Shown here piece after piece: positions 1 through 64,000 of a stretch of DNA of 64,000 nt. Location of the stretch: NCBI RefSeq assembly GCF_021699055.1, contig NZ_SSXC01000010.1, forward strand, positions 1 to 64,000, in the 5' to 3' direction. A model generated the notes under the pieces. The model was not told the origin of the DNA. It was given only the letters and a program-made list of their open reading frames with translations, and searched no databases. This stretch comes from Blastococcus sp. MG754426 (GTDB lineage: Bacteria; Actinomycetota; Actinomycetes; Mycobacteriales; Geodermatophilaceae). A program made the translations under genes and the position numbers. Within the stretch, counting starts at the first letter, position 1, and every line of letters begins with the position of its first letter.

Positions 1-325
1 GGCCTACGACCAGTGGGACGCGCACGTCCGCCCGGACGTCCAGGAGATCGCGGAGGTGCACGGCGTCGGGACGGTGCTCACCCGTCCCGGCCACAGCCCC
101 ACCGCGGGCCTCGCGGCCGATTTCATGGTCTACAGCGACTCCGCCAAGGGGGACGCCGTCGCCCAGTACGTGATCGACAACGCGGCCCGGCTCGGCGTGG
201 AATACGTGATCTGGGAGCAGCGGATCGCCGGCACGTGGACCGGGTGGGCCTGGCAGGGCATGGAGGACCGCGGCTCGCCCACGGCCAATCACATGGACCA
301 CCCGCACGTGACCTTCCTGCCGTAA
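1..325 (+). CDS. C-terminal end of an ARB_07466-like cell-wall-associated protein (5' partial)
   Basis: The reading frame is open from the first bases of the window to the TAA at 323-325, leaving the last 107 residues or so. The segment has the motif AVAQYVIDNAARLGVEYVIW, then a Trp-rich stretch and an ending NHMDHPHVTFLP. This pattern, with its His/Asp cluster before the C-terminus, matches the ARB_07466-like C-terminal domain of actinobacterial secreted proteins that often carry an N-terminal coiled coil or peptidoglycan-hydrolase module. The start, signal peptide and other domains lie outside the window. A strong hairpin follows. Family assignment is by motif memory; a role in the cell wall is inferred. 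Confidence 0.7.
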   Translation, partial: AYDQWDAHVRPDVQEIAEVHGVGTVLTRPGHSPTAGLAADFMVYSDSAKGDAVAQYVIDNAARLGVEYVIWEQRIAGTWTGWAWQGMEDRGSPTANHMDHPHVTFLP

Positions 326-340
326 CCAGCGCTGGCACCT

Positions 341-379
341 CGTGCGCCCCCTGCCCGGCTGCCGGGCAGGGGGCGCACG
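341..379 (+). terminator. Perfect 19-bp hairpin terminator
   Basis: Positions 341-359 and 361-379 are perfect reverse complements with a single base between them (a loop of at least three bases once the tip opens). It begins 15 bases after the upstream stop codon and has no T-run, as is usual for actinobacterial terminators. Confidence 0.8.
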
Positions 380-493
380 TGCGTTGGAGCTGGTCGCACG
401 CCGGTCACCCGCGGTCCGCCCGCCGGATGCCGGGGCGTCGTCTTCGCTGGTCAGGGTCGGCCCCACCTGTCCTTCGACCCCAGGAGCACCCCC

Positions 494-1777
494 GTGCCAT
501 CCCGCGCCCGGCTTCTCGCCCCGTCGTTCCCGGCCGCCGCCCTGCTGCTCGCCGCCACCGCCGCCCCGGCCGGTGCGGTGCCGCCCCCCGCACCCGCCTT
601 CGCCGAGCTGGCCACCTTCGAGGTGAGCGGTGAGGTCGCCGAGATCCTCGCCGTCACCCCAGACGGCCGGACGCTGCTGTACACCGACTCGGCCACCGCC
701 GAGGTCGGCCTGGTCGACCTGACCCGGCCCGCGGAGCCCCGCGCGATCGGCGCGGTTCCGGTCGACGGCGAGCCGACGTCGGTCACCGTCACCCGCGACG
801 GGCGGCACGCGCTCGCCGTCGTCGACACCAGCACCTCGTTGACCGACCCGTCGGGGGAGCTGGCGGTCATCGACCTGCGCACCCGGTCGGTGGTCCGGAG
901 CATCGACCTCGGTGGGCAGCCCGACTCGATCGCGCTCGGCCCCGGCGGTGCCGTGGCCGCGGTCGCGATCGAGAACCAGCGCGACGAGGAGATCGAGGTC
1001 GACGGCGTGGAGGGCGGGCTGCCGCAGGCGCCCGCCGGGTTCCTCGCCGTCGTCGACCTGCGCGGCACGCCGGACCGCTGGGCCGTCGACCGGGTCGAGC
1101 TGACCGGCCTCGAGGGCGCGGCGTTCCCGGAGGACCCGGAGCCGGAGTACGTGGACATCAACCGCCAGGGCGTGGCGGCGGTGACCCTCCAGGAGAACAA
1201 CGCCGTCGCCCTCGTCGACCTCCGCACCGGCACCGTGGTCGGCTCCTTCTCCGCGGGGGGCGTGACGCGCACCGACGCCGACACGGCCGACGACGGCACG
1301 ACCGCCTTCGACGACGCGTTCACCGCACCCCGCGAGCCCGACGCCGTCCAGTGGACACCGGAGGGCAACCTCGTCACCGCCGACGAGGGCGACCTGGCCG
1401 AGGAGCCCAGCGGCGGCCGCGGCTGGACGGTCTTCTCCCCGGAGGGCGGGATCGTGAGCACGTCCGGCGGGGCGGCCGAGCGGGCCCTGGCCGACGCCGG
1501 CCGCTACCCCGACGGGCGCAGCGACGACAAGGGCGCGGAGTTCGAGGGCGTGGAGGTGGCCGCGCTCCACGGCACGACCTACGCCTTCATCGGCTCGGAG
1601 CGGGGGGACGCGGTGCTGGTCTACGACCTCGCCGACGAGGCCGCGCCGGAGCTGCTGCAGGTGCTGCCGACGGGGGAGGCGCCCGAGGGCCTGCTGGCCG
1701 TCGAGCGCGGGCACCTGCTCCTCACCAGCAACGAGGACGACGGCACCGTCTCGGTGTTCCAGCTGACCCGGGGCTGA
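494..1777 (+). CDS. Secreted beta-propeller protein (YncE / choice-of-anchor-I-like)
   Basis: 427 residues from a GTG start. An N-terminal Arg, a hydrophobic Ala/Leu stretch and an APAGA cleavage-like site (about residues 1-30) form a signal peptide. The rest is repeated beta-propeller strands with recurring V-DL-T- and -VAVV- patterns: LVDLTRPAEPRAIGAVPVDG, GELAVIDLRTRSVVRSIDLG, NNAVALVDLRTGTVVGSF. The segment GAEFEGVEVAALHGTTYAFI resembles the choice-of-anchor-I / PhoX-like C-terminal propeller, but no phosphatase active-site residues are evident. It probably acts outside the membrane as a binding or scaffold protein; no enzymatic function can be assigned. It is transcribed alone, toward the methyltransferase, and the two share the hairpin between them. 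Confidence 0.75.
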   Translation: MPSRARLLAPSFPAAALLLAATAAPAGAVPPPAPAFAELATFEVSGEVAEILAVTPDGRTLLYTDSATAEVGLVDLTRPAEPRAIGAVPVDGEPTSVTVTRDGRHALAVVDTSTSLTDPSGELAVIDLRTRSVVRSIDLGGQPDSIALGPGGAVAAVAIENQRDEEIEVDGVEGGLPQAPAGFLAVVDLRGTPDRWAVDRVELTGLEGAAFPEDPEPEYVDINRQGVAAVTLQENNAVALVDLRTGTVVGSFSAGGVTRTDADTADDGTTAFDDAFTAPREPDAVQWTPEGNLVTADEGDLAEEPSGGRGWTVFSPEGGIVSTSGGAAERALADAGRYPDGRSDDKGAEFEGVEVAALHGTTYAFIGSERGDAVLVYDLADEAAPELLQVLPTGEAPEGLLAVERGHLLLTSNEDDGTVSVFQLTRG

Positions 1778-1790
1778 GTCTGAGCGGCGG

Positions 1791-1818
1791 GCCGGGGGAC
1801 GCGTCCGCGTCCCCCGGC
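1791..1818. terminator. Bidirectional hairpin between convergent genes
   Basis: Positions 1791-1803 and 1806-1818 are perfect 13-bp reverse complements around a 2-base centre. The hairpin lies between the stops of two convergent genes (1777 and 1824) and can serve both. Confidence 0.75.
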
Positions 1819-1823
1819 CGGCG

Positions 1824-2528
1824 TCACTCGGCGACGGCGGTGACGAACGTGCAGATGCCCTCGCCCGACTCCGCGCGCGGCCGCAACCCGATCAGCCACA
1901 GCAGCGCCGTCTCGACCCGGTGCGCCACCTTCCGCGCGCCCACGTACCAGGTCGAGCCCCCGCTGGTGACGGTGATGTCGCCGAACCCCGCCGTCCGGAT
2001 GTGCTCGACGAGCATCCAGTCGGGGAGGATCGAGATGTGGCCGGGCTGGTAGTAGTGGCCCGGCCCGAAGATGAACGGGGCGCCCCGCAGGAACATCTTC
2101 AAGCGCGAGTGCGGGTGGCCGACGTTCGGCGTGCTCACCAGCAGCTTGCCGCCCGGCTCGAGCAGCGCCCGCATCGAGCGCAGCACCTTCCGCGGGTTCT
2201 CCACGTGCTCGAGCGTCTCGACGCAGACCACCATGTCGAAGGGGCCGCGGGTCGCCTCGGTCCACTGCGGGTCGTCGAGGTCGAGGCGGTGGATCCACTC
2301 GTGCGGCGGGTCGAGGTCGGTGGGGACGACGTCGAACCCCGCCTCCATCAGCCGGCACGCCAGCGCGCCGCAGCCGGCGCCCACCTCGAGGATCCGGCCG
2401 CCCTCGGGCAGCTGCTGCCGGACCAGCTCGAGCGCGTACTCGTGCACTCCCGGGGCGGCGTGCACGCCGTGGCCCCGGTAGGACCACACCGCCGCGGTGC
2501 GATGGGTCGAGCCCTCGTCCACAGTCAC
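1824..2528 (-). CDS. Class I SAM-dependent methyltransferase
   Basis: 234 residues from GTG at 2528 (an alternative GTG lies two codons downstream). Motif I is ILEVGAGCGALACRL (about residues 45-60), followed by an acidic loop (VPTDLDPP), motif II-like PFDMVVCVETLEHVENP and motif III-like LLEPGGKLLVSTPN. This is the Methyltransf_11/23 arrangement for small molecules or lipids, as in UbiE-like enzymes. The substrate cannot be deduced. The tail VETALLWLIGLRPRAE is hydrophobic and may touch the membrane. The frame stays open far upstream, but that region overlaps the divergent prepilin peptidase and is not typical of the family. Confidence 0.8.
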   Translation of the reverse strand: MTVDEGSTHRTAAVWSYRGHGVHAAPGVHEYALELVRQQLPEGGRILEVGAGCGALACRLMEAGFDVVPTDLDPPHEWIHRLDLDDPQWTEATRGPFDMVVCVETLEHVENPRKVLRSMRALLEPGGKLLVSTPNVGHPHSRLKMFLRGAPFIFGPGHYYQPGHISILPDWMLVEHIRTAGFGDITVTSGGSTWYVGARKVAHRVETALLWLIGLRPRAESGEGICTFVTAVAE

Positions 2529-2610
2529 GTCCGGAGTGTGGCCCACCGGCGGGCACTCCGCTCGCCGTCGGCACCGCCTGCCCGGGGTCCGGGGCCGGCT
2601 GTGCCAGGGT

Positions 2611-3303
2611 GTGCGCCGTGATCCCCGAGTCCCCGCCCCCCGGCCGGTGACCGCCGCGGCGGTCGCGGTGTCCGGGCTGCTGGGCCTGCTCGCGGGGGCG
2701 GTGGCCGACCGGCTCGCCGCGGCCTTCCCCTGGGACGGCGGGGAGCGGGCGCGCCGCCGGGCGCTGCCGGTCCCGCTGACCGAGCTGCTCACGGCCACGC
2801 TGTTCGGCCTCGTGGCCTGGCGGCTCGGGGCGGGATGGGCCCTGCCGGCGTTCCTGGCCGCCACCGGCGCGGGCGTGCTCCTGGCGCTCGTCGACCTGCG
2901 GCACCGGTTGCTGCCCGACCGCGTGACCGGGCCGGCGGTCGCGACCACCGGGGTCCTGCTCCTCGCCGCCGCGGCGGCGCAGGGGGCCTGGGACCAGCTG
3001 CTGCGCGCCGGGCTGGCGGCCGCCGTCCTCTTCTGCGGCTTCCTGGTCATGGCGCTGGTCTCGCCCGCCGGCCTCGGCATGGGCGACGTCAAGCTGGCCG
3101 CTCTGATCGGCCTCCCGCTGGGCTGGCTCGGGTGGGACGCGGTGCTGCTGGGTGCGGTCGCGGGCTTCGTCGTGCAGGCCGCGGTGGCGCTGGTGCTGCT
3201 CGCGGCCCGGCGGGTCGGCCGGCGGAGCGAGCTGCCGTTCGGGCCGGCGATGCTCGCCGGGGCCGCCCTCGCGGTGGGCTGGGGCGGCGCCCTCCTGGGC
3301 TGA
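2611..3303 (+). CDS. Prepilin peptidase (A24 family)
   Basis: 230 residues from GTG 2611; GTG 2647 is also possible. Both catalytic aspartates of an A24 aspartic prepilin peptidase are visible: one in ALVDLRHRLLPDRVTG and one in the GxGD motif LGMGDVKLAALIGLPLG. Six or so hydrophobic segments surround them, and PLTELLTATLFGLVAW matches the PilD catalytic core. The N-terminal methylating domain of PilD is absent, as in TadV/CpaA-type enzymes. It would cut the leader from the Flp pilin and the TadE/TadG pseudopilins encoded next to it, at the inner face of the membrane. It precedes flp by about 180 bases holding a hairpin, so it is likely a separate transcript or the first gene of an attenuated one. 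Confidence 0.88.
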   Translation: MRRDPRVPAPRPVTAAAVAVSGLLGLLAGAVADRLAAAFPWDGGERARRRALPVPLTELLTATLFGLVAWRLGAGWALPAFLAATGAGVLLALVDLRHRLLPDRVTGPAVATTGVLLLAAAAAQGAWDQLLRAGLAAAVLFCGFLVMALVSPAGLGMGDVKLAALIGLPLGWLGWDAVLLGAVAGFVVQAAVALVLLAARRVGRRSELPFGPAMLAGAALAVGWGGALLG

Positions 3304-3328
3304 TCCGCTCACGCAGCGTGAGCTGCCA

Positions 3329-3360
3329 CCCCGGCCCGTCCCCCGGACGGCGGGCCGGGG
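3329..3360 (+). terminator. Hairpin after the prepilin peptidase
   Basis: Positions 3329-3338 and 3351-3360 are perfect 10-bp reverse complements around a 12-base loop. A small CTCACGC/GCGTGAG hairpin (3308-3322) lies just before it. They separate the peptidase from the flp promoter region. Confidence 0.55.
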
Positions 3361-3480
3361 TCCCTGGATCGGGTGAACGGTGCTCAAGCCTCGGCGTGTT
3401 CTTCACGACAACTCCCCGCAGCAGCCGCACAGGCCGGATCAGCCGATCCCGCCGGACGGCCGACACCTCAGGGAGCGCAC

Positions 3481-3699
3481 GTGATCAACGCCTACGCCAC
3501 CATCGCCAGCCTCGTCGCGGTCGCCCAGGAGCGCCTGCGCCGGGAGGAGAAGGGCGCCACCGCCGTCGAGTACGGCCTCATGGTCGGCCTCATCGCCGTC
3601 GTCATCATCGGCGCCGTGACGCTGCTCGGTGACGAGCTGTCCGCTCTGTTCACGAGCATCACCGACGAGCTGCCCGACGCCCCGGCCGCCACCCCCTGA
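3481..3699 (+). CDS. flp: Flp-type class IVb/IVc pilin
   Basis: 72 residues from GTG 3481, with ribosome-binding sequence AGGGAG at 3470-3475 deciding the start. The N-terminus (about 26 residues, ending in Lys-Gly) is followed by ATAVEYGLMVGLIAVVIIGA, the Flp signature: a Gly before the cut, Glu at +5 and Tyr at +6, then one hydrophobic helix. The mature pilin is short with an acidic Pro/Ala tail, normal for Flp. After cleavage by the neighbouring A24 peptidase it would polymerise into a thin adhesive Tad pilus. A very strong hairpin follows directly, which would let pilin mRNA exceed that of the assembly genes. Confidence 0.92.
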   Translation: MINAYATIASLVAVAQERLRREEKGATAVEYGLMVGLIAVVIIGAVTLLGDELSALFTSITDELPDAPAATP

Positions 3700-3731
3700 C
3701 CGCTCGCTGCTGCGCGACGCCGTAGCGGTTC

Positions 3732-3768
3732 CGGCGCAGCGGCCCTCGCCCCGAGGGCCGCTGCGCCG
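3732..3768 (+). terminator. 17-bp hairpin between flp and tadE
   Basis: Positions 3732-3748 and 3752-3768 are perfect reverse complements with a 3-base loop CCC. It lies 32 bases after the flp stop and 26 before the tadE start, within what otherwise looks like one operon. A leaky terminator or mRNA 3'-end stabiliser would explain high pilin and lower machinery expression. Confidence 0.75.
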
Positions 3769-3794
3769 TCGCACGAGGAGAGGTGGTGCCGGGG

Positions 3795-4205
3795 ATGAAC
3801 CGACGTCGTCAGGACGAGCGCGGCGCGACCGCGGTCGAGTTCGCCTTCATCGTGCCGCTGCTGCTCGTGCTGCTCATCGGCATCGCCGAGTTCGGCCACG
3901 CCTTCCAGGTGCAGGGCACGCTCTCGGCCGCCGCCCGCGAGGGCGTCCGGGCCATGGCCCTCCGCAACGACCCGGTCGACGCCCGCGCCGTGGTGCGCAC
4001 CGCCGCGGCCTCGCTGGACCCCGCGGTCACCGACGACCAGATCCGCATCGAGGTCGTCGGCGGCACCGCGGAGACCTGCCCCACCACCGGCGCCGGCGAC
4101 ACCGCCGTCCGCCTCACCATCACCTACCCGATGCCGTACCTGACGGACTTCTTCGGCTCCGCCATCGAACTGACCGGAACGGGGGTCATGCGGTGCAACG
4201 GTTGA
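3795..4205 (+). CDS. tadE: TadE-family pseudopilin
   Basis: 136 residues from ATG 3795; GTG codons at 3783 and 3786 are in frame, and the purine-rich GAGGAGAGG at 3775-3783 does not settle the start. The N-terminus reads RRRQDERGATAVEFAFIVPL, with the G-ATAVEF prepilin-like cleavage site and one membrane helix (about residues 14-36). A short extracytoplasmic domain with a Cys pair follows. TadE-like minor pilins are cut by the A24 peptidase and are needed for Flp assembly in known Tad systems. The stop overlaps the start of the TadG-like gene, so the two are translationally coupled. Confidence 0.88.
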   Translation: MNRRRQDERGATAVEFAFIVPLLLVLLIGIAEFGHAFQVQGTLSAAAREGVRAMALRNDPVDARAVVRTAAASLDPAVTDDQIRIEVVGGTAETCPTTGAGDTAVRLTITYPMPYLTDFFGSAIELTGTGVMRCNG

Positions 4206-5152
4206 CCCGCCGGCGCGACGGCGAGCGCGGCGCCACCTCCGTCGTCTTCGCCCTCGTCCTCGTCCCGCTCCTCGGCTTCGCGGCCATCGCCGTCGACATC
4301 GGCGCGCTGTACGCCGAGCGGGCGCGGCTCCAGGTGGCGGCCGACGCCGCGGCCATCGCCGTCGCCCAGGACTGCTCGCGCGGCAACTGCGGTGACATGC
4401 TGGCGACGGCGCAGCAGCTGATCAGCCACAACGACCCCACGGGAACCGCCGCCCAGCCCGTCCTCAGCGGCGATCCGCTCAGCGTGACCGTCACCGGGTC
4501 CGCGCCCAAGGAGCACTGGTTCGCGCCGGTCATCGGGCACGAGAGCAGCCAGGTCGCGGCCACCGCGACCGTCGGCTGGGGGGCACCCAGCCAGGGCACC
4601 GCCGTGCTGCCGCTGACCTTCTCCTGGTGCTCGTTCAAGGCGCAGACCGGCGGCGGGCTGCCGTCCACCGAGACGCTGCAGACGATCATGTTCAGCAAGT
4701 CCGACGACGTCGGCGGCTGCACCGGCCCGTCGGGGAACTTCGTCCCCGGCGGCTTCGGCTGGGTCGTGCCCGACCAGGGCCGCTGCCACGCCACCTCCGC
4801 GATCGGGCAACGGCTGGACTCCGACACCGGCGTCTCCCTGCCCCAGGGCTGCTCCGAGGCCGACCTGCAGGGCTGGCTGGGCCGGACGGTGCTGCTCCCG
4901 CTCTTCGACCAGTTCGGCGAGGGTGGCAGCAACGGCTGGTACCGCGTCTACGGCTACGCCGCCTTCACGCTCACCGGCTACGCCGTCAACGGCTCGGTCA
5001 AGAGCGGCAACAAGGTGTGCGGGCCCGGCACCAACTCCAGCGACCGGTGCGTCACCGGTTACTACACCCGCTTCGTCGAGCTCTCCGACGACTGGGACTA
5101 CTCACCGGACGCGCCGCAGACGGGCGCCTCGATCCTCCGACTGATCCGATAG
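4193..5152 (+). CDS. TadG-like pilus assembly protein
   Basis: 319 residues from GTG 4193, overlapping the tadE stop by 13 bases. It opens with a basic stretch, then GERGATSVVFALVLVPLLGF (the TadE/TadG-like N-terminal helix) and a second conserved stretch ERARLQVAADAAAIAVAQDC, which matches the Tad_N/TadG pattern. The long extracytoplasmic part (about residues 60-319) has many Cys, Gly, Trp and Tyr residues and at least eight cysteines that could form disulfides. A von Willebrand A domain, present in some TadG proteins, is not recognisable. It probably anchors or initiates the pilus at the cell surface. It is followed after 12 bases by cpaB. Confidence 0.8.
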   Translation: MQRLTRRRDGERGATSVVFALVLVPLLGFAAIAVDIGALYAERARLQVAADAAAIAVAQDCSRGNCGDMLATAQQLISHNDPTGTAAQPVLSGDPLSVTVTGSAPKEHWFAPVIGHESSQVAATATVGWGAPSQGTAVLPLTFSWCSFKAQTGGGLPSTETLQTIMFSKSDDVGGCTGPSGNFVPGGFGWVVPDQGRCHATSAIGQRLDSDTGVSLPQGCSEADLQGWLGRTVLLPLFDQFGEGGSNGWYRVYGYAAFTLTGYAVNGSVKSGNKVCGPGTNSSDRCVTGYYTRFVELSDDWDYSPDAPQTGASILRLIR

Positions 5153-5164
5153 GGGCGCCCACTC

Positions 5165-5905
5165 GTGAGACGTCGATTCCTCGCCGCCGTCGCGGCCCTC
5201 GCGCTCGTCGTCGCCGGCACCGCGGTCCTGGTCGGCTACGTGCGCGGCGCCGAGAGCCGCGCCCTCGCCGGGGTGCAGGCGGTGACGGTGCTCGTGGCCG
5301 AGGCCCCCATCCCGGCCGGCACCCCGGGCAGCGCGCTCGCCGAGCTCGTGGGCACCGAGCTCCTGCCGGCCAAGGCGGCGCTGCCGGGCCGGGTCACCGA
5401 CCTCGCCTCGCTCGCCGACCGGGTCGCCACCGTCGACCTCGCGCCCGGCGAGCAGCTCCTCGACAGCCGCTTCGAGCGGCCCGGAGACCTGCAGGCGCCC
5501 GGCACGGTGCCCGTGCCCGAGGGCCTGCAGGAGGTCAGCATCGTGCTGGAGCCGCAGCGCGCGGTGGGCGGGCGCCTGGCCGCCGGCGACACCGTCGGCG
5601 TCCTCGTCTCCATGAGGGAGCCGGCGACCAGCACCCACTCCGTCCTGCACGAGGTGCTGGTCACCCAGGTGCAGGGGGCGCCCGCCCCGCCGGCCGCCCC
5701 CGCGGACGGGACCACGACCGTGGCCGCGCCCGTCCCCTCGGGCAGCCTCATGGTGACCTTCGCCGTCACCGCCGCCCAGGCCGAGGCGATCGTCTTCGGC
5801 GCCGAGCACGGCACCGTCTGGCTCTCGCTCGAACCGGCCGACCCCGACGTCTCCCGCACCGCGGTGCTGACGCCGGACACCATCTACGGAAAGGCCTACT
5901 CATGA
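5165..5905 (+). CDS. cpaB: CpaB/RcpC-like SAF-domain pilus assembly protein
   Basis: 246 residues from GTG 5165. One N-terminal membrane helix (about residues 5-25) is followed by a SAF domain: VTVLVAEAPIPAGTPGSALA and VDLAPGEQLLDSRFERP. The RcpC region is EVSIVLEPQRAVGGRLAAGD with the conserved GDTVGVLVS. In diderm Tad systems CpaB sits next to the secretin. No secretin is encoded here, as expected for a monoderm, so it probably links the pilus to the wall or stabilises the export platform. The stop overlaps the tadZ start (ATGA). Confidence 0.85.
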   Translation: MRRRFLAAVAALALVVAGTAVLVGYVRGAESRALAGVQAVTVLVAEAPIPAGTPGSALAELVGTELLPAKAALPGRVTDLASLADRVATVDLAPGEQLLDSRFERPGDLQAPGTVPVPEGLQEVSIVLEPQRAVGGRLAAGDTVGVLVSMREPATSTHSVLHEVLVTQVQGAPAPPAAPADGTTTVAAPVPSGSLMVTFAVTAAQAEAIVFGAEHGTVWLSLEPADPDVSRTAVLTPDTIYGKAYS

Positions 5906-7095
5906 GCCGCGTCGTCCTGGCGGGAGCAGGGGAGGACCTGGTCCTGCGGGTGAAGGAGGCCACCGGCGGCGACCTGCAGGTGCTGCCGCCCGGTCGGCTG
6001 CCCAGCGACCCGGCCCGGCTGTTCGAGCAGCTCGTCGACGACGAACTGCCCGACGTGCTGCTCGTCGGCCCGCACGCGCCGGCGCCCGAGGTGCTCACCC
6101 TCGCCGGCCGGCTCGACGTGCAGAGCCCGGGCATCACCGTGGTCCTGATCGCCGAGCCGTCGCCGGACATGTGGCGCTCGGCGATGCGCGCCGGCATCCG
6201 CGACCTGCTCCCGCCCGACGCCGAGGTGGCGGAGATCGCCGCGGCGATCGAGCGCGCCGGGCACGCCGCGGCGGGTCGCCGCAGGGTGCTGCGGCCGGTC
6301 GCCGAGACCGACCGCTACGCGGGCCGGGTCATCACCATCGCCTCGCCCAAGGGCGGGGTGGGCAAGACGACCGTCTCGACCAACCTGGCCATCGGGCTGA
6401 CGGCGGCCGCGCCGCAGTCGACGGTGCTCGTCGACCTCGACGTGCAGTTCGGGGACGTCGCCTCGGCGCTGAGCCTGGTGCCCGAGTACACGCTGCCCGA
6501 CGCCGTCCACGGCCCGGCCAGCGAGGACACGATGGTCCTCAAGACCTTCCTCACCCAGCACCCCAGCGGGCTGTACGCCGTCTGCGGGTCGGACTCGCCC
6601 GCCGCCGGCGACTCGATCACCGGCGAGGACGTCAGCCGGCTGCTCGCCTCGCTGGCCCGCGAGTTCCGCTACGTCGTCGTCGACACCGCGCCGGGGCTGT
6701 CCGAGCAGACGCTGGCGGCGCTGGACCGCGCCTCCGACGTCGTCATGCTCTCGAGCATGGACGTGCCCGGCGTGCGCGGTCTGCGCAAGGAGATGGACGT
6801 GCTCCGCGAGCTGTGCATGATCCCCGCCGGGCGGCACGTCGTCATGAACTTCGCCGACCCGAAGGGCGGGCTCTCCGTCCGTGATGTCGAGACCACGATC
6901 GGCACCGGGGTCGACGTCGTCCTGCCGCGGTCCAAGGCGGTGCCCGCCAGCACCAACCAGGGGGTGCCGATCCTGGAGAGCGGGAGCCGCCGTGACCCGA
7001 TGGTCCGCGAGCTTCGCCGTCTGGTGTCGCGCTTCTCCGCGACGCCGTTGATGAAGGCCGGGCGCTACCGGGCCAAGCACCGGGCGGCGTCGTGA
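5902..7095 (+). CDS. tadZ: TadZ/CpaE-like ParA-family ATPase
   Basis: 397 residues from ATG 5902. Residues 1-130 form a receiver-like atypical domain (PDVLLVGPHAPAPEV, GIRDLLPPDA) without a clear phospho-acceptor set, as in TadZ/CpaE. Residues 140-370 are a MinD/ParA ATPase with deviant Walker A SPKGGVGKTT (about 147-156), a VLVDLDVQFGD switch and YVVVDTAPGLSEQ (Walker B region). TadZ positions the Tad apparatus in the cell. It is coupled to cpaB (ATGA overlap) and tadA (GTGA overlap). Confidence 0.9.
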   Translation: MSRVVLAGAGEDLVLRVKEATGGDLQVLPPGRLPSDPARLFEQLVDDELPDVLLVGPHAPAPEVLTLAGRLDVQSPGITVVLIAEPSPDMWRSAMRAGIRDLLPPDAEVAEIAAAIERAGHAAAGRRRVLRPVAETDRYAGRVITIASPKGGVGKTTVSTNLAIGLTAAAPQSTVLVDLDVQFGDVASALSLVPEYTLPDAVHGPASEDTMVLKTFLTQHPSGLYAVCGSDSPAAGDSITGEDVSRLLASLAREFRYVVVDTAPGLSEQTLAALDRASDVVMLSSMDVPGVRGLRKEMDVLRELCMIPAGRHVVMNFADPKGGLSVRDVETTIGTGVDVVLPRSKAVPASTNQGVPILESGSRRDPMVRELRRLVSRFSATPLMKAGRYRAKHRAAS

Positions 7096-8510
7096 ACCTC
7101 GCGCAGCGGCTGGAGGCAGCCCGCGGGGAGCCCCGGCCGGTCACCGCCGCCCCGGTCCCGGTGGCCGCGCGCCCGGTGCCGGCCGCGCGCCCGGCCTCGG
7201 CCCCGACCCCGCCGCCGACCGACGCCCTGAGCCGGCTCAAGGACCGCGTCGGCAAGGCGCTGTTCGAGCGCATGGGCAGCCGGATGAACGACCCCTCGAT
7301 GGCCGAGGACCAGCTCCGCGCGGTGGTCCTGAAGGAGCTCGACGAGGTCGTCGAGGAGGAGAACGTCCCGCTCAGCACCGAGGAGCGGCAGCGGCTCACC
7401 GCCGAGCTCGCCGACGACGTGCTCGGCTACGGCCCGCTGCAGCGGCTGCTCGACGACGACGCCGTCAGCGAGATCATGGTCAACGGGCCCGAGGCGATCT
7501 ACGTGGAACGCGGCGGCAAGCTGCAGCGCACCGCGACCCGGTTCACCTCCGAGGAGCACCTGCGCCGGGTGATCGACCGGATCGTCTCCCGCGTCGGGCG
7601 GCGGATCGACGAGTCCTCGCCCCTGGTCGACGCCCGCCTCGCGGACGGCTCGCGCGTCAACGCGATCATCCCGCCGCTGGCGTTCAGCGGGTCGACGCTG
7701 ACCATCCGCAAGTTCTCCAAGGACCCGTTCACCGTCACCGACCTGATCGGCTTCGGCACCCTCTCGCCGGAGATGGCCGAGCTGCTGCACGCCTGCGTCG
7801 AGGCGCGGCTGAACGTCATCGTCTCCGGCGGCACCGGCACCGGGAAGACGACGCTGCTCAACGTGCTCTCGTCGTTCATCCCCGACGGCGAGCGGATCGT
7901 GACGATCGAGGACGCGGTCGAGCTGCAGCTCCAGCAGGAGCACGTGGTCCGGCTGGAGTCGCGCCCGCCCAACATCGAGGGCAAGGGTGCGATCACCATC
8001 CGCGACCTGGTGCGGAACTCGCTGCGCATGCGGCCCGACCGGATCGTGGTGGGGGAGTGCCGCGGCGGCGAGTCCCTCGACATGCTGCAGGCGATGAACA
8101 CCGGCCACGACGGCTCGCTGTCGACGGTGCACGCCAACTCGCCCCGCGACGCCATCGCGCGCCTGGAGACGCTGGTGCTCATGGCCGGCATGGACCTGCC
8201 GCTGCGGGCCATCCGCGAGCAGATCGCCTCCGCCGTCGACGTCGTCGTGCAGCTCACCCGGCTGCGCGACGGCACCCGCCGGGTCACCCACGTGACCGAG
8301 GTCCAGGGGATGGAGGGCGACACGGTCACGCTGCAGGACGCCTTCCTGTTCGACTACTCCGCCGGTGTGGACGCCGCGGGCCGCTTCCTCGGCAAGCCGG
8401 TGCCGACCGGGGTGCGCCCGCGCTTCACCGACCGCTTCGACGAGCTCGGCATCCGCCTCTCGCCGCGGGTGTTCGGCGCCGCCGAGCCCGCCGGCGCGGG
8501 GCGGTGGTGA
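7092..8510 (+). CDS. tadA: TadA/CpaF secretion ATPase
   Basis: 472 residues from GTG 7092. An N-terminal Pro/Ala linker and helical region (to about residue 120) is followed by the VirB11/PilB-type core: LGYGPLQRLLDDDAVSEIMV, Walker A SGGTGTGKTTLLN (about 243-255), an Asp box (VTIEDAVELQLQ), Walker B (RIVVGECRGGE) and a His box (GHDGSLSTVHAN). All catalytic boxes are intact. The hexameric cytoplasmic motor drives pilin polymerisation with the TadB/TadC platform. Start and stop overlap its neighbours by four bases each, so it is translationally coupled. Confidence 0.95.
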   Translation: MNLAQRLEAARGEPRPVTAAPVPVAARPVPAARPASAPTPPPTDALSRLKDRVGKALFERMGSRMNDPSMAEDQLRAVVLKELDEVVEEENVPLSTEERQRLTAELADDVLGYGPLQRLLDDDAVSEIMVNGPEAIYVERGGKLQRTATRFTSEEHLRRVIDRIVSRVGRRIDESSPLVDARLADGSRVNAIIPPLAFSGSTLTIRKFSKDPFTVTDLIGFGTLSPEMAELLHACVEARLNVIVSGGTGTGKTTLLNVLSSFIPDGERIVTIEDAVELQLQQEHVVRLESRPPNIEGKGAITIRDLVRNSLRMRPDRIVVGECRGGESLDMLQAMNTGHDGSLSTVHANSPRDAIARLETLVLMAGMDLPLRAIREQIASAVDVVVQLTRLRDGTRRVTHVTEVQGMEGDTVTLQDAFLFDYSAGVDAAGRFLGKPVPTGVRPRFTDRFDELGIRLSPRVFGAAEPAGAGRW

Positions 8511-9454
8511 CGGTGTCCGGCGTCCTGCTCGTCGCCGGCGTCGGTGCGATCGCCGCGGCCCTGCTGATCCTGGCGTTCGTCGTGGTCCCGGCGGGCCCCG
8601 CGCGGGTGCCGCTGACCCGGCTGGACCCGTCGGTCGCGCCGCCGGCCTCGCCGCTGCTCGGCGCGGGCGCGGTGGCCGGCGCCGCGGTCGAGAAGGTGCT
8701 GGTCAGGCGCGGACGGCTGGCCGCGGGCGCCGCCGCCCTCGAGCGGGCCGGCATGTCGGTAACGCTGCCGAACCTCGTCCTCGCCGTCGGGTCGACCACC
8801 GTGCTGGGCGCGCTGACCGGTGGGCTGCTCGGCGGCCCGCTGCTCGCGCTGCTGCTCGTGGTCGCGGTCCCGTTCGGCGCCAAGCTGCTGATCGGCTTCC
8901 GCGCCGGCCGTCGCCAGGCCGCCTTCGCCGACCAGCTGGACGACTCGCTGCAGCTGATGTCGAGCAGCCTGCGCGCCGGGCACAGCCTCCTCCGCGCGGT
9001 CGACTCCGTCTCGCAGGAGGCCGAGGCGCCGACGTCGGAGGAGTTCGCCCGCATCGTCAACGAGACGCGGGTGGGCCGGGACCTCGCCGAGGCGCTCGAC
9101 GACGTCGCCGAGCGCATGGGCAGCGACGACTTCACCTGGGTGGCCCAGGCGATCGCCATCCACCGGGAGGTCGGGGGCAACCTGGCCGAGGTGCTGGACG
9201 CGGTCGGCAACACGATCCGCGAGCGCAACGCCATCCGCCGGCAGGTCAAGGCGCTCTCGGCGGAGGGCAAGCTCTCGGCCGTCGTGCTCATGGCCCTGCC
9301 GTTCGGCGTGACCGCGTTCCTGTCGGTCAGCAACCCGGCCTACCTGGCGAAGTTCACCGAGAGCCTCGTCGGCTACGGCATGCTCGCCGCGGCGGCGCTC
9401 ATGCTGCTGGCCGGTGGCCTGTGGCTCAAGAAGACCGTGGCGATCAGGTTCTGA
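8507..9454 (+). CDS. tadB: TadB inner-membrane platform protein
   Basis: 315 residues from GTG 8507 (GTGA overlap with the tadA stop). There is a hydrophobic N-terminal helix (about 4-24), a pair of helices around 80-125, and a cytoplasmic T2SSF/GspF domain: ADQLDDSLQLMSSSLRAGHS with FARIVNETRVGRDLAEALDD and VAQAIAIHREVGGNLAEVLD. Two C-terminal helices follow. These are hallmark features of the TadB half of the platform that pairs with TadC. The stop overlaps the tadC start by one base. Confidence 0.92.
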   Translation: MTVSGVLLVAGVGAIAAALLILAFVVVPAGPARVPLTRLDPSVAPPASPLLGAGAVAGAAVEKVLVRRGRLAAGAAALERAGMSVTLPNLVLAVGSTTVLGALTGGLLGGPLLALLLVVAVPFGAKLLIGFRAGRRQAAFADQLDDSLQLMSSSLRAGHSLLRAVDSVSQEAEAPTSEEFARIVNETRVGRDLAEALDDVAERMGSDDFTWVAQAIAIHREVGGNLAEVLDAVGNTIRERNAIRRQVKALSAEGKLSAVVLMALPFGVTAFLSVSNPAYLAKFTESLVGYGMLAAAALMLLAGGLWLKKTVAIRF

Positions 9455-10347
9455 TGAGCGGCCTCCCCGTTGCCGTCCTGCTCGCCGCCGTCGGCGTCTG
9501 CGCCGCCGTGCCGCTGCTGGGCTGGGCCCTGCTCGGCCGCGCCCCCGTCGCCACGGTGCAGGCGCGCGCCAACCTGCTGCGGGGCCTCCCGACGGAGGGG
9601 CCCACCGCCGTCCGGACCGGTCCCGGTGCGCTGGCCCGCCTCGCCCGCGGGCTGACCCCGCGGGGGACGGTCAGGCGGCTGGACCGGCTCGCGGCCACCG
9701 CCGGCCGACCGGCGGCCTGGCCGGTGCCGCGGCTGGTGGCGGCCAAGCTCGTGCTCGGGGTGATCGCCGGTGCGCTCGGGCTGCTGATCGCCACCTCCAC
9801 GCCCGGGGTGCTCACCGGCCTGGTCGCGGTCGTGTCGACGCTGGTCGCCTACTTCCTGCCGGAGCTGCTGCTGCACAGCCGGGGGCAGGAGCGCCGGGAG
9901 GCCATCGCGCTCGAGCTCGCCGACACCCTCGACCAGATGACCATCGCGGTCGAGGCGGGGCTCGGGTTCGAGGCGGCCATGGCGCGGGCGGGCAGCAACG
10001 GCAAGGGGGCGCTCGCCGAGGAGCTGGTGCGCACCCTGCAGGACATCGCCGTCGGCCAGCCACGGCGCGACGCCTACCTGGCGCTGGCCGAGCGGACCGG
10101 CGTGCCCGACCTGCGCCGGTTCATCCGGGCCGTCGTGCAGGCCGACCAGTACGGCGTGTCGATCGCCGACGTGCTGCGCACCCAGGCCGCGGAGATGCGG
10201 CTCAAGCGGCGTCAGCGGGCCGAGGAGAAGGCCATGCAGATCCCGGTGAAGGTGATCTTCCCGCTGATCCTGTGCATCCTGCCGACGCTGTTCATCGTGC
10301 TGCTCGGCCCCGCCGTCATGGACATCGTGGCGACGTTCAGCGAATGA
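9454..10347 (+). CDS. tadC: TadC inner-membrane platform protein
   Basis: 297 residues from ATG 9454 (TGATG overlap with tadB). It has an N-terminal helix, a central hairpin of helices, a GspF-like segment (ELADTLDQMTIAVEAGLGFE, then RTGVPDLRRFIRAVVQADQY), and a C-terminal KVIFPLILCILPTLFIVLLG helix. It forms the platform with TadB. It is the last Tad gene here. No separate TadD lipoprotein, RcpA secretin or TadF is seen in the window. A long inverted repeat follows. Confidence 0.92.
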   Translation: MSGLPVAVLLAAVGVCAAVPLLGWALLGRAPVATVQARANLLRGLPTEGPTAVRTGPGALARLARGLTPRGTVRRLDRLAATAGRPAAWPVPRLVAAKLVLGVIAGALGLLIATSTPGVLTGLVAVVSTLVAYFLPELLLHSRGQERREAIALELADTLDQMTIAVEAGLGFEAAMARAGSNGKGALAEELVRTLQDIAVGQPRRDAYLALAERTGVPDLRRFIRAVVQADQYGVSIADVLRTQAAEMRLKRRQRAEEKAMQIPVKVIFPLILCILPTLFIVLLGPAVMDIVATFSE

Positions 10348-10352
10348 GACCT

Positions 10353-10444
10353 CGTCGTCCTCCGGACGGCGCGCGGGGACGACGACACGGCCCCCACATC
10401 GCCGGGGAACGGCCATCGGCCGCGGTGTCGTCCGGAGGACGACG
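10353..10444. repeat. 16-bp inverted repeat with 60-base spacer after the Tad locus
   Basis: Positions 10353-10368 and 10429-10444 are perfect reverse complements. The spacer holds further short GC palindromes (AACGGCC/GGCCG region at 10409-10422). It fills the gap between convergent tadC and the small gene ending at 10453. It may be a bidirectional terminator or a structured RNA. Confidence 0.65.
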
Positions 10445-10452
10445 GTGCGTGC

Positions 10453-10797
10453 TCAGCCGGTGGAGCGGGGCTGGGCGGGGTTGGTGGGGTCGCCCTGCGA
10501 CGGCGGGTTCATCGCCGGGCCGGTGGTCGCCTCGGAGACCTTCGACCCGCCCGCGGCGTGCGACGGGTCGTCGGCCGCCGGCGCGGCGGGGTCGCCGCCC
10601 GAGGGCTGGGCGCCCTCGCGGAGCGACTGGAGCCGGTTCTCCATGATCGTGACCACCTGCACGCGGTCGGCGTGGGCGCGCTCGTACTCCAGCAGGGTCT
10701 CCAGACCCTGGGCGTCGAGCGTCCGGATCCGCGAAGCCAGCCCCTCCACGGGCAGGTGGTCGTAGTCGGGCAGGGGCAGCTGGTCGTGCTCGGTCAT
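10453..10797 (-). CDS. Small conserved actinobacterial protein (DUF8129-like)
   Basis: 114 residues from ATG 10797, with an upstream purine-rich site (AGAGAGGACGAGGG) directly before the start. The N-terminal half has the pattern LPLPDYDHLPVEGLASRIRT, then LLEYERAHADRVQVVTIMENRL. I associate this with a short helical domain in many actinobacterial proteins (DUF8129-like, moderate certainty). The C-terminal half is low-complexity Pro/Ala/Gly/Ser. No membrane helix or catalytic motif is seen; the function is unknown. It has its own promoter (GTGT-N15-GGGTAG, read on the minus strand), mirrored by the promoter of the release-factor-like gene, which suggests shared stress-type control. Confidence 0.7.
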   Translation of the reverse strand: MTEHDQLPLPDYDHLPVEGLASRIRTLDAQGLETLLEYERAHADRVQVVTIMENRLQSLREGAQPSGGDPAAPAADDPSHAAGGSKVSEATTGPAMNPPSQGDPTNPAQPRSTG

Positions 10798-10834
10798 CCC
10801 TCGTCCTCTCTGCGGTTCCGTGTCGCCCGACCGC

Positions 10835-10887
10835 CTACCCCGTCCTCCGCGATCGACACGGGGTGTGAGCGCCCGGTCGGTGGGTAG
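10835..10887. promoter_or_regulatory. Mirror-image GTGT-N15-GGGTAG divergent promoters
   Basis: Minus strand: GTGT at 10856-10859, 15 bases, then GGGTAG at 10835-10840, about 38 bases before the 10797 start. Plus strand: GTGT at 10863-10866, 15 bases, then GGGTAG at 10882-10887, about 79 bases before the 10966 start. CCGCCTACCC (10831-10840) and GGGTAGGCGG (10882-10891) form a perfect inverted repeat. The layout resembles actinobacterial SigB/SigF-type promoters (GTTT-N14-16-GGGTA). Confidence 0.55.
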
Positions 10888-10965
10888 GCGGCGACGGCGG
10901 GAGTGCGGCCCACGCCGCCCCGCCCACCGAACACCCCCGATCGACCGAGGAGTTGTCCCCCCGAC

Positions 10966-12099
10966 ATGGACGTGTCCTTCCTGGAGCCGGTGTTCGCCGC
11001 CGCTGGGCCCTACGCCACGGTCTGCGCCGACGTCACGCACACCACCGAGTCCGCCGACACCGAGCTCGAGCTCCGGGTGCGCGCGCTGAGCGAGAAGCTG
11101 ACCGAGCAGGGGGCGCCGGAGACGGTCGTGGAGGCCGTGCGCAGCCGGCTGCTCGAGGGCAACGAGGGCGGTGAGGCCGGCACGCTGCGGGGCCGCGCCG
11201 TCGTCGCCGCCGCCGACGGCACCGTCGTGCTGGACGAGGTGCTGGCCGACGCCCCCGCCCGCGAGACCGCCGAGTGGTCGGCCCACCCGGACCTGCTCCC
11301 GGTGCTGCGCCAGCTGGCCGGCCGGGTACCGCACGCCGTGGTCGTCGCCGACCGCGTCGGGGCCGACATCACCGTCGCCGGGCTCGCGGGTCAGCCGGAC
11401 GAGGAGCGGCAGGTGGAGGGCGACACCTTCCACATGCGCAAGGTCAAGGTCGGCGGCTGGGCGCACAACACCTACATGCACACCGCCGAGAACCAGTGGG
11501 AGGAGAACGCCGGCCAGGTCGCCGACGAGATCGACTCCTTCAACCGCCGACTCCCGCTGCGGTTCGTCCTGCTCGCCGGCGACGTCCGTGCCCGCCAGAT
11601 CCTGGGCGACAAGGCGCACGCCTCGTGGTCGGACCTCGTCGTCTCCATGGAGGAGGGCGGGCGCGCCGCGGGGGCCGACCGCGAGCCCATCGACCGGCGC
11701 ACGAAGGAACTGGTCGCCGAGCACGAGGCGCGCGACATCGCCACCGCCGTCGACCAGGTGCAGGCGGCCGGCGCGCACGGGCTGGCCGTCACCGGCACCC
11801 CGGCCGTCGTCGAGGCGCTGCGCAAGGGGCAGGTGGAGACCCTCCTGATCACCGACGAGCAGGACGCCGACGCGACCCTGCTGGTGGGCGGCAGCCCGCT
11901 GGAGCTCGGCGTCAAGCAGCAGGACATGGACGCGCTCGGGGTGCACGGCGAGGTCGTCCCCGCCGGTTCGGCGCTGCTGGAGGCGGCGGTCGCCAGCGCG
12001 GCCGGCGTCCTCGTCGTCCCCGCGGCGGCCCTGCCCGGCGACGGGCCGGTCGCCGCGATCCTCCGTTACACCGACGCCTCCACCGACGCCGGCAGCTGA
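10966..12099 (+). CDS. BaeRF family 2 (Vms1/Rv2629-like) release-factor relative
   Basis: 377 residues from ATG 10966; GAGGAG lies about 13 bases upstream. Segments EWSAHPDLLPVLRQLAGRVP, HAVVVADRVGADITV and VGGWAHNTYMHTAENQWEEN, then FVLLAGDVRARQILGD and VDQVQAAGAHGLAVTGTPAV, match the bacterial archaeo-eukaryotic release-factor family that includes mycobacterial Rv2629. The family is related to eRF1/Vms1 and may act on stalled ribosomes or peptidyl-tRNA. No GGQ loop is evident; its activity is inferred only from fold. It is followed 29 bases later by a DUF2795 gene, likely in one transcript from the GGGTAG promoter. Confidence 0.8.
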   Translation: MDVSFLEPVFAAAGPYATVCADVTHTTESADTELELRVRALSEKLTEQGAPETVVEAVRSRLLEGNEGGEAGTLRGRAVVAAADGTVVLDEVLADAPARETAEWSAHPDLLPVLRQLAGRVPHAVVVADRVGADITVAGLAGQPDEERQVEGDTFHMRKVKVGGWAHNTYMHTAENQWEENAGQVADEIDSFNRRLPLRFVLLAGDVRARQILGDKAHASWSDLVVSMEEGGRAAGADREPIDRRTKELVAEHEARDIATAVDQVQAAGAHGLAVTGTPAVVEALRKGQVETLLITDEQDADATLLVGGSPLELGVKQQDMDALGVHGEVVPAGSALLEAAVASAAGVLVVPAAALPGDGPVAAILRYTDASTDAGS

Positions 12100-12128
12100 C
12101 CGGCGCCCCCACGACCGAGGAGACCACC

Positions 12129-12386
12129 GTGACCGATCCGCACCAGGCAGCCACCGCCCCCGGCACCGACCAGGGCAGCATCGAGCGCCGCGCCGCGCTC
12201 GCCGAGGCCCTCGGCAAGGAGGTGTGGCCGGCCGACCGCGAGCAGCTGATCGCCAAGGCGCAGGAGGGCGGTGGCACCGACCGGGTCCTGTCGGACCTGC
12301 AGCGGCTGCCCGCCGGCCGGCAGTTCGAGAACGTCCAGGAGGTCGCCGAGGCGCTCGGGCTCGGCACCGAGCAGCAGCGGTTCTGA
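12129..12386 (+). CDS. DUF2795-like small protein
   Basis: 85 residues from GTG 12129 with GAGGAG upstream (12117-12122). After a flexible N-terminus, the protein has a helical repeat (LAEALGKEVWPADREQLIAK) and the DUF2795 pattern VLSDLQRLPAGRQFENVQEV, then AEALGL. DUF2795 proteins are small, often stress-associated, and of unknown function. It is probably cotranscribed with the release-factor-like gene before it and with the acidic small ORF after it, whose start is two bases downstream. Confidence 0.75.
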   Translation: MTDPHQAATAPGTDQGSIERRAALAEALGKEVWPADREQLIAKAQEGGGTDRVLSDLQRLPAGRQFENVQEVAEALGLGTEQQRF

Positions 12387-12387
12387 C

Positions 12388-12618
12388 GTGACGACGCAGA
12401 AGAAGCCGAGCCCGGAGGCGCTGGACAACGTCACCGAGGACAACGTGGAGACGCGGTCGCAGCTGCTGCCGGAGGAGGAGGGCCTCCGCGGCAGCGGCAT
12501 GGAGGAGGTCGCCGCGGAGGTCATCCTCGCCGAGTCGGAGGAGCGGACGGTCCACCCCGACCCGGACGACGCCCAGGGCGCGCACCGGCAGTCCGCCGAG
12601 ACCGCGGACCTGCCCTGA
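12388..12618 (+). CDS. Small acidic hypothetical protein
   Basis: 76 residues from GTG 12388, beginning one base after the DUF2795 stop and ending one base before the thioesterase start, so it is packed into the operon. The composition is strongly acidic, with Glu/Asp-rich stretches (TEDNVETRSQLLPEEEGLRG) and no hydrophobic core, so it is probably disordered. I recognise no family. Tight packing and actinobacterial codon use support it being a real gene. Confidence 0.55.
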   Translation: MTTQKKPSPEALDNVTEDNVETRSQLLPEEEGLRGSGMEEVAAEVILAESEERTVHPDPDDAQGAHRQSAETADLP

Positions 12619-12619
12619 C

Positions 12620-13012
12620 GTGCGCCACGAGCACCCGGTCCGGCTGCGCTGGTCGGACCCCGACATGCTGGGCCACGTCAACCACGCCCGCGCGCTGGCC
12701 CTCCTGGAGGACGCGCGGCTGGCGATCGGGGACGACCACGCCGGCGGCGGGCTGATCCTGGCCCGCCTGGAGGTCGACTACCTGCGCCAGCTCTACTACC
12801 GGGTCGGCGAGGAGCTCTGCGTGCAGAGCTGGGTGACCCGGCTGGGGACGAAGTCCTTCACCGTCCGGCAGGAGCTGGTGCAGGACGGCGAGGTCGCCAT
12901 CCGCGCCGACTGCGTGCTGGTCGTGTTCGACTTCGCCGCGAACGCCAGCCGGCCGATGACCGACGCCGAGCGGGCGCACTGGACGCGGTACCTGGAGGCG
13001 GAGGCCGGCTAG
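12620..13012 (+). CDS. Hotdog-fold acyl-CoA thioesterase (4HBT)
   Basis: 130 residues from GTG 12620. The 4HBT signature is clear: VRLRWSDPDMLGHVNHARAL, with the catalytic-type Asp in WSDPD, then LEVDYLRQLYYRVGEELCV and LGTKSFTVRQELVQDGEVAI. The length is typical of the YbgC/FadM-like family, which hydrolyses acyl-CoA. The natural substrate is unknown. It is the last gene of a run of four genes. Its final four bases (CTAG) are shared with the stop of the convergent DUF4240 gene. Confidence 0.85.
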   Translation: MRHEHPVRLRWSDPDMLGHVNHARALALLEDARLAIGDDHAGGGLILARLEVDYLRQLYYRVGEELCVQSWVTRLGTKSFTVRQELVQDGEVAIRADCVLVVFDFAANASRPMTDAERAHWTRYLEAEAG

Positions 13013-13557
13013 ACCTGGCCGTAGGCGGCCCACAGCCGGGGGAACCGGGCGGCGAACCACTCGTCGTCGTCCTCCGGGAACGGCTCGCCGGCGGGTTCGC
13101 CGAACTGGTCGTCGACCTCGTCGGGGCCGGGGTCGAGGTCCTCCTCGGCGTAGCCGCGGTCGTCCAGCACCTCGAGCGGTGCGTAGGCCCACTCCTCGGC
13201 GCAGCCGAAGTCGTCCTCGTCCTCGTCCCACTCGAGGTCGACCAGGGCGTCGGGGTCGGCCAGCACCCGCTCGTAGGCCTCCCGGCCGTGGCTGATCAGC
13301 CAGTTCCGGAAGTCGAGGAAGGTGTCGTCGCTCGCCCCGCCGAGGGCGACGTGCGCCGCGGCCCAGAGGTCCCAGCGGTTGGCGCGGGCGCGGGCGGCCA
13401 TCAGCTGCCGGTAGAAGCCGAGGACGTCGTCGTCGGAGAGCTCCTCGAGCGCCGCCGTGAGCGTCTCGACGTGCTCGGCGACCACCGAGTCCTTCGCGGT
13501 CTCGACCGCCTCCGCGCGGGTGTCCTCGACCAGCGTCCAGAAGGTGCTCGTGTCCAC
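13009..13557 (-). CDS. DUF4240 domain protein
   Basis: 182 residues from GTG 13557. The N-terminus has the DUF4240 pattern: MDTSTFWTLVEDTRAEA, then LSDDDVLGFYRQLMAARARA and FLDFRNWLISHGREAYERVL, with conserved aromatic residues. The C-terminal half is very acidic and ends WFAARFPRLWAAYG, the usual close of the family. It is likely a soluble cytoplasmic protein; its function is unknown. It overlaps the convergent thioesterase by four bases. It lies nine bases before the LacI stop on the same strand, so it may be cotranscribed with that regulator. Confidence 0.8.
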   Translation of the reverse strand: MDTSTFWTLVEDTRAEAVETAKDSVVAEHVETLTAALEELSDDDVLGFYRQLMAARARANRWDLWAAAHVALGGASDDTFLDFRNWLISHGREAYERVLADPDALVDLEWDEDEDDFGCAEEWAYAPLEVLDDRGYAEEDLDPGPDEVDDQFGEPAGEPFPEDDDEWFAARFPRLWAAYGQV

Positions 13558-13566
13558 GGGCGGAAC

Positions 13567-14631
13567 CTACCGGCGCGGAGGGGCTCCGCGGAGGTCGTCG
13601 AGCCCGCCGCGCGCGGCGGCGACCGGGCCGGTGCTGTCGCGGACGACGAGCCGCGTGGCCAGCTCCAGCCGCGGGCTCTCGACGGTCTCGCCGTCCACCA
13701 GGCGCAGCACCGTCCGGGCCGCCAGCACGCCCATCTCGGCGAGCGGCTGGTGCACCGTCGTGAGCGGCGGGGAGGACCAGCGGGCCTCCGGGAGGTCGTC
13801 GAAGCCGACGACGCTGACGTCGTCGGGCACCCGCATGCCCCGGCGCCGGACGCCTTCGTAGACCCCCAGCGCCATCTGGTCGTTGGCCGCGAAGACGGCG
13901 CTGGGCGGGTCGGGCAGGGTCAGCAGGCGGTCGGCCGCGCGGGCCCCGGAGGCGTAGCCGAAATCGCCCTCGACCACCAGGGCGGCGTCGAACGGCAGCC
14001 CGGCAGCCTCCAGGCCCGCGCGGTACCCGGCCAGCCGCGCCCGGCTGGCCCACAGGTCGGGGGTGCCGGCGACGAAGGCGACCCGCCGGTGACCGAGCCC
14101 CGTGAGGTGCTCGGTGGCGCTGAGACCGCCGGCCCAGTTGGTCGCGCCGATGGTCGGCACGTCCAGGCCCGGGACGCCGGCCGGGTCGACGACGACGGCG
14201 GGGACCTGCAGCCCGCGCAGCTCGGCGGCGAGCTCGGGGTCCAGCTCGCTGGTGACCAGGATGGCGCCGTCGCTGGCCCGGGCGCCGAGGTTGTCCAGCC
14301 AGCCGCGGGTGGCGCTGGCCCGGCGGTGGATCGCCGTGACCACGGTGCCGACGCCGGCCGCGTGGGCGACGTCCTCCACCCCGCGGATGATCTCCAGCGC
14401 CCACGGGCTGTCGAGGTCGTTGAACACCAGGTCGACCAGCCGCGCGCGGGTGCGGGCCCGGCCGCCCCGGCGCTGGTACCCGCTGTCGCGGAGCAGCTGC
14501 TCCACGCGCTCGCGGGTCCGCGGGGCCACGTCCCCCCGCCCGTTCAGGACGCGCGAGACCGTCGGGACCGACACACCCGCCGCCGCGGCGATCGCCGCGA
14601 TGGTCACCGCGCCGGTCTGCTCGTCGGCCAA
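13567..14631 (-). CDS. LacI-family transcriptional regulator of the adjacent xylanase
   Basis: 354 residues from TTG 14631, supported by AGGAGGAGGT a few bases upstream. The N-terminal helix-turn-helix and hinge read VTIAAIAAAAGVSVPTVSRV, then LNGRGDVAPRTRERVEQLL. The periplasmic-binding-protein-like sensor follows (about residues 65-340), with VDLVFNDLDSPWALEIIRGV, AVFAANDQMALGVYEGVRRR and VSVVGFDDLPEARW. It is divergent from a GH10 xylanase. A palindrome, GAAACTTTC, overlaps the predicted start of xylanase transcription, so this repressor probably releases the xylanase when xylo-oligosaccharides bind. Ligand and site are inferred. Confidence 0.9.
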   Translation of the reverse strand: MADEQTGAVTIAAIAAAAGVSVPTVSRVLNGRGDVAPRTRERVEQLLRDSGYQRRGGRARTRARLVDLVFNDLDSPWALEIIRGVEDVAHAAGVGTVVTAIHRRASATRGWLDNLGARASDGAILVTSELDPELAAELRGLQVPAVVVDPAGVPGLDVPTIGATNWAGGLSATEHLTGLGHRRVAFVAGTPDLWASRARLAGYRAGLEAAGLPFDAALVVEGDFGYASGARAADRLLTLPDPPSAVFAANDQMALGVYEGVRRRGMRVPDDVSVVGFDDLPEARWSSPPLTTVHQPLAEMGVLAARTVLRLVDGETVESPRLELATRLVVRDSTGPVAAARGGLDDLRGAPPRR

Positions 14632-14751
14632 CGGACCTCCTCCTGGTCGGAGCGGCCAGCCTACGGCGGGCGGCGCGGCGCCGGGCGGGCGCGCGGCAGA
14701 CCTCCTCCCTACGGGCGAGGAGCGGCGTCCGGGCTCCGTCCCTGGCTCGTG

Positions 14752-14780
14752 TTGACGGCCGGATGTGACCTACGTAACGT
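14752..14780 (+). promoter_or_regulatory. Xylanase promoter (TTGACG-N17-TAACGT)
   Basis: TTGACG at 14752-14757 and TAACGT at 14775-14780, with a 17-base spacer, fit the vegetative-sigma pattern. Transcription would start near 14787, inside or just before the palindromic operator, giving a leader of about 55 bases to the ATG at 14842. Confidence 0.6.
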
Positions 14781-14791
14781 CCGGGCTCCGG

Positions 14792-14811
14792 CTTCCGGAA
14801 ACTTTCGGAAG
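14792..14811. promoter_or_regulatory. LacI-type operator at the xylanase promoter
   Basis: Two overlapping palindromes are seen: GAAACTTTC at 14798-14806 (centre 14802), and CTTCCG (14792-14797) with CGGAAG (14806-14811). GAAA-N-TTTC palindromes are the known style of operators at actinobacterial xylanase genes. The position just downstream of the promoter suits repression by the divergent LacI protein. Confidence 0.65.
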
Positions 14812-14841
14812 TCGCTCCGACGTCTCGAGGGAAGGCACAGC

Positions 14842-16050
14842 ATGCGCTCTGTGAGGTTCGGTTCGCGGGTGGCAACCCGCTGCGCGGTCGGCGTGGCCCT
14901 GGTCCCGGTCGCGCTCTCCACCGCGGTCCTGCCCGCCTCGGCAGCACCGCAGGACCAGGCGGCCCCGTCGGCCCAGGCCCAGGAGGACCGGTCCTCCGGT
15001 CCGGCCATCCGCAACGGCCTGCGCACCGTCACCCCCGACGACCTGGTCATCGGGACCGCGGTGGCCGGCGGCGGGCACCACGAGGAGGCGGACTACCCCG
15101 ACCCGTTCACCCGCGACCCCCGGTACCGCAAGGTCCTGGCCACGGAGTTCGACTCGGTGTCGCCCGAGAACCAGATGAAGTGGGAGTTCATCCACCCCGA
15201 GCCCGGGGTCTACAACTTCGGTCCCGCGGACGCGATCGTCGCGTTCGCCGAGCGGCACGGGCAGGAGGTCCGCGGGCACACCCTGCTCTGGCACAGCCAG
15301 CTGGCCGAGTGGGTGACCGAGGGCGACTACACCGACGAGGAGCTCCGAGTCATCCTCGAGGAGCACATCCGGACGGTGGTCGGCCGGTACAAGGGCCGCA
15401 TCGACCAGTGGGACGTCGCCAACGAGATCTTCGCCGACACCTGGGACGACGGCGGGGTGCGGCTGCGGGACGGTTCGACCGGCGCGACGGCCAACGTCTT
15501 CATCGAACGCCTCGGCCCCGGCATCATCGCCGACGCGTTCCGCTGGGCGCACGAGGCGGACCCGGAGGCCAAGCTGTTCCTCAACGACTACGCCGTCGAG
15601 GACATCGGCCCGAAGAGCGACGCGTACTACGAGCTCGCGCAGCAGCTGCTCGCCGAGGGCGTCCCGCTGCACGGGTTCGCCTTCCAGGCCCACCTGGACC
15701 TGCAGTTCCCCTTCCCGGAGACCCTCGACGAGAACATGCAGCGCTTCGACGACCTGGGGCTGGAGACGGCGGTGACCGAGCTCGACGTCCGCTTCACCCT
15801 GCCCGAGGACGGGGTGCCCACCGCGGAGCAGCTCGCCGAGCAGGCCGACACCTACCAGGGTGTCCTCGAGGCATGCCTGTCGGTGGACGAGTGCAACTCG
15901 TTCACCATCTGGGGCTTCAACGACAAGTACTCGTGGGTGCCGAGCTTCTCGCCCGGCCAGGGTGCGGCGACGGTGATGTTCGAGGACTACGAGGGCAAGC
16001 CCGCGTACTGGGCCCTGCACGAGACGCTCGCGGAGGCGTCCGGCCGGTGA
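14842..16050 (+). CDS. Secreted GH10 endo-1,4-beta-xylanase
   Basis: 402 residues from ATG 14842. A basic N-terminus and hydrophobic stretch ending PASAAPQ (about residues 1-36) form a signal peptide. The GH10 barrel follows: FDSVSPENQMKWEFIHPEPG, RGHTLLWHSQLAEWV, the acid/base Glu195 in WDVANEIF and the nucleophile Glu313 in AVTELDVRF; then CNSFTIWGFNDKYSW. Both catalytic glutamates and the substrate-facing Trp and His residues are intact. No carbohydrate-binding module follows the catalytic domain. It would cut xylan outside the cell. It stands alone, with a strong hairpin after it, and is divergent from a LacI regulator. Confidence 0.95.
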   Translation: MRSVRFGSRVATRCAVGVALVPVALSTAVLPASAAPQDQAAPSAQAQEDRSSGPAIRNGLRTVTPDDLVIGTAVAGGGHHEEADYPDPFTRDPRYRKVLATEFDSVSPENQMKWEFIHPEPGVYNFGPADAIVAFAERHGQEVRGHTLLWHSQLAEWVTEGDYTDEELRVILEEHIRTVVGRYKGRIDQWDVANEIFADTWDDGGVRLRDGSTGATANVFIERLGPGIIADAFRWAHEADPEAKLFLNDYAVEDIGPKSDAYYELAQQLLAEGVPLHGFAFQAHLDLQFPFPETLDENMQRFDDLGLETAVTELDVRFTLPEDGVPTAEQLAEQADTYQGVLEACLSVDECNSFTIWGFNDKYSWVPSFSPGQGAATVMFEDYEGKPAYWALHETLAEASGR

Positions 16051-16084
16051 TCCGCCCGGTCCGGCTCGCCGGACCCGCCTGAAC

Positions 16085-16123
16085 GCCGGGCGGTCGCTCC
16101 TCCACCGGGAGCGGCCGCCCGGT
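16085..16123 (+). terminator. Hairpin terminator after the xylanase
   Basis: Positions 16085-16100 can pair with 16108-16123 over 16 bp with two G-U pairs, around a 7-base loop, 35 bases after the xylanase stop. Confidence 0.65.
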
Positions 16124-16152
16124 CGGCGTCCGGGCGGCGCCGGCCCGGCCAG

Positions 16153-16178
16153 GTGATCATCTCCGTCCCCCTGGGTAG
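16153..16178 (+). promoter_or_regulatory. GTGA-N16-GGGTAG promoter of the ChaB-like gene
   Basis: GTGA at 16153-16156, 16 bases, then GGGTAG at 16173-16178. The start codon is 30 bases downstream with a good ribosome-binding site between. It matches the GGGTAG promoters at 10835-10887 and suggests the same alternative sigma factor. Confidence 0.5.
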
Positions 16179-16207
16179 GGCCGGGGCCGACCCGAGAGGA
16201 GATCACG

Positions 16208-16636
16208 ATGGCGAAGACGACGAAGAAGGGCGACGCCAAGCAGTCGGAGCTGCCGAGCACCCTGCAGCGGTCGCCGAAGAAGGCGCAGCGGACCTACACG
16301 AAGGCCTACGACTCGGCGGTCGACGAGTACGACGACGAGGAGCGCGCGGCGCGGACGGCGTGGGCCGCGGTGAAGCACTCGTTCGAGAAGGTCGGCGACC
16401 ACTGGGAGAAGAAGGAGGGCGGCAAGAAGGGCCCCTCCGACGCGCAGGCCGCGGGCGGCCGGGGGACGGGCAAGCAGACCAAGGGCGGCGTGGACGCCAA
16501 CGCCTCCAAGTCGCACCTGATGGACCTGGCCAAGAAGCTCGACGTCTCCGGCCGGTCGAAGATGAAGAAGAAGGAACTCGTCGACGCCATCCAGAAGGCG
16601 AACGACAAGAAGACGGCGAACTCCCGCAAGAAGTAG
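16208..16636 (+). CDS. ChaB-Rho_N domain protein
   Basis: 142 residues from ATG 16208, with AGAGGAGAT upstream. Residues 14-70 match ChaB: ELPSTLQRSPKKAQRTYTKA, then a Tyr/Asp/Glu-rich stretch and AWAAVKHSFEKVGDHWEKK. A Lys/Gly linker follows, and residues 100-135 match the Rho N-terminal (SAP-like) motif: HLMDLAKKLDVSGRSKMKKK, then ELVDAIQKAN. The protein is small and very basic, so nucleic-acid binding is likely. Proteins of this design are common in actinobacteria and often follow stress promoters. Its exact role is unknown. A GGGTAG promoter lies just upstream and a hairpin downstream. Confidence 0.85.
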   Translation: MAKTTKKGDAKQSELPSTLQRSPKKAQRTYTKAYDSAVDEYDDEERAARTAWAAVKHSFEKVGDHWEKKEGGKKGPSDAQAAGGRGTGKQTKGGVDANASKSHLMDLAKKLDVSGRSKMKKKELVDAIQKANDKKTANSRKK

Positions 16637-16644
16637 CGCCCCGT

Positions 16645-16677
16645 CGTGCCGCCCCCGCCCGCGGGTGGGGCGGCGCG
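16645..16677. terminator. Bidirectional hairpin
   Basis: GCCGCCCC at 16648-16655 pairs with GGGGCGGC at 16667-16674; outer bases 16645-16647 and 16675-16677 extend the stem with one G-U pair. It sits between the convergent ChaB-like and peptidase stops. Confidence 0.6.
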
Positions 16678-16680
16678 ACC

Positions 16681-17973
16681 TCAGCCGATGAGCAGGAAGC
16701 CGGTCTGCCGGCCGTCGAGGTACTCGACGCCGTCCCCGGTGAGCGCGATGCCCTCCTCCAGGCCCAGCCGGACGCACTGGCCGCCCCACTCGGGCACCGT
16801 CCGGCGCACCGCGAGCTCCAGGGCGTAGGCCGTGTCGAGGTGCACCGGGTGGTCGCCGGCGCCGGGCACGCCCTGCTGCTGGTCCCACTGACCGATCGCC
16901 GGGCCGGCGCCGTGCCCGTGGTAGCCGATCGGGTGGGAGTAGACGTCCCCGTCGAGGCCCTCGTCGGCCGCCGCGGCACGGGCGGCGGCGAGCACCTCGT
17001 TGCCGGTCCGCCCGGGCACGAGCGCGGCCGTGGTGAGGTCCTGCAGCCGGTTCGCCGCCGCCAGGGCGGCCCGCAGCCCGGCCGGTGCGTCGGTCTCGCC
17101 GGGGCGCAGGACGTAGGCGTTGCGCTGGGTGTCGGTGCGCAGGCCCAGGCAGCTCAGGCCGACGTCGCAGTGCAGGAGGTCGCCGGGGAGCACCTCCGCG
17201 TCCGCGGGGACGGCGGGCAGCAGCGTGCCGCCCTCCTCGGCCAGCGGCACCCCGGCCCGCTGCAGCAGCACCGAGGGCTGGAACCAGGGCTCCACGCCCA
17301 GGTCGTGCAGGCGCTGGCGGATCCACCACGCCACGTCGAGGGCGGTGGTCTCGCCGACCCGGACGACGGCGGGGGAGAACGCCTCCGCGATGACCTGGTG
17401 CGCCAGCAGGTTCATCCCGCGGAGCGCGTCGATCTCCTCCGGCAGCCGCGTCTCCAGCCAGCTCACCGCCAGCCGCTCGGCCGAGACCAGCCGCTCGGCG
17501 TACGGGCCCAGCGCCTCGGTGAGCAGCCGGTGCTCGGTGTGGGAGAGGCCGTCGGCGAGCGCGAAGTCCTCGGAGACGTCGATGCCGATGCGGCGCGGGT
17601 CGGCCTGCTCCACGAACCGGCGGACCTCCGCCCACTGGCCGCCCCCCGCGCCCTCGCCGGTGGTCCACGCGGGCAGGAACTGGCCCACCGGGTAGCGGGA
17701 GACCGCCGCGGGGGTGACGCCGTCGTCGCTGCGGTGCAGCAGCAGGATGGTGCGCCGACGGGCGGACAACCAGGACGCCGGCAGCAGCGTGGCCAGCACC
17801 GGGTCCTCGTTGTACTCGCGGCCGGCGACGATCCACAGGTCGATGCCCGCCCGGTCCATCAGGCCGGGGAGGACGTCGAGCAGCCGCTGGGTCAGCCACC
17901 GGTCGCGCACGTCGGCCTGCACGCGCAGCGGGGGCGGCACCGTGCGCGTCGGGCCGGGCGCGACGAGCGACAT
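16681..17973 (-). CDS. M24 family metallopeptidase (Xaa-Pro aminopeptidase-like)
   Basis: 430 residues from ATG 17973. The N-terminal creatinase-like domain (to about residue 185) has GIDLWIVAGREYNEDPVLAT. The C-terminal pita-bread domain holds the metal ligands: two Asp in LLHCDVGLSCLGLRTDTQRN, His in HPIGYHGHGAGPAIG, Glu in TAYALELAVRRTVPEW and Glu in RLGLEEGIALTGDGVEYLDG. All five ligand positions look filled, so it should be an active dinuclear metallopeptidase. It is probably cytoplasmic, as there is no signal peptide. Its natural substrate is not deducible. It is monocistronic. Confidence 0.85.
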   Translation of the reverse strand: MSLVAPGPTRTVPPPLRVQADVRDRWLTQRLLDVLPGLMDRAGIDLWIVAGREYNEDPVLATLLPASWLSARRRTILLLHRSDDGVTPAAVSRYPVGQFLPAWTTGEGAGGGQWAEVRRFVEQADPRRIGIDVSEDFALADGLSHTEHRLLTEALGPYAERLVSAERLAVSWLETRLPEEIDALRGMNLLAHQVIAEAFSPAVVRVGETTALDVAWWIRQRLHDLGVEPWFQPSVLLQRAGVPLAEEGGTLLPAVPADAEVLPGDLLHCDVGLSCLGLRTDTQRNAYVLRPGETDAPAGLRAALAAANRLQDLTTAALVPGRTGNEVLAAARAAAADEGLDGDVYSHPIGYHGHGAGPAIGQWDQQQGVPGAGDHPVHLDTAYALELAVRRTVPEWGGQCVRLGLEEGIALTGDGVEYLDGRQTGFLLIG

Positions 17974-18036
17974 GCCCCCTAGCGAAGCAGAAACCCGCCG
18001 GATGCACCGGTCGAGCGGCCCGCCGCGGGCCCCGGC

Positions 18037-19158
18037 CTAGGAGCTGGTCTCCTCCGCGCGGGGGCTGCGGGCTCGCGGCACCCCGGCGGTCGCCACCCGG
18101 TCCCGGCCCTCCTGCTTGGCCCGGTACATCGCGCCGTCGGCCTCGTCGACCAGCCGCCAGAGCGCCGCGACGGGGTCCTCGCCGTCGGCCGGCCGGGTGA
18201 CGGCGAGGCCGATCGAGGCGGTGACCCCGTGCCCGCCGGCGCCCTGCCCCCGGGCCACGGCCGCCCGCAGCCGCTCGGCCAGCAGGCCGGCCTCCGCGGC
18301 GTCGCTCACCGAACCCAGGACCACCAGCTCCTCCCCGCCGATGCGGGCGAGCACGTCGGCCGGGCGGACGGCGGCGGTGAGGGACGCCGCCACGGCGTTG
18401 AGGACGGCGTCGCCGACGGCGTGCCCGAACTCGTCGTTGAGCCGCTTGAAGTGGTCGAGGTCCAGGACCATCGCGCACACGCGGGTGCCGTCGCGCCGCG
18501 CCTGCCGCCAGAGGCGGTCGGCCTGCTCGACGAGGTAGCGGCGGTTGTGCAGGCCGGTGAGCGGGTCCAGCCGGGTCAGCGTCTCGGTCTCGGCCAGCAG
18601 GCGCTGCACGCGGCGGCGCAGCAGGTAGACCGAGGTGGCCGCGCCGTTGAGCGTGCAGGCGCTGACCCCGGCCTGGACGCCGAGGGCGGCCGCGCTGTCG
18701 TAGCTGGGCCACAGCGCCGCCACGCACACCACGGTGGTCACGGCCATGTGCAGGGTGAGCGCCTGCGGCCGCAGGAACCAGCCGGCCGCGAGGGCGGGGA
18801 ACAGCAGCATGAGCGGGGTGGCGTAGCGCAGCGGGTCCTCGATGCAGAGCACGACGACGAGGTAGACCAGGTCGCCCAGCAGGACCAGGGCGAGGGTGTG
18901 CCCGTGGCCGAGCCGGCCGCGCGCGACGAGCGAGGCGGCGATGGCGAGCAGGAGCAGCATCGTGCCGGCGTAGGACCACCGCGCAGGGCCCTCGCGCAGC
19001 ACGCCGTCCACGACGAGGTTGACCGAGCCCATGAGGGCGCCGGTGGCCAGCAGCACCGCGATGGTCAGGGCGGCGACGCGGTGCTCGTGGCCGGACGGGT
19101 CGAGGGGCTCCGGAGAGGGAGTGGCCAGGTCAGGGGCGCGCTCGTCCGGGCCGGTCAC
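18037..19158 (-). CDS. Membrane diguanylate cyclase (GGEEL)
   Basis: 373 residues from GTG 19158. Six or so hydrophobic helices fill residues 25-195 (for example TIAVLLATGALMGSVNLVVD), then a coiled linker and a GGDEF domain: RLDPLTGLHNRRYLVEQADR, MVLDLDHFKRLNDEFGHAVG and the active loop ARIGGEELVVL. GGEEL is an accepted active variant of GGDEF. An RxxD inhibitory site (RPAD) stands five residues before the loop, so product inhibition by c-di-GMP is likely. It has no EAL domain. It is not in an operon with the neighbouring peptidase (63 bases between) and is divergent from a 60-residue protein gene. Confidence 0.88.
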   Translation of the reverse strand: MTGPDERAPDLATPSPEPLDPSGHEHRVAALTIAVLLATGALMGSVNLVVDGVLREGPARWSYAGTMLLLLAIAASLVARGRLGHGHTLALVLLGDLVYLVVVLCIEDPLRYATPLMLLFPALAAGWFLRPQALTLHMAVTTVVCVAALWPSYDSAAALGVQAGVSACTLNGAATSVYLLRRRVQRLLAETETLTRLDPLTGLHNRRYLVEQADRLWRQARRDGTRVCAMVLDLDHFKRLNDEFGHAVGDAVLNAVAASLTAAVRPADVLARIGGEELVVLGSVSDAAEAGLLAERLRAAVARGQGAGGHGVTASIGLAVTRPADGEDPVAALWRLVDEADGAMYRAKQEGRDRVATAGVPRARSPRAEETSS

Positions 19159-19332
19159 CGGTGCAGGATGCCGTACGGACCGGTGTTCCGGCACCCCCTG
19201 TTCCTGCCCCGTCACCGACAGGTGCCCGTCCGGGTGACCGAGGGGATCGCGTCCGCCGCCCCGCCGCCGTCCGAGCGGGTCCGCGCGACCGGTGGAAGGC
19301 TGGTGGGGTCCGACGAGCGAAGGAGGTCGTGC

Positions 19333-19515
19333 ATGAGCACGGGGCCCTGGTTCTACTGCCTCAAGCACCGCACCGTCGAGCCGCGCGACGGGTGCGCCGA
19401 GCGGCACCGGCTCGGCCCGTACGAGACCCGCGAGGAGGCGGAGAACGCACTCGCCTCCGTCGCCGAGCGCAACGAGCAGCTCGACGAGGAGGACCGCGCC
19501 TGGGAGGAGCGCTGA
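19333..19515 (+). CDS. Small conserved actinobacterial protein (60 residues)
   Basis: Starts at ATG 19333 with a strong AGGAGGT at 19320-19326. The sequence opens MSTGPWFYCLKHRTVEPRDG, then CAERHRLGPYETREEAENAL and an acidic tail. I recall near-identical short proteins (WYYCLKH...LGPY.TREEAE) throughout actinobacteria, without an assigned function. The Cys/His set (two Cys, two His) could bind a metal, but this is inference. It may be cotranscribed with the reductase gene 70 bases downstream. Confidence 0.75.
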   Translation: MSTGPWFYCLKHRTVEPRDGCAERHRLGPYETREEAENALASVAERNEQLDEEDRAWEER

Positions 19516-19585
19516 CCTCCGGTCCCGGGGCCAGGCATGATCGGTGCCAGCCGCCGGGTCGTCCGGCGCCGCGGAAGGGGTGGAC

Positions 19586-20281
19586 GTGACGGACGGTCGC
19601 GCGGTCGAGGAACTGGTCGTGGGTGTGCTGGGCGGCACCGGGCCGCAGGGGCGGGGGCTGGCCGTACGGCTGGCCGCCCAGGGGCAGCGGGTGCTGCTCG
19701 GCTCCCGCGACGCCGAGCGCGCGGCCGAGGTGGCCGCCGAGGTCGCCGAGCGCGCCGCGACGGTGGCCGGCGGCGGCGAGGTGTCGGTGACCGGTGGCTC
19801 GAACGTCGACGTCGCGGGCGCGGCGGACCTGGTCATCGTCGCCGTCCCCTTCGCCGGGCACGCCGCGACGCTCGCCGAGCTCGCCACCCCGCTGGCCGGG
19901 AAGATCGTCGTCGACTGCGTCGTGCCCATGGGCTTCGACGAGCTCGGCGCCTACGTGCTCGACGTCGAGGAGGGCAGCGCCGCCCAGCAGGCGGCCGCGC
20001 TGCTGCCCGACTCGCACGTGGTCGGTGCCTTCCACCACCTGTCGGCCAAGCTGCTCGAGGACCTCTCCCGGCCCACCATCGACGGCGACGTCATGGTGGT
20101 CGGTGACGACCGGGCGTCGATGGACACCGTGCAGGCGCTGGCCGGCCGGCTGCCGGGGATGCGCGGCATCTACGCCGGCCGGCTCCGCAACGCCCGCCAG
20201 GTCGAGGCGCTGACGATCAACCTGGTGTCGGTCAACCGCCGGTACAAGGTCCACGCGGGTGTCCGGATCACCGACGTCTGA
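19586..20281 (+). CDS. npdG: NADPH:F420 reductase-like protein (NpdG family)
   Basis: 231 residues from GTG 19586, with GGAAGGGG about 5 bases before; an earlier in-frame GTG lies at 19580. A Rossmann fold opens with VVGVLGGTGPQGRGLAVRLA and QRVLLGSRDAERAAEVAAEV, then DLVIVAVPFAGHAATLAEL and GKIVVDCVVPMGF. The GxxGxxG and Ser-Arg after strand 2 favour NADPH. SHVVGAFHHLSAKLLEDLSR, then LRNARQVEALTINLVSVNRR, match archaeal/actinobacterial F420:NADPH oxidoreductase. An LLM-type F420 enzyme is encoded at 52 kb, consistent with F420 use. A role in F420 salvage or in making reduced F420 is inferred. Confidence 0.8.
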   Translation: MTDGRAVEELVVGVLGGTGPQGRGLAVRLAAQGQRVLLGSRDAERAAEVAAEVAERAATVAGGGEVSVTGGSNVDVAGAADLVIVAVPFAGHAATLAELATPLAGKIVVDCVVPMGFDELGAYVLDVEEGSAAQQAAALLPDSHVVGAFHHLSAKLLEDLSRPTIDGDVMVVGDDRASMDTVQALAGRLPGMRGIYAGRLRNARQVEALTINLVSVNRRYKVHAGVRITDV

Positions 20282-20283
20282 AA

Positions 20284-20337
20284 GGACCCCGTCCTCCTCA
20301 CCCTGCGCAGGCTCGGGGTGAGCCCCTCGACGGGGCC
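20284..20337 (+). terminator. Nested hairpin after npdG
   Basis: An outer stem (CCCCGTC near 20287-20293 with GACGGGG near 20329-20335) encloses an inner stem (CTCACCC near 20297-20303 with GGGTGAG near 20316-20322). The structure spans the GTG start of the next gene at 20318, so it may end npdG transcription and also limit access to that start. Confidence 0.45.
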
Positions 20338-21091
20338 ACCGTGCTCTCTCGACGACGTCGGCACCCCGTTTCGCGGGCGGCCGCCGCGGCGGGTCGTCTC
20401 GCTGGTGCCGTCGCTGACGGAGGCGATCGCCACGACCGACGCCGGGCTGCTGGCGGGGGTGACCGACTGGTGCACCCACCCCGCCGGGCTCGACGTCCCG
20501 CGGGTGGGCGGCACCAGGTGGCCCGACGTCGGGCGGGTGCTGGACCTGGCGCCCGACCTCGTGGTCGCCAACGCCGAGGAGAACCGGGACGAGGACCTCG
20601 CCGCGCTCCGGGCCGCCGGGGTGCCGGTGTGGGTGACCGCACCGGCCACCGTCGACCAGGCGCTGGACTCGCTCGGCCGGCTCTGCGCGGTGCTCGGCCA
20701 CGCGGACCCGGCCTGGCTGGCGGAGGCGCGGGCGGCCTGGACCGCGCCGGCCCGGCTGCCGGAGGTCGCAGCCGTGGTCCCGATCTGGCGCCGTCCCTGG
20801 ATGGTGCTGGGCCGCGACACCTTCGCCGGTGACGTGCTGGCCCGGCTCGGCGTCCGCAACCTCTACGCGGGGCACGCCGACCGCTACCCGAAGCTGGGCC
20901 GGGACGAGCCCGCGACGGTGCCGGCGGAGCTCGTCGTCCTCCCCGACGAGCCCTACGCCTTCACGCCCGAAGACGGCCCCGAGGCGTGGCCGCAGGCGCG
21001 GCCGGCGTTCGTGAGCGGCCGGCACCTCACCTGGTACGGGCCCTCGCTCGCCGAGGCGCCCCGGGTGCTGCTGGCCCAGCTCGCCGGCTGA
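20318..21091 (+). CDS. Helical-backbone metal-receptor protein (BtuF-like, no signal peptide)
   Basis: 257 residues from GTG 20318, the only plausible start in frame. The fold signature is PRRVVSLVPSLTEAIATTDA, then VTDWCTHPAGLDVPRVGGTR, DLAPDLVVANAEENRDEDLA and GVPVWVTAPATVDQALDSLG, as in type III substrate-binding proteins for cobalamin or iron chelates. There is no signal peptide or lipobox, and no ABC permease or ATPase is nearby. The protein is therefore probably cytoplasmic, as in a known actinobacterial subgroup annotated only by fold. A -10-like CAGGCT lies just before the start. Its ligand is unknown. Confidence 0.78.
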   Translation: MSPSTGPPCSLDDVGTPFRGRPPRRVVSLVPSLTEAIATTDAGLLAGVTDWCTHPAGLDVPRVGGTRWPDVGRVLDLAPDLVVANAEENRDEDLAALRAAGVPVWVTAPATVDQALDSLGRLCAVLGHADPAWLAEARAAWTAPARLPEVAAVVPIWRRPWMVLGRDTFAGDVLARLGVRNLYAGHADRYPKLGRDEPATVPAELVVLPDEPYAFTPEDGPEAWPQARPAFVSGRHLTWYGPSLAEAPRVLLAQLAG

Positions 21092-21134
21092 CCGGCCACG
21101 CGCTCGAATGCCGCCCGGGTGGCACAGTGGGGGA

Positions 21135-21611
21135 GTGCTGCTCGCGAACGCGGTGGCGCTCGTGCATGCCGCCGCCGTCCTGTTCATGCTGGTCGGTGCC
21201 CTGCTCGCCCTCCGGTGGCCCCGGCTGGTGCTGCTGCACGCCCCCGTCGCCCTGGTGATCCTCGGCGTCAACCTGGCCGGCGCCGACTGCCCGCTCACCG
21301 ACCTCGAGCTGTGGCTGCGCGAGCGCGCGGGTGCACCGGGCTACGAGGGCGGCTTCCTGGGCCGCTACCTGTTCGACCCGCTGGGGCTGGAGGTCGACGC
21401 GGCCGGCACGCAGCTGGGCATCTACGCCACCGCGATCGGCCTCAACGCCGTCGGCTACGGGCTGCTCGCGGCCCGCGCACTCGGCTCCGGGGGTGCTCCT
21501 CGTGCCCGGGGGCCGCTGCAGGACCCGGAGAGCGCGAGTCCGGCCCCCGCAGCGAGCTGGAGCGGGCCTACTCGAACGAGTGCTCCGGCCCCGGGAAGGT
21601 CCCGCCCCTGA
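21135..21611 (+). CDS. DUF2784 membrane protein
   Basis: 158 residues from GTG 21135. The core has four hydrophobic helices: [20 protein letters not shown], then [19 protein letters not shown], with the conserved [15 protein letters not shown] and [23 protein letters not shown] and Leu-Glu are typical of DUF2784. A Pro/Ser-rich cytoplasmic tail (about residues 120-158) runs into the 3' end of panB on the other strand, an overlap of 44 bases. Its function is unknown. The tail is unusually long and of low complexity. Confidence 0.75.
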
Positions 21612-22398
21612 CCTCGTCGGCGTACTCCCGGGCCGCGCGGAGCAGCTCACCGCGCAGGTCCGCGTACTTCTTGACGAACTTGGGCACCCGGCCGCCGTTG
21701 AGCCCGGCCATGTCCGGCCACACGAGCACCTGGGCGTCGCAGTCCACGCCCGCCCCGATGCCGATGGTCGGGATGGTGAGCGCCTCGGTCACCTGCCGGG
21801 CGACCGTGGCCGGGACCATCTCCAGGACGACGGCGAACGCGCCGGCCTCCTGGACGGCGTGCGCGTCGGCCAGCAGCTGCTCGGCCCCGGCACCCCGGCC
21901 CTGCACCCGGTACCCGCCGAGGGCGTGCTCGCTCTGCGGCGTGAAACCGATGTGCGCCATCACCGGGATGCCGGCGTCGTGCAGCAGCTCGATCTGCGGT
22001 GCCACCCGCTCCCCGCCCTCGAGCTTGACCGCCTGGGCCCCGCCCTCCTTCATCATGCGGACGGCGGTGCCGAACGCCTGCTGCGGGCCGGACTCGTAGC
22101 TGCCGAAGGGCAGGTCGGCGACGATCAGCGCCCGCTTGGTGGAGCGGGTCACCGCCTTGGTCATCAGCAGGATGTCGTCGACCGTCACCGGCACGGTGCT
22201 CGTGTGGCCGAGGACCACGTTGCCCGAGGAGTCGCCGACCAGCATCACCGGGATGCCGGCCTCCTCGAAGACGGCGGCGCTGAAGGTGTCGTAGGCGGTG
22301 AGCATCGCCCACTTCTCGCCGCGCTCCTTGGCCTGCTGCAGGTGGTGGATGCGCACCCGCGCCGTCGACTGGCCGCCGTACAGGACCGACTCGGTCAC
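21568..22398 (-). CDS. panB: 3-methyl-2-oxobutanoate hydroxymethyltransferase
   Basis: 276 residues from GTG 22398, overlapping the nadE stop (GTGA). PanB makes ketopantoate from 2-oxoisovalerate and 5,10-methylene-tetrahydrofolate, the first committed pantothenate step, in the cytoplasm. The motifs are complete: [40 protein letters not shown] (metal ligands), [61 protein letters not shown] and [19 protein letters not shown]. The length is usual. It lies directly behind nadE, a pairing of NAD and CoA precursor synthesis. Confidence 0.97.
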
Positions 22399-24230
22399 GC
22401 CTGTGCTCCTTCGCGGACGGTGGGCAGGGTCTCGCGCCACCGGTTGGTGATGGGCAGCCGCCGGTCGCGGCCGAACGCCTTGAGGCTGATCTTGGTACCG
22501 GGCGCCGACTGGCGGCGCTTGAACTCGGCGGCGTCCACCAACCGGAGGACGCGGGCCACCACGTCGGGGTCGTGCCCCCGCTCGAGCAGCTGCGCCAGGC
22601 CCAGGTCGCGGTCGACGTAGTCGGCGATCACCGCGTCCAGCTCCTCGTAGGAGGGCAGCGAGTCGCTGTCCACCTGGCCCGGCGCCAGCTCGGCCGACGG
22701 TGGCTTGTCGATGGAGTTCCGCGGGATGGGCTCGGTCTCCCCGCGCCCGGCGGCGTACGCGTTGCGCCAGCGGGCCAGCTCCCACACCAGCGTCTTGGGC
22801 ACGTCCTTGATCGGGGCGAAGCCCCCGGCGGAGTCGCCGTAGAGGGTCGAGTAGCCGACGGCGACCTCGCTCTTGTTGCCCGTCGTCAGCAGCAGGTGCC
22901 CGTGCTGGTTGGACAGCGCCATGAGGAGCGTGCCGCGCACCCGCGCCTGCAGGTTCTCCGCGGCGACCCCGGAGAGCTCCACCGAGGCCTCGAACGCGTC
23001 CACCACCGGGGCGATCGGCACCACCGAGTAGTGCAGGCCGGTGCGGCGGGCGAGGTCCTCGGCGTCGGCCAGCGAGTGCTCGCTGGACCACTTCGACGGC
23101 AGCCCGACGCCGTGCACCCGGCCGGCGCCCAGGGCGTCGACGGCCAGCGCCGCGCAGACCGCCGAGTCGATGCCGCCGGAGAGCCCCAGCACCACCGAGG
23201 GCATGCCGTTCTTGTCGATGAAGTCGCGCAGGCCCAGCACGAGCGCCCGCCAGACCTCCTCGCACTCACCGAGCGGCTCGGCGACGCCGGCCGGCCGGGG
23301 CTCGTAGGCGGGCACCGGCTCCTCGCCCAGCACGTGGCGGGTGACGGTCATCGGGCCGATCCGGCCGGCACGCCGCTCGGGGACCCGTGCCCGGTCGATC
23401 GACAGGTCCACGGTGAGCAGGTGCTCGACGAACTGGGGCGCCCGGGCGAGCAGCTCGCCGGTGGGGGAGACGGCCATCGAGTCACCGTCGAACACCAGCT
23501 CGTCCTGGCCGCCGACCTGGTTGCAGTACAGGACCGCCGCCCGCGCCTCGGCGGCGCGGCGGCGCACCAGCGGCAGCCGCAGGTCGTCCTTCGCGCGCTC
23601 GTAGGGGGAGGCGTTGGGGGAGACGACGAGGTCGACGCCGGCCTGGCCGGCGACCCCGCACGGCCCGCCCTCGACCCAGAGGTCCTCGCAGATCGTCAGC
23701 GCGACGTCGACCCCGTGCAGCCGGACCACCGGCAGCTCGGTGCCGGGCACGAAGTAGCGCGCCTCGTCGAAGACGCCGTAGTTGGGCAGGTGCCGCTTGT
23801 AGTAGCGGACGACGACCTCGCCGCCGTGCAGCAGGGCCGCGGCGTTGCGGGGGGCGCCCCGGCGGGGGTTGGCGTCGCTGGGCCGGTCGTCGTCGGTGGG
23901 CGGCTCGTCGACCGGGGCCGGCCCGCTGCCCTCGGTGTGCGCCAGGTACCCGACGACGACGGCGAGCTCGCCCAGACCCTCGGCCGCCAGCCGGCCGGCG
24001 AGCTCGACCAGCGCGCGCTCGCTGGCCCGGGCGAAGGACTCCCGGAGCACCAGGTCCTCCGGCGGGTAGCCGGTCAGCGTCATCTCGGGGAAGACGACGA
24101 GGTGGGCGCCCGCCTGCGCCGCCTCCGCCGCCCGGCGGACGACCAGGTCGCCGTTGCCCGCCAGGTCACCGACCCGCGTGTCGACCTGGGCCAGGGACAC
24201 CCGCACCTGCACCGGCTGCTGATCGCTCAC
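22395..24230 (-). CDS. nadE: Glutamine-dependent NAD+ synthetase
   Basis: 611 residues from GTG 24230. The N-terminal nitrilase-like glutaminase (to about residue 300) carries the Glu ([17 protein letters not shown]), Lys ([19 protein letters not shown]) and Cys ([14 protein letters not shown]) triad. The C-terminal synthetase has the PP-loop [13 protein letters not shown] at about 351 and [20 protein letters not shown], with [16 protein letters not shown]. It amidates nicotinic-acid adenine dinucleotide to NAD with an internal ammonia channel, as in mycobacterial NadE. The stop overlaps the panB start by four bases. An inserted loop ([17 protein letters not shown]-like) near residue 100 is strain-variable sequence. 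Confidence 0.96.
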
Positions 24231-24280
24231 GGGCCCATCCTGGTCCCGGACCCGCTCCGGGTGCGAGGCGGGGCCGGTGG

Positions 24281-24778
24281 TCACGGCCGCCAGAACGCCA
24301 CCACCTTGGTGCGCAGGTCGGCACCCAGCCGCCGGTAGAAGCGCTGGGCGGCGACGTTGTCCTCGCGGACCTCCCAGCGCACGGCGAGCCCCTCGCGGGC
24401 CGCCAGGGCGCCGAGCTCGGTCATGAGCAGCCGGCCCACCCCGGCGTCCCGGTACCCGGCCCGCACGAACAGGTCGTCCAGGCCGAGGATGTCGCGGCCC
24501 AGCCACAGGTGCAGCCGGCGGACGGCGGACACGTACCCGGCCGGCTCGCCGTCCCGCTCGGCCAGCAGGACGACGACGTCGGGCCGGGCCAGCATCGTCG
24601 TCCACGTCCCGAGGCCGCCGGCGACGGCGTCCGGGGTGCCCTCGTGCGCGGCGATCTCCCGCACCATCGCCAGGACGGCGGCGGCGTCGCCGGGACCGGC
24701 GCGGCGCACCTCCACGTGGCTGGCGGTCGTGCGCAGCGGGTTCTGCGGAGGCGTTGCCGCAGCAGGGTGGTCGGCCAT
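24281..24778 (-). CDS. GNAT family acetyltransferase
   Basis: 165 residues from ATG 24778. The GNAT fold is clear: VEVRRAGPGDAAAVLAMVRE, then LDDLFVRAGYRDAGVGRLLM (motif A, with the acetyl-CoA-binding Arg/Gly-x-Gly pattern) and VREDNVAAQRFYRRLGADLR (motif B). It resembles the diamine-acetyltransferase/RimI-like subgroup in the FYRRLGA segment. The substrate is unknown. It stands 34 bases after the universal-stress gene and 50 before nadE, on the same strand, so it may be part of one transcript. Confidence 0.85.
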   Translation of the reverse strand: MADHPAAATPPQNPLRTTASHVEVRRAGPGDAAAVLAMVREIAAHEGTPDAVAGGLGTWTTMLARPDVVVLLAERDGEPAGYVSAVRRLHLWLGRDILGLDDLFVRAGYRDAGVGRLLMTELGALAAREGLAVRWEVREDNVAAQRFYRRLGADLRTKVVAFWRP

Positions 24779-24812
24779 GGCTGGAGCATGCCGGTCCGTC
24801 GAGCGACACCCG

Positions 24813-25688
24813 TCAGCGGCTCGAGGCGCTCCGCAGGCCGCGCCGGCCCGGCTCCGCGTCGCACCCCTCCGGCCCGATGACCACGACCGGGCCGGCGACC
24901 CCGGCCAGCACCCTCCGCCCCACCGACCGGACGGCCCCGGTCGGCCGGCGCCGGCCCGGGATCCCCAGGACGACGAGCGCCGCACCGCCGGAGGCCGCGA
25001 CGAGCGCGGAGGCGGCGTCGCCGCAGCGGAGCTCCGCCGTGACCGGCACGTCGAGGAGCTCCTGCCGCCACGAGGCGAGCGTCCGGTCCACCAGCCGCGC
25101 GGCGCCGGCCTCGGTGACGGCACGCGGTGCGCACACCCCCTCGAGGTCCGCGGGGGTGTCGGGGCTCCACGCGTGCACGACGGTCAGGGGCAGGCCCCGT
25201 CCCCGGGCCGCCCGGACGGCGAAGCCGAGAGCGGGGCCGGAGGACGGTGCGCCGTCGATGCCGACGACGACGCGGGGTCTCGACCGCTGGTCGGTGGCGC
25301 GCGGGAGGGCGCGTACCACCGTGACCGGGCACGCGCCCGAGGACGCCAGACGCAGCGGGGCGCGCCCGGACCCGAGGCGGGTGAGCCCGGTCGCAGCGGG
25401 GGCGCCCAGCACCAGCAGGGCTGCCGTGCGGCTCTCGCGCAACAGTGCGGGGAGCGCCGACCCGCTGAACCGGCAGCTCTCCACCGCGAGGTCCCGGTCG
25501 ACCGCGCGGGCCCGCGACGCCGCGGCGCCCAGCTCCCCGGCCGTGGCGCCCTCCGGGCTCACCAGCCGCAGGGGCAGCCCACGGATCGAGGCCTCGGCGG
25601 CGGCCCAGTCGACGGCGTCGTCGGAGGCGGCGGTGACCCGGACGACGACCGGCGCGGAACCGTGGCGGGCACCGGGCTGCCTGCGCAC
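24813..25688 (-). CDS. Tandem universal stress protein (two USP domains)
   Basis: 291 residues from GTG 25688, chosen because GAGGAGG lies six bases upstream. Residues 10-125 form a first USP-like domain and residues 140-280 a second: VVVGIDGAPSSGPALGFAVR, VVHAWSPDTPADLE and the ATP-loop-like VVLGIPGRRRPTGAVRSVGR, followed by GPVVVIG. The first domain is degenerate in the ATP loop (LLVLGAPAATGLTRLGSGR). Double USPs are common in actinobacteria and respond to hypoxia or stress in mycobacteria. It is divergent from a MarR regulator, with a palindrome between. Confidence 0.85.
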   Translation of the reverse strand: MRRQPGARHGSAPVVVRVTAASDDAVDWAAAEASIRGLPLRLVSPEGATAGELGAAASRARAVDRDLAVESCRFSGSALPALLRESRTAALLVLGAPAATGLTRLGSGRAPLRLASSGACPVTVVRALPRATDQRSRPRVVVGIDGAPSSGPALGFAVRAARGRGLPLTVVHAWSPDTPADLEGVCAPRAVTEAGAARLVDRTLASWRQELLDVPVTAELRCGDAASALVAASGGAALVVLGIPGRRRPTGAVRSVGRRVLAGVAGPVVVIGPEGCDAEPGRRGLRSASSR

Positions 25689-25740
25689 GAGGGCCTCCTC
25701 GCCGACGCCGGGCGGGAGCCGCCCGGGACGTCGCCGAACG

Positions 25741-25755
25741 TATCGCAGCACGATA
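25741..25755. promoter_or_regulatory. TATCG-N5-CGATA palindrome between USP and MarR genes
   Basis: TATCG at 25741-25745 and CGATA at 25751-25755 are perfect reverse complements with five bases between. It is the most AT-rich stretch of the divergent region and could be a MarR operator overlapping the promoters. No experimental motif is known to me. Confidence 0.4.
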
Positions 25756-25801
25756 GAAGTGCACCAGGGCCGCGCTCGCGGTGTCGTGGTGTGATGACGC
25801 C

Positions 25802-26236
25802 GTGACGGGGCTCGGGGAGGACGGCGGTCCGGTGCCCCTGAGCAAGGCCGACTTCGAGGCCCTGGCCCGGTTCCGGTTCGGCATCCGGCGCTACCTGCGG
25901 TTCAGCGAGGAGGTCGTCCGCCGGCACGGCCTGACGCCGCAGCAGTACCAGCTGCTCCTGGCGCTGAAGGGTTTCCCGGCACGGGACTGGGCCACGGTGC
26001 GCGAGCTGGCCGAGCGGCTGCAGCTCCGCCACCACAGCGTGGTGGAGCTGGTCGACCGCGCCCAGAAGCAGGACCTCGTCGGGCGGACCGCGCACCCCGA
26101 CGACGCGCGCGCGGTGCGGGTGGTGCTCACCGCGGCGGGGGAGGAGGTCCTCGGCCGGCTGGCCGCCCTGCACCGGGCCGAGCTGAGCCGGATGGCAGCC
26201 GTCCTGAGCCCGCCGGACTGGCACCGGCCCGGCTGA
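25802..26236 (+). CDS. MarR-family winged-helix regulator
   Basis: 144 residues from GTG 25802 (GTG 25781 is an alternative). LTPQQYQLLLALKGFPARDW, then ATVRELAERLQLRHHSVVEL and VDRAQKQDLVGRTAHPDDAR, form the typical recognition helix and wing of MarR proteins. The N- and C-terminal helices would give the dimer interface. The cognate ligand is unknown. It is divergent from the universal-stress gene, which is a plausible target. Confidence 0.85.
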   Translation: MTGLGEDGGPVPLSKADFEALARFRFGIRRYLRFSEEVVRRHGLTPQQYQLLLALKGFPARDWATVRELAERLQLRHHSVVELVDRAQKQDLVGRTAHPDDARAVRVVLTAAGEEVLGRLAALHRAELSRMAAVLSPPDWHRPG

Positions 26237-26318
26237 TCGGGCGCGGGCGGCGCGACACGCGCCGTCCGGGGCGCGGGACGGTGCGCGGATCGCCCGGACG
26301 GGGCAGGCTTGCGCCGAC

Positions 26319-26334
26319 GTCACATCCACGAAAC
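26319..26334 (+). promoter_or_regulatory. GlnR half-box before glnA2
   Basis: GTCAC (26319-26323), six bases, GAAAC (26330-26334): an exact match to the actinobacterial GlnR a/b-site pattern GTnAC-n6-GAAAC, 14 bases before the start codon. A -10-like CAGGCT lies at 26304-26309. The site would fall in the transcribed leader, which favours repression. Confidence 0.55.
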
Positions 26335-26348
26335 GAGCGGACTGGATC

Positions 26349-27698
26349 ATGGCCGGCATGGACCGACAGCAGGAGTTCGTCCTGCGGACCCTGGAAGAGC
26401 GAGACATCCGCTTCGTGCGGCTCTGGTTCACCGACGTCTCCGGCTACCTCAAGGCCGTCGCGGTGGCCCCGGCGGAGATCGAGGCGGCCTTCGCCGAGGG
26501 CATCGGGTTCGACGGCTCGGCGATCGAGGGCTTCGCCCGGGTCTACGAGTCCGACATGCTGGCCAAGCCCGACCCGGGCACCTTCCAGGTGATGCCGGCG
26601 CGCGAGGGCCGCGCCAGCGACACCGCACGGATGTTCTGCGACATCACGCTGCCCGACGGCTCGCCGTCGTGGGCCGACCCGCGCCACGTGCTGCGCCGGG
26701 CCCTGGCCAAGGCCGGCGACATGGGGTTCACCTTCTACACCCACCCCGAGATCGAGTTCTTCCTGCTCAAGGACCTGCCGACCGACGGCACCCCACCCGA
26801 GCCGGCCGACAGCGGCGGCTACTTCGACCTGTCCACGCACAACGTGGCGCACGACTTCCGGCGCGAGGCGGTCTTCGCCCTGGAGGCGATGGGCATCTCG
26901 GTGGAGTTCAGCCACCACGAGGTCGCCCCGGGGCAGCAGGAGATCGACCTGCGCTACGCCGACGCCCTCTCCATGGCCGACAACATCATGACCCTGCGGC
27001 ACGTCGTCCGGGAGGTGGCGCTGGCCCAGGGCGTGCACGCGACGTTCATGCCCAAGCCGTTCACCGAGCTGGCGGGCTCGGCGATGCACACCCACCTGTC
27101 GCTGTTCGAGGGCGACCGCAACGCCTTCCACGACCCGGCCGACCCGATGCGGCTGTCGACCACCGGCAGGCAGTTCATCGCCGGCCTGCTGACCCACGCC
27201 CGGGAGGTCACCGCGATCACCAACCAGACGGTGAACTCCTACCGGCGGCTGCTGGCCGGCACCGAGGCGCCGACCGCGGCCACCTGGGGCCGGGCCAACC
27301 GCTCGGCGCTGGTCCGCCTGCCCAGCTACAAGCCGAGCAAGGCGCAGTCGGCCCGGGTCGAGGTGCGCTCGCCGGACTCGGCGTGCAACCCCTACCTCAC
27401 CTTCGCGGTGCTGCTGGCCGCCGGGCTGCGCGGCATCGAGAAGGGCTACGAGCTGCCGCCGGAGGCCGAGGACGACGTCTGGTCGCTCACCGACACCGAG
27501 CGGCGGGCGGCCGGGTACGAGGACCTGCCGGTCAGCCTCGGTGAGGCGCTCACCGCGATGCAGGGCAGCGAGCTGGTGGCCGAGACGCTCGGGGAGCACG
27601 TCTTCGAGTTCTTCCTCCGCAACAAGTGGGAGGAGTTCAACTCCTACCGCCAGAACGTGACCCCGTTCGAGCTGCGCCGCTACCTCCCCGGCCTGTGA
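26349..27698 (+). CDS. glnA2: Glutamine synthetase, GlnA2 type
   Basis: 449 residues from ATG 26349; an equally good ATG at 26358 gives MDRQQEFVLRTLEERDIRFV, which is how M. tuberculosis GlnA2 begins. The beta-grasp and catalytic domains are complete: FVRLWFTDVSGYLKAVAVAP, GIGFDGSAIEGFARV, HPEIEFFLL, VEFSHHEVAPGQQEIDLRYA, GSAMHTHLSLFEGD, NRSALVRLPSYKPSK and VEVRSPDSACNPYLTF. The ATP, glutamate and metal residues appear conserved. The tyrosine region GYELPPEAED differs from the GlnA1 adenylylation site, so GlnE control is unlikely. It is followed by a glutamine amidotransferase and glnE, as in many actinobacteria. Confidence 0.96.
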   Translation: MAGMDRQQEFVLRTLEERDIRFVRLWFTDVSGYLKAVAVAPAEIEAAFAEGIGFDGSAIEGFARVYESDMLAKPDPGTFQVMPAREGRASDTARMFCDITLPDGSPSWADPRHVLRRALAKAGDMGFTFYTHPEIEFFLLKDLPTDGTPPEPADSGGYFDLSTHNVAHDFRREAVFALEAMGISVEFSHHEVAPGQQEIDLRYADALSMADNIMTLRHVVREVALAQGVHATFMPKPFTELAGSAMHTHLSLFEGDRNAFHDPADPMRLSTTGRQFIAGLLTHAREVTAITNQTVNSYRRLLAGTEAPTAATWGRANRSALVRLPSYKPSKAQSARVEVRSPDSACNPYLTFAVLLAAGLRGIEKGYELPPEAEDDVWSLTDTERRAAGYEDLPVSLGEALTAMQGSELVAETLGEHVFEFFLRNKWEEFNSYRQNVTPFELRRYLPGL

Positions 27699-27732
27699 GG
27701 CGGGGGCGGGGGCGGCCGTTAGCCTCGATCGC

Positions 27733-28470
27733 GTGACCGCCGGCCGCCTGCTCGTCGTCGTCCCCAGCGAGACCGATCCGCCGGCGCGCCTGGGGGAGTG
27801 GCTGCGCGCCGCGGGGCTGGAGCTCGACGAGCGCCGGTTGGGCCTGGGCGCCGAGCTGCCCGCCGCGCTGGACGGCTACGACGGGCTGCTGGTGCTGGGC
27901 GGGCCGCAGTCCTCGATGGACGACGCGGCGACCAGCCCCGAGCTCGTGGGCGTCCGGGAGCTGCTCCGTCAGGCGCTCGCCGCGGACCTGCCCACGCTCG
28001 CCGTCTGCCTGGGCGCCCAGCTGCTGGCCCAGGTCGGCGGTGGCCGCACCCGGGTCGGCGCGGCGGGGCCGGAGGTCGGCGCGACGCTGGTGGCCAAGCG
28101 CGACGCCGCCGACGCGGACCCGGTGTTCCGCCCGCTGCCGCTGTCCCCGGACGTCATCCAGTGGCACCACGACGAGATCTCCGAGCTGCCGGCCGGCGCG
28201 ACCCTGCTGGCCGGCAACCCGCACTACCCGCACCAGGCCTACCGGGTGGGGACCGCCGTCTACGGGCTGCAGTTCCACATCGAGACGACGCCGGAGATGG
28301 TGCGGGCCTGGGCCGCCAGCGACCCCGTCGGCGTGGCGGCCAGCCCGCTCGACGTCGAGACGCTGTGCGCCCGGGCCGCCGCCGCCCACGACGACCTGGA
28401 CGAGGTCTGGCGCCCGTTCGCCGGGCGGTTCGCCGATCTGGTCCGGTCCCGGGCGCAGGTGCGCGCGTGA
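27733..28470 (+). CDS. Class I glutamine amidotransferase
   Basis: 245 residues from GTG 27733. The catalytic triad is visible: Cys in TLAVCLGAQLLAQVGGG, and His and Glu in YGLQFHIETTPEMV. GYDGLLVLGGPQSSMDDAAT and the DVIQWHHDEISELPAGATLL segment match the GuaA-like stand-alone amidotransferases (GATase1_1). No synthetase partner domain is attached. It lies between glnA2 and glnE and overlaps the glnE start (GTGA). A TAGCCT -10 seven bases before the start points to a leaderless transcript. A role in glutamine or gamma-glutamyl turnover is inferred from context. Confidence 0.88.
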   Translation: MTAGRLLVVVPSETDPPARLGEWLRAAGLELDERRLGLGAELPAALDGYDGLLVLGGPQSSMDDAATSPELVGVRELLRQALAADLPTLAVCLGAQLLAQVGGGRTRVGAAGPEVGATLVAKRDAADADPVFRPLPLSPDVIQWHHDEISELPAGATLLAGNPHYPHQAYRVGTAVYGLQFHIETTPEMVRAWAASDPVGVAASPLDVETLCARAAAAHDDLDEVWRPFAGRFADLVRSRAQVRA

Positions 28471-31400
28471 GCGTGCCGCAGGCGGAGGTCCCGCGGCGGG
28501 CGGTGGTCCGCCTCGTCCGGTTCGGCTTCGAGGACGGCGAACGCGCCGCCCGGCTGCTGTCGGACCCGTCGCTGGGGCTCTGGGACCTCGACCGCAACGA
28601 GCCCGCCGACCCCGAGGCGGGGCCGGTCGTCGCCGCCCTGGCCCGGGCGGGCGACCCCGACCTGGCGGTCCGTTCGCTGCACCGGCTGGTCGAGGCGCTG
28701 GACGCCGAGGACGACTCCGGTGGCGCGGCCGCCACGCTGCTGGCCCGGCTGCGGGGCTCGGGCCACCTGCGCGCCCGCCTGCTCGCCGTCCTCGGCGCCA
28801 GTTCGGGGCTGGCCGACCACCTGGCCGCCTACCCGCTGGACTGGGAGGTGCTCGACGACAGCAACGGGCCGAGCCGGCCCACGCCGCACGCGCTGGAGCA
28901 GCAGATGCTGGCCGCGGTCGGCGCCGACCCCGACGACCCGCCCTGGGGCGTCCGGCTGGGCTCGGCCGCGCCCGACGCCGGGCCCTCGCGGATCGCGGCC
29001 CTTCGGCACGCCTACCGCCGGGCGATCCTGTCGCTGGCAGGGCGCGACCTGGCCGACGGCGTGCCCGCCGACGAGGCGGCGGCCGAGCTCGCCGACATCG
29101 CCGCCGCCGTGCTCGCCGCCGGTCTCGCGCTCGCCGTCGCCGAGCAGCCGGCGGACACGGCGGCCTGCCGGCTGGCGGTCATCGCGCTGGGCAAGACCGG
29201 CGGCCGGGAGCTCAACTACGTCAGCGACGTCGACGTCGTCTTCGTGGCCGAGCCGGTCGAACCCGGGGAGGCCGAGGCGGCCGCGCTCGCCGGCGCGACC
29301 CGCGTCGCCGCGTCGCTCATGCGCATCTGCCGGGAGGCGGCGTGGGAGGTGGACGCGGCGCTGCGCCCCGAGGGCAAGGCCGGCTCCCTGGTGCGGACGG
29401 TCGCGGGGCACGCCGCCTACTACGAGCAGTGGGCCGACACCTGGGAGTTCCAGGCGCTGCTGAAGATGCGCCCGGTCGCCGGCGACCCGCACCTCGGGCG
29501 CGGCTACGTCGACGCGCTCTGGCCGCTGGTGTGGAAGGCCGGTGACCGGCCCGGCTTCGTCGGCGAGGTGCAGGCGATGCGCCGCCGGGTGGAGGCGAAC
29601 ATCCCCCCGGCCCAGGCCGAGCGGGAGCTCAAGCTCGGCCGCGGGGGCCTGCGCGACGTCGAGTTCGCCGTCCAGCTGCTGCAGCTGGTGCACGGCCGGG
29701 CCGACCCGACGCTGCGGGTCGGCGGCACCCTGCCGGCGCTGCTGGCGCTGTCGGCCGGCGGCTACGTCGGCCGGGAGGACGCCGCCACGCTGGTCGCCTC
29801 CTACCGCTTCCTGCGCACCGTCGAGCACCGGCTGCAGCTGCTGCGGCTGCGGCGCACCCACCTGCTGCCCACCGACGAGCAGCAGCTGCGCTGGCTGGCC
29901 CGCTCGCTGGGGTACAAGCCCGACCACCGGGGCGACGCCGTCGACGTGCTGCGGGCCGAGCTCGCGCTGCACACCCGCGAGGTGCGGCGGCTGCACGAGA
30001 AGCTCTTCTACCGGCCGCTGCTCTCCGCCGTCGCCCGCGTGCCCGGGGAGCACCTGCACCTGGGGTCGAAGGCGGCCGGCGACTGGCTGCGGGCCCTCGG
30101 CTTCGCCGACCCCGAGGGTGCGCTGCGGCACCTGGCGGCGCTCACCGGCGGGGTGTCGCGCTCGGCGTCGATGCAGAAGTACCTGCTGCCGGTGCTGCTG
30201 CAGACCTTCGCCTCCTGCCCCGACCCCGACGCCGGGCTGCTGGCCTACCGGCAGGTGAGCGAGGCGCTCGGCGGGAACCAGTGGTACCTCCGCCTGCTGC
30301 GCGACGAGGGCCAGGTCCCCGAGCGCCTGGCCCAGCTGCTGGGCTCCAGCCAGTACGTCGCCTCGCTGCTCACCCGCACACCCGAGGCGCTGCGCCTGCT
30401 CGCCGACGACGCCGAGCTGGAGCCGCGGTCGGCGGAGACCCTGGCCAAGGCGTGGCGGCAGGCGGCCGGCCGGGCGCCCGACCCGCAGGCGGGCGTGCGG
30501 GTCATCCGGGGGCTGCGCCGACAGGAGCTGCTGCGGATCGCCGCCGCGGACCTGCTCGGCCGCCTCGACGTGCACCGCGTGGGCCGGGCGCTCACCGACG
30601 TCGCGGCCGCCACGCTGCAGGCCGGGCTCGACGCCGCCCTGCGGGCGCACGCGCAGGAGACCCGGGTCGCCGTCGAGGACCTGCCCGTGGACCTCGCGGT
30701 CATCGGCATGGGGCGCCTCGGGGGCGGCGAGCTCGGGTACGGCTCGGACGCCGACGTCCTGTTCGTCCACCGGCCCCGCCCGGGTGCGGACGAGGCGAAG
30801 GCCTCCGCGGCGGCGAACGCCGTCGCCCACACGCTGCGGCGGCTGCTCGCCGAACCGGCCCCGGACCCGGCGTTCGAGGTCGACGCCGACCTGCGGCCCG
30901 AGGGCCGCCAGGGCGCCCTGGTGCGCAGCCTCCCCGCCTTCCGCGAGTACTACCAGCGGTGGGTGTCGGTGTGGGAGGTGCAGGCGCTGCTGCGCGCCGT
31001 CCCGGTCGCCGGCGACGAGGCGCTGGGAGCGGAGTTCGTGGCCCTGGTCGACCCGGTGCGCTACCCGGCCGACGGGCTCTCCGCGGAGCAGGTCGCCGAG
31101 ATCCGGCGGATCAAGGCCCGCGTGGAGCGCGAGCGGCTGCCGCGCGGCGCCGACCCCGCCACCCACACCAAGCTGGGTCGCGGCGGGCTCGCCGACGTGG
31201 AGTGGACCGCCCAGCTGCTCCAGCTCCAGCACGCCGCCCGCGTGCCCGCGCTGCGCGTGCCCTCGACGGTGGGCGCGCTGACCGCGCTCGCCGAGGAGGG
31301 GCTGCTCCCGGAGGACCAGGCCGAGGCGCTCACCGCGGCGTGGGAGCTGGCCACCCGGTCGCGCAACGCGGTCTTCCTCGTCCGCGGCCGCCCCAGCGAC

Positions 31401-31562
31401 CAGCTGCCCCGGCCCGGCCTGGAGCTGGGCGGGGTCGCCCGCGCCTGCGGCTACGGGCCGGACGACGAACCCGGCCGCTTCCTCGACGACTACCGCCGCA
31501 CCACCCGGCACGCGCGCACGGTGGTGGAGCAGGTCTTCTACGGCCAGCCCGCCCCGGGCTGA
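28467..31562 (+). CDS. glnE: Bifunctional glutamine synthetase adenylyltransferase/adenylyl-removing enzyme
   Basis: 1031 residues from GTG 28467, overlapping the amidotransferase stop. Two nucleotidyltransferase domains are present: the N-terminal deadenylylating one with ELNYVSDVDVVFVAEPV (about residue 247) and DAALRPEGKAGSLVRT, and the C-terminal adenylylating one with ELGYGSDADVLFVHRPR (about residue 754) and DADLRPEGRQGALVRS. Each keeps the Gly-Ser/Ser-Asp-x-Asp metal motif and the downstream Asp-x-Asp-Leu-Arg. KLGRGGLRDVEFAVQLLQLV and KLGRGGLADVEWTAQLLQLQ follow each domain. GlnE modifies GlnA at Tyr406, the target seen in this window's glnA. Confidence 0.96.
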   Translation: MSVPQAEVPRRAVVRLVRFGFEDGERAARLLSDPSLGLWDLDRNEPADPEAGPVVAALARAGDPDLAVRSLHRLVEALDAEDDSGGAAATLLARLRGSGHLRARLLAVLGASSGLADHLAAYPLDWEVLDDSNGPSRPTPHALEQQMLAAVGADPDDPPWGVRLGSAAPDAGPSRIAALRHAYRRAILSLAGRDLADGVPADEAAAELADIAAAVLAAGLALAVAEQPADTAACRLAVIALGKTGGRELNYVSDVDVVFVAEPVEPGEAEAAALAGATRVAASLMRICREAAWEVDAALRPEGKAGSLVRTVAGHAAYYEQWADTWEFQALLKMRPVAGDPHLGRGYVDALWPLVWKAGDRPGFVGEVQAMRRRVEANIPPAQAERELKLGRGGLRDVEFAVQLLQLVHGRADPTLRVGGTLPALLALSAGGYVGREDAATLVASYRFLRTVEHRLQLLRLRRTHLLPTDEQQLRWLARSLGYKPDHRGDAVDVLRAELALHTREVRRLHEKLFYRPLLSAVARVPGEHLHLGSKAAGDWLRALGFADPEGALRHLAALTGGVSRSASMQKYLLPVLLQTFASCPDPDAGLLAYRQVSEALGGNQWYLRLLRDEGQVPERLAQLLGSSQYVASLLTRTPEALRLLADDAELEPRSAETLAKAWRQAAGRAPDPQAGVRVIRGLRRQELLRIAAADLLGRLDVHRVGRALTDVAAATLQAGLDAALRAHAQETRVAVEDLPVDLAVIGMGRLGGGELGYGSDADVLFVHRPRPGADEAKASAAANAVAHTLRRLLAEPAPDPAFEVDADLRPEGRQGALVRSLPAFREYYQRWVSVWEVQALLRAVPVAGDEALGAEFVALVDPVRYPADGLSAEQVAEIRRIKARVERERLPRGADPATHTKLGRGGLADVEWTAQLLQLQHAARVPALRVPSTVGALTALAEEGLLPEDQAEALTAAWELATRSRNAVFLVRGRPSDQLPRPGLELGGVARACGYGPDDEPGRFLDDYRRTTRHARTVVEQVFYGQPAPG

Positions 31563-31688
31563 ACGGCGCGGCCGGGTGACCGAAGGACCCTGGCCGGCGG
31601 CGACGCCGCGGCGCAGGCTCCTGGTGTCCGCACCGGTGCCGCCGGGAGCCGGCACGGGGGCCGGGTGCGGCCGGGCCAGGAGGTTCCC

Positions 31689-32525
31689 GTGTCCCCCGTC
31701 CTCGTCCGCTCGCTCGTCGCGGAGTTCCTCGGCACCGCGCTGCTCGTCCTCGTCGCGGTCGGTACCGCGGTCGTCGGCCTGGAGAGCGTCGGCCCCGTGG
31801 GCGTGGCGCTGGCCTTCGGCTTCACGCTGCTGGTGCTCGCCTACGCCATCGGGCCGGTGTCGGGCTGCCACGTCAACCCGGCGGTGACCCTCGCGGTGCT
31901 GCTGTCACGCGGCATGACCGCGGTCGAAGCGGCGCTCTACTGGGTCGCCCAGTTCGCCGGTGGCATCACCGGCGCCGCCGTCCTGTGGCTGCTGACCAGC
32001 GACTTCGGCGGGGTGACCGACCAGACCGGGGCCCTCGGGGCCAACGACTGGGGTGCCGCGATCAGCGGTGAGGGTGCCTTCCTGCTCGAGCTCCTGCTCA
32101 CCTTCGTGCTGGTGGTGGTCGTGCTCCTCGTGACCGGGACCGCCGCCGCGCCGGGATTCGCCGGGCTGGCCATCGGGCTCACCCTCGCGGCCGTGCACCT
32201 GATCGGGATCCCGCTCACGGGGACGTCGGTGAACCCCGCCCGCTCGCTGGGGCCCGCGCTCCTCGCCGGCGGTGAACCGCTGGCCGGCGTCTGGCTGTTC
32301 GTGCTGGCCCCCGTGGTCGGGGCCGTCCTGGCGGTCCCGGTCGCCCGGCTCCTCGCCCGGCCGGCGCCGGCCGCGGAACCGCTCGGCGCACCGGTGGACG
32401 AGACGGGCGCCGAGCTGCCCGGCGCAGACCCCGGGGCGGCGCCGGGTGGGGACGGCCCGCTGCCCATCAGCCGGACCTCGGCGACCGGTGCCGGCCAGCC
32501 GGGTGATCGCCGTCCGACGAGCTGA
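31689..32525 (+). CDS. Aquaporin (AqpZ-like water channel)
   Basis: 278 residues from GTG 31689, with AGGAGGT at 31679-31685 deciding the start. Six helices and both NPA boxes are intact: GCHVNPAVTLAVLLSRGMT and TSVNPARSLGPALLAG. The helix-5 His in LAAVHLIGIPLTG and the Arg after the second NPA give a water-type selectivity filter; no glycerol-facilitator Asp/Gly pattern is seen. A C-terminal acidic Pro/Gly tail of about 50 residues extends past the usual end. It is monocistronic and follows glnE by 126 bases. Confidence 0.9.
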   Translation: MSPVLVRSLVAEFLGTALLVLVAVGTAVVGLESVGPVGVALAFGFTLLVLAYAIGPVSGCHVNPAVTLAVLLSRGMTAVEAALYWVAQFAGGITGAAVLWLLTSDFGGVTDQTGALGANDWGAAISGEGAFLLELLLTFVLVVVVLLVTGTAAAPGFAGLAIGLTLAAVHLIGIPLTGTSVNPARSLGPALLAGGEPLAGVWLFVLAPVVGAVLAVPVARLLARPAPAAEPLGAPVDETGAELPGADPGAAPGGDGPLPISRTSATGAGQPGDRRPTS

Positions 32526-32627
32526 CCGGCCCGGAGCGCTGGTTCCGGCGCGTGCGGAGGGTTCGGCACGGGCGGTGCTGGCAATGGCAGGGAGGGCCCG
32601 ACGTCCCCGAGACCCCCTGGATCTTCG

Positions 32628-33683
32628 ATGCGCCTCCTGCCCCTCGGGCTCTGCGCGGCCGTGCTCGTCACCGCCTGCGGCACCGACGAGGAGCCTCCGG
32701 CCGACGCCGGGCCCACCACCTCGCCGACCGCGCCGTCACCCGACGTCGAGGACGCCGTGGAGCCCGTCGGCGAAGGCAGCACCGACGAGTCCGTGGCCTC
32801 GGGCGACAGCCCCCCGGTGACCCTGACCGACGTGCGGCTGGCAGCGCACGGGGGGTTCGACCGCGTCGTCTTCGAGCTCGCCGGGGAGGGGGAGGCGGGC
32901 TGGCGGGTCGGCTACACCGACGACCCGCGGGCGCAGGGGTCCGGGGAGCCGGTCGAGGTGCCCGGGGACGCCGTCCTCGGCATCACGCTGACGAACATCG
33001 CGCTGCCGGGGGACGCGCCGGAGGGCGTCGCGCCGTGGGAGGGCGCCGGGCGGCTGGCGGTCGCCGATCCGGTGGTGCTGGACGCCGTGGTCGAGGACAC
33101 CCTCGTCGAGGGGCGCTACAGCTTCTTCGCCGGGGTCGACGCGCGGCGGCCGTTCGCCGTCGCAGCGCTCGACTCCCCGCAGCGCATCGTGGTCGACCTG
33201 CTCGACGAGGAGCCGGCGGAGCCCGATCCGCTCGCCGAGCGGTGCGAGAGCCCGGAGGGCTACGCCATCTCCTATCCGGAGTCCTGGGAGGTGAACCCGG
33301 GGACGGAGGTGCCGGCCTGCAGCTTCTTCTCACCGGACTCCTTCGAGGTGCCCCCGGCCACCGACGCGCGGGTGGCCCCGATCAGCGTCCGGGTGGAGGG
33401 CATCCCCTTCGACCGGCTGGTCACCACCGGGCGCGGCGAGGAGCTGAGCCGCGAGGAGCTCACGATCGACGGGCGGCCGGCCGTCCGCGTCGAGCGGGTC
33501 ACCGCCGGGGAGGGGCTGTGGCCCCAGGGCCTGCCGGTCACCCGCGTCGTGGTCGACCTCGGGGCGGACGACGGCTCGCCACGCGCCCTGGTGGCCGACA
33601 CCGTCGGGCTCCCGCGGTTCGACTACCCGCGCAACGTCGAGGTCCTGGACCGGATGGTGGCGTCGCTGGGCCTCGACGGCTGA
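32628..33683 (+). CDS. AMIN-like domain lipoprotein
   Basis: 351 residues from ATG 32628. A lipobox LVTAC (Cys17) follows a short hydrophobic signal, then a Pro/Asp/Thr-rich linker. Residues 60-200 have the AMIN-like pattern: TLTDVRLAAHGGFDRVVFEL, WRVGYTDDPRAQGSGEPVEV, then GRYSFFAGVDARRPFAVAAL and QRIVVDLL. The C-terminal third (about 205-351; GYAISYPESWEVNPGTEVPA) looks like a second beta domain. It would be anchored to the outer face of the membrane and may bind wall glycan; the binding role is inferred from AMIN relatives. Confidence 0.82.
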   Translation: MRLLPLGLCAAVLVTACGTDEEPPADAGPTTSPTAPSPDVEDAVEPVGEGSTDESVASGDSPPVTLTDVRLAAHGGFDRVVFELAGEGEAGWRVGYTDDPRAQGSGEPVEVPGDAVLGITLTNIALPGDAPEGVAPWEGAGRLAVADPVVLDAVVEDTLVEGRYSFFAGVDARRPFAVAALDSPQRIVVDLLDEEPAEPDPLAERCESPEGYAISYPESWEVNPGTEVPACSFFSPDSFEVPPATDARVAPISVRVEGIPFDRLVTTGRGEELSREELTIDGRPAVRVERVTAGEGLWPQGLPVTRVVVDLGADDGSPRALVADTVGLPRFDYPRNVEVLDRMVASLGLDG

Positions 33684-33725
33684 CCCGCCGGTGGACCCCC
33701 GGGTTGGGGTCGGGGACGGCGGGGC

Positions 33726-34052
33726 ATGCTGGAGGGCGTGTCGCCATCACCGTCGGCCGAGCCCGAGCCGTCCGAGGACCGCACCGCCGGAGCCGACCCC
33801 GCAGCGGGCGCCACGATCACGCCCTACCGCGACGGGCCGCTCATCGTGCGCGGCAGTTTCCGCCTGCAGGACCAGGACGGCGCCGAGATCGACCCGGGGC
33901 GGGACACCATCGCGCTGTGCCGGTGCGGCAAGTCGGGGATCAAGCCCTTCTGCGACGGCTCGCACAAGCGGTCCGGGTTCTCGGCGCCGAGCGCGCCCAG
34001 CCGGCCCCGGCCGGCCGCGCAGATCCTGCGGGACGGACGCCGGGAGGCCTGA
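33726..34052 (+). CDS. CDGSH iron-sulfur domain protein
   Basis: 108 residues from ATG 33726; GTG 33738 is an alternative, and neither has a strong ribosome-binding site. The CDGSH motif is exact: [18 protein letters not shown], with three Cys and one His to bind a 2Fe-2S cluster. The N-terminal Pro/Glu/Ala extension (about 35 residues) is disordered, and the body [20 protein letters not shown] is the usual beta segment of actinobacterial CDGSH proteins. It is probably an electron-transfer or cluster-transfer protein in the cytoplasm. Confidence 0.85.
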
Positions 34053-34055
34053 CCC

Positions 34056-34300
34056 CGTGCCCGCCTGCACGGCGTCCAGCTGACCGACCACCGCGCTGGT
34101 CGCGTTGACGCCGGTGGTGACCGATCCGGTGCCGGCCTGGGTGCCGGCGATCTGCTCGGAGACCCGGCTGGTCGCCTCGGCGGGTCTCCCGCGCGAGTTT
34201 CCCGACCTCGTTGGCCACCACGGCGAAGCCCTTGCCCGACTCCCCGGTGCGGGTGGCCTCGATCGTGGCGTTCAGCGCGAGGCCGGTTGCGTTCTGTGAC
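34056..34300 (-). pseudogene. Remnant of a methyl-accepting chemotaxis receptor signalling domain
   Basis: Minus-strand translation gives [20 protein letters not shown], then [12 protein letters not shown], the conserved hairpin tip of MCP signalling domains. A single extra C near 34186-34192 breaks the frame. After removing it the reading continues as [20 protein letters not shown], then [20 protein letters not shown]. No start, ligand-binding, membrane or HAMP region precedes it, and the C-terminal helix is missing, so only about 80 residues survive. It lies in the 318-base gap between the CDGSH and carrier genes. No cheA, cheW or flagellar gene is in this window. Confidence 0.85.
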
Positions 34301-34370
34301 CCCGATCGCACAGGATGCGCGGGACGTCCTGCCCGGCGGGCTCCCCGGCCGGTGCCCGATCGGAGGATCC

Positions 34371-35264
34371 ATGGATTCCGCGCTCACCGCCGTCGCGCTG
34401 CCGCTCGCGCTGGCCGTCGTCATGTTCGGGTTGGGCCTCTCGCTCACCGTCGGCGACTTCACCCGCATCGCCCGGCAGCCGAAGGCGGTCGTGGTCGCCC
34501 TCGCGCTGCAGCTGCTCGTCCTGCCCGTGGTGTGCTTCGGCCTGGTGCTGCTGTTCGACCTGCCGCCGCTGCTCGCGGTCGGGATGCTGCTGCTCGCGGC
34601 CTCGCCCGGCGGCACCACCGCGAACCTGTTCAGCCACCTCTACCGGGGTGACGTCGCGCTCAACATCAGCCTCACCGCGCTGAACTCCGTCATCGCCGTC
34701 GTCACCCTGCCGGTGGTCACCAACCTGGCGATCGGGTGGTTCGACCCGCCGGGCGCCGGCAGCCTCGGGCTGCAGTTCGGCAAGACGGTGCAGGTGTTCG
34801 CGATCGTGCTCGTCCCCGTGGCCCTCGGCATGCTGGTGCGCCGGTCGGCGCCCGGCTTCGCCGACCGCTCGGACAAGCCGGTGCGCATCCTGTCGGCGGT
34901 GGTCCTCGCCCTGGTCATCGTCGGCACGATGGTGGCCGAGCGGGAGAACGTGGGGAGCTACCTGCGCGACGTCGGCCTGCCGGCGCTCGCGTTCTGCCTC
35001 GCCAGCCTCGCCGTCGGGTACAGCGTGCCCCGGCTGCTCGGCATCGGGCAGCGGCAGGCGATCGCCAGCTCCTTCGAGATCGGCGTGCACAACAGCACGC
35101 TGGCGATCGCCGTGGCCATCAGCGTGCTCGACAGCGTGGAGCTGGCCGTGCCCGCCGCCGTCTACGGCGTGCTGATGTTCCCGGTGGCCGCGGCGTTCGG
35201 CTGGCTGATCACCCGCAACCGGGCTACCGCCCCGCAGCGCGACGAGGCGGTGCCGGCCGGGTAG
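34371..35264 (+). CDS. Bile acid:sodium symporter-family carrier
   Basis: 297 residues from ATG 34371 with GGAGGA just upstream. About ten helices: [20 protein letters not shown], then [20 protein letters not shown]-like ([20 protein letters not shown]), [20 protein letters not shown] and [28 protein letters not shown] and EIGVHN are the sodium-site motifs of the SBF/BASS family. Its substrate could be a bile-acid-like organic anion, pantoate or another carboxylate and is not deducible. It is transcribed convergently with the next gene (12 bases between stops). Confidence 0.88.
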
Positions 35265-35276
35265 CCGGGGGCGCGC

Positions 35277-36290
35277 TCAGGCCGCCAGGGCCGCCTGCCC
35301 GCGCAGGCCGGAGGCGCCGGCCTCCCACGCGCCGAGGAGGTGGTGGGCCGCCAGGCCGTCCATGGCCAGCGAGCTGGCCGCCCCGAACAGCACGTCGGGC
35401 AGCAGCTCCGGCTCCGCGGCGACCAGCGAGCCGCACATGTCCACCGAGGCGATCTGCTCGTGCACCGCGTCGGCCTCCACGTGCTCGTCGTAGAACACGG
35501 TGGTGCGCTCGTCGAAGCCCAGCCGGCGCAGCCCGGCCGAGTAGCGCCGGCTGGGCTCGGAGGAGGTCATCTCCACCGTCGCCAGGTGGCCCAGCGCCGC
35601 ACCCCGCCAGCGGCGGTGCAGGCCGAACAGCGACATCGTGTTGACCGACGCGAACGCCACGGCCGGAGCCTCGTCCCACAGCGCCCCGTAGCCCGGGTCC
35701 AGCCCCAGGTCCCGCAGCAGCCCGGCGAACAGCTCGCTGTGCATCCGTTCGGCCGACCCGCCGCCGTACTCGTCGGCCTGGATCTCGACCATGGCGGCCT
35801 TGGCCCGCCCGGACAGCCGGGGGACGGCGAAGGTGTGCGGGTCGGCCTCCTTGAGGTGGTAGACCGAGCGGAGGACGAGGTACTCCCGCCACTGCTCCAG
35901 CGTGCCCTGCTTGGCCATGTAGGCCGAGAGCGAGGGGCCGTCGTCGGCGGCGATGAGCGCGGTGAGCTGCTGGTCGACCGGGTCGCCGCTGACGGCGACC
36001 TCGCCCACCAGCCCGCGCAGCCCGGCCAGGTGCGCCCGCTCCAGCCCGGCGCGCAGGCGCAGCAGCTCGGGGTGCCACTCCCACTCCTCGGGGACGCCGT
36101 CGAACCCGCGGTAGTGGAGCTCGTAGCAGATGGCGAGGCCCAGCTGCAGGTCGTCGTCGGTCAGCACCCCGGCGGGGTCGGCGTCCAGGCGGGCGGCGTA
36201 CCCCACCGTCGCCGCCGAGAGGTCCGAGCCGCTGGTGAGGTCACGGGCGAGGGTGTCGCTGAGCGGGCCGCGTGGTTCGGGCAGGCGCAT
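35277..36290 (-). CDS. Iron-containing redox enzyme (haem-oxygenase-like fold)
   Basis: 337 residues from ATG 36290; ATG 36302 is also possible. The segments LGLAICYELHYRGFDGVPEE, VYHLKEADPHTFAVPRLSGR, MVEIQADEYGGGSAERMHSE and TTVFYDEHVEADAVHEQIAS carry the Glu/His/Asp residues expected for a di-iron centre in the HO-like di-metal oxidase superfamily (annotated 'iron-containing redox enzyme'). There is no signal peptide. The reaction is unknown; relatives include enzymes of fatty-acid and natural-product oxidation. It is alone on its strand and divergent from the DUF1353 gene. Confidence 0.82.
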   Translation of the reverse strand: MRLPEPRGPLSDTLARDLTSGSDLSAATVGYAARLDADPAGVLTDDDLQLGLAICYELHYRGFDGVPEEWEWHPELLRLRAGLERAHLAGLRGLVGEVAVSGDPVDQQLTALIAADDGPSLSAYMAKQGTLEQWREYLVLRSVYHLKEADPHTFAVPRLSGRAKAAMVEIQADEYGGGSAERMHSELFAGLLRDLGLDPGYGALWDEAPAVAFASVNTMSLFGLHRRWRGAALGHLATVEMTSSEPSRRYSAGLRRLGFDERTTVFYDEHVEADAVHEQIASVDMCGSLVAAEPELLPDVLFGAASSLAMDGLAAHHLLGAWEAGASGLRGQAALAA

Positions 36291-36391
36291 GATCGCCAGC
36301 ATGCCCACCGGTGGCCGGTTCGATGCACCGGGAGGGTGTGATGTCACCCGGCCGGTCCGCGGGCGCCGGGCGACCGCGGGGAGGGGGAGCG

Positions 36392-36931
36392 GTGCCGTTC
36401 GAGTCCGACGACGTCGTGGTGCGGCGGCTGGACGCCGACCGCTGGGAGCTGGTCGAGCCGCTGGTGTACCGGGGCAGGCGCGACCGTTTCGTCGTCCCGG
36501 CGGGCTTCCCCACCGACTTCGCCACCGTCCCCCGGGTGGTGGTGTGGCTGGTGCCGCGGTTCGGGCGGTACACCGCCGCAGCGATCCTGCACGACTGGCT
36601 GGTCACCGCGGGCATCGCCGGCGGCGTGGTGACCGGCCGGGAGGCCGACGGCGTCTTCCGGCGGGTGCTGCGGGAGAGCGGCGTGCCGGTGCTGCGCCGC
36701 TGGCTGATGTGGTGCGCCGTCCGGTGGAGCGCCCTCGGTCACCCGCTGCGGGGCGACGGGTGGTGGCGCAGCGCGCCCGGTGTCGTCGGCATCTCGCTGC
36801 TCGCGGCGCCGGTGGTCGTCCCGCCGGCCGTGCTCATCGCCGTCTCGCTGACCGTGTACGGGCTCGCCGAGGCGGCGGTGGGCGTCGTCACCGGGCGCCG
36901 GCCGGAGGACGCCGGGTCGATGCGGACCTGA
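36392..36931 (+). CDS. DUF1353 protein
   Basis: 179 residues from GTG 36392 with GGAGGGGG upstream; an ATG at 36311 is less likely. LVYRGRRDRFVVPAGFPTDF, then ATVPRVVVWLVPRFGRYTAA and AILHDWLVTAGIAGGVVTGR, match DUF1353, including the conserved PAGFPTDFA and HDWL. The C-terminal third has one or two membrane helices (ISLLAAPVVVPPAVLIAVSL). DUF1353 occurs in phages and bacteria with an unproven wall-related role. No phage gene is nearby, so it is chromosomal here. Confidence 0.75.
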   Translation: MPFESDDVVVRRLDADRWELVEPLVYRGRRDRFVVPAGFPTDFATVPRVVVWLVPRFGRYTAAAILHDWLVTAGIAGGVVTGREADGVFRRVLRESGVPVLRRWLMWCAVRWSALGHPLRGDGWWRSAPGVVGISLLAAPVVVPPAVLIAVSLTVYGLAEAAVGVVTGRRPEDAGSMRT

Positions 36932-36941
36932 GGCGGGGCGG

Positions 36942-38918
36942 TCAGCCGGCCGCCAGGTAGGCGTCGAGAGCGGCGGCGAGCTGCGCGTGGCCGGTCGCGG
37001 TCGGGTGGACGCCGTCACCGGACATCCCGAACTGCGGCAGGTCGGAGAGGTCGGCGAACGCGTGGCCCTGCTCCGCCGCGACCCCGGCCATGGCCTCGAG
37101 GTAGGCATCCCACGCGGCCGCCGGGACGTCCGTGCGCGGCGGGTAGCCGACGACCAGCACCGACGGGTCCGGGCCGGCGTCCGGGCCGAGCAGGTGCGCG
37201 ATCGTCGTGGTGAGGTACCCGCGGAAGTCGGCGGCGCTGAACCCGGCGACGACGTCGTTGTAGCCGAGCGCGACCACGACCAGGTGCGGCGCGGCGGCGG
37301 CGACGGCCTGGCCGTGCTGCGGCGCGGTGGGGCGGTGGGCGTAGTCCTCGGCCTGCCAGCCGGAGTGGCCGGCCTCCCACAGGCGGACGCCGGCGGCCTC
37401 GTCACCGTCGTACACGCTGATGCCCTCGACGAGCACCGTCCGGCCGCTGGTGTTGGTGAGCGTGACGGTGTGCGTGCCGCGGGGGAGCGGGGGCGAGGTC
37501 CAGCTGCCGCCGTCCCTCGGCGTCCAGTCGCTGCCCGTCGTGGACACCGGGGTGCCGGGCCCGCCGTCGACGGAGACGGTGACGGTGCCGGTGTTCCGGC
37601 TGCTGGCGTAGTGGAGCTCGAACGACGTGCCGGTGAAGGTGGTGGCCATCGAGTTGCCGACGCCGGAGGGCATGTGGTTGGCGCGCATGCCGAACCCGTA
37701 CTGCGAACCCAGCGTCGGCGTCCCGCCGAAGGTGAAGCGGTCGGCCATGCCGCCGGCGGCGTAGTAGGCCGGCACGTAGCCCTCGCCCCCGGGGACGCCG
37801 GCCGGCTGGTAGCGGTCGCGCAGCAGCCGCAGCAGCACGTCCACCCACCGGTTGCCCTTCCCGACGTCGCGCCCCTCGGTGACCGAGTCGCCGACGACGA
37901 CGACGTCGAGCGGGCCGCGCCCGGCGGCGCTGTCGGCGCGCGCGGCGCGGAAGGCGGCCAGCGCCGCGGAACCGGCCGGAGGTGTCGCCGTCGGGACAGC
38001 GGTGGTGGTGGGCGCGGTGGTGGTGGGCGTGGAGGTCGGCGCGAGGAGGGGGGAGGTCGCGATCTCCTGCGCCGCCTGCAGGAGCAGGGGGCGGTAGCCG
38101 GTGCCGGTGTGGATCCGCGAGGCCTCCTTCAGCGCCGACAGGGACGGGCTGACGCCGCGGTGGAGCAGGCGCGCCGCGTCGAAGTCGCAGGCGAGGTCCC
38201 GGGCGAGGCAGAGGTCGAGGACCGGCGGCGTGGCGGCCACGTCGCGCCCGCCCGGCTGCAGGGCGGTGCGCACGCCCTGCGCGGTCGCCGCCGCCGTGCC
38301 GCGACGGGTGGCGGCGGTCTGCGCCACGCGGTCGCCGTCGGCCACCAGCACGGTGGCGGCGACGCGCGAGAGCAGGGCCGTGCGACCGTCGTCCGCGAGC
38401 CGCGCCAGCGCACCGTGCAGCGCCATGGCGCCCTGCGAGTACCCGGCCAGGACGAAGGTCGTACCCGCGCAGCGGGTGTGCAGGGCGGTCATCTGCTCGA
38501 CGGCGGAGGTCATGCCCTGGTCGACGCTGCGGGTGTAGGTCGCCAGGTTGCCCGTCCGGTAGCGCTCCATCGCCGCATCGCGCCGGGCGGGGTCGGCCAG
38601 CGCGGTCAGCTCGCTCCGCGTCGGGGTCAGCACGCCGATCGAGGTGGGCGAGTGCGCGACGGCCAGGCTCTGCACCGCGAGGGCACCGCCGTACCGGGCG
38701 GTGAGCTCGCGCTCCAGGGAGTCGGCGAAGTAGTCCGCGTTCGTCCCCATGCCGCGGTTGGTCGTCGTGACGGTGTCCGTGGAGCCGCGCGCCCCGACGA
38801 TGGCGACGTCCGGGCAGTCGTCCGCCGCCGACCCGGCGGCGAGGGTGACGACGGCGGACGAGGTGAGCAGCGCGACGACGCCCACGGCCGTCAGCGCGCT
38901 CCGGCGTGCAAGGCCCAC
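36942..38918 (-). CDS. Secreted cutinase-SGNH hydrolase fusion
   Basis: 658 residues from GTG 38918, chosen for the GGGGGGAT ribosome-binding site. After a signal peptide (about 1-30) a cutinase-family domain (to about 275) shows IVGARGSTDT, nucleophile Ser in LAGYSQGAMALHGA, and Asp and His in CLARDLACDFDA and RIHTGTGY. A Thr/Pro linker follows (PTSTPTTTAPTTT). The C-terminal SGNH hydrolase (about 325-658) has VVVGDSVTEGRDVGKGNRW, LGYNDVVAGF and MSGDGVHPTATGH, with an inserted beta-sandwich (SFELHYASSRNTGTVTVSVD). Both catalytic sets look intact. It would act on polyesters, lipids or acetylated glycans outside the cell. Confidence 0.88.
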   Translation of the reverse strand: MGLARRSALTAVGVVALLTSSAVVTLAAGSAADDCPDVAIVGARGSTDTVTTTNRGMGTNADYFADSLERELTARYGGALAVQSLAVAHSPTSIGVLTPTRSELTALADPARRDAAMERYRTGNLATYTRSVDQGMTSAVEQMTALHTRCAGTTFVLAGYSQGAMALHGALARLADDGRTALLSRVAATVLVADGDRVAQTAATRRGTAAATAQGVRTALQPGGRDVAATPPVLDLCLARDLACDFDAARLLHRGVSPSLSALKEASRIHTGTGYRPLLLQAAQEIATSPLLAPTSTPTTTAPTTTAVPTATPPAGSAALAAFRAARADSAAGRGPLDVVVVGDSVTEGRDVGKGNRWVDVLLRLLRDRYQPAGVPGGEGYVPAYYAAGGMADRFTFGGTPTLGSQYGFGMRANHMPSGVGNSMATTFTGTSFELHYASSRNTGTVTVSVDGGPGTPVSTTGSDWTPRDGGSWTSPPLPRGTHTVTLTNTSGRTVLVEGISVYDGDEAAGVRLWEAGHSGWQAEDYAHRPTAPQHGQAVAAAAPHLVVVALGYNDVVAGFSAADFRGYLTTTIAHLLGPDAGPDPSVLVVGYPPRTDVPAAAWDAYLEAMAGVAAEQGHAFADLSDLPQFGMSGDGVHPTATGHAQLAAALDAYLAAG

Positions 38919-39240
38919 GACATCCCCCCGCGACCGGGACGGGCACCGCAGGACGGGAGAGGGCCGCCGGGTGCGCATCCACCTGAGGGTGCGGACGCTA
39001 CGCCGCGGCGCGGTCCCCGGCTACGGCCCCGCGACCGGCCGGCGCGGGCCGCGTGCCTGCACCACCGTCCGCCCGCCCTGCGGACGCTCGTGCTGGTGCT
39101 GCGGGCCAGCATCGACCTCGACGTCGAGAAGACCGTGGCGATCGTGGCGGCGGTGCCGGCCGAGCCCCCGGTAGGGCCGCGCGGCGATGCCGGCTGCTGC
39201 CGTCGGCGCAGCACCTGGCGTGGTCCAGGTCCGGCCGACT
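38919..39240. other. Gene-free 322-base interval
   Basis: I see no convincing gene. Frames on both strands are short and of shadow-like composition (one stretch translates LRASIDLDVEKTVAIVAAVP but has no start, stop spacing or family). The interval holds the upstream region of the cutinase-SGNH gene on one side and the 3' flank of the response regulator on the other. Confidence 0.5.
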
Positions 39241-39987
39241 TCACCACCGGGCGGAGACGGCCGGCGCCGGTGGGACGTCCTCCGTCCGGGAGGCCGGTCG
39301 TCCGGTCGCCGGATCCTGGGGCACGATGCCCTGCTGGACTGCGTACAGCGCGGCCTGAGTGCGCGACCGCAGCCCCACCTTGTTCAGGATGCTGCTGACG
39401 TGGGTCCGGGTCGTGCGCTCGCTGATCCCCAGCCGCGAGGCGATCTCCCGATTGGACATCCCGGCGGCCACCAGGCCCAGCACGTCGAGCTCCCGAGGGC
39501 TGAGAGCGCTCAGCGCGGCCCTGCCGGGTGCGCTGAATGCCCGCGCGAGTTGCCGGGAGACCGCCGGTCCGAGCGGCATCTCCCCGTGGTGGGCCCTGCG
39601 GATCCCGTCGGCCACCTCGTCCGCCTCGGCATCCTTGAGCAGGTACCCGGAGGCGCCGGCTTCCAGGGCGCTGCGGATTCGGTCCACCTCGCTGTAGCTG
39701 GTCATGGCGACCACCGCCATCCCGGCGTACCGCTGTGTCAGGAGCCGCGTGGTGGTGACGCCGTCCGTGCCGGGCATGACCAGATCCATCAGCACGACGT
39801 GCGGGGCTCGGCCCTCGGCGACCAGCGCGGCCACGAGGTCCACGGCGGCTCGGCCGTCACCGGCCTCGCCGACGATCTCGATGTCGTCGACCAGCTCCAG
39901 GTAGCCGCGCAGGCCCCGCCGCACCATCCCGTGATCGTCGACGAGGCAGACCCGGATCCGGTCGCCCCTCGGCTGGGGCTCGTTCAT
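39241..39987 (-). CDS. NarL/FixJ-family response regulator
   Basis: 248 residues from ATG 39987, overlapping the kinase stop (ATGA). The receiver has VCLVDDHGMVRRGLRGYLEL, the phospho-Asp in VVLMDLVMPGTDGV, Thr/Ser in VVAMTSYSE and Lys in GYLLKDAEADE. The LuxR-type helix-turn-helix is ALSPRELDVLGLVAAGMSNR, then EIASRLGISERTTRTHVSSI. All phosphorylation residues are present. It pairs with the GAF-domain kinase upstream. The target genes are unknown; the kinase resembles DevS/DosS, so a redox or oxygen stimulon is possible. Confidence 0.93.
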   Translation of the reverse strand: MNEPQPRGDRIRVCLVDDHGMVRRGLRGYLELVDDIEIVGEAGDGRAAVDLVAALVAEGRAPHVVLMDLVMPGTDGVTTTRLLTQRYAGMAVVAMTSYSEVDRIRSALEAGASGYLLKDAEADEVADGIRRAHHGEMPLGPAVSRQLARAFSAPGRAALSALSPRELDVLGLVAAGMSNREIASRLGISERTTRTHVSSILNKVGLRSRTQAALYAVQQGIVPQDPATGRPASRTEDVPPAPAVSARW

Positions 39988-41966
39988 CGCGGACCGCCCG
40001 GTGGCTCCATCCGGGCCCGCACGGCCGTGCGGCTGGCGGCCGGCGGCAGAGGGACGGTGGCGGAGAGGCGGGTGCCCCGGCCGGGACTGGAGTCCACCTG
40101 GAGGACTCCGCCCAGCTGCCGGACCCTCTGGGCCATCGTGGACAGCCCCAGATGGCCGGGTTGGCCAGCGCAGGGGTCGAAGCCAGCGCCGTCGTCGACG
40201 ATCTCGACCAGCAACCCTGGCGGCTCTGTGCGTCTACGTCCCAGCCGCACCGTCGCTCTGCTCGCCCCGGAGTGCTTGGCGATGTTCGCGAGCGCCTCCT
40301 GCACCACCCGGTACACCTGTTCCTCGACCTCGCAGGGCAGGCGGATCCGCTTCTTCGGCACCCGGACCTCGACGGCGATCCCGGTCCGTCCGCTCATTCC
40401 CTCGGCCTGCTTGCTGACCGCTGCCGCCAGGCCCTCCTGCCGCAGCGCTTCCGGGCGCAACTCGAAGATCAGGGCGCGCATCTCCGAGTGTGCCGCTTGG
40501 GTCAGCTGGCGCAGGTAGCTCAACCGCTCGCCCAGCGGTCCGTCGGCCGGCAGCCCCGTGCGTTCGAGCAGCAGCTGCGCGGTGCGGGTCTCGAGGGTCA
40601 TCGAGAACAACGCCTGGGAGACGGAGTCGTGCAGCTCGCGGGCGAGGCGGTGACGGGCCTCCAGCGCCAGCCGTCGCTGCGCCTCGTCGAACAGTCGCGC
40701 ATTCTCGATCGCCACGCCGGCCTGCGCGGCCAGTGTGACCACGGCGCGCTCGTCCCCCTCGGTGAAGTCGGTGCCGCCACGCTTCTCGGTCAGGTAGAGG
40801 TTGCCGTAGACCCGGCCCCGCACGCTGATCGGCACACCCAAGAACGAGGTCATCGGCGGGTGCTGCGGCGGGAAGCCGACCGACCTCGGATCGTCCTGGA
40901 TGCGGCTCAGCCGCAGCGGACGGGCGTCGGTGATGAGCGCGCCGAGGATGCCGCGGCCGATGGGCAGGCGGCCGATCGCGTCACGCTGTTCGTCAGGGAC
41001 GCCGTGGGTGATGAAGTCCTCGAGCCGGCCGTCCCCGCCGAGCACCCCGACCGCCCCGTAGCGGGCGTCGGCGACGTCACAGGCCAGCTCCACGATCTTG
41101 CTGAGCACCGCTGGCAAGGAGAGCTCGGATGCCAGCGCCAGCCCCGCCGCGATCAGACCCTCATCGCGGCGGGACGACGCGGAGGCGTCGGCGAGCAGTC
41201 GGGCGTTGTCCACGGCGGTGGCGGCCTGGTCGGCGACGGCAGCGAGGAACCGGAGCTCCTCCCCGTCCGGAGGCGCCCCCCGCCAGAACGTCTCGATCGC
41301 GCCGACGGCCTGGTTGCGGGCGATCATCGGGATCGCCACGATGCTTCGCCACTCCAGGTCGCCGTCGAGGTGTTCCAGCAACCGGAGCGCCGGGTGGTCG
41401 CGCTCTCGGTCGACCACCACCGTCCGCCGGCCGCGGAACGCGGACAGCGTGGGCAGGACCTCGTCGCAGAGGCGAAGCGCCCGCCGGACGCGTTCTGCGT
41501 AGTCACGCGGTAGGGACGCAGTGCCGGCACCCCGCAGCTGCGCCGGATCTCCCTCGAGGACGATCGCCGCGCACGCGCTCGTCTCCGAGGACCCCACCAG
41601 GCACTCGGCGACCGTCTTCAGCGTGGCCTCGAGCGTCTCGGCCCGCGCCACCCGGGTCGCGACCTGGCTCAGCACGGCCAGCCGGCGCGTCGTCCGTCGT
41701 CGCTCGATGACGTCCCGGACCGTGTGCCGGACCAGCGGCTGCCCGGGCACCTCCGACGGGTAGTCGGTGTTCTCGACACCCCCCGGCGCTGCGTCACCGG
41801 CCGAGGCGCTGGCGCGGAGCCGCGGGACCTGGCCCCCAGGCGCCGGGAAGCTCCCCACCGGACGATCGCACCCCGCACCGCGCGTTGCGCCGCCGGCCGG
41901 GTCGACGTGCAGGGTCTGCTGGTCGTCGGTCACCACGGTCACGGCGGCGGGGAGGCCATCGACCAT
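39984..41966 (-). CDS. GAF-GAF-HisKA_3 sensor histidine kinase (DevS/DosS-like)
   Basis: 660 residues if ATG 41966 is used; later GTG starts are possible, so the N-terminus is uncertain. The first GAF domain (about 110-260) includes LEATLKTVAECLVGSSETSA and SIVAIPMIARNQAVGAIETF. The second (about 285-430) has PIGRGILGALITDARPLRLS, then GFPPQHPPMTSFLGVPISVR and GNLYLTEKRGG, very like the sensing GAF of mycobacterial DevS/DosS. The kinase core has the phospho-His in RLARELHDSVSQALFSMTL and the ATP-binding residues in VQEALANIAKHSGASRATVR and GAGFDPCAGQPGHLGLSTM. No membrane helix is seen. It probably senses a small ligand in the cytoplasm. Haem binding is not shown by sequence alone. Confidence 0.88.
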   Translation of the reverse strand: MVDGLPAAVTVVTDDQQTLHVDPAGGATRGAGCDRPVGSFPAPGGQVPRLRASASAGDAAPGGVENTDYPSEVPGQPLVRHTVRDVIERRRTTRRLAVLSQVATRVARAETLEATLKTVAECLVGSSETSACAAIVLEGDPAQLRGAGTASLPRDYAERVRRALRLCDEVLPTLSAFRGRRTVVVDRERDHPALRLLEHLDGDLEWRSIVAIPMIARNQAVGAIETFWRGAPPDGEELRFLAAVADQAATAVDNARLLADASASSRRDEGLIAAGLALASELSLPAVLSKIVELACDVADARYGAVGVLGGDGRLEDFITHGVPDEQRDAIGRLPIGRGILGALITDARPLRLSRIQDDPRSVGFPPQHPPMTSFLGVPISVRGRVYGNLYLTEKRGGTDFTEGDERAVVTLAAQAGVAIENARLFDEAQRRLALEARHRLARELHDSVSQALFSMTLETRTAQLLLERTGLPADGPLGERLSYLRQLTQAAHSEMRALIFELRPEALRQEGLAAAVSKQAEGMSGRTGIAVEVRVPKKRIRLPCEVEEQVYRVVQEALANIAKHSGASRATVRLGRRRTEPPGLLVEIVDDGAGFDPCAGQPGHLGLSTMAQRVRQLGGVLQVDSSPGRGTRLSATVPLPPAASRTAVRARMEPPGGPR

Positions 41967-42144
41967 CGCGACGAGGGTGCCGCCCCTGGACGTCGCCAGC
42001 CGGGGGTCGCACGCAGCAGCGGCACCCGTGTCGCTCGACCTGTCCACCGGCGACCACCACCCACACGGTCTGGTCTGCCCAACCGTACCCGGGCGCGGGG
42101 CCCCCGGTCCGGCCCTCCGCTGGTGCACGCTCTCGCTGGCGACC

Positions 42145-42516
42145 CTAGTGCGCGGGCATCTGCTGCATCGCCACGAAGAGGTAGGCGCGCTCGGCCCGCA
42201 GGGTCGGGCCCAGGTAGGCGCCGTCGAACCCCCAGGTGCGCGTGGCACCGTCCCCGACGCCGAAGTCGGTGGTGCCGGTGGTGGCGCGCAGCTCGAAGAC
42301 CCGGGTGCCTTCCTCGATGCGGGACGGCGCGAGCGGCGGGATGGCCAGCGGCCGGTCGAAGGCGACCTGGCCGGTGGTGTCGGTCGCGGCGCGCGCCCAG
42401 GTCACCGCGAGCGCACCGACCGCGGCCAGGGTGAGGACGAGCAGGACGGGCAGCGCGCGCACGGCCCACCGCCGGACGGGGCGCCGGGGGCGGAGGGGAG
42501 TGGTGGCGCTGGTCAT
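42145..42516 (-). pseudogene. Truncated multicopper oxidase, N-terminal remnant
   Basis: The 123 residues from ATG 42516 (overlapping the monooxygenase stop) open with a membrane anchor (ALPVLLVLTLAAVGALAVTW). Then come LAIPPLAPSRIEEGTRVFEL, TTDFGVGDGATRTWGFDGAY and LGPTLRAERA, the opening strands of a multicopper oxidase cupredoxin domain. The frame ends nine residues later; all copper-binding HxH motifs and the other two domains (about 350 residues) are missing. The conserved start and clean coupling suggest decay after a deletion on the kinase side. Confidence 0.75.
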
Positions 42517-43745
42517 CGGGTCGCCGCCGTCGGGGCGGGGGTGGTCACGCGGGTGTCCCAGTCGATGTGGTGGTCCCACATCCAGCGCAGCGGGTCGCGG
42601 CCGTCGCGGAACAGGTGCCGCATCACGGTCGGCAGGACCAGATCGCGGACGGCGCGGCCGACCGGGCCGGCGGTCTTGCCGCTGCCGTTGCGGCGTCCCT
42701 GGGCCCGGATCCTCTCGACGCGGGTGCGGCGCAGCCGCTCGTAGCGGGCCAGGGCGGCCGGGGCGTCGGGAAGGTCGCGCAGGCACTGGGCGAGGACGAC
42801 GGCGTCCTCGATCGCCAGCGCGGCGCCCTGCCCGGCCGAGGGTGACACGGCGTGCGCGGCGTCGCCGATGATCACCGTGCGTCCGTCGTGCCAGGTGGGC
42901 ACCGACGGCAGGTCGTACGTGATCCAGCCGGTGAACACGTCGTCGGTCGCACGGACCAGGTCGGCGGCGGGAGTGCGGTCGTCGGCGTACAGGTCCAGCA
43001 GCCGGGCGCGCCACAGCGGGGCGGGCACGGCGGCGAGCTCCTCGGGGTCCGGCTCCCGGGCGGCCGGTGGGTTGGCGAACCACCAGACCTCGCCGTCGGG
43101 GGCCTTGGTCCAGCCGAAGAAGGCGCGGCGGCCGAAGCAGAAGTGGTTGACACCGGGCGGGCCGACGACGTCGACGCCGCGGGCGTAGCCGCCGGTGTTG
43201 AGGAACCCGACGTAGCTGGCGCCGGGCGCGGCGGGGTCCAGCAGCCGCCGGACGGTGGAGCGGATCCCGTCGGCGCCGACGAGCACGTCGGCGACCGCGG
43301 TGCTGCCGTCGGCGAAGTCCGCGCGGACCCCGGAGCCGGTGTGCCGGGCGCCGGTCATCCGCTTGCCGTATCGGGTGGGGATGCCGCGCCGCTCGGCCTC
43401 GTCGCGCAGCGCCGCGTACAGGTCCGTTCGGCGGATGGTGATCGCGTGCGTGCCGTCGGGCAGCGTGCCGCCGTTGGGCACGTCGGCCAGCACCCTGCCG
43501 CGCCCGTTGAGCATCACCGTGCGCGGGCTGGCGAAGCCGCGGGCGAGGACGGCGGTGTCCATGTCGACGGTGCGCAGGGCGCTGATGCCGTTGAGGCCGA
43601 GGCCGAGGAAGGCGCCCACGCCGTCGGCGCCGGTGGCGTGGGCCTCGTACACGGTCGGTTCGATGCCGGCGCGGTGCAGGGCGACGGCGGCCACCTGGCC
43701 GGCGATGCCGCCGCCGATGACGTGTGCGGTGCGAACTCGGGTCAT
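42513..43745 (-). CDS. FAD-dependent monooxygenase (PHBH-like)
   Basis: 410 residues from ATG 43745. The FAD sites are complete: AHVIGGGIAGQVAAVALHRA (GxGxxG), DVLVGADGIRSTVRRLLDPA (DG motif) and VIIGDAAHAVSPSAGQGAAL, then AIEDAVVLAQCL (GD motif). ITIRRTDLYAALRDEAERRG is the usual substrate-domain linker. It should hydroxylate an aromatic or polyketide-like substrate with NAD(P)H and oxygen; the substrate is unknown. The stop overlaps the start of the truncated multicopper oxidase. A TACCGC-type palindrome 132 bases upstream suggests control by the neighbouring response regulator. Confidence 0.9.
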   Translation of the reverse strand: MTRVRTAHVIGGGIAGQVAAVALHRAGIEPTVYEAHATGADGVGAFLGLGLNGISALRTVDMDTAVLARGFASPRTVMLNGRGRVLADVPNGGTLPDGTHAITIRRTDLYAALRDEAERRGIPTRYGKRMTGARHTGSGVRADFADGSTAVADVLVGADGIRSTVRRLLDPAAPGASYVGFLNTGGYARGVDVVGPPGVNHFCFGRRAFFGWTKAPDGEVWWFANPPAAREPDPEELAAVPAPLWRARLLDLYADDRTPAADLVRATDDVFTGWITYDLPSVPTWHDGRTVIIGDAAHAVSPSAGQGAALAIEDAVVLAQCLRDLPDAPAALARYERLRRTRVERIRAQGRRNGSGKTAGPVGRAVRDLVLPTVMRHLFRDGRDPLRWMWDHHIDWDTRVTTPAPTAATR

Positions 43746-43876
43746 GACGTGTCCGGTGCGATCGGGGTCCGGGGTCCGTCGGCGGCCGGTTCCCGGGCGA
43801 AGCGGGTAGGCCGCGCGACGGGGTCGACGCTAGGAACGCGGGGCCCTGCCGCCATCGGCGCGACGGCGCGAGCCGG

Positions 43877-43894
43877 CTACCGCATCGGCGGTAG
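43877..43894. promoter_or_regulatory. CTACCGC-N4-GCGGTAG palindrome upstream of the monooxygenase
   Basis: CTACCGC at 43877-43883 and GCGGTAG at 43888-43894 are perfect 7-bp reverse complements around ATCG. The site lies between the monooxygenase start and the response-regulator stop. The same half-sites recur upstream of the kinase gene at 45912-45964. Confidence 0.6.
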
Positions 43895-43923
43895 GGCGAC
43901 CGGCTGCGGCTGCTGCGATCGGG

Positions 43924-44613
43924 TCAGTGCGGCCCGACCAGCCCGGTCTCGTGGGCGATGACGACCAGCTGCGCGCGATCGCGGGCGTGCAGCTTGGTCA
44001 TCGCCCGGTTGACGTGGGTCTTGGCGGTGGCCGGGCTCATGAACAGCGCCCGGCCGATCTCGGCGGTGCTCAGCCCGCGACCGACCAGGGCGACGACCTC
44101 GCGCTCGCGCGGGGTGAGCGCGTTGAGCCGTTCGGGCTGCCTGGGCCGCTGGTCGGGCCGCGACCGGAAGGTCTCCAGCAGGCGGCGGGTGACGCTGGGG
44201 GAGAGCAGCGCATCACCGGCGGCGACGACGTGCACCGCCCGGCGCAGGTCGTCGGGTTCGACGTCCTTGAGCAGGAACCCGACGGCACCGGCCCGCAGCG
44301 CGTCGGTGATGTAGTCGTCCTGCTCGTAGGTGGTGAGGACGACGACGCGTGCGGCGTCCGGCCGCCTCTCGCCGGCGAGGATGCGGCGGGTGGCCTCGAT
44401 GCCGTCGACGACCGGCATGCGGATGTCCATGAGCACGACGTCGGGGGTGTGCTGCCGGGCCAGTGCGACCGCTTCCGCGCCGTCGGCGGCCTCGGCGACC
44501 ACCTCGATGTCCCCGTCCCGTTCGAGGACGAGGCGGAACCCGGCGCGGACCAGTGCCTGGTCGTCGGCGAGCAGCAGCCGGACGGGGCGGTGACCGGCGC
44601 CCACGCCGGTCAC
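43924..44613 (-). CDS. NarL/LuxR-type response regulator
   Basis: 229 residues from GTG 44613, overlapping the kinase stop (GTGA). The receiver has RLLLADDQALVRAGFRLVLE, phospho-Asp in DVVLMDIRMPVVDGIEATRR, Thr in VVVLTTYEQDDYITDALRAG and Lys in VGFLLKDVEPDDLRRA. The helix-turn-helix is NALTPREREVVALVGRGLST, then AEIGRALFMSPATAKTHVNR. It pairs with the membrane kinase at 44.6-45.8 kb. The repeated TACCGC-N4-GCGGTA palindromes flanking the pair are its likely sites. Confidence 0.93.
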   Translation of the reverse strand: MTGVGAGHRPVRLLLADDQALVRAGFRLVLERDGDIEVVAEAADGAEAVALARQHTPDVVLMDIRMPVVDGIEATRRILAGERRPDAARVVVLTTYEQDDYITDALRAGAVGFLLKDVEPDDLRRAVHVVAAGDALLSPSVTRRLLETFRSRPDQRPRQPERLNALTPREREVVALVGRGLSTAEIGRALFMSPATAKTHVNRAMTKLHARDRAQLVVIAHETGLVGPH

Positions 44614-45806
44614 CGCGTCCCCTCGGGCAGCGGGAGCGTCGCGGACACCCGGAAGCCCCCGCCGGGTCGGTTCTCAGCGGACAGATCGCCGGACAGCGCC
44701 CGGACCCGTTCGGCGAGGCCCAGCAGTCCGGCGCCGGGGTCCGAGGCCTCCACGCGGCCGGTGCCGTCGTCCTCCACGGTCACCTCGACCGCCGCAGGTG
44801 CCACGGAGACGCACACGGCCGCCCGGGACGCCCCGGCGTGGCGGATCACGTTGGTCAACGCCTCCTGCACGATCCGGTACACGGTCAGCTCCACGGCGGC
44901 GGGCAGCTTGCGCCGCTCGCCGCGTACCTCCAGGTCGACCGGCAGGCCCGCCTGCCGGACCCCCTGCACCAGGTCGTCGAGCCGGGCCAGCCCCGGCGCG
45001 GACCGCCGGGTCGGCTCCTCGTCTCCCGAGCGGAGCACGGCGATCGTCGCGCGCACCTCGGCCATCGCGTCCCGGCCGGAGGCGCGCAGGGTCGCCAGCG
45101 AGCGGCGCGCCTGCTCCGGCTGGTGGTCCATCAGGTCGGCGGCGGCGCCGGCGTGCACGGTCATCGTGGTGATGGTGTGCGCCAGCACGTCGTGCAGCTC
45201 CCGGGCGATCCGCATCCGCTCGCCGCTGACCCGGGCCTGCGCCTCGAGCTCCTTCTCGACCGCCGCCGCGCGCAGCCGCTCCCGGACCTCGGCCCGCAGC
45301 CGCCGCCGGGTGGCCACGCTGTCGCCGAGCAGGAAGGCGAGCACCAGCAGGGCGACGGTCACGGTGATCTCGAGGAACGACTCCCGCTCCACGACCGCCC
45401 GGTGCACCGCACCACCGCCGCCGAACAGCACGACGACCAGCACGGTCTCCCACCGCTGGCCGGCCGCGGCGATGCTGTAGAAGGCGACCATCAGCACCGG
45501 CAGCTCCGGCCCGCCGGGGTAGTCCAGCGCCAGGTAGACCAGCGTCAGCCCGACCGTGCCGAACAGCGCGATCCGTGGCCCGGACCGGCGCAAGAGCAGG
45601 GCTGCGGCCGCCGCGACGAGCAGGCCGACGGCGACCGCGTCCGGTGGCCGGCTGCCCGCCTCGCCGGCGGAGAACAGCGCCGCGAGCGACGCCAGGCCGG
45701 CGGACGCGGCCACGCCGGTGTCGACGGCGGCGGTCGCCCAGCGCGAGCCGATGCCGCGGCGGGTGCGGCCCTCGGGTGTCGCGGGGGGAGACGGTCGACC
45801 TGTCAC
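44610..45806 (-). CDS. Membrane sensor histidine kinase (HisKA_3)
   Basis: 398 residues from GTG 45806, with GAGGG upstream; the frame stays open further but has no better start. Four to five helices occupy residues 30-155 (AVDTGVAASAGLASLAALFS, LLVAAAAALLLRRSGPRIAL, ITVTVALLVLAFLLGDS). The DHp segment is MRIARELHDVLAHTITTMTV, with the phospho-His, and the ATP domain has YRIVQEALTNVIRHAGASRA and the GLLGLAERVRALSGDL loop. It belongs to the DesK/NarX-like short kinases with an unknown stimulus. It is coupled to its regulator. Confidence 0.92.
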   Translation of the reverse strand: MTGRPSPPATPEGRTRRGIGSRWATAAVDTGVAASAGLASLAALFSAGEAGSRPPDAVAVGLLVAAAAALLLRRSGPRIALFGTVGLTLVYLALDYPGGPELPVLMVAFYSIAAAGQRWETVLVVVLFGGGGAVHRAVVERESFLEITVTVALLVLAFLLGDSVATRRRLRAEVRERLRAAAVEKELEAQARVSGERMRIARELHDVLAHTITTMTVHAGAAADLMDHQPEQARRSLATLRASGRDAMAEVRATIAVLRSGDEEPTRRSAPGLARLDDLVQGVRQAGLPVDLEVRGERRKLPAAVELTVYRIVQEALTNVIRHAGASRAAVCVSVAPAAVEVTVEDDGTGRVEASDPGAGLLGLAERVRALSGDLSAENRPGGGFRVSATLPLPEGTR

Positions 45807-45911
45807 ATCCAGCCCTCTGCCGTGCGCCGGCCCCGGCCGGCGGGGCCGCGCGCGCTTGCCGTCCAGCCTAGGCCGGAACAGCTGCGGCACCGTCGACCCG
45901 GCGGCGCGACG

Positions 45912-45964
45912 GCGGTACCGCACCCGTCGTGTCTAGCGCGTGAGGTGGTACCGCTGTCGCGGTA
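45912..45964. promoter_or_regulatory. TACCGC/GCGGTA sites upstream of the kinase gene
   Basis: TACCGC (45949-45954), TGTC, GCGGTA (45959-45964) repeats the 43877-43894 palindrome. A compact version, GCGGTACCGC, lies at 45912-45921. They are 106-158 bases before the kinase start, a good place for autoregulation. Confidence 0.55.
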
Positions 45965-46017
45965 GCCGGCGGAGGGTCGGCGGCCGGATCGTAGGCGGCG
46001 CAGCGGCGCCGGACGCA

Positions 46018-46067
46018 GCACGGCCCCCGCCAGGGGAATCCCGGTGGAAACCTGGCGGGGGCCGTGC
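46018..46067 (-). terminator. glnA terminator
   Basis: Positions 46018-46034 and 46051-46067 are perfect 17-bp reverse complements around a 16-base loop, starting 36 bases past the glnA stop. Confidence 0.8.
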
Positions 46068-46102
46068 GACGTGCAGGTCAGGGGCGGTGCCGCCCCCTCG
46101 GC

Positions 46103-47539
46103 TCAGATGTCGTAGTACATCGCGAACTCGTGCGGGTGCGGGCGCAGGCGGATCGGGTCGATCTCGTTGGCCCGCTTGTAGTCGATCCACGTCTCGATCA
46201 GGTCGGGGGTGAACACCCCGCCGTCGACCAGGTACTCGTGGTCGGCCTCGAGGTTGTCCAGCGCGGCGTCCAGCGACGCGGGCACCTTCTCGATGCCCAG
46301 GGCCTCCTCGGGCGGCAGCTCGTAGAGGTCCTTGTCGATCGGCGCCGGCGGCTCGATCTTGTTCTTGATGCCGTCGAGGCCGGCCATCATCATCGCCGAG
46401 AAGGCGAGGTAGGGGTTGGCCGACGGGTCGGGCACGCGGAACTCGATGCGCTTGGCCTTCGGGCTGTCGCCGGAGATCGGGATGCGGAGGCAGGCCGAGC
46501 GGTTGCGGGCCGAGTAGACCAGGTTGATCGGGGCCTCGTAGCCGGGCACCAGGCGGTGGTAGCTGTTGACCGTCGGGTTGGTGAAGGCCAGCAGCGACGG
46601 GGCGTGGGCCAGCAGGCCGCCGATGTAGTGGCGGGCGGTGTCGGACAGCCCGGCGTACCCGGTCTCGGCGTGGAAGAGCGGCTGCCCGTCCTTCCAGAGG
46701 CTCTGGTGGCAGTGCATGCCCGAGCCGTTGTCACCGAAGAGCGGCTTGGGCATGAACGTCGCGGTCTTGCCGTGGGCCCATGCGGTGTTCTTGATGACGT
46801 ACTTGAACAGCATCAGGCTGTCGGCCGACCGCAGCAGCGTGTCGAACTTGTAGTTGATCTCGGCCTGGCCGCCGGTGCCCACCTCGTGGTGGCCCCGCTC
46901 GAGCTCGAGCCCGACGTCGATGAGGTTCTTCATCATGTCGGCGCGCAGGTCGCTCTGCTGGTCGTACGGCTCCACCGGGAAGTAGCCGCCCTTGGGGCGG
47001 GCCTTGTAGCCGCGGTTGGGGCCGATCCCGTTCTCGCCGGTCGTCGAGCCGGTGTTCCAGGAACCCTCGACCGAGTCGATGTGGTAGTAGCCCTCGTTGA
47101 TCGAGGTGTCGTACCGGATCGAGTCGAAGACGTAGAACTCCGCCTCGGGGCCGAAGTACGCGGTGTCGGCGATTCCGCTGGCGGCCAGGTAGGCCTCCGC
47201 CTTCTTCGCCACGTTGCGCGGGTCGCGGCTGTAGGCCTCGCGCGTGATCGGGTCGTGGATGAAGAAGTTGACGTTCAGCGTCTTGTGCTTGCGGAACGGG
47301 TCCACGAACGCGCTGTTGGCGTCCGGCAGCAGCAGCATGTCCGACTCGTTGATCGCCTGGAACCCGCGGATCGAGGAGCCGTCGAAGCCCAGGCCGTCGC
47401 TGAACGTGTCCTCGCCGAACGTCGACGCCGGGATGGTGAAGTGCTGCATGACGCCGGGCAGGTCGCAGAAGCGGACGTCGACGAACTCGACGTCGTTGTC
47501 GCGGATGTAGGCGGCGACCTCGTCGGGACTGGTGAACAT
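46103..47539 (-). CDS. glnA: Glutamine synthetase type I
   Basis: 478 residues from ATG 47539, with CGGAGGAT before the start. The whole GSI-beta fold is present: [85 protein letters not shown] and [20 protein letters not shown]. Tyr406 in [12 protein letters not shown] is the adenylylation site, at the same position as in M. tuberculosis GlnA1, so GlnE from this window should inactivate it. It makes glutamine from glutamate and ammonia as a dodecamer. Upstream are a TAGCGT -10 and a four-part GlnR box; downstream is a perfect hairpin. It is monocistronic. Confidence 0.98.
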
Positions 47540-47573
47540 CGATCCTCCGGGTGTGGGCGGATTGCCGAACGGC

Positions 47574-47627
47574 ACGCTACGAGCGGGGAGTTGCCCCGCC
47601 GTGTCCCGAGTGTTTCGGGGCGGTAAC
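47574..47627 (-). promoter_or_regulatory. glnA promoter with four-part GlnR box
   Basis: Read on the minus strand: GTTAC (47623-47627), n6, GAAAC (47612-47616), n6, GACAC (47601-47605), n6, GCAAC (47590-47594). The first pair is an exact GlnR a/b site and the second pair matches 4 of 5 bases at each site, all with the same 6-base spacing. A -10 TAGCGT lies at 47574-47579, so the box covers the -35 region as expected for activation. Confidence 0.75.
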
Positions 47628-47705
47628 AACGCGCTGGGCGTGTCGCAGGCGGTGGCCACCCTTCGAGCGCGGGGAAGGGGTGGCCCTGTCATTACCCTGG
47701 CTGTC

Positions 47706-48125
47706 ATGGTCAGTGATGCCGGACAACCCTCTCAGGCACCCGCCCGCGGCGCCTCCCTGGGGTTGCCGTCGAGCGGGTCGGGCTCGCTGGCCCCGTTCAC
47801 GCGGCGGGTCGGCGGCTACCTCGTCGACGCCGTCGCCTCCGCCCTGATCGCCTGGGCGTTCACCGCGCCCGCGGGCCCGGGGAACTGGAGCCTGCTGGTG
47901 TTCGGCGTGCTCACCGTCGTCACCCTGGTGCTCTTCGGCCAGACGCCGGGGCACAAGGCCTTCGGCATGCGGCTGGCCCACCCGACGCCGGAGGCGCGGC
48001 TCGCGCCGTGGCGGGCCGTCGTGCGGACGGCCCTGCTCATGCTGCTGGTGCCGGCGCTGCTGGTCGACGCCGACGGCCGCGGGTTGCACGACCGGCTCAC
48101 CGGCACAGCCGTCGTCCTCGAGTGA
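47706..48125 (+). CDS. RDD-family membrane protein
   Basis: 139 residues from ATG 47706, divergent from glnA. RDD features: [20 protein letters not shown], then [60 protein letters not shown] and [16 protein letters not shown], with the conserved Arg, Asp and HDRLTGT. Three helices. An RDD gene divergent from glnA is a usual actinobacterial arrangement (Rv2219A next to Rv2220). TACCCT seven bases before the ATG suggests a leaderless transcript. Its function is unknown. Confidence 0.88.
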
Positions 48126-48176
48126 AGCGTCGGAACCCGGTGGACCGCTGAGCGGCTGGAGCCGCAGACTGCGCCG

Positions 48177-48710
48177 GTGATCGTCCGCCGCGAGCGCCCC
48201 GAGGACCACACGGCCGTGCACGCCCTGCACCGCGCCGCCTTCGCCACGGACCCCGCGACCGGCGTCGCCCGTGCCGGGACGGACGTCCCGGAGGCGCGCC
48301 TGGTCGACGCGCTGCGGGCGGACGTCGGGTTCCTCCCGCACCTGTCGCTGGTCGCCGTGGAGCGGGACGAGGTCGTGGGGCACGCGATGGCGACGCGGGC
48401 CTGGCTCGAGCCGCTCGGGAACACCGCGCTCGGGCTCGGGCCCCTGGGGGTCCGCCCGGACCGGCAGCGCGGCGGGATCGGCACCGTCCTGGTGCACGCG
48501 GTGCTGGCGGTGGCCGAGGCGGCGGGGGAGCGGCTGGTCGCGCTGCTGGGCGCACCGGCCTACTACCGGCGGTTCGGGTTCCGGCCGTCGGCCGATCTGG
48601 GCGTCACGCCGCCCGACCCCGCCTGGGGCGCGCACTTCCAGGCGCGCCGGCTGGCGGGGCCCCCGGTCGGCGGCACGTTCCGGTACGCCGCGCCCTTCGA
48701 CCGGCTGTGA
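48177..48710 (+). CDS. GNAT family N-acetyltransferase (YhbS-like)
   Basis: 177 residues from GTG 48177. MIVRRERPEDHTAVHALHRA, LVDALRADVGFLPHLSLVAV, then LGPLGVRPDRQRGGIGTVLV (acetyl-CoA site, RQRGGIG) and LLGAPAYYRRFGFRPSADLG define the YhbS subgroup. The fold is complete. The substrate is unknown. A CAGACT -10-like box six bases before the start suggests a separate leaderless transcript, though the gene follows the RDD gene by only 51 bases. Confidence 0.88.
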   Translation: MIVRRERPEDHTAVHALHRAAFATDPATGVARAGTDVPEARLVDALRADVGFLPHLSLVAVERDEVVGHAMATRAWLEPLGNTALGLGPLGVRPDRQRGGIGTVLVHAVLAVAEAAGERLVALLGAPAYYRRFGFRPSADLGVTPPDPAWGAHFQARRLAGPPVGGTFRYAAPFDRL

Positions 48711-48773
48711 CCAACGACCTCCCCGCCCCCCACCCCGCTCGGGATCTCGCGCCGGGACCCTGCAGGAAGGCCG

Positions 48774-49610
48774 TCAGCGGCGGCGGACCTGGCGCTGGCT
48801 GACCGACATCTGCCGGCCGCCGGGGAGCGGGCCGCCGGGCACCGGCATCTTCGGGCCGCCCAGCGCGCTCATCCGCCGGCCGAGGGCGTTGACCTCCGCG
48901 GCGCTCAGGTTGCGCGGCAGCTTCATCACGTGGGTGCTGAGCTTCTTCAGGGGCACCTGCCCCTCGGCGTCGCCGATCGTCACGTCGTAGATGGGGGTGT
49001 CGCCGACGACGCGGGCGATCTTCTTCTTCTCCTGCGCGATCAGGCCGCGCACCCGGGCGGGGGAGCCCTCGCCGACCAGGATGATGCCCGGGCGGCCGAG
49101 CACCCGGTGGACGGCGTCCAGCTGCGGGGTGCCGGCCACGCCGGAGGTGACCCGCCAGTCGCCGCGCATGCCCTCCAGCACCCAGGCGGCCGCGCCCGGC
49201 TGGCCCTCGACCTGGGTGTAGGCGGAGCGCTGGGCGCGGCGCCCGAAGACGATGAGCGCCGCGAGGGCGCCGAAGAGCAGCGCGAGGGGGATGAACAGGA
49301 ACGGCGCGCCGAGCAGGATGCCGATCAGCTCGACGACGGCGGCGACCGCGACGAACCAGATCAGCATGACCCAGGGGAGCTTCGGGTCGTTGCGCCGGGT
49401 CAGGCTGTAGGCCTGCTTGATCATGCTGCCCTGGCTGCGCATCTTCTTGAGCCGGCCGACCTTGGGCTGGCCGTTCTTGTCGAGTTTCGGGGCCTTGCCG
49501 GCCTTGCCCGAGCTCGCGGCGGTCGCCCCCGAGGCCCGGCCACCGTCCTTCGGGGTGCGTCCGGCGGTGCCGCCCGGAGCGGTGGGGTCAGAGGACTTGC
49601 TGCGCGCCAT
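48774..49610 (-). CDS. DUF4191 membrane protein (Rv2219-like)
   Basis: 278 residues from ATG 49610. A Lys/Gly/Ala-rich N-terminal tail (about 45 residues) leads to LKKMRSQGSMIKQAYSLTRR, then two helices: LPWVMLIWFVAVAAVVELIG and APFLFIPLALLFGALAALIV. The cytoplasmic part GAAAWVLEGMRGDWRVTSGV, HRVLGRPGIILVGEGSPARV and GLIAQEKKKIARVVGDTPIY follows, all typical of DUF4191. M. tuberculosis Rv2219 has this place between lipA and glnA1; the same order lipA-DUF4191-RDD-glnA is seen here with one GNAT gene inserted. Its function is unknown. Confidence 0.9.
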   Translation of the reverse strand: MARSKSSDPTAPGGTAGRTPKDGGRASGATAASSGKAGKAPKLDKNGQPKVGRLKKMRSQGSMIKQAYSLTRRNDPKLPWVMLIWFVAVAAVVELIGILLGAPFLFIPLALLFGALAALIVFGRRAQRSAYTQVEGQPGAAAWVLEGMRGDWRVTSGVAGTPQLDAVHRVLGRPGIILVGEGSPARVRGLIAQEKKKIARVVGDTPIYDVTIGDAEGQVPLKKLSTHVMKLPRNLSAAEVNALGRRMSALGGPKMPVPGGPLPGGRQMSVSQRQVRRR

Positions 49611-49680
49611 GACCCCAGGATAGAAGAAGGGGCGCCCTGGCCTGCGCCACTCGCGGGCTCGCGCCGGGGCCGGGCGGCGC

Positions 49681-50667
49681 TCAGATGGTCGGGGTCAGCC
49701 CGCGGGCCGCGATCGCCTGCTGGTACAGCCGGCCGGCCCGGTAGGAGCTGCGGACCAGCGGCCCGGCCAGCACGCCCGGGAAGCCGATCGCCTCGGCGTC
49801 CTCCTGGAACTGCACGAACTCGTCGGGCTTCACCCAGCGGACGACGGGGTGGTGCCGGGGGGAGGGGCGCAGGTACTGGGTGATGGTGAGCAGGTCGCAG
49901 CCGGCCTCGTGCAGGGCCCGCATCGTCTCGACGACCTCGTGCGGCTCCTCACCCATGCCCAGGATCAGGTTGGACTTGGTCACCAGCCCGGCCTCGCGGG
50001 CGGCGGTGATGACCGCCAGGGAGCGCTCGAACCGGAACCCGGGGCGGATGCGCTTGAAGATCCGCGGGACGGTCTCGACGTTGTGGGCCAGCACCTCCGG
50101 CCGGGACGAGAACACCTCGGCGAGCTGGTCGGCGTCGGCGTTGAAATCGGGGATCAGCAGCTCGACGCCGCAGCCGGGCAGCTGGGCGTGGATCTGGCGC
50201 ACCGTCTCGGCGTAGAGCCAGGCCCCGCCGTCGGGAAGGTCGTCGCGGGCCACACCGGTGACGGTGGCGTACTTCAGGCCCATCGTGGCGACGCTCTCCG
50301 CGACGCGGCGGGGCTCGTCGGCGTCGAAGTCGGCGGGCTTGCCGGTGTCGATCTGGCAGAAGTCGCACCGCCGGGTGCACTGGTCGCCCCCGATGAGGAA
50401 CGTGGCCTCCCGGTCCTCCCAGCACTCGTAGATGTTGGGGCAGCCGGCCTCTTCGCAGACGGTGTGCAGGCCCTCGCGGCGCACCAGCGACTTGAGCTCG
50501 GTGTACTCGGGACCCGTCTTCAGCCGCGTCTTGATCCACTCGGGCTTGCGCTCGATCGGGACCTGGCTGTTGCGCACCTCCAGGCGCAGCAGCTTGCGGC
50601 CGGCGGGCTCGATCCGGGAGTCCTGGACGGGGGTCTGCTCAGGGTTCCTCGCCGGTGCCTCGCTCAT
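49681..50667 (-). CDS. lipA: Lipoyl synthase
   Basis: 328 residues from ATG 50667. Both iron-sulfur sites are visible: [12 protein letters not shown] for the auxiliary cluster and [10 protein letters not shown] (CxxxCxxC) for the radical-SAM cluster. [40 protein letters not shown] and the [14 protein letters not shown] end, with the conserved Arg-Ser-Ser-Tyr that binds the auxiliary cluster, complete the set. LipA inserts sulfur into octanoyl domains to make lipoate. lipB is not adjacent but lies 10 kb away at 60.4 kb on the same strand. Confidence 0.97.
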
Positions 50668-50691
50668 GATCCCCACCGTACTCGCGCAGAC

Positions 50692-50730
50692 GCCGCAGCC
50701 CCCGTCGCGCGAGGCGGCGGGGGCTGCGGC
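50692..50730 (-). terminator. Hairpin after the repeat protein gene
   Basis: Positions 50692-50704 and 50718-50730 are perfect 13-bp reverse complements with a 13-base loop. It lies 18 bases past the stop of the repeat-protein gene, just before the lipA start region. Confidence 0.7.
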
Positions 50731-50747
50731 GGTGGACCGTGGATCGG

Positions 50748-51848
50748 TCAGACCTGGCGGTCGTCCGGTCCGGCGGTCGGACCCTCGGTGGCACCGCCGC
50801 CGGAGCTGAACGGCTCCGGGGTGTTCTTGATGTCCTCGCTCGCGCTGTCGGCGCCGTCCCCGTCGACGAACTGGGCGTCGCGGACGCCCATGTCCGACTC
50901 CGGCGGCGCGGAGTCGCCGGTGGTGTCGGCGGTGGACACGGTCTTGCCGGAGTCGCTGGAACTCGGGGAACTGGGCACGGGGTCCTCTCGGTAGCTGGGC
51001 ACCGGGCCGTCACCGGCCGGAGCGGGCGTCCACGACTCCTGCTTGCTGCGCCGGAGGAGGACGAAGGCAGCGGTACCCGCGGCCAGCAGTGCCAACACCC
51101 ACGGCCAGCGGCGGGGCTCGGGCTCCACGCCCGCCCGGCGCTTGACGGCGGTGGCGGTGGCCAGCGCCGCCTTCTCGAACTCACGCCGCTTCTTCCCGGC
51201 GTCCTTCCGGGCCCTCTTCGCGGCCTTGCGCGCCTTGCGGGAGGACTCCGCGGCCGCGGCTGCGAGCTCGGCGCGGCGCGCGTCGAGCTCGCTGCGGGCG
51301 CTGTCGACGCCGGCGAGGAGCGTGCCGCGGGCGCTCTCCAGGGCGGGCGACACCGCGTCGCGGGCCGCGACGACCCGCGGGGTGGCGTAGGCCAGCGCCG
51401 CGGCCTGCGCCGCGGTCAGCCGCGGGCCGACGTCCTCCCTCAGGGCCTTCTGGGCCGCCTCCACCCGGGGGGCGAGGTCGGCGGCGGCCCGGTTGGCGGC
51501 CGCCTGCGCCGACACGACCGCGGCGGCGACCCTGGGAGCCGCGGCCTCGCGGGCGGCGTCGACACGGGGGCCGAACGCCTCGCGGGCGGCGTCGACCCGC
51601 GGGCCGAGGGCGTCACGGGCGGACTCCACCCGCGGGCCGAGCGTGTCGCGTGCGGAGGCGACGGCCGGGGCGGCGACGGCGGCCGCGGCGGCCACCTTCG
51701 GCGCGACGGCCCGCTGGGCGGCCTCCACGCGTGGGGCTAGTTGTTCGGCGGCGGCGCGACCCGCCTCGGTCACCGCCGTCCCGAGGTGGGACAGGCCTTC
51801 CTGCACTTCGGCGCTGATGATCTCGCCGCGCGTCTTCTTGCGGAACAC
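50748..51848 (-). CDS. Membrane-anchored protein with 11-residue amphipathic repeats
   Basis: 366 residues from GTG 51848, where GGAGG lies eight bases before; GTG 51857 is an alternative. Residues 30-190 are Ala-rich helix with a clear 11-residue period: [44 protein letters not shown], then looser copies. A Lys/Arg-rich segment (about 200-225: [20 protein letters not shown]) precedes one membrane helix ([20 protein letters not shown], about 255-275). An acidic Ser/Gly-rich tail follows. The design recalls lipid-surface-binding apolipoprotein or perilipin-like helices. No family with known function was recognised. Confidence 0.7.
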
Positions 51849-51962
51849 GTGCTGCACCTCCGAGTTGACGTCTGGCGGTCATCCTGCCCGGTCCGGCCGG
51901 TGAGCACACCCCGAGACGCAGCCGGACGAGCGACCAGGGGCGGTCCTGGTTACGGTCCGGCG

Positions 51963-52892
51963 GTGCTGTTGCGCATCTTCACCGAACCGCAGATGGGCGC
52001 CACCTACGACGACCTGCTGGCCGTCGCCCGGCGCACGGAGGAGACCGGCTTCGACGCCTTCTTCCGTTCCGACCACTACCTGACCATGGGGGGCGACGGC
52101 CTGCCCGGGCCCACCGACGCCTGGGTCACGCTGGCCGGGCTCGCCCGGGAGACCAGCCGGATCCGGCTGGGCACCCTGATGACCGCCGGCACCTTCCGGC
52201 TGCCCGGTCCGCTGGCGATCTCCGTCGCCCAGGTCGACGCGATGAGCGGCGGCCGGGTGGAGCTGGGCATCGGCTCGGGCTGGTTCGAGGCCGAGCACAC
52301 CGCCTACGGCATCCCGTTCCCGCCCCTGGGGGAGCGGTTCGACCGGTACGAGGAGCAGCTCGCCGTCATCACCGGGCTGTGGGGGACGCCCGTCGGCGGC
52401 ACCTTCGACTTCGACGGGCAGCACTACCAGCTCTCCGGTTCCCCGGCGCTGCCCAAGCCCGTGCAGGAGGGCGGGGTGCCGGTCCTGGTCGGTGGCCGGG
52501 GGAAGCGGCGCACCCCGCGGCTGGCGGCCCGGTACGCGCGCGAGTTCAACGTGCCGTTCATGCCCGCCGACGAGAACGCCCGCCTCTTCGCCGGGGTGCG
52601 CGAGGCCTGCGAGGAGGCCGGTCGCGACCCGTCGTCCATGGTGTTCAGCTCGGCCCTGGTGCTCTGCGTCGGCCGGGACGAGGCCGAGCTCGCGCGCCGC
52701 GCGGCGGCGATCGGGCGCGACGTCGACGAGCTCCGCGAGCACGGCGTCGCCGGTACCCCGGCGGAGGCGGTCGAGGTCCTGGGCCGCTACGCCGAGGCGG
52801 GGGCCCAGCGGGTGTACCTGCAGGTGCTCGACCTCGCCGACCTGGACCACCTGGACCTGGTGGCGGGCGAGGTGGCGCCCCAGCTGCGCTGA
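51963..52892 (+). CDS. LLM-class F420-dependent oxidoreductase
   Basis: 309 residues from GTG 51963. The luciferase-like fold is clear: LLRIFTEPQMGATYDDLLAV, then TGFDAFFRSDHYLTMGG, RIRLGTLMTAGTFRLPGPLA, VDAMSGGRVELGIGSGWFEA and VPVLVGGRGKRRTPRLAARY, the last with the F420-phosphate-binding Gly-Gly-x-Gly. The LLM class F420-dependent subfamily (often TIGR03560-like) fits. Together with the NpdG-like protein at 19.6 kb this supports an F420-using organism. The substrate is unknown. TACGGT six bases before the GTG suggests a leaderless transcript. Confidence 0.88.
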   Translation: MLLRIFTEPQMGATYDDLLAVARRTEETGFDAFFRSDHYLTMGGDGLPGPTDAWVTLAGLARETSRIRLGTLMTAGTFRLPGPLAISVAQVDAMSGGRVELGIGSGWFEAEHTAYGIPFPPLGERFDRYEEQLAVITGLWGTPVGGTFDFDGQHYQLSGSPALPKPVQEGGVPVLVGGRGKRRTPRLAARYAREFNVPFMPADENARLFAGVREACEEAGRDPSSMVFSSALVLCVGRDEAELARRAAAIGRDVDELREHGVAGTPAEAVEVLGRYAEAGAQRVYLQVLDLADLDHLDLVAGEVAPQLR

Positions 52893-53002
52893 GGCGCCAC
52901 CCGCGCGGCCTACGGCCGCCGGCCGTGCGTCAGCGCGTGCATCGGCGTGAGCTGCTCCGAGCCCGGGTCGACCCCGCACGGGGACGTCGGGAGGTGCCCG
53001 CC

Positions 53003-53214
53003 ATGCCCTCGCAGTACGGCCAGTTCTGCCCGGTGGCCAAGGCCGTGGAGCTGCTCGACGAGCGGTGGACCCTGCTCGTCGTCCGTGAGCTCATGCTGGG
53101 GAGCCGGCACTTCAACGCCCTCCGCCGCGGCCTGCCGCGGATGTCGCCGGCGCTGCTGTCGAAGCGGCTGCACATGCTCGTCCGGGCCGGCGTCGTGGAA
53201 CCCCCGCCCGGTCA
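53003..53214 (+). pseudogene. Truncated HxlR-family regulator
   Basis: ATG 53003 with GGGAGGT upstream opens MPSQYGQFCPVAKAVELLDE, RWTLLVVRELMLGSRHFNAL and RRGLPRMSPALLSKRLHMLV, an intact HxlR winged-helix start with the conserved Cys. After RAGVVE the family sequence stops; the expected wing and C-terminal dimer helix are replaced by unrelated sequence and a hairpin (53219-53242), and the frame runs on as antisense of the GGDEF gene. About 70 of the usual 110 or more residues remain. Confidence 0.75.
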
Positions 53215-53218
53215 CCCG

Positions 53219-53242
53219 CACGCCGGCTGCCCAGCCGGCGTG
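53219..53242. terminator. 11-bp hairpin at the HxlR break and GGDEF 3' end
   Basis: Positions 53219-53229 and 53232-53242 are perfect reverse complements around two bases. It lies 12 bases past the stop (53254) of the minus-strand GGDEF gene and marks where HxlR homology ends. Confidence 0.65.
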
Positions 53243-53253
53243 AGGGACCCTCG

Positions 53254-54807
53254 TCACGAGGGGGCGACGTCGGCGTCGGCGGCCGGGAACGGGCTCGGCA
53301 GCCGAGGCGCCGGCACGTGGTCCAGGGAGTCCGCGACGTACCGGCGGACCCCGCCGCCGGCGCCCTTCGCGGCGTACATGGCCACGTCCGCGCACCGCAG
53401 CAGCGCGGCGGGGTCGGTGGCGTCCCCCGGAGAGGCGAGCGCGAGCCCGATGCTCACCCCCACCCGGACCGGCACGCCGGCGACGGTCACGGGGCGGCTC
53501 ACGACCCCGGCCAGCCGCTCCGCGCACTCCGGGGCGACGTCGGGGTCCGTGGCATCGAGCACCACCACGAACTCGTCGCCCCCCAGACGCGCGACCAGGT
53601 CGGTCGGTCGCACCGCCGCCCGGAGCCGCTCGGCCAGCCGGCGCAGCAGTTCGTCCCCGGCCTCGTGCCCCAGGCCGTCGTTGACCGCCTTGAAGCCGTC
53701 GAGGTCGAGCAGCAGCAGCGCGGTGGGCCGGCCGGTGGCGAGGTCGGTCTCCAGGCGGCGCACCAGCGACCGGCGGTTGGGCAGTCCGGTCAGGTCGTCG
53801 GTCCCGGCCTGGCGGCGGGCCTCCTGCAGGGCCCGGCCCTCCGCGAAGGTCACGGTGCTGCGCACGAGGAAGGCGGCCAGGCAGGCGAGGGCGCAGATCT
53901 CGCCGGGGCCGGTGCGGCCGTCACCCCACTGGACGCCGAGCACGACCAGCGAGCCGACCGCGCACGCCAGCGGGATCGCGAGCGAACGCCAGCGGAGCCG
54001 GTGCTCCAGCAGGTCCGGGTCGCGCCGGCGGGGCCTGGTCAGCCACGCGCCCGCAGCGGTCAGGCTGGCGTTGACCATCCACAGCAGGTCCAGCGGGCCG
54101 CCCGGGACGTACCCGCCGGCCGCCTGCTCCCGGGCCAGCAGCAGGTCGCCGGCGAACTTCACGGCCACGATCAGGCAGACGGTGGAGAGGACCAGGTCGG
54201 CCCGGTGCCCGATCATCGCCAGGACCGCACCCACGAGCGCCAGCAGCACGACGTCGGCGACGGGGTAGGCCAGGTTCACGGCCACCCCGAGGCCGGACAT
54301 GCCCGGGGCCGCGACGTCCGGGTCGAGGACCGCGACGGCGACGGCGGTCGCGCCGAGGGCTCCGACCAGGCCGTCCAGCCACGTGCCGGGACGCGGGCGG
54401 GCGAGCCGGGCGTGCACCATCAGCAGCGGGGTGGCGAACAGCGCCGGGTAGGAGGCGAGCCAGAACGCGTCCGCGACCGACGGGAACGGCGGGTCGGCGT
54501 CCCCAGCGAGCACGAGCCGGTGGGCCAGGTCGCCCGCCAGGTTGCAGATCCAGGCAGCGGCCGCGGCCCACCAGACGTACCGCTCCGCGCGTACCCGCCG
54601 CGCCGCCCGGAGGCAGACCGCCACCGCCAGCAGCGGGGCCGCGACGGCGAGCGCACCCGAGTCGACGAGGACGGCCGCCGGTGTCCCCGGCGGCTGGGAC
54701 ACGCCGAGGGCGAAGACCGCCGTGCTGGCGAGGGTGGTCGCCACCACCAGCCGCCACCCCGTCTCCGACCAGCCGCTTCTCGTCTCCCCGGCCCGGTCAG
54801 CGCGCAC
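53254..54807 (-). CDS. Membrane diguanylate cyclase (GGDEF)
   Basis: 517 residues from GTG 54807, preferred because AAGG lies seven bases before; GTG 54825 is possible. Nine or so helices fill residues 20-330. The GGDEF domain begins TDDLTGLPNRRSLVRRLETD, then LLLLDLDGFKAVNDGLGHEA and the canonical loop ARLGGDEFVVVLDAT, with an RxxD inhibitory site (RPTD) five residues before. It ends LLRCADVAMYAAKGAGGG. It should make c-di-GMP with feedback inhibition. The gene is followed on the same strand by a truncated HxlR antisense and preceded by the GGDEF-EAL gene; the two membrane regions are similar, so they are paralogs. Confidence 0.9.
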   Translation of the reverse strand: MRADRAGETRSGWSETGWRLVVATTLASTAVFALGVSQPPGTPAAVLVDSGALAVAAPLLAVAVCLRAARRVRAERYVWWAAAAAWICNLAGDLAHRLVLAGDADPPFPSVADAFWLASYPALFATPLLMVHARLARPRPGTWLDGLVGALGATAVAVAVLDPDVAAPGMSGLGVAVNLAYPVADVVLLALVGAVLAMIGHRADLVLSTVCLIVAVKFAGDLLLAREQAAGGYVPGGPLDLLWMVNASLTAAGAWLTRPRRRDPDLLEHRLRWRSLAIPLACAVGSLVVLGVQWGDGRTGPGEICALACLAAFLVRSTVTFAEGRALQEARRQAGTDDLTGLPNRRSLVRRLETDLATGRPTALLLLDLDGFKAVNDGLGHEAGDELLRRLAERLRAAVRPTDLVARLGGDEFVVVLDATDPDVAPECAERLAGVVSRPVTVAGVPVRVGVSIGLALASPGDATDPAALLRCADVAMYAAKGAGGGVRRYVADSLDHVPAPRLPSPFPAADADVAPS

Positions 54808-54868
54808 GCGCGCACCTTGGCACACCAGCGGCTGAGGGGAGGGTGAACCCCGGGTCCGACGCGCGCAT

Positions 54869-57193
54869 TCAGACCCGGGCCCGTTCCCCCGGCGTGCGGG
54901 GAGCGGGGAGCGCCGGCCGTGAGGTGCCCCGCCGGGTGCGGTCGTCCAGCCAGGCGAGGAGCTCCTCGACCGGCATGGGGTGGGCGACCGCGTACCCCTG
55001 GGCGACGTCGCAGCCCAGCTCGGCCAGCGCCGCCGCGGTGTCGTCGTCCTCCACGCCCTCGGCGACCAGGGTCAGGCCCAGGTCGTGGGCCAGGGCCACG
55101 GTGTGCCGGACGATGGCCGTCGCCCGGGGGTCCCGCCCGACGTCGGTGGTGAGGCTGCGGTCGAGCTTGAGCTCGTCGGCCGGCAGGTGGCGCAGGTAGG
55201 CCAGGGAGCTGTACCCGGTGCCGTAGTCGTCGATCGACGTGCGGACGCCCAGCCGGCGCAGCTCGCCGAGCACCGTGCGACCGCGGTCGGGGTCGGCCAT
55301 GAGGGTGTCCTCGACCAGCTCGAGGGTGAGCGCCCGCGCCGGCAGCCCGTGCGCGCGCAGCAGCGCCGCGACGGTGGCCGGGAGGTCGGGGTCGGTGACG
55401 TTGGCGGCGGACAGGTTGACCGAGACCGGCACCGCCCGCTCCGGCCACCAGCGGGCCGCCGCGGCCAGCGCGAGGTCGAGGACGGCGTCGGTGAGCGGGC
55501 GCATGAGCCCGGCCTGCTCGGCGGCGGGCAGGACGACGCCGGGGGAGAGCAGCCCGCGCCCCGGGTGCTCCCACCGCACGAGCGCCTCGACCCCGACCAC
55601 CTGCCCGCGCGCCAGTGCGACCTGGGGTTGGAGGTGCACGACCAGCTGTCCCTCGTCGAGGGCGGTCCGGAGGTCCTCCATCGTCCGGAGCCGGTCACCG
55701 GAGCCGCTCCGCGGGTCGGGCACGTAGGAGCGCACCCCCTCGCGCGCGTTCTTGGCCGCGTACATCGCCACGTCTGCGCAGCGCAGCAGCTCGGTCACGG
55801 TTGCGGCGGGCACCGGCCCGGTGGCGATGCCGACGCTGACCCCCACGTGCAGCCGCTCGCCCAGGACGACGAACGGTTCCAGCAGGCGCCCGCGCAGCCG
55901 CCCGGCGCGTTCGGTGGCGCCGTCCACCCCCGTCCCGGGCAGGAGGACGGCGAACTCGTCGCCACCGAGGCGGGCCAGCAGGTCACCAGGCCGCAGCTCC
56001 GGCTCCAGCCGCGGGCCGATCTGCCGCAGCAGGTCGTCGCCGGCGGCGTGGCCGAGGCTGTCGTTGACCTCCTTGAACCCGTCGAGGTCCAGCAGCAGCA
56101 GGGCGACCGGCCGGTCCGTGCCCGGGGTGAGCGCCGTCCGGGCGCGCTCCAGCAGCGCCCGCCGGTTGGGCAGCCCGGTCAGCTCGTCGGTGCGGGCCTG
56201 CTCCTGGATCTCGTGCAGGCCGCGGAGCTCCTGGACCGACATGGCCGTGCGCGCCAGGGTGGAGAGCAGGCAGGTGACCGCGGCCCAGCCGGGGATGCCC
56301 AGGCCGGGGGTCCCCCACGTCGACACCAGGACGGCCACGCTCATCACGTTCGCCCCCAGGGGGACGACGGCGACCCGCCAGCCCAGGCGGGCGAGCGGAT
56401 CGGTGTCGGCCGGTTGGATGCGGGGCGTGCGCCCGGCGACGTGCGCGGCCAGGGCGGTGCACGCCGCGCCGCTGAGCCAGGTGAGCGTCAGCGGCCCGTC
56501 GACGGCCGGCGCACCGGCCACCACCCGGTTCACGAGGACGGCGTCGGCCGCGAGCGTGCACAGCAGGCCGGCGGTGATCAGCACCAGCGGCCAGTCCCGG
56601 CGGAGACCCATGACGGCGCAGACGGCCGAGACGGCCGCCAGGAGCAGCGTGTCCGCGATCGGGTACAGCTGCACGACCGCGAGCCGGCCGTCGGCCGGGG
56701 GCGAGGCGATCGAGGGCAGCAGGGTGACGGCGAAGATGACGGCACCGCAGGCCCCGGTCAGCGCGTCGAACCACATGCTCGGGTGCGGCTTGCCGACCCG
56801 GGACCGCACCACGCCGAGGAGGGCGATGCCCATCGCCGGGTAGGCGGGCGCCCAGAGGACGAGGGTCAGCCAGGCCGGGACGGTGCCGAGTGCGGGCTCG
56901 AGGACCAGGGCGTACAGGGTGGTGCTGGATGCCACGGCGGCGAGCGCCACCGCCAGCGCGTTCCAGATGAGCCGGTCGTCCCGGCGGTGCAGCGCGGTCC
57001 GGCGGCAGACGGCCGCGCCGAGCAGGTAGACGGCGTCGTAGACCACCAGGTCGTAGGTGAGCGCCAGGGCGTTCCCGGACGGGCGCCACAGCTCACCGGC
57101 CGCGTAGGCGGCGACCGCGACCAGGCAGGCCAGGGTCAGCCCGCCGGTCCGGGGTGCGCGGCTCCGGCCGGTGCGCGCGTCGAGAGGGTCCAC
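54869..57193 (-). CDS. Membrane GGDEF-EAL protein
   Basis: About 774 residues if GTG 57193 is used; the start is uncertain. Nine or so helices to about residue 300 are followed by GGDEF: TDELTGLPNRRALLERARTA, LLLLDLDGFKEVNDSLGHAA and RLGGDEFAVLLPGTG with RPGD five residues before the loop. The EAL domain (about 520-760) has VGVEALVRWEHPGRGLLSPG, SVNLSAANVTDPDLPATVAA, LTLELVEDTLM, SIDDYGTGYSSLAYL, ELKLDRSL and VAEGVEDDDTAAAL, so the catalytic metal and base residues are all kept. Both synthesis and breakdown of c-di-GMP are possible. It is divergent from the leuS leader. Confidence 0.9.
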   Translation of the reverse strand: MDPLDARTGRSRAPRTGGLTLACLVAVAAYAAGELWRPSGNALALTYDLVVYDAVYLLGAAVCRRTALHRRDDRLIWNALAVALAAVASSTTLYALVLEPALGTVPAWLTLVLWAPAYPAMGIALLGVVRSRVGKPHPSMWFDALTGACGAVIFAVTLLPSIASPPADGRLAVVQLYPIADTLLLAAVSAVCAVMGLRRDWPLVLITAGLLCTLAADAVLVNRVVAGAPAVDGPLTLTWLSGAACTALAAHVAGRTPRIQPADTDPLARLGWRVAVVPLGANVMSVAVLVSTWGTPGLGIPGWAAVTCLLSTLARTAMSVQELRGLHEIQEQARTDELTGLPNRRALLERARTALTPGTDRPVALLLLDLDGFKEVNDSLGHAAGDDLLRQIGPRLEPELRPGDLLARLGGDEFAVLLPGTGVDGATERAGRLRGRLLEPFVVLGERLHVGVSVGIATGPVPAATVTELLRCADVAMYAAKNAREGVRSYVPDPRSGSGDRLRTMEDLRTALDEGQLVVHLQPQVALARGQVVGVEALVRWEHPGRGLLSPGVVLPAAEQAGLMRPLTDAVLDLALAAAARWWPERAVPVSVNLSAANVTDPDLPATVAALLRAHGLPARALTLELVEDTLMADPDRGRTVLGELRRLGVRTSIDDYGTGYSSLAYLRHLPADELKLDRSLTTDVGRDPRATAIVRHTVALAHDLGLTLVAEGVEDDDTAAALAELGCDVAQGYAVAHPMPVEELLAWLDDRTRRGTSRPALPAPRTPGERARV

Positions 57194-57308
57194 GGTCCGG
57201 TCATCGACCGCGGCGAGGAGGGTGTCGAGACGAATGCGTCCGGTATGACCCCGAAGGGTGGCCCCCCGGCTCCCGGCGCCCGTGGCCGCTCCCGGGGTGG
57301 CCAGGCGG

Positions 57309-57314
57309 TAGGCT
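57309..57314 (+). promoter_or_regulatory. -10 box of the leuS leader transcript
   Basis: TAGGCT, a TAnnnT box, ends seven bases before the GTG of the leucine leader peptide, giving a leaderless start near 57321. No convincing -35 is seen. Confidence 0.55.
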
Positions 57315-57321
57315 CGGGGCC

Positions 57322-57357
57322 GTGACCGGGCGGCTCCTGCTTCTCCGGCCGTGCTGA
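57322..57357 (+). CDS. Leucine leader peptide upstream of leuS
   Basis: GTG at 57322 opens an 11-codon frame encoding [11 protein letters not shown], ending TGA at 57355-57357. Four consecutive leucine codons (CTC CTG CTT CTC at 57334-57345) lie just before a hairpin and a U-tract terminator, 104 bases ahead of leuS. This is the layout of a classic ribosome-mediated attenuator that senses charged leucine tRNA. The peptide has no other role. CTT is a rare leucine codon in such GC-rich genomes, which could sharpen the response. It is too short for gene callers. Confidence 0.72.
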
Positions 57358-57408
57358 CCAGATCCCCCGCGACCAGCACGGCGACCCCTCCTGCGTGAGG
57401 GGTTTTTT
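57348..57408 (+). terminator. Attenuator: hairpin plus U-tract terminator before leuS
   Basis: A 9-bp hairpin (GCCGTGCTG 57348-57356 with CAGCACGGC 57374-57382) begins at the last codons of the leader peptide. It is followed by a terminator stem (ACCCCTC 57384-57390 with GAGGGGT 57397-57403) and six T's (57403-57408), the only clear U-tract terminator I saw in this window. The two stems are adjacent, not overlapping, so the antiterminator pairing is unresolved. Confidence 0.75.
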
Positions 57409-57460
57409 GTTGCCCACCACCGGTACCGCACCGCGCACGACGATCCGGGAGCACGAGACG

Positions 57461-60352
57461 ATGAGCCAGACCGACAGCCGCAGCACCGAGGCCGCAGGCG
57501 ACGGCGTCCCGCCCCACCGGTACACCCCGGCGCTGGCCCAGCAGATCGAGCTGGCCTGGCAGGACCGCTGGGAGGCCGAGGGCACCTTCCACACGCCCAA
57601 CCCGGTCGGGCGGCTGAGCGCGGGCTTCGAGCGGGTGGCCGACCGGCCGAAGTTCTTCGCGATGGACATGTTCCCGTACCCCTCGGGCGCCGGCCTGCAC
57701 GTCGGGCACCCGCTGGGCTACCTCGGCACCGACGTCACCAGCCGGTTCCGCCGGATGGACGGCGACAACGTGCTGCACCCCATGGGCTACGACGCCTTCG
57801 GCCTGCCGGCGGAGCAGTACGCCGTGCAGACCGGGCAGCACCCGCGGATCACCACCGAGGCCAACATCGCCGCGATCAGCGCCCAGCTGCGCCGGCTCGG
57901 CGTGGACCACGACCAGCGCCGCACCTTCGCGACGATCGACCCGGGCTACTACAAGTGGACCCAGTGGATCTTCCTGCAGATCTTCGGCTCCTGGTTCGAC
58001 CCGGAGGCCGGCAAGGCGCGCCGCATCGAGGAGCTCGTCGCCGAGCTGGACGCCGGCGTCCGCGAGCCCGGCCCGGGCACCAACCCCTACGGCCGCCCGT
58101 GGGCCGAGCTGGACGAGGTGCAGCGCGGCGTGGTCGTCGACGCGCACCGGCTGGCCTACCTCCACGAGGCGCCGGTCAACTGGTGCCCGGGCCTGGGCAC
58201 GGTGCTGTCCAACGAGGAGGTCACGCCCGACGGCCGGTCCGAGCGCGGCAACTTCCCGGTGTTCCGGCGCCCGCTCAAGCAGTGGATGATGCGCATCACC
58301 GCCTACGCGGACCGGCTGCTGGCCGATCTGGACCGGCTGGACTGGCCGGACTCGCTGAAGCTGATGCAGCGCAACTGGATCGGCCGCTCGACCGGTGCGC
58401 GCATCCGCTTCGCCGCGGGCGAGCAGACGATCGAGGTCTTCACCACCCGGCCGGACACGCTCTTCGGCGCCACCTACATGGTGCTGGCCCCCGAGCACCC
58501 GCTGGTCGAGGGGCTGACCGCCGCGGCCTGGCCCGACGGCACCGACCCCCGCTGGACGGGTGGCGGGGCCACGCCGGCCGAGGCGGTGCGCGAGTACCAG
58601 CGCCAGGCCTCCCGGCGCTCGGAGCTCGACCGGCAGGACACCGGCCGGGAGAAGACCGGTGTCTGGCTGGGCGTCACCGCCGTCAACCCGGTCAACGGCC
58701 GGGAGCTGCCGGTGTTCATCGCCGATTACGTGCTCACCGGTTACGGCACCGGCGCGATCATGGCCGTGCCCGGCGAGGACCAGCGCGACTGGGAGTTCGC
58801 GCGGGAGTTCGGCCTGGACGTCGTCCCGACCGTCGAGCGCCCCGAGGGCTTCGACGACGAGAGCGGCGCGTACAGCGGCCCCGGCCGGATGATCAACTCC
58901 GCCAACGACGAGATCTCGCTGGACGGGCTGGACAAGGCCGAGGCGATCGCCCGCGTCACCGACTGGCTGGTGGCTAAGGGCGCCGGCGAGGCGACCACGA
59001 CCTACAAGCTGCGCGACTGGCTGTTCAGCCGGCAGCGCTACTGGGGTGAGCCGTTCCCGATCGTCTACGACGAGAACGACCGCCCGGTGGCCGTCCCGCA
59101 GGCGATGCTCCCGGTGCTGCTGCCCGAGGTCGACGACTACTCGCCGAAGACCTTCGACGACGACGACGCCGACTCCGCGCCCGAGCCGCCGCTGTCCCGG
59201 GCCACCGACTGGACGACGGTCGAGCTGGACCTCGGTGACGGGCCGAGGAAGTACCGGCGCGAGACCAACACGATGCCCAACTGGGCGGGCTCCTGCTGGT
59301 ACTACCTGCGCTACCTGGACCCGGGCGACGACGAGCGGATGGTCGACCCGGAGCTGGAGCGGTACTGGATGGGGCCGCGCGAGCCCGGGGACACCGGCGG
59401 CGTCGACCTGTACGTCGGCGGCGTCGAGCACGCCGTCCTGCACCTGCTCTACGCCCGCTTCTGGCACAAGGTGCTGTTCGACCTGGGCCACGTCTCCAGC
59501 GAGGAGCCGTTCCGCCGGCTGGTCAACCAGGGCTACATCTCGGCCTACGCCTACACCGACGAGCGCGGGTTCTACGTGCCCGCCGCCGACGTGGAGGAGA
59601 AGGACGGCCGGTTCTCCTACCAGGGCAAGCCGGTCAACCGCGAGTACGGGAAGATCGGCAAGAGCCTGAAGAACATGGTGACGCCGGACGAGATGATCGG
59701 CGCCTACGGTGCCGACACCTTCCGCGTCTACGAGATGTCGACCGGCCCGCTGGAGCAGTCCCGCCCGTGGGAGACCAAGGCCGTCGTCGGCTCGCAGCGA
59801 CTGCTGCAGCGCATCTGGCGGGTCGTCGTCGACGAGGAGAGCGGCGCGGTGCGGGCCGCCGACGTCGAGCCGGCCGAGGAGACGCTGCGCGCGCTGCACA
59901 AGGCGATCGACGGCGTCCGCGACGGCTACGCGACCCTGCGGTTCAACATCGCGATCGCCCGCATCACCGAGCTGACCAACCACCTCACCCAGGCCTACGG
60001 GGCCGACCGCCCGGTGCCCCGGTCGGTCGCCGAGCCGCTGGTGCTGATGGTCGCCCCGCTGGCGCCGCACCTGGCCGAGGAGCTGTGGTCGCGGCTGGGT
60101 CACGACGGGTCCTCGGCGTGGGCGCCGTTCCCGGTGGCCGACGAGCGGTGGCTGGTCGAGGACACGGTGCAGGTCGCCGTCCAGGTCAACGGCAAGGTGC
60201 GGGCGCAGGTGCAGGTGCCCGCGGACGCCGACGCCGCCGCGCTGGAGGCCGCCGCCCGGGCCGACGAGAAGATCGCCGGCTACCTCGAGGGCGCCACCGT
60301 CCGTCGCGTCGTCGCCGTCCCCGGCCGGCTCGTCAACTTCGTCCTCGGCTGA
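57461..60352 (+). CDS. leuS: Leucyl-tRNA synthetase
   Basis: 963 residues from ATG 57461, with GGGAG upstream. The class I signatures are present: the HIGH site as [17 protein letters not shown] (about 80) and the KMSKS site as [15 protein letters not shown] (about 730). The editing domain has [20 protein letters not shown], and the Zn/catalytic insert and C-terminal [20 protein letters not shown] follow. The length fits actinobacterial LeuRS (M. tuberculosis about 970). It charges tRNA-Leu and proofreads. Expression is probably set by the leucine leader and attenuator, giving more enzyme when charged leucine tRNA is scarce. The gene is monocistronic and divergent from the GGDEF-EAL gene. Confidence 0.97.
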
Positions 60353-60374
60353 GCTCTGCGGCCAGGTCCGCGGG

Positions 60375-61031
60375 TCAGGCCGGTGCGGGGGCCCCGGCCA
60401 GCACGCGGGTCATCGCCGCCTCGACCGGCGCCGTCGCCTCGGCCGTCGTGAGGTCCCGGCCCAGCTCGGCCGACAGCGAGGTGACGCCGGCGTCGGGGAT
60501 GCCGCAGGGCACCATGTTGGCGAAGAAGCTCAGGTCGGGGTCGCAGTTGAGCGCGAAGCCGTGCATCGTCACGCCGCGCGCGACCCGGATGCCGATCGCG
60601 GCCACCTTGCGTTCCGGCCGGTGGCCCTGGCCGGGCTCGTCCGCGGGCACCCAGACACCGCTGCGGCCCTCGACCTGCCCGGCCGCCAGCCCGAAGCCCG
60701 CGCAGACCTCGATCAGCGCCTCCTCCAGCCGGCGGACGTAGGCCACGACGTCGACCGGGTCGGGCAGCGCGACGATCGGGTAGCCGACCAGCTGGCCGGG
60801 CCCGTGCCAGGTGATCTTGCCGCCGCGGTCGACGTCGATGACCGGTGTCCCGTCGAAGGGGCGCTCGTGCGGTTCGGTCCGCTTGCCGGCGGTGTACACC
60901 GGCGGGTGCTCCAGGAGCAGCAGCGTGTCGGGGGCCTCGCCGGCCACCCGCCGGGCGTGCAGCTCGCGCTGCTGCGCCCAGGCCTCCTCGTAGGGAACGG
61001 TGCCCGCCCGGATGATGCGCAGCTCGCTCAC
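60375..61031 (-). CDS. lipB: Octanoyltransferase
   Basis: 218 residues from GTG 61031. LipB motifs are intact: [40 protein letters not shown], the catalytic Lys in [40 protein letters not shown] with the catalytic Cys, and [11 protein letters not shown]. It moves octanoate from acyl-carrier protein to lipoyl domains before LipA acts. In mycobacteria lipB and lipA are neighbours; here about 10 kb (GGDEF genes, leuS and others) separates them. It ends 22 bases after the leuS stop on the opposite strand. Confidence 0.96.
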
Positions 61032-61052
61032 GCCCGCCAGCCTATGCCCGCG

Positions 61053-61787
61053 TCAGGCGAGGCGGCGGGGTTCCAGGCGGGTCTCGACGGCGGTGCCTCC
61101 CGGGCCCGGCTCCACCCGGTAGGCGGCGGCGCCCGGTCGGTCGCTCACCACGTCGACCAGGTCGGTGCCGCGGTACACCAGGCCCGCCCCGTCGTCGGTG
61201 GCGTGGCCCCCGGGGAGCGTGCCGTCGGCCACCAGCCGGTGGTAGAGCGGGCGGCGCTGCTCCTCGGAGTCGTGGTGGACGCCGTTGGACGTCGGGATGA
61301 GCCCGAGCCCGTTCGTCACCGGCCGCAGATCGGGGCCGTAGGAGTCGGTGGTGCCGCCGACGTGCCAGCACAGCGAACCCGCCGAGACGCCGGCCAGCAC
61401 CACCCCGGCCTCCCACGCCTCCCGGAACACCTGGTCCAGAGCGTGCACCCGCCACACCGCCAGCAGGTTGGCCACGCTGCCGCCGCCGACCCACACGACG
61501 TCCTGCGCGAGCAGGTGGGCGCGCAGGTCGGGGACCGTGGGCATCGGGAACAGGCTCAGGTGGCTGACCTCCACGTGGCTCCCGGCGAAGGCGCCGTAGA
61601 CGGCGGCGACGCCGGCCGGGTCGTCGCCGGTCGCGGTGCCCAGGTAGCACAGCCGTGGCCGTTCCGGCGCACCGGCGAGCTCGACGGCGAGGTCGAAGAC
61701 CGGGCCGGGCCGCCAGTCGGCCGGGCCGCGCCCGCCCGGGATGAAGCCCGTGCTCGTGGCCAGGATCGTCGGCGCGGTCGCGGGCAT
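61053..61787 (-). CDS. Peptidase E-like (S51) protein
   Basis: 244 residues from ATG 61787. S51 features: LCYLGTATGDDPAGVAAVYG, DVVWVGGGSVANLLAVWRVH and the nucleophile Ser in VVLAGVSAGSLCWHVGGTTD, then LGLIPTSNGVHHDSEEQRRP, with a His to complete a Ser-His-Glu-type triad. It should cut N-terminal Asp dipeptides in the cytoplasm; related proteins also handle other peptides. It starts at the stop of the FAD oxidoreductase (one-base overlap), so the two are coupled, and lies 21 bases before lipB on the same strand. Confidence 0.85.
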   Translation of the reverse strand: MPATAPTILATSTGFIPGGRGPADWRPGPVFDLAVELAGAPERPRLCYLGTATGDDPAGVAAVYGAFAGSHVEVSHLSLFPMPTVPDLRAHLLAQDVVWVGGGSVANLLAVWRVHALDQVFREAWEAGVVLAGVSAGSLCWHVGGTTDSYGPDLRPVTNGLGLIPTSNGVHHDSEEQRRPLYHRLVADGTLPGGHATDDGAGLVYRGTDLVDVVSDRPGAAAYRVEPGPGGTAVETRLEPRRLA

Positions 61788-63025
61788 CAGGCGGCCCCGG
61801 CCGGGCGGAGGCGGCGCAGCACGGCTCGGGCGGCCCGGGCGCCGCTGGCCATCGCACCCTGGATGGAGGGGGTGTCCCGGTGGTCGCCGCAGACGAACAG
61901 CCCGTCCCCGAGGTCGACGGGGCGCCGCAGTTGCAGGGGCGGCAGCGCGGCCGGCTGCGCGCCGGGCACGGTGACCGACGTCAGGTGCTCGAGATCGGTG
62001 GGGGAGACGCCGTGCGCGGCGGCGACCTCGCCGCGGACCTCGTCCTCGCGGCTGCGGTCCAGCGTGGAACTCGCCACCAGCGCCCGGCCGTCGGGGCTGT
62101 ACCGCGGCTGGGCGTCGGACACGACCGCGCTGTTCACCACCCGTCCGCGCGGCTGCCCCAGGACGATCAACGGCGAGGACCACGGCGACGCGGGCAGCAC
62201 GTGCAGGTGGGTGGTCACCTCCCGGGGTGCGTCGGCCTCGACGGCGGGCAGCAGCCGGGACGCCGTCGCCGGGTCGGTGGCGACGACGACGGCGCCGGCC
62301 GACCAGGTGCCTGCGTCGGTGGTCACCGATCCGGGCGAGACCGACCGCACCGCGGTGCGCAGGTGCACCCGCCCGCTCTCCAGGCGCCCGGCCAGCTGCT
62401 CGCCGATCGCCTGCATCCCGGCGGCGGGCAGCCCGGTCGAGCCGCGCACGAAGCTGCGCCACAGCAGGTCCAGGTAGCGGCTGGAGGTGGCGAGCTCGTC
62501 CTCCAGGAGGACCCCGGCGAGGAACGGGCGCAGGAAGCGCTCCAGCGCCGCCCCGCCCACGCCGGCGGCGCGCAGCGACTCCTCCGCCGCCGTCTCCGGG
62601 GCGTGGAGCAGGCGCTCGACGGGGGCGTAGCCGGCGCGCAGGGAGAAGGCCACCAGGGCCGCCTTCTCCCGGAGCGAGCCGAGCGGCGCCGCGGCGGTGC
62701 CGACGAGGGCGGTGGGCTGCCGGCGGGGGTCGACGACCCGGTGCGCCCGGCCGTCCACCCGGATCACCGCACCGCGCTCGAACCAGCCGAGCCGGAGGGC
62801 GGTGAGGTCCAGGTCGGCCGCCCGCGGGTAGCCGGTGTTGAAGACCTGGAAGCCGCGGTCGACCAGGAAGCCGTCGACGCGCTCGGTGGCCAGCCGCCCA
62901 CCGGTGTGGCCCGAGGCCTCCAGCACGTGCACGTCGACGCCGGCCGCGGCCAGCCGGGTGGCGGCGGAGAGCCCGGCCAGGCCGGCTCCGACGACGAGGA
63001 CCTCGGCCCGGGGCGACGTGGACAC
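61787..63025 (-). CDS. FAD-dependent amine oxidase / desaturase-like oxidoreductase
   Basis: 412 residues from GTG 63025. The Rossmann FAD site is VLVVGAGLAGLSAATRLAAA with the Glu in VHVLEASGHTGGRL (GG-doublet). FLVDRGFQVFNTGYPRAADL and the C-terminal GLFVCGDHRDTPSIQGAMAS, then GARAARAVL, match the NAD(P)-binding amine-oxidase/phytoene-desaturase-like family. The middle part is the substrate cap. The substrate is unknown; plausible groups are carotenoid-like polyenes or amines. It is coupled to the peptidase E-like gene. Its promoter region is divergent from the kinase gene. Confidence 0.85.
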   Translation of the reverse strand: MSTSPRAEVLVVGAGLAGLSAATRLAAAGVDVHVLEASGHTGGRLATERVDGFLVDRGFQVFNTGYPRAADLDLTALRLGWFERGAVIRVDGRAHRVVDPRRQPTALVGTAAAPLGSLREKAALVAFSLRAGYAPVERLLHAPETAAEESLRAAGVGGAALERFLRPFLAGVLLEDELATSSRYLDLLWRSFVRGSTGLPAAGMQAIGEQLAGRLESGRVHLRTAVRSVSPGSVTTDAGTWSAGAVVVATDPATASRLLPAVEADAPREVTTHLHVLPASPWSSPLIVLGQPRGRVVNSAVVSDAQPRYSPDGRALVASSTLDRSREDEVRGEVAAAHGVSPTDLEHLTSVTVPGAQPAALPPLQLRRPVDLGDGLFVCGDHRDTPSIQGAMASGARAARAVLRRLRPAGAA

Positions 63026-63118
63026 CGCCCGACGGTAACGGGGAGCGGAGGTCCGCGCGGCCCTGGCCTGTGGACGGCGGCAGCGCGGGGCAGCCGGGTC
63101 CGCCTAGCGTTCCGCCTC

Positions 63119-64000
63119 GTGCCGACCGCCGAACCGCCCGCGACGCCGGGGACCCAGCCGCCCCCGGTCGTGCCGGGCTACGTCCTGCAGTCCCTCCTGG
63201 GCCGCGGTGCGACAGGAGAGGTGTGGCAGGCGGTCCCGCGGGCGGGCGGCGACCCGGTGGCGGTCAAGGTGCTGGTCGCCGGGGACCCCGCCCGCCAGGC
63301 GCGGGAGGCGGAGCTGCTGGGCGAGCTCGACCACCCGCACCTGGTCCGCCTGGTGGAGGTCGTGCACCAGCCGCGCCGGGGTGCGGCCGCCCGCGTCGCG
63401 CTGGTGCTGGAGCTGCTGGCCGGGGGCAGCCTGGCCGCGCTGCTGGCCCGCCGCGGCCGACTCCACCCCGGGGAGGTCGTGACGGCGATCGCGCCGGTCG
63501 CCGCGGCCCTGGCGCACGCCCACGAGCGCGGCGTCGTCCACGGCGACCTGGCGCCGGGGAACATCCTGTTCACCGACGAGGGGCGCCCGGTGCTCACCGA
63601 CCTGGGGGTCGCGCGGCTGCTCGGCGAGACGGCGGCGGCGGAGGTGACCCCCGCCTACGTCGACCCGGTGGTCGCCCGGGGCGCTGCCCCCGGTCCGTCC
63701 TCCGACGTCTTCGGCGTCGCGGCGGCGGCCTTCCACGCCCTCACGGGCGTCGCGCCGTGGAACGCGGCGACGCCGGCCGGCACGCTCGCGGTGGCGGCGG
63801 CCGGTCAGCTGCCGGAACTGGCGGAGCTCGCCCCGGCGGCGCCCGCGCGGTTGGTCGAGGTCATCGCGCGGGGTCTCGCTGCCGACCCGGACGCGCGCGG
63901 TACTGCGGCGGAGTTCGCGCTCGACCTGCGGCACGCCTGCCGGGCCGAGCCCGTGCTCTTGGAGGCGGGGGCGCCGACCGGCGGCCACGGCCGGCCGGGC
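63119..64000 (+). CDS. Serine/threonine protein kinase (3' partial)
   Basis: Open from GTG 63119 to the window edge, 294 codons so far. The N-lobe has YVLQSLLGRGATGEVWQAVP (Gly-rich loop) and DPVAVKVLVAGD (Lys). The catalytic loop is GVVHGDLAPGNILFTDEGRP, where HGD replaces the usual HRD, and the metal loop is LTDLGVARLLG with DLG in place of DFG. Asp and Asn are kept, so it may be active. An activation loop with EVTPAYVDPVV lacks a clear APE. The C-terminal part, possibly a membrane helix and sensor, lies outside the window. TAGCGT eight bases before the GTG suggests a leaderless transcript. Confidence 0.85.
   Translation, partial: MPTAEPPATPGTQPPPVVPGYVLQSLLGRGATGEVWQAVPRAGGDPVAVKVLVAGDPARQAREAELLGELDHPHLVRLVEVVHQPRRGAAARVALVLELLAGGSLAALLARRGRLHPGEVVTAIAPVAAALAHAHERGVVHGDLAPGNILFTDEGRPVLTDLGVARLLGETAAAEVTPAYVDPVVARGAAPGPSSDVFGVAAAAFHALTGVAPWNAATPAGTLAVAAAGQLPELAELAPAAPARLVEVIARGLAADPDARGTAAEFALDLRHACRAEPVLLEAGAPTGGHGRPG

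Follow-up and report, generated by a model that had tools for sequence, protein, structure and literature searches.

Conserved back-to-back promoters, probably of SigF type, at a probable Balon-type ribosome hibernation locus of Geodermatophilaceae

We describe two complete promoters of SigF type (SigB/SigF family), arranged back to back as mirror images, which very probably drive a Balon-type ribosome hibernation operon in one direction and a small partner gene in the other under stress. They lie in a 64,000-nucleotide stretch of DNA from Blastococcus sp. MG754426 (contig NZ_SSXC01000010.1, positions 1–64,000), here called the window. Since related soil bacteria have kept both promoters, the two divergent genes are probably turned on together under stress. 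Geodermatophilaceae are known to survive drying and radiation, and our reading would place a Balon-type hibernation operon behind a promoter of the general-stress type across a whole bacterial family. It also names two uncharacterised genes that are probably co-regulated, and the natural variants at this locus (leaderless or leadered, packed or spread, Balon present or lost) offer a direct way to test whether SigF controls hibernation and whether polymerases compete.

Results

A mirror-image promoter pair and the genes on either side

The leftward promoter (reverse strand) consists of a -35 box GTGT at 10856–10859 and a -10 box GGGTAG at 10835–10840, and the rightward promoter (forward strand) of GTGT at 10863–10866 and GGGTAG at 10882–10887, all four boxes being read from the sequence and from aligned relatives. 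The spacer is N15 on both strands, base 10861 is the symmetry centre for both box pairs, and 3 bp lie between the two -35 boxes; the whole pair covers 53 bp, with 41 bp between the -10 boxes, a distance that encloses both -35 boxes. Within the pair, CCGCCTACCC and GGGTAGGCGG form a perfect inverted repeat. The coordinates thus confirm the original prediction of GTGT-N15-GGGTAG on both strands within 53 bases, inverted repeat included. With a -10 box GGGTA and a GTTT/GNNT-like -35 box at a spacing within N14–19, the pair has the make-up of SigF/SigB-type promoters. No mirror pair arose in 300 windows simulated with a third-order Markov model; the pair is not accidental.

To the right, the pair faces a forward-strand gene at 10966–12099 encoding a 377-aa homologue of the Balon/Rv2629-type ribosome hibernation factor (baeRF_family2), recognised by Pfam, NCBIfam and PDB matches. 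The protein scored 149.6 bits against Pfam PF18844 (baeRF family 2; gathering cut-off 26.9), and its residues 9–370 match chain z of PDB 8v9k, Balon (Rv2629), with an E value of 3.7e-19. We found neither a GGQ nor an NIKS motif in its sequence; the absence of both is stated for Balon relatives in the available text of PMC10901736. Because its score against NF052289, the Rv2629 equivalog model, is 238.8 bits and the cut-off is 320, we call it a Balon-type homologue only and not a certified equivalog. The original prediction had described all three genes served (this one, its leftward neighbour and the ChaB gene discussed below) as small and poorly known, a description that a 377-aa Balon/Rv2629 homologue does not fit. 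Further along the forward strand, and probably in the same operon, lie a DUF2795 gene (12129–12386; Pfam match, start taken from a crude gene caller), a conserved 76-aa gene without a Pfam match (12388–12618) and a 4HBT-type thioesterase gene (12620–13012; Pfam match). By eye, a DUF2795-like frame stands directly before the Balon-type gene at two loci of another actinobacterial family (L180, L189), and after it in the window.

To the left, on the reverse strand, a gene at 10453–10797 encodes a 114-aa protein without a Pfam match. Its residues 9–58 match the C-terminal end of the Rv1109c-type model NF033649 weakly, at 40 bits against a cut-off of 110.

Conservation of the pair in the family

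Our first set comprised 38 loci, among them one Frankiales MAG and one labelled Bacillus, the others being titled Blastococcus, Geodermatophilus, Modestobacter or Geodermatophilaceae. By design of the search these are close relatives, with 64–97% identity in the Balon-type protein; the closest to the window (97%) is a Blastococcus. Both promoters and the leftward gene were present at all 38 loci. Across the 39 aligned rows (38 loci plus the window) the boxes are identical, the leftward GTGT included (39/39), and the spacers have a mean pairwise identity of 0.71 for the right promoter and 0.54 for the left. Spacers are 15–17 nt long on the left and 15 or 17 nt on the right, and the gap between the -35 boxes is 3 bp in 30 rows, 4 bp in four, 2 bp in three, 5 bp in one and 36 bp in one; where a row has a doubled GTGT (GTGTGT), two registers are possible for both spacer and gap. 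GTGT-N15-17-GGGTAG was found in 38/38 Balon upstream regions vs 9/9869 overlapping background windows of 150 nt (first 38 loci).

For the second set 57 family genomes were drawn. A Balon-type protein match at 1e-20 was present in 39: 37 full-length copies (the window's included), one split between frames (G050) and one fragment at a contig edge (G010). Upstream of the other full-length copies GTGT-N15/17-GGGTAG was present in 36/36, accompanied by the divergent promoter in 34. Fifteen of these 36 loci were already in the first set; the 21 new ones yielded the right promoter in 21 and both in 19, with gaps of 1–6 bp at 17 of the 19 new pairs and of 17 bp and 36 bp at the remaining two. When the two sets are pooled, 59 distinct loci besides the window have the right promoter in 59/59 cases and both in 57/59. 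The exceptions are G003, in which the Balon-type gene has its own promoter at another place in the genome, and G007, in which the left GGGTAG is kept and the GTKT box is missing. At genome scale, the mirror pattern occurs in 36/57 family genomes, at one place each, and the reversed-pattern control in 0/57. The relocated gene of G003 (L303, L304) has its own GTGT-N17-GGGTAG, and the same genome carries a separate mirror pair with reading frames on both sides that start 9–10 nt past the -10 box. The frame-split gene of G050 (L311) is still preceded by GTGT-N17-GGGTAG.

A Balon-type match is missing in 18 of the 57 genomes. We inspected three of the 18, namely G019 and G021, which keep the mirror pattern, and G049, which belongs to the window's genus. 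Each (L301, L302 and L312, respectively) still has a mirror pair, the leftward gene and genes from the downstream part of the operon, but Balon is gone from the interval between promoter and operon; G021 has lost DUF2795 as well. These loci are apparent natural deletions of Balon, and the persistence of the pair and the downstream genes where Balon is missing hints at a right promoter that serves the entire operon.

Start codons and predicted transcription starts

At 14 of the 38 first-set loci the leftward start codon lies 9–11 nt past GGGTAG without a Shine-Dalgarno sequence, and at 24 the distance is 34 nt or more and such a sequence is present; none falls between, with L074 and L090, whose start codons the script left unresolved, both counted in the long-leader group. 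The ChaB start codon lies 9–10 nt past the -10 box at 8/30 family loci and at least 26 nt past it at the others, and for the 16 well-placed strict sites of the window's own genome (see below) the start codon lies 12–13 nt (five sites) or 37–98 nt (eleven sites) past the A of GGGTA. Such distances, short without or long with a Shine-Dalgarno sequence, are as expected of -10 boxes. On a simple reading, transcripts of the short group would begin at the start codon or a few bases before it, so that the start site would lie at most about 12 nt past the hexamer. The candidate start sites are near 10823–10827 for the leftward promoter, 10895–10899 for the rightward one and 16186–16190 for ChaB. The original prediction had placed starts 6–9 bases past GGGTAG, slightly closer than the 8–10 nt of nine mapped GGGTAN promoters of the Streptomyces coelicolor SigB homologues (3–11 nt over all those shown in Table 2 of PMC8346170). 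Leaderless mRNAs are described as common in mycobacteria, at 24% in Mycobacterium smegmatis, in the available part of PMC6448022.

In 38/39 rows the Balon leader past GGGTAG (10888–10965 in the window; L061–L098) is 60–112 nt long; on the divergent side there is often hardly any leader. At L072 and at L286 and L297 of the second set, the Balon start codon lies 9–10 nt past GGGTAG. It is possible that the Balon leader has a role.

ChaB and the strict motif

The original prediction further held that GTGA-N16-GGGTAG precedes a ChaB/Rho-N gene. This site lies at 16153–16178 and the gene at 16208–16636, both on the forward strand, and Pfam bears out both domains (ChaB, 76.9 bits; Rho_N, 30.9 bits). 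We read the ChaB upstream region at 30 family loci, the window's included, out of 55 genomes with a match: GGGTA lies within 70 nt in 30/30, and GTNN-N14-17-GGGTA is present in 25/30, in 20 of them as GTGA. The -35 box GTGA falls outside GNNT but equals that of the Streptomyces promoter SCO7446p. In many close relatives (several of L107–L123; 16153–16160 in the window) the -35 region extends to GTGATCAT, so that the conserved block is longer than GTGA by itself.

A genome-wide search for GTNN-N14-16-GGGTAG, suggested along with the original prediction, showed no enrichment (234 sites vs 237 for the reversed pattern), and we rejected this loose motif as a regulon finder. The stricter form GTKT-N14-16-GGGTA gave 32 sites in the same genome vs 20 reversed. 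Half of the strict sites (16/32) lie between genes and point towards a start codon no more than 250 nt away, vs 1/20 and 2/20 of the reversed controls (p = 0.0006 and 0.003), the control loci having been classified in both reading directions; a further 12/32 lie inside a called gene, and all these placement counts are approximate, as they come from a crude gene caller (a codon-usage score trained on eight genes). Among the first 30 of the 234 loose sites, with one place listed twice, 12/30 were well placed, and the strict set is no better (p = 0.30). Enrichment of the motif upstream of genes, as originally predicted, was thus seen for the strict form by placement (16/32 vs 1–2/20) and failed for the loose form by number.

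The mirror pair accounts for two of the 16 well-placed strict sites, and the rest precede 14 other genes, of which Pfam names 11 and three have no match. The named products are nickel superoxide dismutase (Sod_Ni), CsbD, PspC, DJ-1/PfpI, aldehyde dehydrogenase (Aldedh), two polyketide-cyclase-like proteins, an epimerase, a formate/nitrite transporter, PAP2 and a nucleotidyltransferase.

A candidate sigma factor

The SigB/SigF/SigG model TIGR02980 has eight hits in the genome, one of them above the cut-off of 234.35 (297.4–298.3 bits; gene L099:1249-2184). The other four of the five best hits type best as RpoD-like SigB, RpoD, WhiG and FliA/WhiG-like, the last below cut-off. Against the SigF subfamily model NF005514 the L099 gene scored 333.6 bits, under the cut-off of 372, for which reason we label its product SigF-type and not a certified NF005514 member. 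The gene comes after an HATPase_c_2 (RsbW-like) gene, which has no NCBIfam match at 1e-10 and is itself preceded by GTTT-N17-GGGTAA. Within 1500 nt upstream, a site of this type was present at 16 of the 30 sigF-like family loci read (out of 31 matches); the 14 loci without it comprise 7 of the 23 at 86–100% identity (those seven at 86–90%) and 7/7 at 48–57%. The -35 boxes differ, being GTTT at the sigF operon and GTGT in the mirror pair.

Together with the report in the literature that ChaB depends on SigF in M. smegmatis, the conservation, the box spacing, the start-codon spacing, the one SigBFG sigma factor over cut-off and the stress-type genes behind the strict motif support the originally predicted SigB/SigF-like stress regulon shared by these genes.

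Loci beyond the family

At the class level, 68 other genomes match at 1e-20, and we took the 29 best-scoring Balon loci among them. GT[GT][TA]-N14-16-GGGTA lies within 150 nt upstream at 7/29 (22 are without it) vs 42/4416 background windows (0.95%), with a p value of 9e-9 that is optimistic since the background windows overlap. The leftward gene stands beside Balon at 0/29 of these best 29 of 68 loci. Mirror pairs were also found in 17 of 295 other class genomes (reversed-pattern control, 0/296), and we rejected the idea that the mirror pair is unique to this locus. Ten of the 17 also have a Balon-type gene, and the mirror place coincides with Balon in none. At three loci of one genus (L257, L261, L269), GTTT mirror pairs 3 bp apart lie, by eye, between epimerase-like and glycosyltransferase-like frames, with start codons 8–12 nt past both -10 boxes, so that both sides are apparently leaderless.

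Discussion

In the mechanism that we propose, stress would free SigF from an RsbW-type anti-sigma factor, and SigF would send RNA polymerase to either half of the mirror pair. Rightward, the Balon-type gene would be transcribed and then, probably as one operon, DUF2795, the small gene and the thioesterase; leftward, the gene of the small conserved protein; and a third SigF-type promoter would drive ChaB. As the -35 boxes are only 3 bp apart, two polymerases probably cannot occupy both halves together, and each binding event would choose one direction. Balon would then sit in the A site of idle ribosomes. From sequence we infer the SigF dependence of the mirror pair and of the ChaB promoter, as well as the operon, the polymerase competition, the stress signal and the function of Balon here. 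Tight packing is common and not essential, since pairs 36 bp and 17 bp apart exist, as does the spread pair in L312. It seems to us rather unlikely that the packing itself is selected, as a splitter fixing the ratio of hibernation operon to partner, and that this geometry arose independently at other SigF-type pairs in Actinobacteria.

Several other explanations were weighed. GGGTAG and GT are common in a genome of 75% GC, the window holds 23 GGGTAG vs a simulated mean of 22, and the loose motif is unenriched genome-wide, all of which would fit chance or composition; against 38/38 loci vs 9/9869 background windows, and a reversed control of 0 in 57 and 0 in 296 genomes, the probability of this explanation is practically nil. 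Chance is already refuted for the mirror pair, and single loose matches elsewhere may be chance. The inverted repeat might instead be a palindromic operator bound by a dimeric transcription factor, with the promoters, if any, elsewhere: the ACACCGGGTGT-like core at its centre comes close to a palindrome, and GA follows the right-side GTGT in 39/39 aligned rows. However, the gap between the half-sites varies (2–5 bp, with 36 bp at one first-set locus and 17 and 36 bp in the second set) while the box pairs stay at N15–17, and the GGGTA-to-start distances behave as for -10 boxes. Because a rigid dyad would not tolerate a variable gap, we reject the operator as very improbable.

We also give little credence to real promoters whose main reader is a different sigma factor or more than one. 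The difference between GTGT/GTGA here and GTTT at sigF would agree with that reading, as would the score of the candidate SigF under the NF005514 cut-off and the cross-recognition of promoters among S. coelicolor SigB homologues described in PMC8346170, but the model is passed by just one of the five best SigBFG hits, and the other four type as different sigma classes. SigF-type promoters driving the hibernation operon and its partner are the reading that we prefer.

Promoters of this type are familiar from other systems. In the available text of the M. smegmatis SigF regulon paper (PMC4694148), the promoters have, like those here, a -10 box GGGTA and a -35 box GTTT or variants at a spacer of 14–19. 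The regulon includes ChaB (MSMEG_1802, GTTT-N16-GGGCA), down about 4.7 log2 in the delta-sigF strain and two locus numbers before sigF (MSMEG_1804), with MSMEG_1803 being the SigF antagonist; MSMEG_1794 has GTGT-N17-GGGTA, like the boxes of the mirror pair. Unlike in M. smegmatis, the -35 boxes here are GTGT/GTGA, sigF is on another contig than ChaB, and the genes served include one of Balon type. Neither Rv2629 nor hibernation occurs as a word in the available text of that paper. MSMEG_1130 of M. smegmatis is not among the SigF promoter rows examined; in the one paper of the searched collection that mentions it along with SigF, it is a row of a powder-state expression table. The promoters of the S. 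coelicolor SigB homologues (available part of PMC8346170) share the GGGTAG -10 and GNNT -35 boxes, and the mapped promoter SCO7446p is GTGA-N16-GGGTAG, as at ChaB here, although S. coelicolor has nine SigB homologues and this genome one SigBFG sigma factor over cut-off.

As to Balon itself, mycobacterial Balon/Rv2629 copies are described as hypoxia-induced in the excerpted text of PMC10901736, in contrast to the general-stress type of promoter here. The same source gives yocB of Bacillus subtilis as a Balon homologue, and yocB and csbD are among 146 genes listed as SigB-controlled in spore germination and outgrowth (PMC7824861); that regulon belongs to a different phylum, and no mirror arrangement was found in the available text of the paper. 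An open-access search of one collection returned no literature joining Balon, a sigma factor and ribosome hibernation and, by title and abstract, no earlier report of the mirror arrangement.

The bidirectional promoters of Warman and Grainger (PMC12825309) resemble the present pair, as far as that article's available text goes, in their pseudo-symmetric DNA and in that one polymerase can exclude the other. In the five Escherichia coli examples tested there, basal levels of transcription did not suffice for competition, and when one direction was strongly activated the other could be repressed. Their starts, however, are arranged around one shared -10 box, whereas two complete promoters abut here at their -35 ends, and with 41 bp between its -10 boxes the window pair lies outside the definition of a bidirectional promoter with a shared symmetric -10. 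Set beside these systems, the promoter type is already known, and what is new is its conserved mirror arrangement at a Balon-type operon.
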